Below, one piece after another: positions 1 to 41,518 of a DNA stretch of 41,518 bases. The position numbers and the translations under genes are program-made. This stretch comes from Candidatus Iainarchaeum sp. GTDB lineage: Archaea; Iainarchaeota; Iainarchaeia; Iainarchaeales; JAAZKV01. Numbering within the stretch: position 1 is the stretch's first letter; the number at the start of each line of letters is the position of its first letter. Under the pieces are notes generated by a model that saw only the letters and a list, made by a program, of their open reading frames with translations, had not been told where the DNA came from and did no database searches. Location: assembly GCA_012799645.1 (NCBI GenBank), contig JAAZKV010000018.1, positions 1 through 41,518 of the forward strand, written 5' to 3'.

Positions 1-58
1 AAAAGAAATTAAAGCATAAAATGCTAAAAAATCAAAGCATAAAAATGCTAACCCAAAA
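1..58. repeat. Duplicated small hairpin upstream of L24e
   Basis: Two near-identical short palindromes, each AGCAT, an A-rich loop of 3-4 nt, then ATGCT, lie in tandem just upstream of the L24e ribosome binding site. They may be a processing or pausing signal inside the operon, or simply a local duplication. No coding sequence is seen here. Confidence 0.4.
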
Positions 59-71
59 AAGGTGATAAAAA

Positions 72-284
72 ATGGTTAAATGTAGTTTTTGCGGAGACAA
101 CCTACCAATTGGTGGGGGAAAACTTTACGCGAAAAGAGATGGAACAAGTTTTTATTTTTGTTCAACAAAGTGTGAAAAAAACGCTTTGAAACTAAATAGA
201 AAACCTGTGAAAACAAGATGGACTGAAGCTTACAAAAAAATAAAAGAAGCAAGAGTATCATCAAAAGATAAAAAGAAGGAATAG
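72..284 (+). CDS. rpl24e: Ribosomal protein L24e
   Basis: Small zinc-ribbon protein of the archaeal large ribosomal subunit. The 70-residue product carries the family zinc site C4-x2-C7 and C30-x3-C34, followed by a basic C-terminal tail, as expected for L24e. A GGTGA Shine-Dalgarno site at 61-65 fixes the ATG at 72. It is the first complete gene of a plus-strand operon and is followed 11 nt later by ndk. In many archaea L24e sits between S28e and NDK, so S28e probably lies just left of the window (inference). Confidence 0.95.
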   Translation: MVKCSFCGDNLPIGGGKLYAKRDGTSFYFCSTKCEKNALKLNRKPVKTRWTEAYKKIKEARVSSKDKKKE

Positions 285-295
285 AAGGTGAAATT

Positions 296-847
296 ATGAT
301 AGAAAAAACATTACTCATAGTAAAACCGGACGGAGTGCAAAGAGGACTAACAGGAGAAATCCTAAAAAGATTTGAACTAGTAGGACTCAAAATCGTGGGA
401 ATGAAAATGATGCGTGTTGATGACACACTCGCAGCAGCACACTACGACGATGTAAAAGAAAGAAGAGGAGAAAAAATATTTGCAGAAGTAATAGACCTAA
501 TCACAATGGGCCCCGTAGTTGCTGTAGTACTAGAAGGAGTGGATGCTGTTGCAACAGTAAGAAAAATATGCGGATCAACAGAACCACACATAGCAATGCC
601 GGGAACAATTAGAGGAGATTTTGCACACGTGAGTTTTGCATACTCTGATAAAGTAGATCAAGCAGTGAGAAATGTAGTGCACGCTTCAGGAACAAGAGAT
701 GAAGCAAAAAGAGAAATTGATTTATGGTTCAAACCAGAAGAAATACAAGATTATCCCTCAGTACACGAAATACACACACTACACCAAAAAGCAAAGGACA
801 TCAAAAAAATGAGAGGATACAAACCAGAAAATCAAGAAGAAAATTAA
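296..847 (+). CDS. ndk: Nucleoside diphosphate kinase
   Basis: Transfers the terminal phosphate of NTPs to NDPs through a phosphohistidine intermediate in the cytoplasm. Visible family features are the VKPDGV strand with Lys10, the nucleotide-binding loop PGTIRGDF at about residues 102-109, and the catalytic His129 in NVVHAS. At 183 residues it is longer than the usual roughly 150. The extra length lies mainly in the C-terminal 30 residues, which are charged. An AGGTGA site just upstream of the ATG supports the start. The same operon continues with a degenerate NDK-like paralogue and aIF5B. Confidence 0.95.
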   Translation: MIEKTLLIVKPDGVQRGLTGEILKRFELVGLKIVGMKMMRVDDTLAAAHYDDVKERRGEKIFAEVIDLITMGPVVAVVLEGVDAVATVRKICGSTEPHIAMPGTIRGDFAHVSFAYSDKVDQAVRNVVHASGTRDEAKREIDLWFKPEEIQDYPSVHEIHTLHQKAKDIKKMRGYKPENQEEN

Positions 848-888
848 ATACAAAAAAAATAAATACAAAAAATAAAACAAGTGAAAAA

Positions 889-1248
889 ATGAAGAGTTTA
901 ATCATCATAACTCCAAAAGCTTTTAGAGAAAAAAAGTTTTTGGAGATTATGAAAAAAATAAATGAAAACAATTACAAAATAATAGGAATGAAATTAGAAA
1001 GAATGGATATGTTTTTTTTACAAAAAAAAGTGGGAAAAGAAAGTGATAAAAACAACGCGAAAAAAATGTCTGATCTTCTAAAAACACCAACAATGTTAAT
1101 TATTATAGAAGGAAAAGAAGCAATAAAGTTTGGGAAAAATTTGGAAAAAGAATACGGAAAAGAAAACATACACATATCAACCAGTGAATCAGTAGCAGGA
1201 TATGAAATTGAAAGATTTTTTGAAAAAAAAGAAATATTTGATTATTAA
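889..1248 (+). CDS. Degenerate NDK-like protein (tandem paralogue)
   Basis: The 119-residue product aligns by eye along its length with the NDK encoded just upstream. The first strand (SLIIITPKAF against TLLIVKPDGV), the IIGMK segment, the IIIEG core strand and the C-terminal helix ending in EIFDY (against EIQDY) all match. The active-site Lys becomes Thr8 and the whole PGTIRGDF nucleotide loop is deleted, while a His (H95) remains at the catalytic position. I therefore infer that it is not a working NDK and may have a regulatory or structural role. The reading frame is open further upstream, but that part overlaps ndk. The ATG at 889 follows a weak GTGA and gives exactly the NDK-like domain. 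Confidence 0.75.
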   Translation: MKSLIIITPKAFREKKFLEIMKKINENNYKIIGMKLERMDMFFLQKKVGKESDKNNAKKMSDLLKTPTMLIIIEGKEAIKFGKNLEKEYGKENIHISTSESVAGYEIERFFEKKEIFDY

Positions 1249-1452
1249 AAAAATAAAAAAAAGAAATTAATGAATAAAAAATTAAGAAAAATAATAAAAG
1301 AAACAATTAGAAAAATAATTGGGAAAAATAAAATTTTAGAGAAAAAAAATTATTAAAAAAATTCGAAGAAATAAAAATAATAAAATTATTAAAATTAATA
1401 AAAATTATTAAAAAAACAAAAAACTGAAAAAAATAAAAAAACTGGTGAGAAA

Positions 1453-3210
1453 ATGATACGACAACCAATTATTACAGTAATAGGACATGTTGATCATGGA
1501 AAAACATCAATACTTGATGCTATTAGAAACACCAGAGTGGTTGCAAAAGAACCAGGAGCAATTACCCAACATATTGGAGCAACCGAAGTACCACTTGAAG
1601 TAATTAAAAAAATATCAGGAAGCATACTAAAAAAATTTGGTTTTGAACTAAAAATACCAGGGATTTTACTAATTGACACTCCCGGACACGAAGCATTCAC
1701 TAACCTTAGAAAAAGAGGAGGAAGTATTGCTGATCTCGCAATCCTGGTTGTGGACGCAACACAAGGAATAGAACCACAAACAATAGAAGCAATCGAAATA
1801 CTAAAACTATACAAAGTTCCTTTCGTGGTCGCAATGAACAAAATTGATATGCTCCCATTCTATTCATCAAAAGAAGGAAGTTATTTAGAAAACCTATCAA
1901 CCCACGATCAAAAAGTAAAAGCACTAATGGATGAAAAATTATATATTTTTGTAGGAGAACTCTACAAACACGGATTTGAAGGAGAAAGATTTGACAGATG
2001 TGTTTTTGGAAAACAAATACCAATAGTTCCCTGCTCCGCAAAAACAAGAGAAGGACTACCCGAACTAATAACACTACTCGCAGGGCTTAGTCAAAAATAC
2101 TTGGAAAAAGAACTAGAAATAAATTACGAAGAAGCAGGAAAAGGAGCAGTGCTTGAAGCAAAAGAAGAAAAAGGACTAGGAAAAACAATTGATGTAATAA
2201 TATATGAAGGAACAATAAGTGTAAATGATGAAATCGCGGTGATAGGAAAAAACGGAGTGATCAGAACAAAAATAAGAGCACTACTCCAACCCAAACCACT
2301 ACAAGAAATGAAAAACACAAAAGAAAAATTTACTCCAGTAAAACAAATCTATGCAGCTGCAGGACTAAAAATTAGCGCACCCAACCTTGATGATGCACTA
2401 GTTGGATCAACAATGCTAGTAATAAAAACAGGGGACGAAATAAAACAATTACAAGAAGAATACAAAGAAACAAAATTTGAAACAAACACAAACGGAGTAA
2501 TGGTAAAAACTGATGCAATAGGATCAATGGAAGCACTAGTAGAGTTATTAAAAAAAGAAAATATTATAGTAAGAAAAGCAGAAATAGGAAAAATCACTAG
2601 AAAAGATGTAATGGAAGCAGCATCAATGATAGAAAACGATCCACTCCAAGCATGCATCCTAGGATTCAATGTTGAAATTGATGAAGAAGCACAAAAAGAA
2701 GCGGATACACGAAACGTGAAAATATTTAACGAAAAAATAATTTACAGCTTAATTGATTCATACAAAAAATACTGCGAAGAAATAAAAAAAGCTGAAAAAG
2801 AAAAAGAACTATCCTGCCTCGTATGGCCGGTAGAAATAGAACTCATTAGAGGAAAAGTATTCAGAAACAACAAACCCGCAATCGTAGGAGCAAAAATCAA
2901 CGAAGGAAAACTAAAAGAAGGATGGAGAGTAATGAACAAAAAAGGAGAAATAATAGGAAAAATAAGTGGAATACAAAACAATGGAAAAACACTAAAAGAA
3001 ATAACAAAAGGAGAAGAAGCAGCAATCGCAATAGAAGGAGCAACAATAGGAAGAAACTTAACCGAAGGAGAAACACTCTACTCTTGCATACCAATAAAAC
3101 AATACGAGGACATCCAAAAATACATTAAAGAATTCAACCCTGACGAAATTGAATTAATTGAAAAAATAAAAGAAAAACAAAAAAATAACAAAGAAGAAGA
3201 AAATAATTAA
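1453..3210 (+). CDS. infB: Translation initiation factor aIF5B (IF-2 homologue)
   Basis: Ribosome-dependent GTPase that promotes subunit joining during initiation. The 585-residue length is normal for the archaeal factor. G motifs are clear: GHVDHGKT near residue 11, DTPGHE, NKID and a SAK-type G5. Domain II and the C-terminal domains follow (GSMEAL, LGFNV, PVEIELIRGKVFR and the GATIGRNL region). A GGTGAGAAA site precedes the ATG. A 200-nt A-rich spacer separates it from the NDK-like gene, so it may have its own promoter. Confidence 0.97.
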   Translation: MIRQPIITVIGHVDHGKTSILDAIRNTRVVAKEPGAITQHIGATEVPLEVIKKISGSILKKFGFELKIPGILLIDTPGHEAFTNLRKRGGSIADLAILVVDATQGIEPQTIEAIEILKLYKVPFVVAMNKIDMLPFYSSKEGSYLENLSTHDQKVKALMDEKLYIFVGELYKHGFEGERFDRCVFGKQIPIVPCSAKTREGLPELITLLAGLSQKYLEKELEINYEEAGKGAVLEAKEEKGLGKTIDVIIYEGTISVNDEIAVIGKNGVIRTKIRALLQPKPLQEMKNTKEKFTPVKQIYAAAGLKISAPNLDDALVGSTMLVIKTGDEIKQLQEEYKETKFETNTNGVMVKTDAIGSMEALVELLKKENIIVRKAEIGKITRKDVMEAASMIENDPLQACILGFNVEIDEEAQKEADTRNVKIFNEKIIYSLIDSYKKYCEEIKKAEKEKELSCLVWPVEIELIRGKVFRNNKPAIVGAKINEGKLKEGWRVMNKKGEIIGKISGIQNNGKTLKEITKGEEAAIAIEGATIGRNLTEGETLYSCIPIKQYEDIQKYIKEFNPDEIELIEKIKEKQKNNKEEENN

Positions 3211-3327
3211 CAAAAAAATAAAAAGAAAAAAAAACAAAAAAAAATAAAATAAAAAATAAAAAAAACAAGGAAAAGAAAAAATAAGGAAATAAGAGTAAAT
3301 AAAAGGGTTTGGGAAGAAAAAATTAAT

Positions 3328-3338
3328 AGTTATAAAGA
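3328..3338 (+). promoter_or_regulatory. Probable TATA box of rps6e
   Basis: The sequence AGTTATAAAG lies about 70 nt before the rps6e ATG, in the gap after aIF5B. It is the best box-A match there. A transcript starting about 25 nt downstream would carry a leader of roughly 50 nt ending in the GGTGA ribosome site at 3395-3399. Confidence 0.5.
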
Positions 3339-3405
3339 TATTTTTGTTCAACAAAAAAATAGAAATGTCTTGAAGTAACAAAACGCAGCGAAAGAGGTGA
3401 AATAA

Positions 3406-3879
3406 ATGAAATTCGTTGTAAGCACAAAGTCTGGGAAAGCCTATTCAGCGACAAGTGACCAAGAAACTTTCATAGGAAAGAAAATTGGGGACATTGTAAA
3501 ACTGGACGGGTTAGGTTTAACTGGCTTTGAAGCAAAAATAACTGGAGGAAGCGACAAAGATGGATTCCCAATGTATCCAACACTAAGCGGAGCAGGGAGA
3601 AAAAAAATCTTTACCGCAAACAGTTTAGGCTTCAAGGCAACACGCAAAGGAGAAAAAAAAAGAGTAAGCGTAAGAGGAAACACAATCGGAACAGAAACAA
3701 CACAAATAAATCTAGTAATAACAAAAGAAGGAAGTGCGGATATCAACGCGATTCTAGGAAAAAAAGAAGTAAATCCTGAAGAAACAATGACAGCAAAAGA
3801 ACTAGCACTAAAAAAAGCAAAAGAAATGGCAGGAAGTGCAGAAATCGGAGATGCTATAAAAAAGAAAGCAAGAAGATAA
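3406..3879 (+). CDS. rps6e: Ribosomal protein S6e
   Basis: Archaeal small-subunit protein. The N-terminal beta-rich domain holds the features of S6e: KFVVSTKSGKAY at the start, KIGDIV, the TGGSDKDGFPM segment and the KRVSVRGNTI strand. The product is 157 residues, longer than many archaeal homologues (about 125), with an Ala/Lys-rich helical tail from about residue 125. AGAGGTGA immediately upstream supports the ATG. Its last codons form one copy of a 34-bp direct repeat described separately. Confidence 0.95.
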   Translation: MKFVVSTKSGKAYSATSDQETFIGKKIGDIVKLDGLGLTGFEAKITGGSDKDGFPMYPTLSGAGRKKIFTANSLGFKATRKGEKKRVSVRGNTIGTETTQINLVITKEGSADINAILGKKEVNPEETMTAKELALKKAKEMAGSAEIGDAIKKKARR

Positions 3880-3992
3880 AAAAAACAAAATAAAAAAAAA
3901 GAACAAATGCATTCAGCTAAGCTGAATGCGTTCTCGCTCCGTCCAGCCGAAACTGGACAAAGAAAGCAAGAAGATAAAAAAAACAAAATAAA
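3861..3992. repeat. Hairpin element flanked by a 34-bp direct repeat
   Basis: Positions 3861-3894 (the last codons and stop of rps6e plus following bases) are repeated exactly at 3959-3992. Between the copies lie two GC-richer hairpins: a 10-bp stem with arms 3909-3918 and 3920-3929, and a 6-bp stem with arms 3941-3946 and 3953-3958. Read on the minus strand, the larger hairpin is followed by long T runs, like a terminator. The layout suggests a local duplication or the insertion of a small non-autonomous element. No ORF lies inside. Confidence 0.6.
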
Positions 3993-4073
3993 GTAAAAGA
4001 ATTTATTGGGGGAAGAAAATCTTCTCTCAATTTTATTTTTAAAAAAAAATTTAAAATGTGAGGAGGAATTGAT

Positions 4074-5471
4074 TTGGTTACAAAAAAAGAAAAAATAAAT
4101 ACCGTGAAAAAAAAACCAACAAAAACAAAAAAAGAAAAAACAACAAAAAAAAGTAAAGAGACAAAAAAAGTTCCACTAACAGAAAAAAAAGTGCGAACAA
4201 AAAAAGAAACTACACAAAAAGAAGAACAAAAAACAACACCCACCCAACAAGAACAAAACACCCAAACCAAAACTACTTGCGAAAACACTCATCAACCAGA
4301 AATCAATATTGGATTAATTGGACATGTTGATCACGGAAAAACCTCACTAACAAAAACCCTAACAGGAAAATGGTGTGATAGTCATAGTGAAGAACTAAAA
4401 AGAGGAATATCGATAAGACTCGGATATGCTGATGCGACATTTTATAAAATAAAAAGTCCAAGCGGAATAATTTACTCAAACAAAAAAGAAACCGAACTAG
4501 GAGAAATAATTGGACAAAGAACTATTTCAATTGTTGATGCACCAGGACACGAAACACTAATGACAACAATGTTGTCAGGAGCAGCACTAATGAACGGAGC
4601 AATACTAGTTATTGCCGCAAACGAAAAATGCCCACAACCAAGAACCATAGAACACTTAATGGCACTAAAATTTGCAGGAGTAGAAAAAATTGTGGTAGCA
4701 CAAAACAAAGTGGATTTAATAACACGAGAACAAGCAATAGAAAATTACAAATCAATAAAAAATTTTTTAAAAAATTACGGATACGAAAACGCCCCAATAA
4801 TACCAGTATCAGCAAACTTTGGAACAAACCTTGATCTACTAATACAAGCAATAGAAGAACACATTCCAACAAAAAAATACGATTCAACCCTCCCAACAAA
4901 AATGTTCATAGCAAGAAGTTTTGACATCAACAAACCAGGAACAAAACCAAACGAACTAAAAGGAGGAATAATTGGAGGAAGCATTTCACAAGGAGAAATA
5001 AAAATCGGAGACCAAATAGAACTCTGCCCAGGGTTTAATGGAAAAAAAATTATTGTAAAAGTAACAAGTTTATCTACAAGCACTGGCCCAATCAATAAAG
5101 CAACTCCTGGAGGATTAATCGCAGTGGGAACAACCCTTGATCCAAGTATTACACAAGGAGATAGACTTAGAGGAATGATAGCAGCAAAAGTGGATTCACT
5201 ACCAAACCCAACAAAAAATATTGAACTAAAATTATTTTTGTTTGACAGAATGCTTGAAGAGTTACACGAAAATATTAAATTAAAAACAACAGAACCAATC
5301 GTGCTAACAATAGGAACAAACACCGCTGTAGGAATAGTAACAAAAACTGATAACAAAACAGCAACAGTGGTACTAAAAAATGAAGTAATAGTGGAAAAGC
5401 ACGAAAAGGTAGCGATAAGCAAAAACATTAACGGACAATGGAGGCTAATAGCGTATGCCGAAATTGCTTAA
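4074..5471 (+). CDS. eif2g: Translation initiation factor aIF2 gamma subunit
   Basis: GTPase that carries initiator Met-tRNA to the small subunit. G1 is GHVDHGKT at residues 83-90. VDAPGHE, NKVD and a SAN-type G5 follow, and then the aIF2-gamma domain II and III signatures (SFDINKPG, GGIIGGSI, PGGLIAVGT). The start is a TTG at 4074, chosen because GAGGAGG lies just before it. This leaves a 75-residue Lys/Thr-rich extension before the G domain that typical archaeal aIF2-gamma lacks. The four-Cys zinc knuckle normally between switch 1 and DAPGHE is absent here: that stretch contains no Cys. The PIN gene overlaps its end by 17 nt. Confidence 0.95.
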   Translation: MVTKKEKINTVKKKPTKTKKEKTTKKSKETKKVPLTEKKVRTKKETTQKEEQKTTPTQQEQNTQTKTTCENTHQPEINIGLIGHVDHGKTSLTKTLTGKWCDSHSEELKRGISIRLGYADATFYKIKSPSGIIYSNKKETELGEIIGQRTISIVDAPGHETLMTTMLSGAALMNGAILVIAANEKCPQPRTIEHLMALKFAGVEKIVVAQNKVDLITREQAIENYKSIKNFLKNYGYENAPIIPVSANFGTNLDLLIQAIEEHIPTKKYDSTLPTKMFIARSFDINKPGTKPNELKGGIIGGSISQGEIKIGDQIELCPGFNGKKIIVKVTSLSTSTGPINKATPGGLIAVGTTLDPSITQGDRLRGMIAAKVDSLPNPTKNIELKLFLFDRMLEELHENIKLKTTEPIVLTIGTNTAVGIVTKTDNKTATVVLKNEVIVEKHEKVAISKNINGQWRLIAYAEIA

Positions 5472-5943
5472 CAAAAATAAACAAAAACAAAACAACAACA
5501 AAAAAGAAAAAAATAACCAAAAACAAAAAACCAACAAAATTTTGAACAACACTGATTTTGTCCCAATAATTCTTGACACAAATTTCTTACTCACAATGGT
5601 TAGATACAAAATACACGGACTTGAAGAAATTAAAACAAAAATAAAATGCAAATTTTTTACTATGAGCAGAGTAATGTTTGAACTTGAAGCACTGGGAAAA
5701 AGAGAAAAAAAAATAGCAAAAGAACTACTATTAGTAAAACAAATAATCAAAAATAATGAAATAAAAATAATTGACAGCACTATGGAAGATGTTGATACAG
5801 AGCTTGTAGAAAAATCAAAACAAGGAAACATTATTGCAACAAATGACAAAAATTTAAGAGAAAGAATAAAAAAAGCAGGGGGAAAAAGTATCTATATTAG
5901 GAGTCTAAATTTCATTGAAACAAGCGAAATTGAACAAAACTAA
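5455..5943 (+). CDS. PIN-domain nuclease, Fcf1/Utp24-like
   Basis: A PIN-fold protein with the usual acidic residues: Asp41 in ILDTNFLL, Glu77 in MFELEAL, Asp113/Asp115 in EDVDTELV, and Asp131 in ATNDKNL. Archaeal members of this family next to aIF2-gamma are related to eukaryotic Fcf1/Utp24, the endonuclease of early 18S rRNA processing. A role in rRNA maturation is therefore likely, but it is inferred from family and context. The first 30 residues are a Lys/Asn/Gln-rich tail. The start codon lies inside the end of eif2g, so the two are translationally coupled. Neighbour order (aIF2-gamma, PIN, Rpo7, Spt4) is the conserved archaeal arrangement. Confidence 0.88.
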   Translation: MPKLLNKNKQKQNNNKKEKNNQKQKTNKILNNTDFVPIILDTNFLLTMVRYKIHGLEEIKTKIKCKFFTMSRVMFELEALGKREKKIAKELLLVKQIIKNNEIKIIDSTMEDVDTELVEKSKQGNIIATNDKNLRERIKKAGGKSIYIRSLNFIETSEIEQN

Positions 5944-5970
5944 AACAACAAATTTAGAGTTCTAAGAGGG

Positions 5971-5978
5971 TTTATAAA
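5971..5978 (+). promoter_or_regulatory. TATA box for the rpo7 operon
   Basis: TTTATAAA lies in the gap after the PIN gene. A transcript starting about 26 nt downstream, near 5998-6000, would have a 90-nt leader that contains the hairpin at 6009-6037. Confidence 0.6.
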
Positions 5979-6008
5979 CTTTATTTTAAAGAATTTATGT
6001 AAAGAAAA

Positions 6009-6037
6009 CTAACCAATTAATAATAATTAATTGTTAG
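6009..6037 (+). promoter_or_regulatory. Stem-loop in the rpo7 leader
   Basis: Arms CTAACCAATTAAT and ATTAATTGTTAG pair in a stem of about 12 bp, with one bulged C and a 4-nt loop. It lies between the TATA box and the rpo7 start, so it should form in the untranslated leader of the rpo7-spt4-rps24e-rps27ae transcript. Function is unknown. Confidence 0.55.
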
Positions 6038-6087
6038 TCTTGTTCTTGCATTAGTATTTCGGATTGGTGGAAAAAGGGGGAAGAAGC

Positions 6088-6696
6088 GTGTTTTATAAAA
6101 CAAAAATAGTGGACAAAGTGAGAGTACCTCCTAAAAAACTTGGAGGAAACCTAAAAGAATCATTACTAGAAATTTGTCGAGAAGATTTTGAAGGAAGAAT
6201 AAAAGACGAGTATGGAGTTATTATTGCAATTACAGGAATTGGAAAAATTGGGGACGGACATGTAATACCAGGAGACGGAGCAGCATACTACGAATCAGAA
6301 ATAGAAATGCTAACCTACAAACCACACATACAAGAAGTGGTGAGAGGAACAATCACTGAAGTAACTGAATTTGGAGCATTTGTTAGAATAGGACCAATAG
6401 AAGGATTAATCCACGTAAGTCAATTAATGGATGATTATATAAATTATGATTCAAAACTACCAGGATTTGTTGGAAAAAAAACTGACAAAAAAATAGTTGT
6501 TGATGATAATATCCTAGCAAGAATTGTTACCATCTCACTAAAAGGGGATGTGTCAAGTTCAAAAATAGGATTAACAATGAGACAACCTTTCCTAGGAAAA
6601 CCTGAGTGGGAAAGAATTGATGAAAAAGCAGCAAAAAAAGCCAACAAAAAAGAAGGAAAGAAAGGAAAAATCAAAGAAGTAGTGCTAAAAAAATAG
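6088..6696 (+). CDS. rpo7: RNA polymerase subunit Rpo7 (E')
   Basis: Stalk subunit of archaeal RNA polymerase, partner of Rpo4. The N-terminal RNP-like domain (VRVPPKKLG, IGKIGDGHVIPGDGA) is followed by an S1/OB domain (GTITEVTEFGAFVRIGPIEGLIHVSQ) and a short basic tail. I chose the GTG at 6088, preceded by a G5 run at 6076-6080, because Rpo7 proteins normally begin a few residues before the VRVPP motif. The frame is open back to a TTG at 6064, which would add eight residues. Ten bases separate it from spt4. Confidence 0.95.
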   Translation: MFYKTKIVDKVRVPPKKLGGNLKESLLEICREDFEGRIKDEYGVIIAITGIGKIGDGHVIPGDGAAYYESEIEMLTYKPHIQEVVRGTITEVTEFGAFVRIGPIEGLIHVSQLMDDYINYDSKLPGFVGKKTDKKIVVDDNILARIVTISLKGDVSSSKIGLTMRQPFLGKPEWERIDEKAAKKANKKEGKKGKIKEVVLKK

Positions 6697-6706
6697 GTGA
6701 AACAAA

Positions 6707-6904
6707 ATGGGAACAAAAGAAAAAGCTTGTAGAAATTGCAGATTCATTGTAGAAGAAGGAGATACTTGTCCAAACTGTGGAGAAAAAACATTCACTACAT
6801 TTTGGAGAGGATATGTAGTAATAATGAAACCTGAACAATCAGAAATTGCACAAAAAATGGAAATCAATAGAAAAGGAAAATTCGCTTTAAGATTAAGTAG
6901 ATAA
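6707..6904 (+). CDS. spt4: Transcription elongation factor Spt4 (RpoE'')
   Basis: 65-residue zinc-ribbon protein that pairs with Spt5 to raise RNA polymerase processivity. Cysteines C9-x2-C12 and C21-x2-C24 form the zinc site, followed by the typical FWRGYVVIMKP and SEIAQKM segments. An AGGTGA site precedes the ATG. Its place between Rpo7 and S24e is the classic archaeal order. Confidence 0.95.
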   Translation: MGTKEKACRNCRFIVEEGDTCPNCGEKTFTTFWRGYVVIMKPEQSEIAQKMEINRKGKFALRLSR

Positions 6905-6928
6905 AGAACAGATAAAAGGTGAGGAAAA

Positions 6929-7246
6929 ATGGATTTGAAAATAACACAAAACAAAAAAAATGAATTACTGAAAAGAGCAGAAATAATTGCAGAAGGAAGT
7001 GCAGAAAAAGTTCCTTCAAGAAATGAAGTGAGAGAAAAAATCGCAGCACTAACAAACACCCAACCAGAAACTATTGTTGTTATAAAAATAGAAAACAAAT
7101 ACGGTAGTAAAAAATTAAAAATACTCGCACACGCCTACTCTGATAAAGCATCAATGAAATTAATAGAAAATAAAAAAAAGCTAGGGCGAAATTTTGAAGA
7201 GTTTAAAAAAGGAAAAACTCAAGCAAAAAAAGGACCAGCACCATAG
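6929..7246 (+). CDS. rps24e: Ribosomal protein S24e
   Basis: Archaeal small-subunit protein of 105 residues. Family features are the N-terminal strand with NPLL-type NELLKR, the basic EKVPSRNEVREK loop, and the YGSKK to AHAYSD region. The tail is Lys-rich. AGGTGAGGAAAA before the ATG gives a strong start, and S27ae follows after 10 nt. Confidence 0.95.
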   Translation: MDLKITQNKKNELLKRAEIIAEGSAEKVPSRNEVREKIAALTNTQPETIVVIKIENKYGSKKLKILAHAYSDKASMKLIENKKKLGRNFEEFKKGKTQAKKGPAP

Positions 7247-7256
7247 GTGAGAAAAA

Positions 7257-7430
7257 ATGGATACAAGTAAAAAAACAGAAAAAATAAAAAAATCAAAACA
7301 ATACGAAGTAAGTGAAGAAAGTGTAAAAAGAAAAGCCAAATTCTGTCCAAAATGCGGAGCAGGAGTATTCATGGCGGAACACAAAAACAGAAGAACCTGC
7401 GGAAAATGTGGATACACAGAAATGAAATAA
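7257..7430 (+). CDS. rps27ae: Ribosomal protein S27ae
   Basis: A 57-residue zinc-ribbon protein of the small subunit. C30-x2-C33 and C48-x2-C51 form the zinc site within the typical KFCPKCG and [11 protein letters not shown] motifs. AGGTGAGAAAAA lies directly before the ATG at 7257. It ends the rpo7 operon. In many archaea kae1 follows directly, but here a membrane protease is inserted between them. Confidence 0.95.
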
Positions 7431-7567
7431 AAATAAAACAAACTAACTAAAACAACGCTAACACACAAATGAAAAACCACACACAATATTTACGCTGACT
7501 CTTGGAAAACAATAAAAATAAAACAAATAAAAAAATATGACAAAAAATTTTACAAAAAAAAACAAAA

Positions 7568-7575
7568 CTTTAAAT
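7568..7575 (+). promoter_or_regulatory. TATA box, leaderless start of the CPBP gene
   Basis: CTTTAAAT is centred 27-28 nt before the ATG at 7599 and no ribosome site is present, so the mRNA is probably leaderless. Confidence 0.6.
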
Positions 7576-7598
7576 CAAGTTTTAATTAAATTATTTTC

Positions 7599-8168
7599 AT
7601 GTATTACTTAATACTAATTGCACTACTAATACTAATCCCAATACTTTACCTAAAAATAATAAAAAAATACTCTGACAAAAAAATAAAACAAGAACTATTA
7701 CCAAAAAATCAAGGATTGAAAAAAGAAATAATCGGATCGCTCGCATTATTCGGAGCACTACTAATAGGATTCATCATAATCTCAATAACAATAAACACAA
7801 TTGATATTGCGTTTGAACAAAACGGAATTGATTTTAGATTAAATGATCTAGAAAAAGTAGGACAAGTAATTGGAGAAAATCTCAATACAGGAGTGGAAAA
7901 ATACTTGATTTTACTTATAATAGTGCTTTTTGTTGAAGAATTCTTTTTCAGAGCATTCCTCCAACCACGAATAGGAATATTCCTTTCAACAACACTATTC
8001 ACAATTGCACACTTAGGATACAACTCAATCGGACAAACAATAGGAGTGTTTTTATTAGGACTAGTGCTAGGGTATTGGTTTAAGAGAAACAAATCAATAA
8101 TCCAAAACTATTTTGGACATTTATTATATGATCTTTTTGCAATAATGATATATGTGATGTTTGGATAA
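7599..8168 (+). CDS. CPBP-family intramembrane metalloprotease (CAAX/Abi)
   Basis: A multi-spanning membrane protein of 189 residues with the ABI/CPBP motifs. Glu113-Glu114 and Arg118 form EExxxR in VEEFFFRAF. His138 lies in TIAHLGYN, and a second His and an Asp in GHLLYDLF. Helices are visible at about 2-20, 45-68, 100-118, 125-140 and 145-158. Substrates of archaeal members are generally unknown. It has its own leaderless promoter and interrupts the usual S27ae-Kae1 adjacency, so it is probably a later insertion into the cluster. Confidence 0.88.
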   Translation: MYYLILIALLILIPILYLKIIKKYSDKKIKQELLPKNQGLKKEIIGSLALFGALLIGFIIISITINTIDIAFEQNGIDFRLNDLEKVGQVIGENLNTGVEKYLILLIIVLFVEEFFFRAFLQPRIGIFLSTTLFTIAHLGYNSIGQTIGVFLLGLVLGYWFKRNKSIIQNYFGHLLYDLFAIMIYVMFG

Positions 8169-8170
8169 TG

Positions 8171-8280
8171 ACAAACAAATAATAACATTTGAATAATAAT
8201 ATTTGAATAATAATATTTGAATAATAACATTTTGAAAAATGATATTTAAAAAATGGAAAACAAATAATAACTTTAGAGAA
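8171..8280. repeat. 14-bp imperfect tandem repeat after the CPBP gene
   Basis: Four to six units of about 14 bp based on GAATAATAATATTT fill the gap between the protease stop codon and the kae1 ribosome site. This is one of many similar gap repeats in the window. Confidence 0.6.
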
Positions 8281-8308
8281 TAATTTTAGTATTAATAGGT
8301 GGGAAAAG

Positions 8309-9334
8309 ATGATTTGTTTAGGGATTGAATCAACCGCACATACTTTTGGAGCAAGTATAATTGAAAGTGATCTAGACAAAACAAATTACGAAAAAGCAAC
8401 ATGCAAAATTTTATCAAATGAAAAAAAAACCTACACCACAACAAGCGGAGGAATGATACCAAGAGAGTTAAGCGAACACCACTACAAACACGCAACACAA
8501 ATTATTGGACAATCTTTGGATGTTGCAAAAATTAATTTAAAAGAAATTGATCTAATTGCTTTTTCCCAAGGCCCTGGAATTGGTAACGCACTAAGAGTAG
8601 GAGCGAACACCGCAAGACAACTTTCAATAAAAACAAACAAACCACTTATTGGAGTAAATCATTGTGTTGCACATCTTGAAATTGGTAGAAAACTTTGTGC
8701 TGCAAAAGACCCAATCCTACTTTACGCATCAGGAGCAAATACCCAAATTATTTGTTACGAAAACTCTTATTACAGGGTTTTTGGAGAAACACTTGATACA
8801 GGGATTGGTAATTTTTTGGACTCTTTTGGAAGAAATTTAGGTCTAGGATTTCCTGCCGGACCAATACTTAGCGAATTATACTATGAAGGAAAAGAACTAA
8901 TTGAACTCCCCTACACTGTAAAAGGAATGGATCTTGCATTTAGTGGATTATTAACTGCGGCTACAAGAAAAATAAAAGAGGTGGAGAGGAGAAAAATAAG
9001 AAAAGAAGATTTAGTATACTCCACAATGCATTATGCATTCGCAATGCTTACTGAAGTAACTGAACGCGCACTCGCCCACACTGAAAAAAATGAAATCGTT
9101 CTTGGAGGAGGAGTGGGTTGTTCTAAACCACTACAACAAATGGTTGAATCAATGTGCAAAGACAGAGGGGCAAAACTATTTATTCCACCAAACCAAGTAA
9201 TGGTGGATAATGCTGCGATGATAGGATGGACAGGAACACTAATGTACAAAGCAAAAGTAAAAACAAGTATTAATCAATCAATGATTTTGCCAAAACAAAG
9301 AACTGATGATATTAAAGTAACTTGGAGAAAATGA
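8309..9334 (+). CDS. kae1: tRNA N6-threonylcarbamoyladenosine synthase subunit Kae1
   Basis: Catalytic subunit of the KEOPS complex, which makes t6A at position 37 of ANN-decoding tRNAs. The ASKHA-fold protein begins with LGIESTAHTFG. The metal-binding HCVAHLE motif and the nucleotide loops (YASGANTQI, LDSFGRNLG) follow, and later LGGGVG and MVDNAAM. The 341-residue length is that of a stand-alone Kae1. The Bud32 kinase that is fused to it in some archaea is not present, so Bud32 must be encoded elsewhere. AGGTGGG precedes the ATG. Confidence 0.96.
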   Translation: MICLGIESTAHTFGASIIESDLDKTNYEKATCKILSNEKKTYTTTSGGMIPRELSEHHYKHATQIIGQSLDVAKINLKEIDLIAFSQGPGIGNALRVGANTARQLSIKTNKPLIGVNHCVAHLEIGRKLCAAKDPILLYASGANTQIICYENSYYRVFGETLDTGIGNFLDSFGRNLGLGFPAGPILSELYYEGKELIELPYTVKGMDLAFSGLLTAATRKIKEVERRKIRKEDLVYSTMHYAFAMLTEVTERALAHTEKNEIVLGGGVGCSKPLQQMVESMCKDRGAKLFIPPNQVMVDNAAMIGWTGTLMYKAKVKTSINQSMILPKQRTDDIKVTWRK

Positions 9335-9362
9335 GAAACAACAATTATTCAAAAGAGTAAGG

Positions 9363-9370
9363 TTTATTTA
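9363..9370 (+). promoter_or_regulatory. TATA box, leaderless start at 9395
   Basis: TTTATTTA is centred 28 nt before the ATG at 9395. This decides the start against the in-frame TTG at 9377. Confidence 0.55.
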
Positions 9371-9394
9371 CTTGAATTGCTTTTTTTATTCAGG

Positions 9395-10060
9395 ATGAGT
9401 AATAAAACAAAAAATATTAAACACACTTCAATTTCTGAAAAAACTGATAACACTGCAAAAATATTCACTTCAAGAAACAGAGTGATTTTTTTTGTATTTG
9501 AAGAAATTGTCCTGATTTTTTTAATAATACTACAAATATTTTTTATTCTTGACATAAAAATAATTAATGGAAATGTATCATTATTTGGAAAAGGAATTGT
9601 GTTACAAAGTATTTTGTGGCTAGTTGCTTCAATTATGTTCTACATTATTATTTATGTCGGAGTAGTGATGAGAGACAAACAAGTGCAAAAAGTGCATAAA
9701 GAAGTGATAGGGTTTATTTTTTCAACATCTAAAGAAAAAATAATTCACGCGAATAGAAGAATAATTGTGCTAATGTTTGCTGAATTATTTTTCATACTCA
9801 CCCTCGCAATCAGTATTTACTTATATTTAGATCCTGAAATTAACTTATTCCCATACCCCACAAACATTCTTACTTTTATAGTAATACTTATTTCAGGATA
9901 TTTAATATTTTCAACTACAAAAGACTTTAGACAAAAAACTTATGGGAGAGGAAAAATACAAAAAAAATTATTCAAAGAAGAAGGAACACACATATTGAAA
10001 AGAACTACCAAAAAAAGAAAAATGATCAGAGTTGGATCAAAAATAAAAAAAAATAAATAA
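9395..10060 (+). CDS. Four-helix membrane protein, function unknown
   Basis: Not recognised. The 221-residue product has a charged N-terminus of about 30 residues and two hydrophobic helices at roughly 28-50 and 65-87. A basic loop of 40 residues follows, then two more helices at about 128-148 and 158-176, and a Lys/Arg-rich tail of 45 residues with an RTTKKRKMIR stretch. The basic ends suggest that both termini are cytoplasmic. It lies alone between kae1 and an amino-acid permease, behind its own leaderless promoter. Confidence 0.7.
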   Translation: MSNKTKNIKHTSISEKTDNTAKIFTSRNRVIFFVFEEIVLIFLIILQIFFILDIKIINGNVSLFGKGIVLQSILWLVASIMFYIIIYVGVVMRDKQVQKVHKEVIGFIFSTSKEKIIHANRRIIVLMFAELFFILTLAISIYLYLDPEINLFPYPTNILTFIVILISGYLIFSTTKDFRQKTYGRGKIQKKLFKEEGTHILKRTTKKRKMIRVGSKIKKNK

Positions 10061-10251
10061 AAAAATAATTATAAAAAAAATTAAATAATCATCATAAAAA
10101 TTAAAAAATAAAATTAAAAAATAAAATTAAAAAAATAAGTAAAATAAAAAAATTAAAATTACTATAAAAAGTATTGTCATAAAAATAATTATCGAAAAAA
10201 TAATTATTATAAAAAAATTATTTTAGATTAAAAAATTGTTGGTGATTTATT

Positions 10252-11610
10252 TTGGCGCTTGAAAGAAGTGTTTCTCTAACTCAAGCCACTATTTATGGAG
10301 TTGGAGTTATTTTAGGAGCAGGAATTTATGCACTAATAGGGACAGCTGCTGGGATCACTGGACCAGCACTATGGCTTGCTTTTATTATTGCTTCAATTAT
10401 TGCCTCACTCACTGCTTTTTCTTACGCTGAACTCATTGCGAGATACCCAAAAAGCGGAGCAGAGAGTGTATTTGTATTAAATGCTTTTGGAAGTGAAAGG
10501 TTAGCTTTTTTTGTAGGATTTGTTTTCTTGTTAAGTAATTTATTTTCAGTAGCAACAGTAGCTTTTGGTTTTGCAACATACTTTAAATTATTTTTTCTAA
10601 TTTCACCCACCCTCGTTGCAATAATTGTAATAATTTTAGCAGCAATAATTAACAATGCAGGAATACAAGAAAGTGTATTCTTAAACAATTTATTCACATT
10701 CATTGAAGCATCAGGATTAATTCTAATAATTATTTTTGGGTTTAGTTCAATCGGAACAGTTAATTTATTAGAAGGAATAAATCAAGAAACAGGAATTGAA
10801 CTAATCGCTCCAATATTTAGCGGAGTAGCATTAGTATTTTTTGCATTCCTCGGATTTGAAGGAATAGCAAACATTTCTGAAGAAATAAAAGAACCAACAA
10901 AAGTTGTTCCAAAAGCAATAATACTATCACTAATTATTTCCACAATAATCTATGTCCTCGTAGCGATGGTTAGTGTTAGTGTAGTTGAACCAAGCATACT
11001 AGCTAGTGCTTCAAGCGAAGTTGATACCGGACACGGACCACTCGCACTCGTAGCAGAACAAACAATCTCCCCAGGGTTTGGATATGTACTAAGTGTTGTT
11101 GCACTATTTGCAACATTCAACACAGTGCTAATTTTGTTAATCGTGTGTAGCAGATACATTTATGGACTTGCAGGGCAAAAATTATTACCAAAAATGTTTT
11201 CAAAAGTAAATAAAAAAACAAAAACACCCACAAATGCGGTTATTGCATCAGCAGCAGTAGGCATATTGTTCGCAGGAGTTGGAAATCTCCAAATACTTGG
11301 AAACTTAACAACCGCGGCCATCTTTTTAGTGTTCTTTTTAGTAAATGTGTCATTAATCAGCATCAGAGTTAAAGAAAAACACAAAGAAAATTATCTTTCT
11401 CCAATTAATTTTGGAAAAATCCCACTACTTTCCGTGTTTGGAGCAATATTTTGTGCTTTCATTTTACTAACACAATACTGGCAAAACACAACAATATTTG
11501 GGATAACATTACCACTAATAATATGGTCACTACTCGTATATCTACTCGCTTTTCCAATCTATGAATACTTTTCAAAAAAGAAAAAAGCAAACAAATTCAC
11601 CTACGAATAA
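10252..11610 (+). CDS. APC-family amino-acid permease
   Basis: A 452-residue protein with about 12 transmembrane helices. The first helix carries the APC signature GVGVILGAGIYALIG, and the second the AFIIASIIASLTAFSYAEL region. A later FFAFLGFEGIANISEEIKEP segment is typical of the superfamily, followed by the FNTVLIL and SRYIYGLA segments. The start is TTG at 10252, eight bases after a GGTGA site. Substrate cannot be told. It probably imports amino acids, which fits an organism with limited biosynthesis (inference). Confidence 0.9.
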   Translation: MALERSVSLTQATIYGVGVILGAGIYALIGTAAGITGPALWLAFIIASIIASLTAFSYAELIARYPKSGAESVFVLNAFGSERLAFFVGFVFLLSNLFSVATVAFGFATYFKLFFLISPTLVAIIVIILAAIINNAGIQESVFLNNLFTFIEASGLILIIIFGFSSIGTVNLLEGINQETGIELIAPIFSGVALVFFAFLGFEGIANISEEIKEPTKVVPKAIILSLIISTIIYVLVAMVSVSVVEPSILASASSEVDTGHGPLALVAEQTISPGFGYVLSVVALFATFNTVLILLIVCSRYIYGLAGQKLLPKMFSKVNKKTKTPTNAVIASAAVGILFAGVGNLQILGNLTTAAIFLVFFLVNVSLISIRVKEKHKENYLSPINFGKIPLLSVFGAIFCAFILLTQYWQNTTIFGITLPLIIWSLLVYLLAFPIYEYFSKKKKANKFTYE

Positions 11611-11699
11611 ACATTCGAATAAACATTATTTGTTGGACACTATTTATTTTCCAAAAAAAAATTAAATTAATTCAGAAAAATGTAATTACATTTTACTAT

Positions 11700-11872
11700 C
11701 AATCACACCCAATTAATCACAATATTAATTACATCTAATTAATTACATTTGATATTAACTAAAATTAGCACTAATTAAAATTAACATTAACTAAAATTAA
11801 TATTAATCAAAAATTAATACCAATCAAAAATTATTATTAATCAAAATTAATATCAATCAAAATTAGTATTAA
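11700..11872. repeat. 16-17-bp imperfect tandem repeat between convergent genes
   Basis: About eight degenerate units of the form ATTAATCAAAATTAAT run from after the permease stop to the stop codon of the minus-strand helicase. No ORF or RNA is seen in this gap. Confidence 0.6.
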
Positions 11873-14266
11873 TCACATTTTTTCTATTGTTCCTAGTGCG
11901 AAGAATGCTTTTGAGAGAGAGTATTTTCCAACAAATTTTCCTTTCTCTAATTCTTTTTTGATTTCTTCTTTTGAAAAATTTGTTTTTGTTTGTTCATTAA
12001 TTTTTTTGATTAGTTCTTGTGCTTTTTCTTTTGGTAGAACTTCTTCTGGGTGTTCTTTTAAAAATTCTTGACAAAATTGTTCTATTAGTGGCACTATAGG
12101 AGCTTCTTTTCTTTTTGGAGCATCTTGCCATCTACTATAACCAAATTCTTCAGGGTATGCGTAGGATTTTATTTCTGCACTTGCAACAAAAAGATCTTTT
12201 CCTATTGTTAAAACAAATCTATCATTGCCGGATAGTTTTGCGATTGTTTCAAGTTCTAGTTGGTCCAAAAATATTGATTGGAGAGAAAAGAATGTTTTTG
12301 ATAATGTGTACATCGCATCCAATTTTTTTTGTTTTGAGGAGGATTGTTTTTTTAGCACTGGAATAATTGAACGAATTTTGTCCAATTCTTTTTGTGTTCG
12401 AGTTGATTGTTTTCTAAAACTAGCATACTCTGATTTTAGTGCTGTTATCAACATTTTTTGTTCCGCAGGATCAAGTTTTGAAGGTTTTCCCAAATAATAA
12501 TTTTCTATCTCTAACCCATACTTGATTTTTGCTATTACTCCTAACCTTATTGCTTCTTCTACAAGCATTTTTACTCTATTATACCCTTTTTCTTTAACCA
12601 TTATTTCTTGCAATTTTTGAACTTTTACTAAATTTCTTTCCAAGTTCTCTGCAATAAACAAAGAAGTTTTTGCTTTTTCAACAATTTTGTTTTCTAGTTC
12701 AGAAAAATCCCCCTCATCAGTGCAAAATTTTTTCCAATGCTTAAAACTTTTAGGATACACTCTTCTAAAACATCTTAATATTGCATCAAGTTTTTGAGGA
12801 ATTTTTAATCTCTCAATATCTTCATTTCTCTCATAAGCAGCTCCTTGACTCAACAAATCAGCTAATGAACCTCTTTTTTCTTTCAAAGTTTGCCTATCAA
12901 CAAAATAAAGATTTTTATGTTCATCAGCTATTTTTAGCACTGATTTTAAATAATTAGGAGAAATTTTTGGGTCAGAAAGAAGTTTAGTGATTAGTTCAGA
13001 AGGAACATAATAATAAATCACTGCCTTTTCTTGATCTTTGTATTTTCTCAACAACCTCCCAACTTTTTGGACAAACGCTGTTGGATTATGAACAGGACTA
13101 GCCAAAATTCCACAAGAAGCATAAGGAAAATCAATCCCCTCCCCAAGAGTGCTCACCGAAATCAAAACATTGAATTTGTTTTCTTCAAATTGTTTTGAAA
13201 TATTTTCAAAATAATCCTTGTAATTATATTTCGCGCATTGAGAATGGTAAGAACGAGAAACCGGTTTTTTGAAATTTGCTAAAAGCATTTCATTCAACAA
13301 ATCAGCTTTTTTTATTCTATTAACAAACACAAGGGTTTGGAGAGGTTTTTTGTCTTTATTTTCAGAACCAATATTGAATTTCTCACTCAAAATTTTTTGT
13401 ATACCCAAAAAATCAACATTTTTTGAGGTGAAAAAATCTTCTTCCCCTGATTTTTTCTTGAATTGTTGTTTATCAATTTTGATTAATTCCTCATTCACTT
13501 CCCCATCAGTTGGATCTGCTTCGCACAACTTTTTGATATCTTCTTTAGTGTATTCCTTTTTTGAATCGTGCATAAACGAACGATAAGCTTTATCCATTAA
13601 TGCATCCGTTAATTCAGCATTATTTTCTGATTCGAGTATTTTTTCAAACAATTGTTTATCAATAGAGTAAAGAATTAATTTAAATTCAGGTTCCAAAATA
13701 ATTTTATCATTCAATGCTTGTTCAAAAGAATAAGTATAAACAATTCCCCCTAAATTAAATGTAGAGGTTTTTCCTTTCTTTTTTGGAGTGGCTGACAAAC
13801 CTAATTTGTATTTTATTGAACCATCAGGAAAATTATACCCTTCAGTAGTGTTGTGCATTTCATCAACAATCAAAAACCAAGTATAATCCTTCCACCCCTC
13901 TTGAGAAAAAAATTGTTTAATTTGATTAAAAGTTGAAATAAATACTTTATATTGAGAAAATTTCCCTTGAGCTTTTTTGAAAGCAGCAACCTCGTTTTTT
14001 GAAGAAATTTCATAAATATCTTTTTCTTTCAAAATCGTGTTCTCTAAAATCTCGTTAGTCCATTGTTTTATCAAAGTCAATCTCGGACATACTATTAACA
14101 CTTTAACATTCGGATCCTCATCAAGTTTTTGACAAAATGTTTCAATAGCAAGAATTGTTTTACCCGAGCCCGGCACGGCTTGAATTATTCCTTTATTGTA
14201 ATTACTCCAATGAGAAATAGCTTCCTTTTGCCACTCACGCGAAGCAGGACCCCTATAATAAGACAT
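11873..14266 (-). CDS. Superfamily 2 DNA/RNA helicase with long C-terminal extension
   Basis: A 797-residue helicase. In the first RecA domain, Walker A is VPGSGKT at residues 31-37, motif II is the variant DEMH at 135-138, and motif III is SAT at 158-160. The second RecA domain shows STLGEGIDFP and a motif VI of QKVGRLLRKY type. The arrangement resembles XPB/type-III-restriction-like helicases. An insertion of about 100 residues separates the two cores. The last 350 residues are unrecognised and partly coiled coil (RKQSTRTQKELDKI region). The ATG at 14266 follows TGGTG; the frame also opens at a GTG nine bases earlier. It is a single gene convergent with the permease. Confidence 0.82.
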   Translation of the reverse strand: MSYYRGPASREWQKEAISHWSNYNKGIIQAVPGSGKTILAIETFCQKLDEDPNVKVLIVCPRLTLIKQWTNEILENTILKEKDIYEISSKNEVAAFKKAQGKFSQYKVFISTFNQIKQFFSQEGWKDYTWFLIVDEMHNTTEGYNFPDGSIKYKLGLSATPKKKGKTSTFNLGGIVYTYSFEQALNDKIILEPEFKLILYSIDKQLFEKILESENNAELTDALMDKAYRSFMHDSKKEYTKEDIKKLCEADPTDGEVNEELIKIDKQQFKKKSGEEDFFTSKNVDFLGIQKILSEKFNIGSENKDKKPLQTLVFVNRIKKADLLNEMLLANFKKPVSRSYHSQCAKYNYKDYFENISKQFEENKFNVLISVSTLGEGIDFPYASCGILASPVHNPTAFVQKVGRLLRKYKDQEKAVIYYYVPSELITKLLSDPKISPNYLKSVLKIADEHKNLYFVDRQTLKEKRGSLADLLSQGAAYERNEDIERLKIPQKLDAILRCFRRVYPKSFKHWKKFCTDEGDFSELENKIVEKAKTSLFIAENLERNLVKVQKLQEIMVKEKGYNRVKMLVEEAIRLGVIAKIKYGLEIENYYLGKPSKLDPAEQKMLITALKSEYASFRKQSTRTQKELDKIRSIIPVLKKQSSSKQKKLDAMYTLSKTFFSLQSIFLDQLELETIAKLSGNDRFVLTIGKDLFVASAEIKSYAYPEEFGYSRWQDAPKRKEAPIVPLIEQFCQEFLKEHPEEVLPKEKAQELIKKINEQTKTNFSKEEIKKELEKGKFVGKYSLSKAFFALGTIEKM

Positions 14267-14707
14267 TTTAAACACCAGGCCAAATTAAAACTTTTTAAAA
14301 AAATTAATATTCAAAAAAACACTATTCAAAAATTAATATTTTTTAAAAGGCACTAGGTATGAATACAAGGAAAAGAATAAATTACTTTGCTTTTTAGAGA
14401 ACAAAAACAATCCAAAAAAACACAAGGAAAAAGAGTTTTTCTTTTAGAAAAAGAATATTCTGTGGAAATTTTGTAGGAATTTTTGAATATTTTTAAACCC
14501 AAAATACAAAAAACACAATTTTTTGGACTAATTTGTTGAAGCCACACTTCGAAACCACCCAACCCAACACAATTTTTTGGACAATATTTTTGAAAAATAA
14601 AAAATAATAATTAAAAAAAATTAAAAAAAGTGAAATGAAATAAAAGGGAAATAAAAGAGAAAGTTGTCAATTAAAAAATTGACAACAATTTTTACAATTT
14701 TTGATAT
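14267..14707. other. Gap without a supported gene
   Basis: This 441-bp gap separates the SF2 helicase and the YIP1-like gene. A minus-strand frame at 14353-14562 is open but Cys/Phe/Ser-rich and unlike a real protein. The 17-bp sequence beginning AACACAATTTTTTG occurs twice (about 14512 and 14566). Its right copy is followed by an A/T run close to the end of the YIP1-like gene. Nothing else is recognisable. Confidence 0.5.
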
Positions 14708-15466
14708 TTAAATTAGTGCCATTGTCGCCATTGGTGCAAACAATGCTATTCCAAAAAGTGTTAATAGTACAAGGATTATTGTTAGAACTATCCCTATCCC
14801 TATTGCAGGAATAATTAGTGATAAAAATCCTTTTAGTGTTGATATGTTGTGCACTACCCCTATTGCTTTTGATTGTAGGTATGTTGCAATAACACATATT
14901 ATTATTGAGATTATTGCCCGGAGAATAGTGATTGCCCCAATTATTGTTCCTGCTGCTCCAAGATAAGTTAGGATTATTTGAGAAAGGCCCACCATTATTT
15001 GTAGTGGTAGTGAGTATGTTATTGCTATTGCTGATCCTGTTATGAAAAGCATTGCAGTAGTTTTTGGATAATCCCCTTTTCCCCCAAACATTTTTGCAAC
15101 TATATTCACAAACACAAAATACGCTAATGAAAAAATAATTCCAATTATAATTGATACAAATGCCACGAATAGTGATAAAATAGTTGTTCCAATCATTACC
15201 CACAGCATTGATGGGAAATCAGCACCCACTTTAATTCCATTAGTAATACTTAACATGAAGTTAATTATTAATGACACTACAAAAATAACTATTATTGTTG
15301 CAAGGTAGTAAAAGAGTCCACTCCCAATTGTTGCTTTATTTTCCACTGATCTTAGATCTGTTTTAAACAATGCTATGTTAATTAGTTCTCCAAACACCAA
15401 ATCACCTTTAATGAATAGTGCATAAAAGTGTTTATAAGCAATTTGCCCCCCTTTATTTTGCCCCAT
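14708..15466 (-). CDS. YIP1-like multi-spanning membrane protein
   Basis: A 252-residue hydrophobic protein with five or six helices. A short charged N-terminus (GQNKGGQIAYKHF) is followed by an amphipathic segment and then helices at about 60-78, 92-112, 113-128, 142-165, 168-195 and 220-248. The length, the helix layout and the middle region resemble archaeal YIP1-family proteins, but no diagnostic motif is strict. A role in membrane organisation is only a family-level guess. The ATG is preceded by GTGTAATAA. Confidence 0.6.
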   Translation of the reverse strand: MGQNKGGQIAYKHFYALFIKGDLVFGELINIALFKTDLRSVENKATIGSGLFYYLATIIVIFVVSLIINFMLSITNGIKVGADFPSMLWVMIGTTILSLFVAFVSIIIGIIFSLAYFVFVNIVAKMFGGKGDYPKTTAMLFITGSAIAITYSLPLQIMVGLSQIILTYLGAAGTIIGAITILRAIISIIICVIATYLQSKAIGVVHNISTLKGFLSLIIPAIGIGIVLTIILVLLTLFGIALFAPMATMALI

Positions 15467-15785
15467 TTATTACACATTTTCTTGGACATTATTTTAATCA
15501 CAATTTTTTCAAATTATATTTTTCAAAAATAAAAAAAATCATTTATTACCCACCCATTTAACACTCATTTATTTATCACTCACAATTCAATTCTTACAAT
15601 TCAATTATTTGTGGCCACACCCACAACCAAATACCCTCATTCAAACACTCTAATGGTAGTTATGTAGTTAATTACTACATAATAATAGTTCTTGCAATGC
15701 CCCACAAATATTGCCAAAACCAGCTTATTTGGACACATTGTCCCCCACATTAGTTTATTTGTAATTTGTTTACAACTATTGAATT

Positions 15786-15956
15786 TTAGCGAATTTCCAT
15801 TGGTTTTTCAAATATCAAAGAGAAGTTAGGAGAAGTGGTGAGTGAGATATACAACCCATTTTTAGCCAACCCAGAGAGAGCATTTTGGCTATCTTTTTTG
15901 GCCCTTTTCATTTTTTCCCATTTCTTTTTATCCCCTTTCTTTTTAGATCTAAACAC
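15786..15956 (-). CDS. Possible small basic protein (weak)
   Basis: A 56-codon frame with a GTG start whose first third is strongly basic (SKKKGDKKKWEK), followed by a neutral segment. It lies on the purine-rich strand of an otherwise unexplained gap. The basic start matches the style of nearby accessory proteins. No clear ribosome site was found, so it may be chance or the remnant of a larger gene. Confidence 0.25.
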   Translation of the reverse strand: MFRSKKKGDKKKWEKMKRAKKDSQNALSGLAKNGLYISLTTSPNFSLIFEKPMEIR

Positions 15957-16580
15957 CCCATAATCAAGTAATTTTTAATTAGTTCGAATTGTGTTAAAAT
16001 TTAATTTATTTTAATAAAATTTTGGTTTTAGTTTTGGTTTTTTGACCAAACTCTTTTTCCCAAAAGGCCCAAACAAAGCATTTCTTATACATAACATTTT
16101 GTGCCACTTTCATTTCACCCCATTTTTAATAGCCCGCTCACACTTCCACTATTGAATTATTATGGGTGATTTTTTCATTTTTTCAATATTTTCCTTAGGG
16201 GAAATTCAATATAATAGGCATTATCCTGCATTTTGTGTTTAAATGCCACCCTCTTTTTAGAGCACTTCCCAACTAAAATGATCCAAATTGGCGATTTAAG
16301 GCATTTTACCCCACTTCATCAATCACCAAAGGCAAAAATTAACAAAAACCAATAAATTTAATACCACTAATTAAAATAAATCAAAATTAAGGAATTGAAC
16401 CAAAAATGATTATGTAGAAACCAAATGGGTTTGGCCCAAAATAAATCAAAAATAACTAAATTAAACTACCAAATTATCAAAAATAAAATCAAAAACCAAA
16501 AAAATTGTCCAAAAAATAGTGTTTTATTGGAATTGGTTTGTAAAGAAATTTTAGAAAAGGTTTTGATTTTCACCAAAGGG

Positions 16581-16588
16581 TTTTATAT
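16581..16588 (+). promoter_or_regulatory. TATA box, leaderless start at 16614
   Basis: TTTTATAT is centred 28-29 nt before the ATG at 16614. It favours this start over the long open extension back to 16425, whose translation is Asn/Lys/Ile-rich and gap-like. Confidence 0.6.
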
Positions 16589-16613
16589 TCTCTTGATACA
16601 CAATTTTAGTAAT

Positions 16614-17438
16614 ATGTCAAACAAACCAACCAATGTAATAAAAAATAATGCAACAAAAAGACGCGCCACAATTTCTAACAAAGGACGCTTCCCAAGAATT
16701 TTGAAATTTGCAAGAAAATCAAGGTGGGTATCAACAACTACTAAAAAACCCATGGGAAGAGAAGTTGCTCTTTCAGGCCCTGCACTCGCTACCCTTAGAA
16801 AAAACCCAGGGCTCATTAGAGCATTTTTTAGGGCAAGAAAATATGCTTTAAGACCATACGGAAAAGGAAAAAGTGGGGACGTGGTTGTGGAAAGATTAAC
16901 CGATACTAGTCAAGGAAGAAGAGAAAACAAATTTTACCAAGAAAGAACAGGAAGTGGATTTCGCCAAGGAAGAACAGGAAGCGAGTTTTACAAAGTAACA
17001 TACAAAGGACGTTCTTTTTTCGCTAAAGAGTACAAATTGGGCAAAACAGGCGAATTATTTATTCCGGAATATGATTTGCCTTCCGCTCAAAGAAAAGCTA
17101 TGAAAAAAACTAAAGAATTTTTAAGAAAAAACAAACGCAAATACCCTGATTTTGTAGTAGCAAATTTTCAGTTGGCTTATACTGGTAGAAGTAATGCATT
17201 ATTTGTTACGGATTATTACGATCTAATTCCTGCTAACAAATACTTAATGCCAACTTCTGAAAAAACATCACAACAACGCGCAAGAATTGAAATTCTCGCA
17301 GGAGAACTCATCGAACACGGAATTGGTGATGTTCACACCAACACCTTTTATTCCCCCTCACTAAAAAAATTCGTGATAGTGGATATGAGGGATGTAACAG
17401 AGGATCTAATGCATAACCGAACAAGCGGAAAAAAATAA
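16614..17438 (+). CDS. Protein-kinase-like protein with basic N-terminus
   Basis: The 274-residue product starts with about 80 very basic residues (KRRATISNKGRF, KFARKSRW). The C-terminal 150 residues look like a minimal kinase fold. Lys138 lies in RSFFAKEYK, like the ATP-binding Lys. A catalytic-loop-like segment, HGIGDVHTNT, has Asp239, His241 and Asn243. A metal-binding-like Asp257 lies in FVIVDMRD. The order Lys, GDxHxN, IVD matches small kinases of the RIO/WaaP/APH type, but no glycine-rich loop is obvious. It could be an active kinase, a phosphotransferase or a pseudokinase. It is a single gene with its own promoter, in the accessory island. Confidence 0.6.
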   Translation: MSNKPTNVIKNNATKRRATISNKGRFPRILKFARKSRWVSTTTKKPMGREVALSGPALATLRKNPGLIRAFFRARKYALRPYGKGKSGDVVVERLTDTSQGRRENKFYQERTGSGFRQGRTGSEFYKVTYKGRSFFAKEYKLGKTGELFIPEYDLPSAQRKAMKKTKEFLRKNKRKYPDFVVANFQLAYTGRSNALFVTDYYDLIPANKYLMPTSEKTSQQRARIEILAGELIEHGIGDVHTNTFYSPSLKKFVIVDMRDVTEDLMHNRTSGKK

Positions 17439-17555
17439 TTTAAAAAAAACAAAAATTAAAATCAAATTATTAAAAAATCAAAAAAAATTAATTTATTAAA
17501 AAAATGATTAAAAAAAATACTCTAATTACCCAAAAAAATTATTCCACAAAAAAAA

Positions 17556-18167
17556 TTATTTTCTTTTTGCCTTATTTTTTGTCAAATTTTTTGTGAGAAC
17601 TGTTAGTTTTGGTATTGATCTTTTTTTTATCTTTTTTTGATACCACCTAGCAAGAGCCATTTTTGTGGTGAGGGTTCGGTTTCTTTTATATCCCCCTTTA
17701 GAATTTATTCCACCACCCAAACTACTTTGTCTCCAATTAGGATTTGTTCGTTCAATTAACACATTAAGTTTTTTTGCACCCATTTCTTTTGCTTTGCTTT
17801 CAGCAGCGTTAATTACGCCCAAAAGAATTTTTCCTGAACCGAGAGAATATTTATTACTTAGTGTTTTGTGTTGGTATTTTTTTGCAACGGACAATCCTGC
17901 AAAATCAAGCGAGGTTTTTGAAAAGAAAGGAACTCTCCAAAATAATTTTGTTGTCGCTGGATTTTTGAACAAAGCAAAAGTTCCAACTTTTTCTCCCCCT
18001 TTTCCCACAACAAAAAAGAACTTATACCCGTTTTTTAGTTGGCGCTCAAATGTCCCAAAATTCTTTCGTGCTTTCGTATTCGCATCAAGATTGCTTGTAT
18101 AAAATTTATAGTACTCCCGCAAAGTACTTTCATTCACTTGAACTACACCAAACCTTTCCCCTTTCAT
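17556..18167 (-). CDS. GNAT-family acetyltransferase-like protein
   Basis: A 203-residue protein with a GNAT-like layout. A beta pair (FFVVGKGGEKVGTFALF, residues 51-67) is followed by the beta-4 strand SLDFAGLSV (87-94). An acetyl-CoA-loop-like segment KKYQHK...GSGK (97-113) comes next, then a helix, and then the beta-5 strand KLNVLIERTNPN. The loop is about eight residues longer than the standard Q/RxxGxG/A. The tail is strongly basic. TATA at 18188-18197 places a leaderless start at the ATG at 18167, excluding the hydrophobic upstream extension of the open frame. Substrate unknown. Confidence 0.7.
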   Translation of the reverse strand: MKGERFGVVQVNESTLREYYKFYTSNLDANTKARKNFGTFERQLKNGYKFFFVVGKGGEKVGTFALFKNPATTKLFWRVPFFSKTSLDFAGLSVAKKYQHKTLSNKYSLGSGKILLGVINAAESKAKEMGAKKLNVLIERTNPNWRQSSLGGGINSKGGYKRNRTLTTKMALARWYQKKIKKRSIPKLTVLTKNLTKNKAKRK

Positions 18168-18187
18168 AATTATTTTGTAATTGAGGG

Positions 18188-18197
18188 ATAATAAAAA
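18188..18197 (-). promoter_or_regulatory. TATA box, leaderless start of the GNAT gene
   Basis: On the minus strand this reads TTTTTATTAT, centred 25-26 nt before the ATG at 18167. Confidence 0.55.
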
Positions 18198-18312
18198 ACT
18201 TTGGTGAAAAATAAGACCAAACAAAATGTCCAAGAAAAAGAGAGAATTATTGGGTGGAAAAATTTTTTTGAAAAAATATTTTTTGAGATAATATTCCAAA
18301 AACACAATTTTG

Positions 18313-18320
18313 TTTAAATA
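18313..18320 (+). promoter_or_regulatory. TATA box, leaderless start of the GIY-YIG gene
   Basis: TTTAAATA is centred 25-26 nt before the ATG at 18342. No ribosome site is present. Confidence 0.6.
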
Positions 18321-18341
18321 ATGAATTAAATTATTTTATTT

Positions 18342-18626
18342 ATGAAACAACAAAACACTCCAAAAACATATTTTGTTTATCTCCTTGAATGTAGGGATGG
18401 TTCTTTTTATTGTGGCCAAACCAATGATTTGGAAAAAAGAGTTGAACTTCACAATAAAGGGATTGCGAGTAAATACACTTCAAGAAAAAGACCTGTTAAA
18501 TTAATTTATAGTGAAAAATATTTCACTCGTTCAGAAGCAATGAAGAGAGAGTATCAAATAAAACAACTAACTAAAAAAGAAAAAATTGAACTTGTTTTTT
18601 CAAAAAAAATGTCCAACAATAAATGA
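18342..18626 (+). CDS. GIY-YIG domain protein (UPF0213/YhbQ-like)
   Basis: A 94-residue single-domain GIY-YIG protein. The core pair YFVYLL (residues 10-15) and FYCGQTNDLEKRV (22-34) replaces the literal GIY/YIG motifs, as is usual in the YhbQ branch. Arg33 sits at the catalytic Arg position. The SRKRPVKLIYSE segment and Glu60 in RSEAMKREYQIK follow. These small nucleases or nuclease-like proteins are linked to DNA repair in bacteria; the role in archaea is unclear. The stop codon overlaps an in-frame ATG of the downstream membrane gene. Confidence 0.9.
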   Translation: MKQQNTPKTYFVYLLECRDGSFYCGQTNDLEKRVELHNKGIASKYTSRKRPVKLIYSEKYFTRSEAMKREYQIKQLTKKEKIELVFSKKMSNNK

Positions 18627-18645
18627 TTAAAGGGCAATTGATAGA

Positions 18646-18653
18646 TTTAAATA
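18646..18653 (+). promoter_or_regulatory. TATA box, leaderless start at 18677
   Basis: TTTAAATA is centred 27 nt before the ATG at 18677. This argues for that start rather than the ATG at 18623, which overlaps the GIY-YIG stop codon. Confidence 0.5.
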
Positions 18654-18676
18654 CCCCAAAGGATTTACTTTATGGT

Positions 18677-18925
18677 ATGAAAAAGAAATTAAACAAATCT
18701 AGTTCAAATAAACCTAATTTAAAAAGCGAAACCCAAACTTCTTGGAGCAAAATAATTATCGCAGTAATAGTTGGAATAGTTTTTGGTTATTTAATTTTAG
18801 GCCAAGGGTGGAGAGTTTTATCTTACGAATCAATTCTACCATTAGTTAATTTATCACTTTTAGCTTGTGTTTTGGCTCTTCTTTTAAATATTAGAAAAAT
18901 AATTTTGTCAAAAGTTTGTCCATAA
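18677..18925 (+). CDS. Small two-helix membrane protein
   Basis: Not recognised. The 82-residue product has a basic, Ser/Asn-rich N-terminus of about 22 residues. Two hydrophobic helices follow at about 26-43 and 52-71, joined by a short WRVLSYES loop, with a basic C-terminus. The start rests on the TATA spacing. The alternative ATG at 18623 would give 100 residues and a 4-nt overlap with the GIY-YIG gene. Confidence 0.6.
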   Translation: MKKKLNKSSSNKPNLKSETQTSWSKIIIAVIVGIVFGYLILGQGWRVLSYESILPLVNLSLLACVLALLLNIRKIILSKVCP

Positions 18926-18928
18926 ACT

Positions 18929-19000
18929 AATTGTTCAAAAACTTAGTGGTTCAAAAACTTAATTGTTCAAAAATTTCTAATTCCAAAATTTTCAAAATTT
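18929..19000. repeat. 16-17-bp tandem repeat after a stop codon
   Basis: Three to four imperfect units based on GTTCAAAAACTTAATT begin directly after the membrane-protein stop codon. It is the same type of gap repeat as seen elsewhere in the window. Confidence 0.55.
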
Positions 19001-19050
19001 TGTTTAATTAAATCATCAAACAATAATTCAATTTAAACAAATCCAATTTT

Positions 19051-19797
19051 TTATTTTTTCACAAATCTTGTTCCGTTCCAAATATACCCTGCGTTTTTGT
19101 TTGGAACAAACCTCAACTTGTATCCTGCTCGTTCTATTTCTTGTTGTGCGGCACGAAATCCTTTTTCAAAAAGTTTTGTATTCAATGTCCCATCTTTGTT
19201 AATATATTCTCCTTTCGCCATTTTTCGCGCGTGTTCATCAAATGCAGGAGCCCTTATTTTTAGTGATTTCAGTTTTGAGGAATCAGATATACCTAATCTC
19301 CATTGATTCAGGAATGCTTTTGTCCCTTTTTTTCTCTTAAAAAAAGTATAACCCGCTACTTCCGAAACATCATTTTTGGGTCGAGCTTTTGAAGCAACAA
19401 CCCCTGTTTTAATAATTTTCCTATCCCTAAACACATTTGTTAAATCAGAAACACTTGGTAGTGGATCAGCACCACTTTTACCAATGGGCACATGCGTATG
19501 AACCACCATTGATTCCCCTTTTCTTAATTTTCTTGTATTGACTCTGCCTCTTTTTTCTGATGCTCCCCCACTTATTCTAAAAAGCCCTATTCTTGGTTTT
19601 TTTGCCCAAGCTCTCTCAACATTATGGGGAGCTCTTCGTATTACTTCAGTCGGAGTTCCTCGTTCCGCAGCTGCCCTCTCAAGCCCCTCTCTAACTTTAT
19701 CAAGAAATTTTTTTCTCCCCCTACAAGGAAATTTTTTTCTTATTCTAGATCTAGCAGATTTAAGTTTTGAAAATCCAACCACTCTTTTACGAGCCAT
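19051..19797 (-). CDS. JAB/MPN-like putative metalloprotease with basic N-terminus
   Basis: The 248-residue product begins with about 70 basic residues (KLKSARSRIRKKF, CRGRKKF). The centre carries MVVHTHVPIG followed by PLPSVSDL. His100-x-His102 and Ser115-x2-Asp118 resemble the JAMM zinc site HxHx7SxxD, but the spacer is 12 residues rather than 7. A candidate catalytic Glu is E81, which is unproven. The C-terminal half (YINKDGTLNTKLFEKGF, KNAGYIWNGTRFV) is unrecognised. If the assignment holds, it would cleave isopeptide or peptide bonds, and the target is unknown. It is a single gene, convergent with the preceding membrane-protein gene. Confidence 0.5.
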   Translation of the reverse strand: MARKRVVGFSKLKSARSRIRKKFPCRGRKKFLDKVREGLERAAAERGTPTEVIRRAPHNVERAWAKKPRIGLFRISGGASEKRGRVNTRKLRKGESMVVHTHVPIGKSGADPLPSVSDLTNVFRDRKIIKTGVVASKARPKNDVSEVAGYTFFKRKKGTKAFLNQWRLGISDSSKLKSLKIRAPAFDEHARKMAKGEYINKDGTLNTKLFEKGFRAAQQEIERAGYKLRFVPNKNAGYIWNGTRFVKK

Positions 19798-19904
19798 AAT
19801 TAATTAGTGAATTGTGGTGGTTAATAAGAATAACTATTTAGAGAATTATCAAAAAAAAGCATTTTGTGAAAATTAGTTTAAAAAATATTTTACAATTTTT
19901 TATT

Positions 19905-20546
19905 TCACAATTTTCCTTCTATTTCTTTTTCCATTTGGTGAAAGAATTTTTCCATGAATTTGTGTCTTTCTTTTGATAGTTTTTTTCCTTCTTTTGTATA
20001 CATTTTGTCTTTTATGTGTTTTAGTTTTACACTGAATTCTCTGAATGCAGTGTCTTCCGGTCCGAGTTCTTGATCAGGAGTGAAGATCACTCCTTTTTTG
20101 TTATGAAGTTTTGCCCCAGTTCCTCCCGCAAACATGTATGCTCTCCCAATTCCTACTGCTCCGATTGAGTCAAGTTTGTCCGCGTCAAAAAGACATTTTG
20201 CTTCTATTGTTTTTGGAGGATTGTTTTTTCTAAATCTGTGCGTTTCTATACACCCCACCACTTTATCAATTTTGTTTTTTGGGTAGTTGTGTTTAGTTAA
20301 TATTTCTCGTGCTATTTTTGCGCCAATTTCTGCGTGACAAATTGATTTTTTTAATTTAAGTTCTTCTTTTCTACCAACATCGTGAAGAAGCGCTGCGAGA
20401 GAAACTATTTCCAAATCAGCTCCTTCTTTTTTTGCGATATGCACCGCGTTTTTTAATACTCGTTCAGTGTGTTCCAAATCGTGACAACCATTTTCACCCT
20501 CAAAGTAAGGAACAATTTCCGATCTGATTTTTGAAAACAACTCCAT
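19905..20546 (-). CDS. HD-domain phosphohydrolase
   Basis: A 213-residue metal-dependent hydrolase. Metal ligands appear in order: His22/His26 in CHDLEHTERV, His55-Asp56 in ALLHDVGRK, His71 in CHAEIGAKIA, and an Asp in KCLFDADKLDSIGAVGIGRA, the typical HD third motif. Proteins of this size usually act on nucleotides, but the substrate cannot be read. TATA at 20570-20577 on the minus strand gives a leaderless start at 20546. Confidence 0.88.
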   Translation of the reverse strand: MELFSKIRSEIVPYFEGENGCHDLEHTERVLKNAVHIAKKEGADLEIVSLAALLHDVGRKEELKLKKSICHAEIGAKIAREILTKHNYPKNKIDKVVGCIETHRFRKNNPPKTIEAKCLFDADKLDSIGAVGIGRAYMFAGGTGAKLHNKKGVIFTPDQELGPEDTAFREFSVKLKHIKDKMYTKEGKKLSKERHKFMEKFFHQMEKEIEGKL

Positions 20547-20853
20547 AAAACAAATTAAATAAAAATTATTTTATAAATCAATCTGAAATTTATCCAAAAA
20601 TTAAATCATTAAAAAAATTAAATTATTAAAAAAATTAAATCATTAAAAAAATAAATTTATTAAAAAAGTTAAAAACAAATAGTGTCCAACAATACGAGTG
20701 TTTTATGTCGGGTTTGTGTTGTTCAAAATTTGAGTAAGTTTTTTATTATACTTACTTTGCTAATTATATAATAAACACGCATTTAATGCACATTCAATAG
20801 GCGGATTTAAAGTAGAATAAATTAATTAAAATGATTTGTAGGAGAGTGTTTTT
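20547..20853. other. Divergent intergenic region with repeats and a leader-like ORF
   Basis: The HD gene promoter lies at 20570-20577. About four 17-bp units of the ATTAAATCATTAAAAAA type occupy roughly 20599-20667. A 10-codon frame at 20705-20737 starts GTGTTTTATG and encodes a Cys-Cys pair. Its stop overlaps a 7-bp stem with arms 20733-20739 and 20750-20756. A likely box A for the next gene (GATTTAAAG) lies at about 20804-20812. Confidence 0.45.
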
Positions 20854-21825
20854 GTGAGACGACCAAGAATTGGCAGAGCCCTTCCTAAGCGTAAGAAAAA
20901 AGAGATTCGTGGAAGGGTGGTAAAGGGTGTTCAAGAACCGAAACAACTTGAATTTAATTTCGGAAATAGTGATGCTAAAAAAAAGAGGGTTGTTTGGAGT
21001 AAGAGTGTTAAGTCAAAAATTCTTGGAGAGGCATTGGCCGCAGCTTCAAGAACAGGTGTCCCTGATTTTGGGGTTAAGAAAGGAATTGGAGAGGTTCAAT
21101 CAAAAAGGTTAGCAAAGAACTTGGCCGAGCTTTTCACTTTTAATGAACTTTTTGATAGGAGAAGGAGTTTTGCTGCAACAGGGAATGTTTTTGCTAAGTG
21201 GCGAAAACTAAAAAGTGGAAGACACGAACTTGTGAAATTTGGAGTGGATAGTAGTATTTATTCTCTTCTTTCAAATGGGGTTTCCCCACAAAACACTGTT
21301 ACTATTACTCGTGAAATTCTTTCAATAAAGCCCGAGGTTTTTTACAATAGTGAGGTGAATAAAAGAAATCTTGGAAATGTTTCGCTTGATTATAGTAGGA
21401 GAGAATTTATTCCAAAATTGCAAAGAATGGGTGTTTTCCCAAAAGCGTATTACACAAACCCTGATATTAGACACAGGATTGAGAGGGGAATTGATTTAAT
21501 TATTTATTTGGGTTTTCAAAGAGAATTGTCTTCAAGAAAACAAGACGCTTACATTAGAAAGCGATTTCCGAAACTTACAGAAAAAGAATTACGCACAAGA
21601 CACTTTGAACGAGTTAAAAGTAGGGGTGATGTTCAAGAGTTAATTGCGAGCGGTGTTCCTGAAAAACTTGTTCTTGAAGCATTCCCTTATGTTAAAGGAA
21701 AAACAAGGGGCAAAAAGAAAAAACGAAGCAAAATTCTTGACACCATTAATGCTCAATTAAAGAAAAAAAAACCTAACACTCAAAAAAAACAAAAACCCAT
21801 TGATAGAACAGGGAGTTTATTTTAA
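20854..21825 (+). CDS. Basic protein of unknown function
   Basis: Not recognised. 323 residues with strongly basic ends: RRPRIGRALPKRKKKEIRGR at the start, and GKTRGKKKKRS plus KKKKPNTQKKQK at the end. The middle (residues 60-270) looks globular and mainly helical (LAAASRTGVPDFGV, NLAELFTFNELFDRR, IDLIIYLGFQREL). The GTG start at 20854 lies behind GGAGAGTGTTTTT. The pattern of basic tails around a folded core would suit nucleic-acid binding, but that is only a guess. Confidence 0.65.
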   Translation: MRRPRIGRALPKRKKKEIRGRVVKGVQEPKQLEFNFGNSDAKKKRVVWSKSVKSKILGEALAAASRTGVPDFGVKKGIGEVQSKRLAKNLAELFTFNELFDRRRSFAATGNVFAKWRKLKSGRHELVKFGVDSSIYSLLSNGVSPQNTVTITREILSIKPEVFYNSEVNKRNLGNVSLDYSRREFIPKLQRMGVFPKAYYTNPDIRHRIERGIDLIIYLGFQRELSSRKQDAYIRKRFPKLTEKELRTRHFERVKSRGDVQELIASGVPEKLVLEAFPYVKGKTRGKKKKRSKILDTINAQLKKKKPNTQKKQKPIDRTGSLF

Positions 21826-21867
21826 GAAATTTTATTTAAAAATTTGTTTTAGAAAAATAATTCAAAT

Positions 21868-22821
21868 TTATTCCTTTTGTTTTTTTCCCAGTTCTAAGAG
21901 TAGTTCGATTGATTGGTGTTCTTTGAGTCCTCCGCGTGTGAATAGAATTAGTGTTTGTAGTGAAGAGTTTGCTCTTATTTCTTTATCTCTTGCATAGTAT
22001 TTTTCTGTGGCTGTAGAAGTATAACTACTAAGTGTTCTTTTTGCTTCTTGAAGTTCTTTTGATAATTCTTGTATTCTTTTATCAGCAAGTTTTAATCCTT
22101 CTCTTGATGGAATTATGTAAGATAGTTGTGGATTTACTTTTTTTATTTTTGAAATAATATTTTGACTCATTAATTCACTAACTCCACTAAGATCTTCTTT
22201 AACTTTTTTTTTCTTCAATCTAGCCGCTCTTTCATGCGCATTTTTTCTAAGCTCGTATTTCCCAGAACCTTTTGATTCAGCTTCAAGTGCCATCATTCGT
22301 TCAATTGTTGCTTTTTCAACTAGTGCCCCTCGTAAATTATGTATTTCTTTCCCAGGTTTTGGTTTATTTGTTTTTAATTGTTTAATAACTTTGTTTAACA
22401 CGCTTAATCTTTCTTTTAAAAGCTCTGGATTTTTGTTCACAATTTGTGCTCTACATTGGTGAACAAAAGGAACACTCATCCCAATTTCTTTTGCGATCTT
22501 ATGGACACTCCACCCTTTAAGATAACGATCTTTTATTATTTCAATTTTGGCCGTTTTTGAAAGTGTGCTTTTGGCTTTTGATTTTCCACGAAGTTGGCCT
22601 GATTTAACAAGTTCTGCTTTTTTTCGTCGAACAAAATCAGGATTTGCTCCAAGCATCACTACAAGTTCTTTGTTCCTCATTCCTTGATTGACTCCTTTTT
22701 TTATTGCTTGGGTTCTTAAAAGATTTTGTAGTTTTTTAAAGTCACGTCTTGTCGAGTTTTTTGCAGTTTTAGATCCTGCGTTCCCTGCAAGAACACTTTT
22801 TATTGGAACTCTTTTACGCAT
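21868..22821 (-). CDS. HTH-containing basic protein, probable DNA-binding
   Basis: A 317-residue protein. The basic N-terminus (RKRVPIKSVLAG) leads into a helix-turn-helix at about residues 88-126 (AKIEIIKDRYLKGWSVHKI, then AKEIGMSVPFVHQCRAQI), like transposase or homeodomain-type HTHs. An earlier MRNKELVVMLGANPDFVRRK segment may be a second HTH. The C-terminal half is coiled-coil-like (RIQELSKELQEAKRTL). GGTGAAACA before the ATG supports the start. It is convergent with the preceding basic-protein gene. No integrase or transposase catalytic domain is visible. Confidence 0.65.
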   Translation of the reverse strand: MRKRVPIKSVLAGNAGSKTAKNSTRRDFKKLQNLLRTQAIKKGVNQGMRNKELVVMLGANPDFVRRKKAELVKSGQLRGKSKAKSTLSKTAKIEIIKDRYLKGWSVHKIAKEIGMSVPFVHQCRAQIVNKNPELLKERLSVLNKVIKQLKTNKPKPGKEIHNLRGALVEKATIERMMALEAESKGSGKYELRKNAHERAARLKKKKVKEDLSGVSELMSQNIISKIKKVNPQLSYIIPSREGLKLADKRIQELSKELQEAKRTLSSYTSTATEKYYARDKEIRANSSLQTLILFTRGGLKEHQSIELLLELGKKQKE

Positions 22822-22970
22822 TGTTTCACCGAATTATAATTAGATTTTGTTCTTGGGAATTAATAAATCTAACTTTTTCCTAATTTTTTCCTAATTTTTC
22901 CCAAAATTTTCCCAAAATTTTTTAGTATTCAATTTAGTTAAATTGTGATAGTGTTTTGACACAAAATTTT

Positions 22971-23020
22971 TGTTGTAAAGTGTTGCAAAGTGTTGCAAAG
23001 TATTGCAAAGCGTAGTAAAG
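22971..23020. repeat. Five 10-bp direct repeats upstream of a promoter
   Basis: Five head-to-tail decamers, TGTTGTAAAG, TGTTGCAAAG twice, TATTGCAAAG and CGTAGTAAAG, end three bases before a TATA box. A 10-bp period puts each unit on the same face of the helix. This looks like a binding array for a regulator or nucleoid protein that controls the downstream small gene. Confidence 0.75.
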
Positions 23021-23023
23021 TTA

Positions 23024-23031
23024 TTTATATA
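23024..23031 (+). promoter_or_regulatory. TATA box for the small membrane protein at 23067
   Basis: TTTATATA lies directly after the decamer array. A start site about 27 nt later gives a leader of about 13 nt containing GTGG and a T5 tract before the GTG start codon. Confidence 0.65.
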
Positions 23032-23066
23032 AATTCTTATCAGCTTATTATTGTTTAGTGGTTTTT

Positions 23067-23234
23067 GTGCTTGATGATTTTACTAAAAGCGATAAATCAA
23101 TTTTTTTGTGGTTTTTGATTGCTGTAATGATTTATTTTATTTATGCACAAGAGTTTGTAATCGCCACGGCAATTTTTATTTTATGGTTTTTTTTGAGATT
23201 TTATTGGAAAAGTTATTTCAAAAAAGATAAATAA
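23067..23234 (+). CDS. Tiny two-helix membrane protein
   Basis: A 55-residue product, MLDDFTKSDKS, followed by two hydrophobic helices (about 12-27 and 30-46) and a basic tail WKSYFKKDK. The GTG start is preceded by GTGG and five T, the same start layout as several other genes here. The well-formed TATA box and the 10-bp repeat array support a real gene. Function unknown. Confidence 0.6.
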   Translation: MLDDFTKSDKSIFLWFLIAVMIYFIYAQEFVIATAIFILWFFLRFYWKSYFKKDK

Positions 23235-23284
23235 TTAAAAAATTAAAAAAGTTAAAAAATTAAAAAAGTTAAAAAATTAAAAAA
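23235..23284. repeat. 17-bp tandem repeat between convergent genes
   Basis: Three units of the TTAAAAAATTAAAAAAG type lie between the small membrane protein and the DEAD-box gene, running into the last codons of the latter. Confidence 0.55.
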
Positions 23285-24677
23285 ATCTTCTTTTTTTGTT
23301 TTTGAATTTTTTTCTACCAAATTTTTTGCTTTTGTTTTTAAAATTCCTATCTTTGAAAAATTTTGTGCGAGATTTTTTGTCTCTTTTGAATTTTTGAGGA
23401 TTGTTTGAATACTTTTCTGTCTCGCCAAATTGTTTATTCACATAATCAATATTTTCACTATAATGGTTTTGTTCAAAAGGTTTTTTTCTTTTCCCGAATT
23501 TTTGTTTTTGATTTTTTTGCTCTTTTATTAGTATTATTTGTTCAAATTCTGGTGTGGGTTCTTGTTTGATTTTTGTTCTTTTTATTAGTGTGTTAAATTC
23601 TTTTCTTTCTTTTTCTGACACTAGTGTAATTGCTTCTCCGATTGCTCCCGCTCTTGCTGTTCTTCCTATTCTGTGAGTATAATCATCAGGATCTTTTGGA
23701 ACATTATAATTATAGACTCTTGAAACGTTTTTGATGTCAAGTCCTCGTGCGGCCACATCAGTTGCGATTAGTGCATCAAGTTTTCCTTTTTTGAACATTT
23801 CCACTGCGAGTGTTCTTTTGTTTTGAGAAATATCTCCATGTATTCCCATTACATCAAGTCCTTGTTTTCTTAGGTTTTTTGTAACTTTATCCACCTCTCT
23901 TTTTGTTCTACAAAACACTATTGCTGTTCCTTTTTTGTTTTTCAATAAATGGACTAGTAGTGAGAATTTTTTTTCTCTTAATACTGAATAAAATATTTGG
24001 TTTAATTTATTCACATCAACATACAATTTGTCTTTAACATATTCAGGGTTTTTCAAATATCTTGTAGCCATTTTTTTTGCGGCTTCAGGCATAGTTGCAC
24101 TGAACATTATTGTTTGTCTTTTTTTGGTCGTCATTTGTAAAATTCTATCCACATCTTTTTCAAACCCCATATCAAGCATTCTGTCAGCTTCATCAATCAC
24201 CACCACTCTTATGTTTGAAAGTTTCATTGTTCCTTGTTTTATGTGATCAAGTAATCTTCCAGGAGTGGCTACAATTATTTCTGATTCTTTAATTCCTTTT
24301 ATTTGCCATTCATATCCAACCCCTCCAAAAACACACACTGTCCTGATTTTTGTGTATTTAGCCATTGCGTCCAAGTGTTCTTTTATTTGTTGTGCTAATT
24401 CTCTTGTTGGTGTTAGTATTAGTGCTTGTCTTTTTAGTCCTTCAATAGTGTTGTTTAAAATTGGTAATCCGAACGCTGCTGTTTTTCCTGATCCTGTTAG
24501 TGATTGTCCTATTAGGTCTTTTCCTTCTAGAACTAACGGAATGCATTTTTCTTGAATTGGAGTGGCTTGTTCATACCCCAAATCGCGTATTGCTTTTAAC
24601 AAGTTCGGGTTTAGTTTAAATTCTTCAAAATTCATTTTCTCACTTTTACTATTTTTTGTTTTTTCTAATTTATTCAT
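23277..24677 (-). CDS. DEAD-box RNA helicase
   Basis: ATP-dependent RNA helicase of 466 residues. In order: Q motif (FEEFKLNPNLLKAI through ATPIQ), Walker A TGSGKT (61-66), PTREL, TPGR, DEAD at 162-165, SAT, and HRIGRTARAG near residue 335. The last 90 residues form a Lys/Arg/Phe/Asn-rich tail that probably binds RNA. A second ATG at 24632, preceded by AGTGAGAAA, would give a 451-residue product starting MNFEEF and is a serious alternative start. The likely TATA box at about 24708-24717 serves both. Confidence 0.93.
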   Translation of the reverse strand: MNKLEKTKNSKSEKMNFEEFKLNPNLLKAIRDLGYEQATPIQEKCIPLVLEGKDLIGQSLTGSGKTAAFGLPILNNTIEGLKRQALILTPTRELAQQIKEHLDAMAKYTKIRTVCVFGGVGYEWQIKGIKESEIIVATPGRLLDHIKQGTMKLSNIRVVVIDEADRMLDMGFEKDVDRILQMTTKKRQTIMFSATMPEAAKKMATRYLKNPEYVKDKLYVDVNKLNQIFYSVLREKKFSLLVHLLKNKKGTAIVFCRTKREVDKVTKNLRKQGLDVMGIHGDISQNKRTLAVEMFKKGKLDALIATDVAARGLDIKNVSRVYNYNVPKDPDDYTHRIGRTARAGAIGEAITLVSEKERKEFNTLIKRTKIKQEPTPEFEQIILIKEQKNQKQKFGKRKKPFEQNHYSENIDYVNKQFGETEKYSNNPQKFKRDKKSRTKFFKDRNFKNKSKKFGRKKFKNKKRRFF

Positions 24678-24885
24678 TAGTATTCGTAATTAATTAGTGG
24701 TGCGAGGGTTTAATATACTCATTAATTTTTCACGATTTTTGTTTTTTTGGCTAACAAGTTGGTTCAATTATTTGATTAAAGAATAATTAAAGAACAATTA
24801 AAGAATAGTTAAAGAATAAGTTATTAACCTCCTCACCACAATACTTTGTTATTAGAACGGGTTTGGATTTGCATATGTGATTTTT

Positions 24886-25599
24886 ATGCACAAGGTTACA
24901 ATTAAAATTGATAGGAGTAGTGGTCTTGCTAATTCTCCTAATGGTATTCCTGTTGGTAAGCATTCTGTTAGAATTTTTGCTTATTACAACAACAAACCTA
25001 GTGGGAATTGTGTAGTGAATATTTCAAAAATTCACCCTGAAGTTCCCGCTTCGGTTAGATTGAACATTGTTGATTTTCCAAGAGGAGAATTGGAGGGTTT
25101 TTTGGTTGGTAGAAGAATGCTTCAAGGAATGGCTCGAACTTTTGAAGGAATAGGAATTGAAAGAGCCACTGTTGCAACTAGTGGAAACTCAAAACAAGCA
25201 ATTGGGTTTTTGTCAAGATTTAGTTCAGTTCTTTCACCGCACGACAAAATCCACAATTTGTACAACATAAATCTAAAAGCCGGTCCATTGATTAAGAATA
25301 AAGAACTTATCAAATATTTAAGAGAAGCTAAGAAAAGAGATGCAGCACTTAAAGCTGCGGCTGAAAGACGAAACTTGGAAAAATTTGGGAAAGCAAAAAT
25401 AGTTGAAAAAAGTATTCACTCTAAAAGCAACTCCGCAAACACTCCTAAAAGTAATTCTACAAAAACTGTTACTCCTTTCCAAATTCAACAAGCAAAAGTT
25501 AATCGGGTTAGAGCTTTTATTAATAAAGCAAAAAAACGCCGAGCTATTGTTAATAGAGCGAAAAGAATCAGGGCCATTAGAAGAGCTAAAATTCCTTAA
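24886..25599 (+). CDS. GNAT-like acetyltransferase with basic C-terminus
   Basis: 237 residues. The region at residues 55-115 resembles the GNAT core: the strand VRLNIVDFP, the acetyl-CoA loop RGELEGFLVGRRMLQ, a helix, the strand RATVATSG, and NSKQAIGFLSRF, which matches the usual N-x-A-x-x-F-Y position. The last 100 residues are very basic with Ala-rich helices (KKRRAIVNRAKRIRAIRRAK). The ATG at 24886 follows GTGATTTTT, which decides against the in-frame GTG nine bases earlier. The substrate is unknown, but the basic tail suggests that it acts on nucleic acid or ribosomes. Confidence 0.6.
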   Translation: MHKVTIKIDRSSGLANSPNGIPVGKHSVRIFAYYNNKPSGNCVVNISKIHPEVPASVRLNIVDFPRGELEGFLVGRRMLQGMARTFEGIGIERATVATSGNSKQAIGFLSRFSSVLSPHDKIHNLYNINLKAGPLIKNKELIKYLREAKKRDAALKAAAERRNLEKFGKAKIVEKSIHSKSNSANTPKSNSTKTVTPFQIQQAKVNRVRAFINKAKKRRAIVNRAKRIRAIRRAKIP

Positions 25600-25816
25600 A
25601 TTTTGAATCAATAATTTTAATTATTTTTATTTTTTTAAATAATTAATTTTTGAATTATTTCCCAAAATATTTTTTTATTGATTTTTTTAATTTTTGTTTA
25701 TTTTTTTATTTTTTATTGATTTTTTTAATTTTTATCGCGTTTTGAATTATTTTTTATTGTTTTTGAATTACTTTTTATTGTTTATTTTAATAATTTAGTT
25801 CAGTGGGTTGGTTTTT

Positions 25817-26620
25817 ATGTTTAGGTATATGGTTGCTCCGCTTGAGAATTTTTCAGGACCTGCTTTTAGATCACTTTGTTACAAGCACGGCGCTGATGTT
25901 ACTTTTACTGAAATGACGAGGGTGGAGGGAATTCTTAGAAATAATAAATCAACTTTGTCAAAACTCATTTTCCCTGATTCTACTCCTGTCGAGATTCAAT
26001 TGCTTCCAGGGGATGAAGCCCAACTTGATTCTTATTTGGGTTCGTTCAAAAATTTTGAGGGTTTTGTTGGATTTAATTTGAATATGGGTTGTCCGAGTGT
26101 GGGAATAATTAAGTCAGGAAGGGGGGCGGGAATGGTTAAGCGTTTATCAAAAGTTGATAGGTTAGCAAAGATTATGAGATTGCACCAGTTTCCTTTCTCA
26201 ATAAAACTTAGATTGGGCGGAACAGAGTTTGAAAAAAAACACAAAGTGTATTTAAGAATTTTACAAAATATTGATACTGATTATTTTATTTTAAATCCAA
26301 AACACGGAATGCAAGAAAGTGGAGAGAGCGAAGATGATTCAGTTTACCCAGAGTGTGTTGATATTTGTAATTCAAGAGGAATCCCACTAATCGCTAATGG
26401 GGGAATTAATTCAATTAAAAAAGTAAAAGAATTAGAAAAAATTGGGATAAGTGGAGTGATGATTGGAAGAGCAGCGATAACAAATCCCTCAATTTTTGAT
26501 TCACTCAAAGGAAAAAAAGCCTCAAATAAAACAGAAATAACCAAAGAATACAAAGAATTAAGTGAAAAATTTAAAGAAAATGAAAAATATTTCAAAAATT
26601 ATTTAAATTGGAAAAAATAA
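25817..26620 (+). CDS. dus: tRNA-dihydrouridine synthase
   Basis: FMN enzyme that reduces uridines in tRNA. TIM-barrel features are the N-terminal APLENFSGPAFR, the catalytic Cys92 in NMGCPSVGIIKSGRGAGM, Lys130 in SIKLRLG, His163 in NPKHG, and the phosphate-binding NGGI (194-197) with MIGRAA (215-220). At 267 residues it is shorter than bacterial Dus (about 320), having only a brief C-terminal helical part. The ATG at 25817 follows GTGGGTTGGTTTTT; an upstream in-frame TTG is rejected. Confidence 0.93.
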   Translation: MFRYMVAPLENFSGPAFRSLCYKHGADVTFTEMTRVEGILRNNKSTLSKLIFPDSTPVEIQLLPGDEAQLDSYLGSFKNFEGFVGFNLNMGCPSVGIIKSGRGAGMVKRLSKVDRLAKIMRLHQFPFSIKLRLGGTEFEKKHKVYLRILQNIDTDYFILNPKHGMQESGESEDDSVYPECVDICNSRGIPLIANGGINSIKKVKELEKIGISGVMIGRAAITNPSIFDSLKGKKASNKTEITKEYKELSEKFKENEKYFKNYLNWKK

Positions 26621-26706
26621 AAAGAAAAATAGTGGAAATAGAAGAAATAAAAAAATAAAAAAAAACAAAAAAAATAAAAAAAAAGCAAAAAAAAGAGTGG
26701 TTAAGA

Positions 26707-26736
26707 TGCGGGGGGGAAAGAAATACTCCCCCTGCA
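26707..26736 (-). terminator. Strong GC hairpin, possible terminator of the minus-strand small gene
   Basis: Arms TGCGGGGGGG and CTCCCCCTGCA pair over 9-10 bp. It is the most GC-rich hairpin in the window. On the minus strand it is followed within 20 nt by long T tracts, as at an intrinsic-type terminator. It would serve the small gene that ends at 26818. On the plus strand it lies downstream of dus but lacks a T tract. Confidence 0.5.
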
Positions 26737-26817
26737 CCAAATAAACCCCAACACCCAATTTTTACCCCAACAACCCACTAAATTAGCCCACCAGGCCAAC
26801 AATGTTGAAAAAAACAA

Positions 26818-26982
26818 TTATTCTCTGATAGATATTTGGTTTTCTGTTTCTCTAAACCAATTAAATAATGTGCTTGAAGTTGTTGTTTCTGACATTCTGC
26901 TTGCACCAGTGTACAAACTTCTCCCTATTCTTGGAAAGAACAATCTTCCCGGATGATCACTAATAAAATTAATCCAATCCAT
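26818..26982 (-). CDS. Small protein divergent from an HxlR regulator
   Basis: A 54-residue product (MDWINFISDHPGRLF... FNWFRETENQ), not recognised and without a hydrophobic helix. The start at 26982 is supported by GGTG 4 nt upstream and by a TATA box at 27013-27022 on the minus strand. It shares a 91-bp divergent promoter region with the HxlR-type gene. Divergent pairing with such a regulator often means co-regulation (inference). Confidence 0.5.
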   Translation of the reverse strand: MDWINFISDHPGRLFFPRIGRSLYTGASRMSETTTSSTLFNWFRETENQISIRE

Positions 26983-27012
26983 TAACACCACTGTATTTAT
27001 TACACCCAATGA

Positions 27013-27038
27013 TATATATAAACAAGTAGCTTTAAAAA
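27013..27038. promoter_or_regulatory. Divergent promoters between the small gene and the HxlR gene
   Basis: A minus-strand box A (TTTATATATA, 27013-27022) points to the small gene. A plus-strand box A (CTTTAAAAA, 27030-27038) points to the regulator, with its start expected near 27061. Confidence 0.5.
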
Positions 27039-27046
27039 CATTACTA

Positions 27047-27063
27047 ACTATACTATGTATAGT
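27047..27063. promoter_or_regulatory. Dyad operator candidate ACTATAC-TAT-GTATAGT
   Basis: A perfect 7-bp inverted repeat with a 3-bp centre lies between the regulator box A and its expected transcription start. Archaeal winged-helix repressors bind such dyads next to the TATA box, so autorepression by the HxlR-like product is likely (inference). Confidence 0.6.
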
Positions 27064-27073
27064 GATTGTTTTT

Positions 27074-27388
27074 ATGAGAACTGTTCGCGAAACTCAACCA
27101 CTCGATAATGCACTAATGATTATTGGAAAAAAGTTTGATCTCCAAATCATTGATTCCATTAATAAAAATGGTGATAAAGCAAGATTTAATCAAATTAAGA
27201 AGGATATCCCTTCAATTAATCCTCGTATTTTATCTATGCGTCTTAAAGAGCTTGAACGAAACAAAGTGATTGAAAAGCACCTTATTTTAGGCACCCCAGT
27301 AAAAACAGAGTATTCTTTAACAAAAAAAGCCACCCCCTTAATTGATATTATTGATAAATTAAAGAATTGGGGAAAAATGATTGGTTAA
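27074..27388 (+). CDS. HxlR-type winged-helix transcription regulator
   Basis: A 104-residue protein with the HxlR layout. A first helix (LDNALMIIGKKFDLQIID), KARFNQIKKDIPSINPRILSMRLKELERNKVI as the winged-helix core, then the wing strands around VKTEYSLTKKA and a final dimerisation helix (IDIIDKLKNWGK). HxlR proteins usually sense oxidants or aldehydes through a Cys near the N-terminus; no Cys is present here, so the signal must differ. The ATG at 27074 follows GTGATTGTTTTT. Confidence 0.85.
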   Translation: MRTVRETQPLDNALMIIGKKFDLQIIDSINKNGDKARFNQIKKDIPSINPRILSMRLKELERNKVIEKHLILGTPVKTEYSLTKKATPLIDIIDKLKNWGKMIG

Positions 27389-27572
27389 ACCCAATTTTCC
27401 TTTCACTTCCACTAATTGAATAAAAAGTTCCACTATTCGTTATTTTCTTCCACTAATCAAGTGCCCACTTCCTTAAAACCCCCCAATATGTCCGGTATTA
27501 ATTTTACAGAGATTGTGGCGTTTGAGTTTGTTAGAAATTAATTTGAAAATTAATTCATTAAAAGGTGGTTTG

Positions 27573-27647
27573 TAGAAATCAGTGAATTAAAAATTAGCGT
27601 ACTAGAAATTAATGCATTAGAAATCAGTGCATTAGAAGTTAGTTTTC
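27573..27647. repeat. 15-bp tandem repeat at the XPD helicase stop codon
   Basis: Five units of the TAGAAATCAGTGCAT type, head to tail. The last one runs into the final codons of the minus-strand helicase. Units 1 and 4 differ at one base. The rest of the 27389-27638 gap is AT-rich and shows no gene. Confidence 0.65.
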
Positions 27648-29480
27648 AAAGAATTTTTTCACTTCTTTTTCTGGTTCTTTTGTTTTTACATATTCAAAGT
27701 TTTTTGGATAAAATTTTTTGTATCTTTCTTCCGCAAATCTTTCATCAAGGAAGACACATACCCCTTTGTCTGTTTCGGATCTTATTACTCTTCCTGCTGC
27801 TTGGATTGCTTTTGAAAATGCTGGGCCATTGTATGCGTAGTCCCACCCTTTTTTGTATTTTTGGTCATAAAATCGTATCAATGCATCAGAGTAGATGCTT
27901 ACTTTTGCAAAGGGTATTCCTACAACTATTGCGCATAATAAGTGTTCTCCTGGAAAATCAACTCCTTCAGCTATTGAGCCCCCGGACACTGCTAAAAGCA
28001 CTCCGCCAAAAGCACTTCCCATTGCTTTGAATGAGTGGATGGTTTTGTGTTTTTCTTCATTGCTCATTTCTTGGGTTTGAACAAATGTTTTTCTGTTTGT
28101 TTTTATGTATGGTGAAATTGATCCGAGCATTTCAAATGAAGGAAAGAAAACTATTGTGTTTCCGGGAACTTTTGAAATTATTTTACTAACTTTTTCTCCA
28201 ATTAGTGAATAACTTTCTGTCCCTCTTTTTGTGTATTTTGTGCTCACTCCTTCAACCACTATATTAAGCCGGTTTTTTTTATCAAATGGACTTTCGTATT
28301 CTTTCATTTCAACATTTTTTATCCCCAAAATATCTTTGTACATTTCAAGCGGTAGTAAAGTTCCTGACATTAGTACTCCAGAATGAACATTATTTAGCAC
28401 TTCCCCGCCAATTTCTTCAATGTCAAGAGGGTAAATGCTTACCCTTAACCCATTTCTTCTTTCAATTACGTGAAGAGTGTTTTCTTTTTCTCTTAAAAGT
28501 TCGTGCATAAATTCCCAAACCATTAAGAGATTACAATTTTCTATTTTTGCTTTTTGCATAAATTTTCCAGCAGCATCAAGCACAATCTCTTCTTTTCCTT
28601 TAACCATTCTTTTAAATGAATCAAAATCCTCAAATGTTAAAATCGCTTCACTTTTAGTGAGGGAAAGTTTTTTTCCTAAGGACATAATCTCTTTCCCGAT
28701 GTCGTTCATTAGAAATTCTACTTCAAAGTTCCCAGCAGTTTTTGCTTCTTTTGCTGCTTTTTCTATTGAATCAGCATTGAGTGTGGATGATAGCATATCT
28801 CTTAATCTGTGGGGAGTGTTGTGCGCTTCATCAACTATTACTATCACATCTTCTAGTGTTATTCCGTTTGGAGTAAGTATTCCGGTTCTAATGTCTTTAT
28901 CAAACAAATGGAAATAATCCCCAATTATTACATCAGCTTTTTTTGCCATTTCTAGTGTGATTTCGTAGGGGCAGAGTGATTTGATTTCGCAAATTTCTTT
29001 TATTAGCAAGTAATTATTGTTGTATTTTGTTAATGTTTCTCTTTTTCTTCGCGCATTTATTACTTTTTGTTTGGGAGTAGTGCCGTGACAATTTTCGTAA
29101 AACCTACACGTGTGTTCTTTCTTTTTTTTGTTGCACGCTTCGTAAAACCCGTATGAAACATTTTTTATGAACGGATCAAGACACATTTGTTTTCTTCCCA
29201 CAAGATCCACTGCTGTTACTCCAAAATCAAATTTTTCGTTAATTTCTTTTATAGTATCAATCACTATTTGGTGTTGGGATACTTTTGGAGTAATAAAAAA
29301 TATTTTTTTACTATTTTTTCGCGCGTATGAAATTATTGGGGCAAGAGAGGAAACTGTTTTTCCAAGCCCTGTTGGAGCGTGAGCTAAAAGTATTTTTCTT
29401 TTATCAATACACTCAACAATATCTCTAATCAGTTCTTTTTGTTGAGGACGAACAAACTCGTAAGGAAAAAATACTTGCAT
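27639..29480 (-). CDS. XPD/Rad3-family DNA helicase with Fe-S cluster
   Basis: A 613-residue 5'-3' SF2 helicase. Walker A is APTGLGKT at 35-42 and motif II DEAH at 217-220. Between them lies a Cys-rich insert (C100, C116, C125, C131, C170 in SLCPYE) that should hold the 4Fe-4S cluster of XPD-like helicases. The second core ends with AIQAAGRVIRSETDKG. It acts in DNA repair in the family; an archaeal NER role is not settled. The TATA box at 29503-29510 on the minus strand gives a leaderless ATG at 29480, so the upstream TTG extension is rejected. Confidence 0.92.
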   Translation of the reverse strand: MQVFFPYEFVRPQQKELIRDIVECIDKRKILLAHAPTGLGKTVSSLAPIISYARKNSKKIFFITPKVSQHQIVIDTIKEINEKFDFGVTAVDLVGRKQMCLDPFIKNVSYGFYEACNKKKKEHTCRFYENCHGTTPKQKVINARRKRETLTKYNNNYLLIKEICEIKSLCPYEITLEMAKKADVIIGDYFHLFDKDIRTGILTPNGITLEDVIVIVDEAHNTPHRLRDMLSSTLNADSIEKAAKEAKTAGNFEVEFLMNDIGKEIMSLGKKLSLTKSEAILTFEDFDSFKRMVKGKEEIVLDAAGKFMQKAKIENCNLLMVWEFMHELLREKENTLHVIERRNGLRVSIYPLDIEEIGGEVLNNVHSGVLMSGTLLPLEMYKDILGIKNVEMKEYESPFDKKNRLNIVVEGVSTKYTKRGTESYSLIGEKVSKIISKVPGNTIVFFPSFEMLGSISPYIKTNRKTFVQTQEMSNEEKHKTIHSFKAMGSAFGGVLLAVSGGSIAEGVDFPGEHLLCAIVVGIPFAKVSIYSDALIRFYDQKYKKGWDYAYNGPAFSKAIQAAGRVIRSETDKGVCVFLDERFAEERYKKFYPKNFEYVKTKEPEKEVKKFFEN

Positions 29481-29502
29481 AAAAAAGAAGAACAATATTA
29501 GA

Positions 29503-29510
29503 GTTATAAA
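29503..29510 (-). promoter_or_regulatory. TATA box, leaderless start of the XPD helicase
   Basis: It reads TTTATAAC on the minus strand, centred 26-27 nt before the ATG at 29480. Confidence 0.6.
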
Positions 29511-29608
29511 GATTTGTAAAGTAAAAAACCACTGGTCAATAAATTACTAAAAAATTAAAACAAAATTTGTGTTTTACTATTTTTAATTATTTTTTATTTA
29601 TTAATTCA

Positions 29609-29953
29609 TTATTTTTTTGCTTTTTCTGATACTTGTTTAAAACCAATTTTTCTGGCTCTTCCTATAACTTTTTCACCATAAATTTCCCCTTGTGAAAGTG
29701 GTCGCCATCCTCGTTTTTGAGCAGTTTTTAAATAAGCAGGCCCCACTTGATGAACAGTCCCAAACTTATCAATAAAATATTGTCCATTTTCTCCAGCAAT
29801 TTTTTTTCTTAGTTTTTCACCAGGAGTTTTTCTTTTCAACTTGTTAACAAGTGCTTGTTTGGCTGAAAGAAAATACTTCCCAACTCTTGTTGGTTTTCTT
29901 GGTGTTTTTGGTTGTTTTAATGTTTTTGGTTGTTTTGGTTTTCTTATTCTCAT
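29609..29953 (-). CDS. Small basic protein of unknown function
   Basis: Not recognised. The 114-residue product starts with a Lys/Pro/Thr-rich tail (RIRKPKQPKTLKQPK), similar in style to the accessory proteins at 16.6-25.6 kb. The C-terminal 60 residues look globular (GENGQYFIDKFGTVHQVG, RGWRPLSQGEIYG). The TATA box TTTATATG on the minus strand (29975-29982) is 25-26 nt before the ATG at 29953, which selects this start over an upstream frame extension. Confidence 0.6.
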   Translation of the reverse strand: MRIRKPKQPKTLKQPKTPRKPTRVGKYFLSAKQALVNKLKRKTPGEKLRKKIAGENGQYFIDKFGTVHQVGPAYLKTAQKRGWRPLSQGEIYGEKVIGRARKIGFKQVSEKAKK

Positions 29954-29974
29954 AATATAGTATTGATTTAGAAC

Positions 29975-29982
29975 CATATAAA
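29975..29982 (-). promoter_or_regulatory. TATA box, leaderless start at 29953
   Basis: It reads TTTATATG on the minus strand and is correctly spaced for a leaderless transcript of the small basic protein. Confidence 0.6.
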
Positions 29983-30105
29983 CGTTTCTTAATTTTTTGA
30001 AACAAAATTAACACTGAATTAGTAAAAAATATTAGGATAAAATGTTCGAATAAAATATTTAGGAAAAGTATTTGGAATTGGAACAAAAGAGTTGGAATGA
30101 ATTAT

Positions 30106-30462
30106 TTATTCTATTCTTAGTGAGAGTGTTTTTACTTTTTTGCTTGTCACGTATTCCCAAGAATTGTTGTAGTGTTCTGCTACGTGTATTTTGATGTCAT
30201 GTATTCCTTTTTCTACACACGCTTTTGGAAATATGTCAAAGTATGCCATAAATCTTTCTCCGGGAGCCATTGATTCAAATTTTTTTGTTTGAAAATTACT
30301 TCTCCCCCCTTTATCAAATGCAATGTAATCATTAAGCACAATATCTAATGAAACCATCGCTGTTTTGTTTGTGTTGTTAAGTAACTCAACTGATAATTCC
30401 ACCGGTTTTCTTTCGGATAAAACCATTCTTATTGGAGATAACCCTGCTCGTATTTCAACCAT
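30106..30462 (-). CDS. Ig-like beta-sandwich protein, function unknown
   Basis: A 118-residue, all-beta-looking protein with alternating hydrophobic strands: KPVELSVELLNNTNKTAMVSL, SMAPGERFMAYFDIFP and GIHDIKIHVAEHY. The pattern resembles CARDB/Ig-fold domains that mediate protein-protein contact. No signal peptide is present, so it is probably cytoplasmic. GGTGAAACGAAA before the ATG gives a confident start. Confidence 0.65.
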   Translation of the reverse strand: MVEIRAGLSPIRMVLSERKPVELSVELLNNTNKTAMVSLDIVLNDYIAFDKGGRSNFQTKKFESMAPGERFMAYFDIFPKACVEKGIHDIKIHVAEHYNNSWEYVTSKKVKTLSLRIE

Positions 30463-30660
30463 TTTCGTTTCACCTATTTTTGTTTCACTTTTTATTCACT
30501 ATCAATTACAAACACTTATGCTTTACTTGTTTAAAAATGCTTCTTTTTTATTAATTTTGTTTAAATCAAGTTTAGCATACGCCTAAACTTAACAAACGCG
30601 CAAATAATTAAAATCAATCAATAGCAAAAGTATTTAATTAACCAACAACGTATTTTTGAG

Positions 30661-30807
30661 ATGGGTAAATCGTTTTCAAAAAACCAAATAGTTGGGTTAC
30701 TAATAATTATTTCACTTGTAGTGCCTTACATTCCAATAATATCCGCACTTGATCCATTGATGAAAATATTATTATTCTTGGCCGCAATTTGGTTACTGGT
30801 AAAATAA
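30661..30807 (+). CDS. Tiny two-helix membrane protein
   Basis: A 48-residue product, MGKSFSKNQ, followed by two hydrophobic helices (about 10-28 and 33-46) around a PIISALDP turn. TATTTAAT at 30631-30638 is 26-27 nt before the ATG, matching the leaderless promoters of longer genes here. Function unknown. Confidence 0.6.
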   Translation: MGKSFSKNQIVGLLIIISLVVPYIPIISALDPLMKILLFLAAIWLLVK

Positions 30808-30942
30808 ATTTTTTAAAAAATTTGTTTAAAAAAAAATACAAATATGTTTTACGCTTTATTTTTCAACGAAAGTTATAAAAACAACAAAGAATACTTTATT
30901 TCTAAAGGAAATAGTTTATTCTTTTAGTTTTGTGGTGGTGTG

Positions 30943-31413
30943 ATGATTCCCGAAGCTGAACTTATTAGAAAGGAAGTTATTTTGAGGAAGATGGATTTTC
31001 CTTCCAATATTTCTCTTACTAAGAATTCTTTGCTTAGGTGGTGTGCTCTTTCCACTGGTTTTATTTCTCCGAAAGAATCGAGGGATAAGGGTTTAATTAT
31101 TCTTGATGCATTGTTTGTTTTGCTTTTCACTAAAAAAGAAAACCCCACCACTCTTGATATTCAATCTTTTATTAAAGAAAAAACTAAAGCTGATTTTAGC
31201 GAGAAATTAATTCGTTATCATTTGAATAGATTGATTGAGTTTGGAGTGCTTTCAAGAGATGGTCTTAAATATAAAATTAACCCTGCCCCTAATTCTGATG
31301 ATAGGACTTCTTTAGCGGATAGTTTTGATTATTGGGTTAAGAAAGAAATTAATGAGGAGCTCGCAAAAACAAAAACTGCTCTTGAAAAACTTCAAGAAGC
31401 TTACAAGAAATAA
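30943..31413 (+). CDS. Winged-helix regulator-like protein
   Basis: A 156-residue protein. The N-terminus (IPEAELIRKEVILRK...ISLTKNSLLRW) precedes a winged-helix-like region, LDALFVLLFTKKENPTTLDI through EKLIRYHLNRLIEFGVL, which reads as a DNA-recognition helix followed by a short wing. A C-terminal coiled-coil helix ends the protein. I recall similar proteins from DPANN genomes, without assigned function. GGTGGTGTG directly precedes the ATG at 30943. Confidence 0.7.
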   Translation: MIPEAELIRKEVILRKMDFPSNISLTKNSLLRWCALSTGFISPKESRDKGLIILDALFVLLFTKKENPTTLDIQSFIKEKTKADFSEKLIRYHLNRLIEFGVLSRDGLKYKINPAPNSDDRTSLADSFDYWVKKEINEELAKTKTALEKLQEAYKK

Positions 31414-31660
31414 ATACTTTCAAACAAAATATTTTCAAATAAAATACTCTTAAACAAAATACCTTCAAATATTTTCTGAAATAAATAATTCTCAAAACAA
31501 ATAATTCTCAAATTAAATGATTCTTAAATTAAATAATTCCAAAATTAGACAAACCTCAAAACGAATACTCCTCAAATTAATTAATTTTTGAATTAAATAT
31601 TCCAAAAATTAAATTATCTCTAATTTAAATTTTCGCCAAAATTTTTGCTAAATTAGATAA
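31412..31660. repeat. 15-16-bp degenerate tandem repeat between convergent genes
   Basis: About a dozen imperfect units of the AAATAATTCTCAAATT type start directly at the stop codon of the winged-helix gene and nearly reach the aCPSF1 stop. It is the longest of the gap repeats. No gene is seen in the stretch. Confidence 0.65.
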
Positions 31661-31687
31661 TTTCAAAAATTAAATATTTTTTTAATT

Positions 31688-33595
31688 TTATTTTAGTCTT
31701 ACTGAATCTAGGTTTCTTATTGCGGTTGAGGTGATTCCGAATTTTGCTGCTATGGTTTTTGATAGTTCTATTGATCGTGATGGGTCTCCGTGGTTTACGA
31801 TTACTCTTTTTGGTTTTGGTTTTAGTGATGACATGTAGCTCATTAGTTCGTTGAAGTCGGCGTGTCCACTGAATCCATCTATTGTTTCTATTCTCATTTT
31901 TACTTCTATTTTTTTTGTTTTTCCGTTGTCACTTATTGGGAATGTTTTTAGTCCTTGTTGGATTTTTCTACCAAAAGTTCCTTCTGCCAGGTATCCTACG
32001 AATACTAGTGTGTTTGCTGGGTCTTCGGCCATTTTGTAGAAGTAATCCATTACTGGTCCTCCGTTCATCATTCCGCTTGTCGCAATTATTATTGCTCCGT
32101 GGTCCGCCACTATTTTTTCTCGGTCTTCTCTTTTTGCTTCTAAAAATATTGGTGAATCAAATGGAGAGTCGTTTGTTAGTATTCTTTTTTCTAGTGATTT
32201 TCTTAAGTATTCTGGGTATGCGGTGTGTATTGCGCTTGCTTCTCTTACCATTCCATCAACGTATATTTTGTTTTTGTCTGTTAGTAGTCCTTTTTTGTAT
32301 GCGTCTTCTATCACCATACAGATTTCTTGTCCTCTTCCTACTCCAAATACTGGGATTAGTACGTTTCCTCCGAATTGGGTCGTTTCTTGAATAATGTCTA
32401 TTAGTTTTTTTTCTGATTCCATTCTGTTTAGTTGGGTTGCTTCTCGTGATCCGTAGGTTGATTCTATTATTAGTGTTTCTAGTCGTGGGTATCTTACATC
32501 AATGTTGTCAAATAATTTTGTTGTTCCGTATTTTATATCAGCACTATACACTACGTTGTGTTCTCCTTCTGCAATGTTTATGTGTGCTGATGCTGATCCT
32601 AGTATGTGTGCTGCGTTGTGTAAAGTTAATCTCATATCAGGCGCAATGTCTGTTACTTCTCTGTATTCTCTTGTTATGGTGTGTAGTAGTGCGTTTTTTA
32701 CATCCGCTTCTGCGTATGGTGGGTTTTTGTCTTGAGCTAAACTCACGTTCAAAAAATCAAATTGTAGTAGTGTTGATAGTTCTCTTGTTGGTTCTGTAGC
32801 GTATATTGGTCCATCGTAACCCAATCTGTATAAGTAAGGGAGTAGTGCGGAGTGATCAGAGTGTGCGTGGCTTAGCACTATTGCGTCTATTTCGCTTAAT
32901 GGATAGCCGAGTCCATCAATGTATGGGTAAGGATCATCATTACTAAAATTAAGTCCTGCATCCATTAGTATTTTTGTGTTGTGTGTTTCGAGCAGCATAC
33001 AACTTCTTCCAACTTCTCTAAACCCTCCCAGCCCTGTTAATCGTATCCATTGGTGGTTGCTTGGAGTGAGTTCAGCGTATATTTGTTCAGCTGTTTTTAG
33101 TAAGAATTTTTTTCTTTCATCCGCGTGTTTGTATAAGTGTTTTCTTATTCCCGAAAGTGTATCAGATTTTGTTGTTGGGGCTCTTATTATTCTTGGAACC
33201 CACCCTGTTTCTAGAACTATTTTTTTAGAAATTTCTCCCCCTTTTCCAATCACTACTCCTTTTTTTATTGCTTCAATCACTACTTCGCTGAAAGGTTCTT
33301 CAAAGTAAATATCTTTTACTTCTGCTTCTTTTGGAATTAGTTCTAGTATTTTTGCTTTTGATTGTTCAATTGGTCCGAGTAAAGATTTGTCAGTCCTAAT
33401 ATTCACTATTTTTTTTAATTCAAACGCTATTTTTGAGACATAGTTATCCGCTGAAAAAAAAGCTTGTGGATTTTTTGTGTATATTACTACTTCCGGCCCT
33501 TCCATTTCTACTTTTGTTACTTCACAACTAGAAGGGAGTATTGTTTTTAGTTTTTCTTCAATTTCTTGAACAATTTTTAATTTTTGTGTCGCCAT
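31688..33595 (-). CDS. aCPSF1 ribonuclease (KH, metallo-beta-lactamase, beta-CASP)
   Basis: Archaeal homologue of CPSF73, the 3'-end-processing and transcription-termination nuclease. Two N-terminal KH domains (residues 1-70 and 75-145, the second with VIGKGG) lead into the MBL core with LSHAHSDHS: His243, His245, Asp247, His248. The beta-CASP region and the C-terminal IDGFSGHAD and VNHGD motifs follow. 635 residues is the normal length. The start is ATG at 33595, behind GGTGAAAAAA. In archaea this enzyme cuts at U-rich 3' ends, which is notable because spacers here are A-rich in transcript sense. Confidence 0.95.
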   Translation of the reverse strand: MATQKLKIVQEIEEKLKTILPSSCEVTKVEMEGPEVVIYTKNPQAFFSADNYVSKIAFELKKIVNIRTDKSLLGPIEQSKAKILELIPKEAEVKDIYFEEPFSEVVIEAIKKGVVIGKGGEISKKIVLETGWVPRIIRAPTTKSDTLSGIRKHLYKHADERKKFLLKTAEQIYAELTPSNHQWIRLTGLGGFREVGRSCMLLETHNTKILMDAGLNFSNDDPYPYIDGLGYPLSEIDAIVLSHAHSDHSALLPYLYRLGYDGPIYATEPTRELSTLLQFDFLNVSLAQDKNPPYAEADVKNALLHTITREYREVTDIAPDMRLTLHNAAHILGSASAHINIAEGEHNVVYSADIKYGTTKLFDNIDVRYPRLETLIIESTYGSREATQLNRMESEKKLIDIIQETTQFGGNVLIPVFGVGRGQEICMVIEDAYKKGLLTDKNKIYVDGMVREASAIHTAYPEYLRKSLEKRILTNDSPFDSPIFLEAKREDREKIVADHGAIIIATSGMMNGGPVMDYFYKMAEDPANTLVFVGYLAEGTFGRKIQQGLKTFPISDNGKTKKIEVKMRIETIDGFSGHADFNELMSYMSSLKPKPKRVIVNHGDPSRSIELSKTIAAKFGITSTAIRNLDSVRLK

Positions 33596-33934
33596 TTTTT
33601 TCACCGTTTTTGATTTTTTTGATTTTCAAAATTTTTGTTAAAAATAAATTTTTTATATTTTTTTAATAAATTCTTGCTCCTATTTTTTTATTTTTTCAAA
33701 TGTTTTATTTTTCCAAATTTTTTATTTTTTTATTTTTTTATTTTTTCAAATGTTTTATTTTTCCAAATTTTTATTTTTTTTTATTTTTTTAAAATTAAAT
33801 TTAAACCCAAAGTTGTCCAAGATTTAGTGTTTAAATTTATAGGCAATTTTATTTTTTTATTTTTAAATAATTTTTATTTCATTGATTAATTTTGTTATTA
33901 ATTTTGTTTTTAATTTTGTTATTTTTTTAGCGTA
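33596..33934. other. Gap between aCPSF1 and proteasome beta, with a 50-bp tandem repeat
   Basis: A very T-rich plus strand. Positions 33681-33722 recur exactly at 33731-33772, a two-copy tandem repeat with 50-bp period. The open frames here are runs of Phe/Leu and not credible. Nothing else is recognisable. Confidence 0.6.
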
Positions 33935-34678
33935 TTATTTTTTCACAAAGTTTGATTTTACTTTTGACATTATTTCTTCTATTTTGGTTGATGGAACTAT
34001 TCTTGTTCCTTTTGAATCTATAATTATCATACTGATTGATTTTCCACCACTGTATATATCCCTGTTTTTTGATGCGATTATTGCTTTTATTGCTAGTGTT
34101 GTTGCTTCTTCTTCTTTCATGTTTGGTTTGAACTCTGTGTCAAGTGTGGTTATTGCGAATGTTGTTCCTGATCCTGTTACTGCGTATTTTGTTTTTGGAG
34201 AGATGCACCCGTATGGTGTTAGTTCGTATAATTCAGGTTTTGAATTTATTCCCCCGATTATTGGCGCAAAAATGAACGGATAGTATCTGTTCCCATTTAG
34301 CACATTTGATAGTAGTGTTGTTACTGCTTTTGGTGTTATTTTTGTTTCTCTTTCTATTTCGTATAAATTTGCTTGTGCTCTTAAAAATCTTATAATTGCT
34401 AGTGAATCTCCCACCGCTCCTGATATTGTCAGTGATACTTTGTCAGTAATGTTGTATATTTTTTGTGCATCATCATCAGCAGCCATGTGCCCCATTGTTG
34501 CTTGTTGATCCGCTGCCAGCACTATGAAATCTTTTCCAATTATTCCCACTGTTGTTGTTCCTGTTTTTTTTTCTTCCGCCATTGCAGTGGTATTCACTGG
34601 CCCGTTCGGGGTTTTGAATTGCACTCTTTCACTTATTAGACTTATTGGCAATCCTTCTACTTCATTATAATAACTCAT
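33935..34678 (-). CDS. psmB: Proteasome beta subunit
   Basis: Catalytic subunit of the archaeal 20S proteasome. The mature N-terminus is Thr41 in TGTTTVGI, so the propeptide has 40 residues. A conserved Asp and Lys pair follows (LAADQQATM and DAQKIYN), then TGSGTTFA and the SGGKSISM region. The ATG at 34678 is the fourth codon of the open frame. The dyad ACCTTTTTAAAGGT lies about 50 nt upstream and may contain its TATA box. Confidence 0.95.
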   Translation of the reverse strand: MSYYNEVEGLPISLISERVQFKTPNGPVNTTAMAEEKKTGTTTVGIIGKDFIVLAADQQATMGHMAADDDAQKIYNITDKVSLTISGAVGDSLAIIRFLRAQANLYEIERETKITPKAVTTLLSNVLNGNRYYPFIFAPIIGGINSKPELYELTPYGCISPKTKYAVTGSGTTFAITTLDTEFKPNMKEEEATTLAIKAIIASKNRDIYSGGKSISMIIIDSKGTRIVPSTKIEEIMSKVKSNFVKK

Positions 34679-34726
34679 AATAATCAATTTCTTCGAAAAG
34701 TAGTAATAATTATTTCATTCACTGAA

Positions 34727-34740
34727 ACCTTTAAAAAGGT
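34727..34740. promoter_or_regulatory. Palindrome ACCTTTAAAAAGGT upstream of psmB
   Basis: A perfect 6-bp dyad with a 2-bp centre that includes a TATA-like core. The same element, followed by a similar ATT-rich extension, occurs at 35714-35727, which suggests a shared regulator. Confidence 0.45.
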
Positions 34741-34805
34741 ATTTAATTCGGAGGAATTTTTATCTCCCCACGCAATTATTTGTGTTTTGTTCTTGTTTAT
34801 TTTTT

Positions 34806-35558
34806 TTATTCTTTTTTTTCGGTTGTTGTTTCTTTTTGTTTTTTGGTTTCTTTTTCAGTTTCTGTTTTTTTGGTTTCTATTAGTTCTTTGAATTCTACTT
34901 CTACTCCTAGTTCTTTTCCTAGTCGTGTAATTGAAGTGTTTATTTTTTCCAAGTTTTTTAGAACTTCTTTTGTTAGTTGGATTGTTAGTTTGTTTTCTTT
35001 TATTTCTTTTTTTACTCCTGGCACGAATGAGTAGTATTTTTCATAAATTGTTTCTGCTATTTCTTTTTTGTTAGTGATTTCGTTTTCTACTTTTATTTCG
35101 TATTCTATTTCTCTTCCTGCTAGTGCGTGGTTAAAATCTACTCTTACTCTTCCTCCACTTACACTTTGCACTCTTCCGTAAGCGTTTCCCACACTAATAA
35201 CTAATCCTGGTATTGGATTAATTTTTTGGTCGTGGAATATTTTTAGTGGAGTGATTCTCACTAAATCACTTTTTCTTTCACCGAATGCTTCTTTTGGACT
35301 CATTTTTACTTTTCTTGTTTCTCCCACTTTCATTGTGAGTAGTTCTTTTTCAATTAAAGGCAATAGTTCGTTTTCTCCTGTTATTACGCTTAGCGGTCCG
35401 TAGTTTCTTTTAGAATCAAACATGTTGTTTTGTTTAGCAACTTCAGCACTTGTAGTGTCAAAGATTCTTCCTTCTAATAGTTCTTTTCCGTTGAATGTTA
35501 CTTTGAGTACTCTTTTGTTTTCTTTTGTTTTTGTTTCAACAGATTTTTCTTCACCCAT
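34806..35558 (-). CDS. FKBP/SlyD-type peptidyl-prolyl isomerase
   Basis: A 250-residue folding catalyst and chaperone. The FKBP fold is split by an IF domain as in SlyD (YGPLSVITGENELLPLIEK, KMSPKEAFGERKSDL, then VRVDFNHALAGREIEYEIKV). The C-terminus has an extra domain and a Lys/Thr/Glu-rich tail. No signal peptide is seen. The ATG at 35558 follows GGGTGAAAATA. It lies in the same direction as psmB, with 127 bp between them, so protein-quality genes are grouped here. Confidence 0.92.
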   Translation of the reverse strand: MGEEKSVETKTKENKRVLKVTFNGKELLEGRIFDTTSAEVAKQNNMFDSKRNYGPLSVITGENELLPLIEKELLTMKVGETRKVKMSPKEAFGERKSDLVRITPLKIFHDQKINPIPGLVISVGNAYGRVQSVSGGRVRVDFNHALAGREIEYEIKVENEITNKKEIAETIYEKYYSFVPGVKKEIKENKLTIQLTKEVLKNLEKINTSITRLGKELGVEVEFKELIETKKTETEKETKKQKETTTEKKE

Positions 35559-35610
35559 TATTTTCACCCAATTACATTATCCACTAAATTATTCACCAAA
35601 TATAATTATA

Positions 35611-35700
35611 ATTTAATCAATAATAATTTAACCAACAACTTACTTAACAACAATTTAACCAACAACAATTTAACCAACAACAATTTAACTAATAATAAAC
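35611..35700. repeat. 15-bp tandem repeat upstream of the FKBP gene
   Basis: Four to five units based on AACCAACAACAATTT lie in the divergent gap between the FKBP gene and the membrane-anchored protein. Confidence 0.6.
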
Positions 35701-35713
35701 TCATAATTTGAGA

Positions 35714-35727
35714 ACCTTTTTAAAGGT
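35714..35727. promoter_or_regulatory. Palindrome ACCTTTTTAAAGGT in a divergent gap
   Basis: This is the second copy of the dyad found upstream of psmB. It lies between the divergent FKBP and membrane-anchored-protein genes and is followed by ATT-rich sequence similar to that at the first copy. Confidence 0.45.
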
Positions 35728-35843
35728 ATTATACTCGATTTAATTACAAGAAATAAATAGAAATAAATAAGAAATATAATATAACAATAACATAACAAGT
35801 TAGAATTGAGCATGGGTTTGAATTAATTTTTGTAGCGATTTTT

Positions 35844-37139
35844 ATGAATAATAATGATTTAGTAAAGTATTTGGGGATTTTGATAGCGTTAGTAATGCTT
35901 GTTTCTTTTATTGGTTTTGGTTTGCTTTATGGGAATAACATTAATACTTCCGCAATTGATACTAGTACTGAACAGTTAGTTGATAATAAGGAAGAATTTT
36001 CTTACAATATTTCTTTTGATACGAGTGCATTGAGTGAGATTAATGCGCTTCGATTGGTTGCTTCTACTACTTCTATAGATAAGGACGAGATTGATTCTCT
36101 TGTTTCTAAAGTTAGTGGGGTTAGTAGGGTTTCTTCTAGATTAACCAAGCTCGCTGATTTTGAAGGATGGTTTTATTATGCTGAAGTTTATTTAAAAAAA
36201 GGAGTTGACTCTTCAATAGTTGCTGAAAATATTTTGGCAATTGATTTGTTTTCTAAAGATCCCAGTGAAAGTCAAGTAGTAAAGTATATGACTATTAGTG
36301 CTCCGGCTAGCGTGAAATTGTTTAATCCTGATTCTAATATTTCCAGGGATTATAATTTTGAGTCAACCACTGTTAGTGCTTTAGTTGATTTGGCTACTTT
36401 GCCCGGCGACAAAATTTCTGTAACAGGAACAATTAAGTTAATTGGAAAAACCATTACTGGTCTTGAATTAATTGAAGAAAGTAATTCAACCAACACTCCA
36501 ACTAATTACACAGTGAAACAGAAATTAGTTTTAAGCGAACTTGAAGAGGATATAATGTTTGAAGGGGAGAGAGAGGCTAGTAGTTATTTAAGTCAAGAGG
36601 ATTTGAAGAAAGAAATTAATTTACTTGATGAGAATGCAAGTGTTTTTGTTTATTCATTTTATAACAAAATAAACATTGAAACAAATAGTGAAGTTAGTGA
36701 GGATTTGGTTTCAAAATTAGAGAATGTTAGTGGAATTAATTCTGTAACCACTGAGGATAAAAAAAATATTGTTGTTGATTTTAACAACGAACTAGTTTCT
36801 GAAATTTATCCAAAAATTAAATCACTAGTAGAACAAGAGGATTTTTCTAGCAAGATTGTTTTACCAAAAGAAATGGCGTATGGAACAACCATTATTTCAA
36901 AGAGCACTGATATTCAAGAAATATTAGTGCAGAAAGGTTTTTCTCCAATATTTGTTCAGAGTGCAAATTTCTTTTTAGACAAAATAACTATTCCTGAACT
37001 TGGCGAAGAGTTTGATTTTAATTCTAGTTTCCCTGCAAGAATAAAAACAAACCACAAAGTGGGAGAAGAAGTGGAATTAACTTTAACTATTTCTATTCAA
37101 AGAGGAAAAATTATTCAAATCACAGGAATTGAAGAATAA
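35844..37139 (+). CDS. Membrane-anchored extracellular protein, function unknown
   Basis: Not recognised. The 431-residue product has one N-terminal hydrophobic helix (about residues 9-30) that should anchor it, with the rest outside. The ectodomain is rich in Ser, Asn and Asp and contains two ferredoxin-like segments (around LRLVASTTSIDKDEIDSLV and NKINIETNSEVSEDLVSKL), each a strand, then helix, then VSGV/VSGI turn. An internal repeat of such domains is possible. It is divergent from the FKBP gene. ATG preceded by GCGATTTTT. Confidence 0.65.
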   Translation: MNNNDLVKYLGILIALVMLVSFIGFGLLYGNNINTSAIDTSTEQLVDNKEEFSYNISFDTSALSEINALRLVASTTSIDKDEIDSLVSKVSGVSRVSSRLTKLADFEGWFYYAEVYLKKGVDSSIVAENILAIDLFSKDPSESQVVKYMTISAPASVKLFNPDSNISRDYNFESTTVSALVDLATLPGDKISVTGTIKLIGKTITGLELIEESNSTNTPTNYTVKQKLVLSELEEDIMFEGEREASSYLSQEDLKKEINLLDENASVFVYSFYNKINIETNSEVSEDLVSKLENVSGINSVTTEDKKNIVVDFNNELVSEIYPKIKSLVEQEDFSSKIVLPKEMAYGTTIISKSTDIQEILVQKGFSPIFVQSANFFLDKITIPELGEEFDFNSSFPARIKTNHKVGEEVELTLTISIQRGKIIQITGIEE

Positions 37140-37142
37140 AAT

Positions 37143-37210
37143 AAATTAAATTTATTCCTAAATTAAATATATTTCCAAATTGAATACATTTCTAAATCAA
37201 ATTTTATTCA
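37143..37210. repeat. 17-bp tandem repeat after a stop codon
   Basis: Four units of the AAATTAAATATATTTCC type, exactly 17 bp apart (37143, 37160, 37177, 37194), start just after the stop codon of the membrane-anchored protein. Confidence 0.65.
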
Positions 37211-37263
37211 AAAGAACAATTCGCAAGTTTATTATTCCAATTATTTATTATTTCAATTATTTA

Positions 37264-37590
37264 TTATTTCAATTTCAGTATTGCTTCTGCAATATCTCCT
37301 TTTGTTTCTTCTAGTGCTTTTTTTGCTTCTTCTTTTGTTTTTCCTGTTTGGTCACTAACCATATCAATATCTTCTTGTGGAATATTTTCTTCTTCGGTTG
37401 CTTCTCCAATTAGAGTGTAAGTTTTTTTTCCTTGCATTGTCATTGCTTGGATTTGTGGATTATCAAAAATTAGTTTTTTTCCATTCTCTAGTTCAAACAC
37501 TACTTTTTGTGCTTTTATTTCATCAACTTTTATTCCCATTTGTTTCATCATTTGCGCCATTTGTCTTGGATTTACTCCTCCAGGAAACAT
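37264..37590 (-). CDS. nac: Nascent polypeptide-associated complex protein (alpha-NAC)
   Basis: Ribosome-bound chaperone of 108 residues. The N-terminal MFPGGVNPRQMAQMMKQMGI and the NAC core (VVFELENGKKLIF, IQAMTMQGKKTYTLIGEA) are followed by a C-terminal UBA domain (VSDQTGKTKEEAKKALEE...AILKLK). Archaeal NAC works as a homodimer. GAGGTGTAAATT before the ATG supports the start. Confidence 0.95.
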   Translation of the reverse strand: MFPGGVNPRQMAQMMKQMGIKVDEIKAQKVVFELENGKKLIFDNPQIQAMTMQGKKTYTLIGEATEEENIPQEDIDMVSDQTGKTKEEAKKALEETKGDIAEAILKLK

Positions 37591-37696
37591 AATTTACACC
37601 TCAATCTAAATAACAACAATATTTTTAATTATTTTTTATTTGAAAAGTCTTTTAAATTAAAAGTCCTAAGTTTATTGATGAAGTTTAGTGTTTTTT

Positions 37697-38338
37697 ATGA
37701 GTGAAGTTATTTCTGATATAAAATCTTTTGAAAAAAAATACAAAAAATTAAACAAATCTTCTCCAAGGTTTAATGCGATCAAAAAGTATTTTTCTATTGG
37801 TGGAGTAATTAAAACACACCCTTCAGACAAAGAGTGGCCAAAACTTGTTTACCCAACTAGTGTTGTTCTTGAATCAAAATTAAAAGAGGTTAGAGAGAAG
37901 AGAAAAATTTTTAATGAAAAATTAAGTTCTTGGAAAAAGACACACAAGAGTGCTTCTAATTATCACTTGACTAACCAAGTTTTGAAACTAAAAGAACCAC
38001 TTTATTGGAAACACATAGCAAAAATGGCTACTGATTCTGATTATAGAAAGGATGCGGAAACAGTAAAATTGCCTGCGCATTTAGTATCAGATAAAAAGTG
38101 GCAACCAATGGTGAAAATGTTTGTTAATGATTTGGATTATAGAAAGCAATTATCCGAAACAGTTAGGACAAGTGTTGTTTATAAGAAAGAAAAAAAAGTT
38201 GCAAAGTACGCTGATGAGTTAAAAAATTTTAGGATGGAAACTTCAAACAAACAAATAACTGATTTGGAGAAAAAAATTAACGAATTGAACGAAACAGAAA
38301 ATGCACTAAAAGAATTACAAGTTTGGGCAAAAGAATAA
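37697..38338 (+). CDS. Helical cytoplasmic protein, function unknown
   Basis: Not recognised. 213 residues, mostly charged helices, with a C-terminal coiled coil (about 175-210, NKQITDLEKKINELNETENALKEL). Two similar segments, KMATDSDYRKDAETVKLPAHL and KMFVNDLDYRKQLSETVRTSV, suggest an internal duplication of about 45 residues. The start is ATG at 37697 after GTGTTTTTT. The palindrome CTTTTAAATTAAAAG (about 37647-37661) upstream may hold box A. Confidence 0.6.
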   Translation: MSEVISDIKSFEKKYKKLNKSSPRFNAIKKYFSIGGVIKTHPSDKEWPKLVYPTSVVLESKLKEVREKRKIFNEKLSSWKKTHKSASNYHLTNQVLKLKEPLYWKHIAKMATDSDYRKDAETVKLPAHLVSDKKWQPMVKMFVNDLDYRKQLSETVRTSVVYKKEKKVAKYADELKNFRMETSNKQITDLEKKINELNETENALKELQVWAKE

Positions 38339-38561
38339 AACTAATTTTAAAAAACAAAAAATAATCAAAAAAATTTAAACTATTTAAAAAACACCAAAAC
38401 TAATTTCAAAAAAATAAAAGAATACAAAAAAAATATATCAATAAAAAAAACAAATAACAAAAAACATTTTTTCAAAAAAAAATAATTCTAAAAAATAATT
38501 CCTCTTGACCACCGGCATTGCACTCTCACAGCGTTTATAAACAAAAAAATACGCATACTAA

Positions 38562-38621
38562 TTAGAACCAAAAAGAGTCCAACTATAATTTGTTTTTTGG
38601 ACTCTGTTTAGTTGGTTCTAA
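38562..38621 (+). promoter_or_regulatory. Long two-part stem-loop in an mRNA leader
   Basis: The outer arms TTAGAACCA (38562-38570) and TGGTTCTAA (38613-38621) and the inner arms AGAGTCCAA (38574-38582) and TTGGACTCT (38597-38605) pair perfectly. The loop is 14 nt. A TATA box (GTTTATAA, about 38533-38540) puts the transcription start at or near the first arm. The last arm abuts AAGGAGG. The structure therefore occupies the entire leader and ends at the ribosome site. Confidence 0.7.
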
Positions 38622-38634
38622 AGGAGGAATTTTT

Positions 38635-38712
38635 ATGGTGGCATCAAGATTGTGTAGATTTGTTAGTGTTGAAGGGAGGCCAACACCAAATTTCTTTTAC
38701 ATAAAATTGTAA
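38635..38712 (+). CDS. 25-residue leader ORF
   Basis: MVASRLCRFVSVEGRPTPNF plus five residues, behind a near-perfect AAAGGAGGAATTTTT site, one of the strongest in the window. It lies between two leader hairpins and upstream of the PC4-like gene. It could be a small functional peptide or a leader peptide that controls the next gene. Confidence 0.45.
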   Translation: MVASRLCRFVSVEGRPTPNFFYIKL

Positions 38713-38758
38713 ATTAAAAAAATGTAAAAGAGAATTAGAAATAAAATTTTTATTGTTT

Positions 38759-38807
38759 GTTAGTTGGGGAAGAGTAAATAATCACCCAATTTTCTTCTCC
38801 CACTAAC
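38759..38807 (+). promoter_or_regulatory. Second leader stem-loop, upstream of the PC4-like gene
   Basis: Arms 38759-38773 and 38793-38807 pair over 15 positions with one mismatch and one G-U. The TTGGGG segment of the left arm could instead pair with CCCAA at 38785-38789 or with CTCCCAA at 38807-38813. Alternative folds near the ribosome site AAAGGAGG (38818-38825) are therefore possible. Confidence 0.55.
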
Positions 38808-38832
38808 TCCCAATAATAAAGGAGGAATAAGT

Positions 38833-39051
38833 ATGAAACCAGTGAAGAGTATAAAAGTAGGTTCAATCGAGGTTGCTGTGTGGGAGAACACTTCAAAGGA
38901 AGGGAATAAATTTTTCACAACAACTATGAATAGAAACTACAAAGATAAAGAGGAGTGGAAAAAAACAGATTCTTTAAGAGTGGATGATTTGCCTAAAGCA
39001 ATTTTAGCACTTAAAGAAGCTTACCACTTTGCTGCAATCAAAAGTGAATAA
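38833..39051 (+). CDS. Small PC4-like protein, possible ssDNA-binding
   Basis: A 72-residue protein: the strands SIKVGSIEVAVWENTS and NKFFTTTMNRNYKD, the segment DSLRVDDLPKAILALKEAYHFA, and a short tail. The strand, strand, strand, helix order and the LRVDDLPK helix start resemble small archaeal proteins with a PC4/transcriptional-coactivator-like fold, which bind single-stranded DNA. The assignment rests on pattern alone. An AAAGGAGGAATAAGT site and a structured leader precede the ATG. Confidence 0.6.
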   Translation: MKPVKSIKVGSIEVAVWENTSKEGNKFFTTTMNRNYKDKEEWKKTDSLRVDDLPKAILALKEAYHFAAIKSE

Positions 39052-39089
39052 AAAAAACTTCTCACCAAGTTTTTTGTGGAAAAATTATC

Positions 39090-39097
39090 TTTATAAT
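39090..39097 (+). promoter_or_regulatory. TATA box, leaderless start of Hel308
   Basis: TTTATAAT is centred 26-27 nt before the ATG at 39120 and no ribosome site is present. Confidence 0.6.
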
Positions 39098-39119
39098 TTA
39101 GAGCATTTATTTTAATTTT

Positions 39120-41258
39120 ATGAACCCTGAACACAATAATAAGGTTTTGGATAAAGTTCTTGAAGTTAATAAGTTCAAAGAATTCAATCCTATGCAAAAA
39201 AAGTGTTTGGATAAATTGAACAACAGTCTTGTTGTTTCTGCACCCACTGCTAGTGGTAAAACTATTGTTGCGGAATTATTTTTTCTTCAAAGTGTATTGA
39301 ATGAAAAAAAGAAAGTTGTTTACACTTGTCCTTTGCGTGCTCTTGCTAGTGAGCATTACAAGGATTTTAAAAAAAAATATCCAGAAATAAAATTTTCTCT
39401 CTCTACCGGAGATCTTGATTCTAGTAGTTCTTATTTAAAAAAATTTGATGTGATAATGACTACTTATGAAAAGCTTGCGAGTTTGTTAAGACACAAAGCA
39501 GAGTGGTTGGGGGATGTTGGTTGTGTTATTGTTGATGAAATTCATGAACTTGATTCTTCAAGGGGCCCAGTTCTCGAGATTGCTTTAACTCAACTTAGGA
39601 ATAGAAATAAGGCATTAAAAATTTTGGGTTTGAGTGCAACTATTCCTAATTCAAAAGAATTAGCAGAGTGGCTTAATGCAGAACTTGTAGAGAGTGATTT
39701 TCGCCCAACAAAATTAAGAGAGGGTGTAATGTTTGAAAACGAAATCACTTATCAGAATAAAAAAATCGAGAGTGTGGGTGATGTTGAAAAACTAATTGAG
39801 GATTTGATTAAAGAAAATAAACAAGCATTAGTTTTTTTGAATTCAAGAAAACGCGCAGAGGGTTTTGCTAAAAAAATTTCAAAAATTGTTTCAAAAAACT
39901 TGGAAGAAAAAAGTGTTCCAAAATTAGTTGAAGTATCAAATAAAACTCTTAATGTTCTTGAATCCCCAACAGAACAATGCTCCTCTCTTTCTGATTGTAT
40001 CAAACACGGGTGTGCTTTTCATCACGCAGGATTATTGAATGAACAAAGAGAAATAGTGGAGGATAATTTCAGGAGTGGAGAAATAAAAGTGCTTTGTTCA
40101 ACCACCACTCTTTCTGCGGGAATAAATTTACCCGCAGATTTAGTAATTATTCCTAGTGTTTATCGTTTTGAAAAATTTTCAATGGAACTAATTCCTGTTA
40201 GGGAATATAAACAGTGCGCTGGAAGAAGTGGTCGTCCAAAATTTTCTAGTGAAGGGAAAAGTGTAGTGCTTGCTTCCACTGATGAGCAAAAGGAATTAAT
40301 TTTTGAAAAATATGTGAATGGAGAGATAGAAAAAATTGAGTCAAAATTATCTTTGGTTCCAATTCTCCGCACCCATATTTTAGCACTAATTGCAACAAAT
40401 GATATTTATGATATTAAAAGTATAGAATTGTTTTTTGAAAAAACATTATACGCAAAACAATTTGGGGATTTTGGAGAACTGTTAGACATTGTTTTGGATA
40501 TTATTAGTGATTTAGAAAGGTTTGGTTTTGTTGAAAACAAAAATAACTTTTACACTTGCACTCCCATTGGTAAAAGAGTGAGTGATTTATTTTTAGACCC
40601 AAATAGTGCGTTTGATTTGATCACCGCGCTAAAAAGTAGAAAAACGTTTACAAACATTTCTTACCTTTATGCTTGGTGTAATTGTTTTGAATTTTCTCCA
40701 TTATTGAGTGTTCCAAAAAACCTTAAACCAATTATTTATGAAGAGTTTAGTGAAAGATTTATTGAATTGCCTTTTAGTGAAGAAAAATTACTTTTTGAAG
40801 AAGATTCTGTTGAAAAATATTTTTCGGCTTTAATGCTTGAATATTGGATTAAAGAAAAAAAAGAACAAGAATTGTTCAAAGAATATAATTTAGCTCCAGG
40901 AGTATTGTTTGGCAAAACCAGAATTATTGAGTGGTTAGCTTACAGCACTATTGAACTCTCAAAAATTTTAGGAATAGAAAAACACTTATTGCCGAGTAAT
41001 AAAGTAAGTAAGAGAGTAAAGTATGGAGTGAAAGAGGAACTTTTAGCTCTTGTTGAATTAAGAGGGGTTGGAAGAGTAAGAGCGAGAAAATTATTCAATT
41101 CAGGAATCAAAAAACCTAGTGAAATAAAATCAAATGTTGGCAAAGTTGAAGCACTTTTTGGAAAAAAAATAGCTGACACGATAATTAAACAATTAATTGT
41201 AAAAAATAATGCAAAAACAAAATTAAACGAAATAAAATCCACCCAAAAAAGCTTATAA
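39120..41258 (+). CDS. hel308: Hel308/Hjm Ski2-like DNA helicase
   Basis: A 712-residue 3'-5' helicase of stalled-fork repair. The Q-motif region FNPMQ is followed by Walker A APTASGKT (41-48), PLRALASEHY, the DEIH box in VIVDEIHELDSSRGP, SATIPN, and HHAGLL. The second RecA domain ends with EYKQCAGRSGRP. Winged-helix and ratchet domains follow, with a C-terminal helix-hairpin-helix domain (ELRGVGRVRARKLFNSGIK). Length and domain order are normal for the family. Confidence 0.95.
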   Translation: MNPEHNNKVLDKVLEVNKFKEFNPMQKKCLDKLNNSLVVSAPTASGKTIVAELFFLQSVLNEKKKVVYTCPLRALASEHYKDFKKKYPEIKFSLSTGDLDSSSSYLKKFDVIMTTYEKLASLLRHKAEWLGDVGCVIVDEIHELDSSRGPVLEIALTQLRNRNKALKILGLSATIPNSKELAEWLNAELVESDFRPTKLREGVMFENEITYQNKKIESVGDVEKLIEDLIKENKQALVFLNSRKRAEGFAKKISKIVSKNLEEKSVPKLVEVSNKTLNVLESPTEQCSSLSDCIKHGCAFHHAGLLNEQREIVEDNFRSGEIKVLCSTTTLSAGINLPADLVIIPSVYRFEKFSMELIPVREYKQCAGRSGRPKFSSEGKSVVLASTDEQKELIFEKYVNGEIEKIESKLSLVPILRTHILALIATNDIYDIKSIELFFEKTLYAKQFGDFGELLDIVLDIISDLERFGFVENKNNFYTCTPIGKRVSDLFLDPNSAFDLITALKSRKTFTNISYLYAWCNCFEFSPLLSVPKNLKPIIYEEFSERFIELPFSEEKLLFEEDSVEKYFSALMLEYWIKEKKEQELFKEYNLAPGVLFGKTRIIEWLAYSTIELSKILGIEKHLLPSNKVSKRVKYGVKEELLALVELRGVGRVRARKLFNSGIKKPSEIKSNVGKVEALFGKKIADTIIKQLIVKNNAKTKLNEIKSTQKSL

Positions 41259-41313
41259 ATTACATAAAACTATACTAGTTAGTAAAAATATTGGCTTTTT
41301 TGGAGAATTAGAG

Positions 41314-41518
41314 ATGTCAATTTTAGATTTTTTTAGAAATATTTACTACAATAGTGAAAATAAATGGTATGATTTTTTGGATAAAGTTGATAAAAAAATA
41401 CCAATTTACAAAATAATTGATCCAATAGACAAAATTATTCCAAGTTTTGTATTATTTTTACTTTTTATTTTATTTCTAATTATTATGCTTGGTTATTTGA
41501 TTAGAGTGTCCACCCCTT
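41314..41518 (+). CDS. Membrane protein, truncated by the window edge
   Basis: The first 68 codons of an open frame with no stop: MSILDFFRNIYYNSENKWYD at the start, a segment with KIPIYKIIDPIDKIIP, and a hydrophobic helix at about 44-63. GGAGAATTAGAG precedes the ATG. I recall proteins with this N-terminus from DPANN genomes, where the helix precedes a large outside domain. That is memory only, and the rest lies beyond the window. Confidence 0.6.
   Translation, partial: MSILDFFRNIYYNSENKWYDFLDKVDKKIPIYKIIDPIDKIIPSFVLFLLFILFLIIMLGYLIRVSTP

Follow-up and report, generated by a model that had tools for sequence, protein, structure and literature searches.

In one archaeon of the little-known lineage Diapherotrites (Iainarchaeota), the region upstream of a PC4-like gene controls a unit for DNA repair. 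Taken together, its features are probably explained as the start of a transcription unit of repair genes, with a regulon-type promoter, a hairpin leader and genes for a microprotein, a PC4-like protein and a Hel308 helicase. The unit is most likely switched on together with a repair regulon at a CACCGG promoter element, and this shared control is well supported. It lies in a window of 41,518 nt (the whole stretch of DNA that was analysed; C2:1-41518) from the 779 kb source genome (G000) and is labelled locus L001. Unless stated otherwise, coordinates are window positions, and the parts of the unit are on the plus strand.

Gene organization

The PC4-like gene (38833-39051) encodes 72 residues with a predicted ββββα arrangement and is present in 37 of the 53 genomes of the order. 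The AlphaFold2 model of the protein (pLDDT of 93.6) displays this arrangement, which is the element order of PC4 and PUR domains. The product is likely to be a small protein of the single-strand-binding type. It is like the single-strand-binding domains of the PC4/PUR family in the predicted order of its elements and unlike them in lacking a significant match in sequence or fold: sequence searches of Pfam, NCBIfam and the PDB returned no similarity to known members, and a Foldseek comparison of the model with the PDB gave no significant hit, Borrelia Pur-alpha ranking third with an E value of 0.66. Relatives of the protein also occur in Planctomycetota and related bacteria (L049-L053).

The next gene in the unit (39120-41258) encodes a Hel308-type helicase with Pfam DEAD, Helicase_C and archaeal helicase domain 4 matches. 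Of 30 loci, 16 have a gene of this type within 1.7 kb after the PC4-like gene. On the other side, positions 37688-38338 encode a conserved 216-residue protein of no known family, whose gene is often found upstream of the PC4-like unit.

The promoter element and its regulon

The TATA box of the original prediction is present at 38534-38541 (TTTATAAA). Leaderless genes with a promoter of the same class have their ATG about 20-26 nt past the TATA box, which places the probable transcription start at about 38561-38566; the transcript would therefore begin with the leader hairpin described below. Alignment of the regions upstream of the PC4-like loci revealed an order-specific element, CACCGG(A/C)A-N4-AC, in which CACCGG(A/C)A is followed by CACTC or a similar sequence. 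It is located upstream of the TATA box at a distance of about 16-17 nt, aligns before almost every PC4-like locus in the order and in the window reads CACCGGCA-TTG-CACTC (38510-38525).

A search pattern derived from the PC4-like promoters was then run over the 53 genomes of the order and gave about 79 distinct sites, compared with two raw matches for the reversed control. It recovered repair genes that had been absent from the building of the pattern, namely those for NurA (six sites) and RadA (three) together with HerA, Hel308-like, Hef-like, XPD, MCM and spore-photoproduct-lyase-like (SPL-like) proteins. Genes of mobile elements also follow the element, including those for LAGLIDADG (ten), PIN (four) and Bro-N (three) proteins, PemK toxins, DNA methylases and IS605-type OrfB. 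No ribosomal or metabolic family is among the 25 commonest Pfam families downstream. In the source genome the strict form of the element is found at only three promoters, those of the PC4-like unit, radA and a gene for a 504-residue protein, and the reversed control has no match. The element is present in 37 of 48 radA upstream regions, with a spacing of 16-17 nt to the TATA box in 31 of the 37. Twelve genomes from other families of the class lack it.

A common promoter element thus precedes radA and other repair genes, the arrangement of an archaeal damage-response regulon. The order-wide set of repair and mobile-element genes suggests an SOS-like repair regulon; this is the best reading of the sequences, and from the gene content the regulon would presumably be induced by DNA damage.

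Homing endonuclease, toxin and Bro-N genes carry the element at L085, L090, L220, L248, L250, L256, L225, L247 and other loci, as if mobile elements had adopted the damage signal of their host. The 504-residue protein (G000:C24:19286 onward, L264) has no Pfam match and contains a conserved cysteine cluster; by eye, its N-terminal part resembles family-B DNA polymerases, and eight further genomes of the order contain look-alikes with the promoter element.

The leader hairpin

The leader folds into a compound hairpin (hairpin 1; 38562-38621) with an asymmetric internal loop. The outer stem of 10 bp pairs 38562-38571 with 38612-38621 and the inner stem of 9 bp pairs 38574-38582 with 38597-38605. 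The fold has an energy of -24 kcal/mol (z of -4.0), and none of 200 shuffled sequences was equally stable. The Shine-Dalgarno site of the micro-ORF, AAAGGAGG (38620-38627), overlaps the hairpin, its first two A residues being the last two of hairpin 1 and paired in the outer stem. The leader is therefore what the original prediction described, a compound hairpin ending at a strong Shine-Dalgarno site.

Hairpin 1 is confined to one family, and in the other families of the order the leader is mostly short. The original prediction would have the hairpin retained in homologues; in nine of the ten family members the promoter and the micro-ORF are separated by a compound hairpin, and the remaining one (L010), which has none, speaks against it. 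The prediction also looked to compensatory changes in both stems, and the two stems differ in this respect. The window, L006 and L007 share one form, in which the outer stem (GAACCA/TGGTTC) is invariant and so uninformative for covariation; the inner stem is wholly different in sequence and still paired. The inner helix of the type-B form (L002-L005, L008 and L009) has 49 of 53 cells paired and six of nine pairs changed on both sides, which none of 2000 shuffles matched; this count comes from six sequences aligned by hand, because MAFFT misplaced one sequence (A8), and so leans towards structure. With this hand alignment, the inner helix displays the compensatory stem changes of a structured RNA leader.

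No Rfam family matches the PC4-unit leader at its gathering score, and a known riboswitch is not supported. At a relaxed threshold the best candidate for the leaders was SSRC34_1 (E of 0.019, 30 bits against a cut-off of 64 bits), which was judged to be a chance match. A K-turn was also considered for the leaders and discarded, as inspection by eye found no paired G-A on both strands.

The radA leader

The radA gene of the source genome is preceded by this promoter element and by a structured leader of its own (G000:C2, about 143260-143385, minus strand; L120:2459-2513), a member of an order-wide family. The radA leader is 80-100 nt long, lies upstream of radA and forms a compound hairpin followed by AGGAGG or GAGGT. 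A covariance model built from four sequences found further radA leaders. When 15 distinct sequences are compared, pairing holds in 93% of cells, 13 of 14 pairs are changed on both sides and the covariation score is 0.765, against 0.229 ± 0.032 for shuffles and no more than 0.148 when the partners are slid; the compensatory changes of a structured RNA leader are strong here. The apical and internal loops keep YCAAA-type sequences. Below an E value of 0.002 all matches but one are located at radA, one per genome; the exception (G048:C108:375-426, E of 0.002) is in a genome that is 60% complete and in which radA was not found. With strict filters, model R2 over the 53 genomes misses weak members such as the radA leader of the source genome, which matches at an E value of 6e-4 in an unfiltered search. 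Rfam contains no family matching this leader.

Membership of hairpin 1 or hairpin 2 in the same RNA family was rejected, as covariance models R1 and R2 match neither. The PC4-unit and radA leaders have their position and compound architecture in common and no sequence motif, so they need not represent one mechanism.

The microprotein

The predicted 25-codon ORF is located at 38635-38712 (MVASRLCRFVSVEGRPTPNFFYIKL) and, on the evidence of its sequence conservation, is a real and previously unannotated gene, part of a family of 22 homologues. Among the family members the pN/pS ratio is 0.54 for the reading frame of the gene compared with 1.1-1.3 in the other two frames, and the close pair L002/L004 has a pN of 0.05 and a pS of 0.45, as expected under purifying selection. 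The proteins contain 23-28 residues with the pattern M..xR[LI].RFVE... and are encoded before the PC4-like gene across the order. The micro-ORF precedes that gene in all ten genomes of the family (for example MVGSRLVRFVEAKGMREVDFSYIKL and MVESRIFRFVEANPRKVDFSYMKKF), and sequences from more distant families include MSVFRLCRFVEGKGRARSIRPFL and MVAFRLCRFVETKRTAKSLRGLLSIA. A profile search identified clear members (E < 0.001) in 21 of the 53 genomes, nearly all of them directly before the PC4-like gene.

In three genomes (G014, G026 and G030; loci L072, L073 and L074) the micro-ORF is followed by a gene for an OB-fold single-stranded DNA-binding protein (SSB) instead of the PC4-like gene. The SSB of G026 contains Pfam PF01336 and PF21473. 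The CACCGG element precedes the micro-ORF and SSB gene in G014 and G026, and the G030 contig ends too early for it to be seen. G026 additionally has a PC4-like gene with the same CACCGG element and no micro-ORF. Two other genomes have a tRNA gene interposed between micro-ORF and PC4-like gene. The linkage to SSB genes and the intervening tRNA gene argue against a leader peptide and favour a small protein that would act together with ssDNA-binding proteins. Three positions after the core phenylalanine the residue is small (A, G, S, T or C) in 20 of 22 sequences. FxxA is the motif of RadA-binding peptides; the apparent resemblance of the F-x-x-[A/G/S/T/C] core to it is only a lead.

The second hairpin

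Hairpin 2 (about 38750-38808), with an unpaired CACCC (38783-38787) in its apical loop, is located between the micro-ORF and the PC4-like gene, ahead of the second AAAGGAGG Shine-Dalgarno site (38818-38825). The hairpin claimed at this position does exist and is kept, with its unpaired apical CACCC, in all five genomes of the genus (the window and L002-L005); its stability is less distinctive, the energy of -21.9 kcal/mol corresponding to a z of only -1.5, with 16 of 200 shuffles as stable. The sister genus has no such hairpin. All the elements described in the original prediction are thus present, and the conservation of hairpin 1, micro-ORF and hairpin 2 sets them apart from chance features. 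With hairpin 2 in one genus and hairpin 1 in one family, the two do not form one coupled device across the order. The supposed rarity of GGAGG fails, since the window contains 34 copies compared with 23.1 ± 4.2 expected; AAAGGAGG itself occurs only three times. An H/ACA-type guide RNA, prompted by the ACAC tail after the stem in relatives, was considered for hairpin 2 and rejected by eye because the spacing did not fit. In L002 and L004, runs of T that could be terminators follow hairpin 2.

Proposed mode of control

Transcription would start from the TATA promoter with the order-specific upstream element CACCGGMA...CACTC, which is most likely bound by a dedicated regulator and would join the PC4-like unit to one regulon with radA, nurA, herA and the repair helicases. 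The mRNA would open with the stable compound hairpin that reaches into the Shine-Dalgarno site of the microprotein gene, and would continue through the PC4-like gene, which has a separate hairpin and Shine-Dalgarno site, into a presumably co-transcribed Hel308 helicase gene. From its conservation and position, hairpin 1 most likely modulates the stability of the mRNA or the access of ribosomes to the micro-ORF, a form of translational control in the latter case, and the different leader RNA of radA probably acts likewise. Of the post-transcriptional switch in the original prediction, the conserved structured leader with compensatory changes before the Shine-Dalgarno site, the real short ORF and the predicted ββββα protein are supported; the leader peptide or attenuator is not. 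The original prediction overlooked the promoter element common to this unit, radA and other repair genes.

Hairpin 1 might instead be a passive 5' cap that guards the 5' end of a long-lived or highly translated mRNA against decay and senses nothing. Its stem starts close to the probable +1 position, its sequence varies freely while pairing is retained, and radA has different hairpins in the same place; the strongly conserved unpaired A-rich positions of the radA leader, however, exceed the needs of a passive stem, and we hold this explanation to be possible but tentative. Autoregulation, in which the PC4-like protein (or RadA, on its own leader) binds the hairpin and blocks the Shine-Dalgarno site unless occupied by ssDNA, translation thereby responding to how much damaged DNA is present, is attractive but appears unlikely. 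Structured leaders do reach the Shine-Dalgarno site in both the PC4-like unit and radA, both products bind or likely bind single strands and compensatory change keeps hairpin 1, but the two leaders have no common sequence or loop motif and most PC4-like genes of the order lack such a leader. That a second, RNA-level layer operates, with free RadA or free ssDNA-binding protein, perhaps joined by the RFVE microprotein, repressing its own translation through the leader and titration by damaged ssDNA relieving the repression, is in our view distinctly unlikely.

Control of the PC4-like gene through translation or arrest of the micro-ORF as a leader peptide, acting via hairpin 2 by attenuation or in the manner of a uORF, would fit a short ORF that sits between two hairpins, each before a Shine-Dalgarno site. 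A leader-peptide attenuator has a run of regulatory codons in an otherwise free peptide, whereas this peptide is conserved as a protein family and contains no run of one codon type; the replacement of the PC4-like gene by an OB-fold SSB gene in three genomes, the tRNA gene interposed in two and the restriction of hairpin 2 to one genus also count against this proposal, which is very unlikely. At the DNA level, the fixed distance to the TATA box is what a general strong-promoter element of the order would display, but with only three strict sites in the source genome, and repair or mobile-element genes behind the element, it is very unlikely that CACCGGMA is such an element and not the site of a repair regulon. 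The preferred reading is thus common transcriptional control with repair genes, to which hairpin 1 would add an effect on the mRNA.

Comparison with known systems

In the literature consulted, mostly outside subscription journals, we found no account of the element, the regulon, the microprotein family or the radA leader RNA, and within the same literature a DNA-damage regulon is apparently undescribed for Diapherotrites or any DPANN archaea. The 16-bp element yields a direct list of candidates for experiment: radA, nurA, herA, the repair helicases, two kinds of ssDNA-binding gene and the mobile-element genes. Two further new families are open to experiments in vitro or in a model archaeon: the conserved microprotein, whose gene is associated with genes for ssDNA-binding proteins of two different folds, and the radA leader RNA, which covaries strongly and has no counterpart in Rfam.

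The leaders resemble the structured 5' leaders in Rfam (riboswitches and ribosomal-protein leaders) in having a conserved structure before the Shine-Dalgarno site and differ from them in that neither the PC4-unit leader nor the radA leader matches an Rfam entry. In the bacterial LexA/SOS regulon, a recombinase and repair genes are under one element that is also used by mobile elements. The present set appears analogous, with recombinase, repair and mobile-element genes under one element, a likeness of gene content.

Lineage-specific damage elements are already known from two other archaea. The UV-responsive promoter motif of Halobacterium, TTTCACTTTCA, is found at radA1, top6B and other genes (PMC2556686); like the element described here, it is a short sequence upstream of TATA that is common to radA and other genes. 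It differs in sequence and lineage, and its genes are UV-induced, whereas induction is presumed from gene content in the present order, where nurA, herA, repair helicases and mobile-element genes are also included. The DNA damage response element of Sulfolobus, ANTTTC, is likewise a promoter element of an archaeon that is believed to link genes of the damage response; it differs in sequence and is bound by Orc1-2 (PMC9738581), whereas the regulator in the Diapherotrites order is putative. The element here, CACCGGMA...CACTC, is distinct from both TTTCACTTTCA and ANTTTC.
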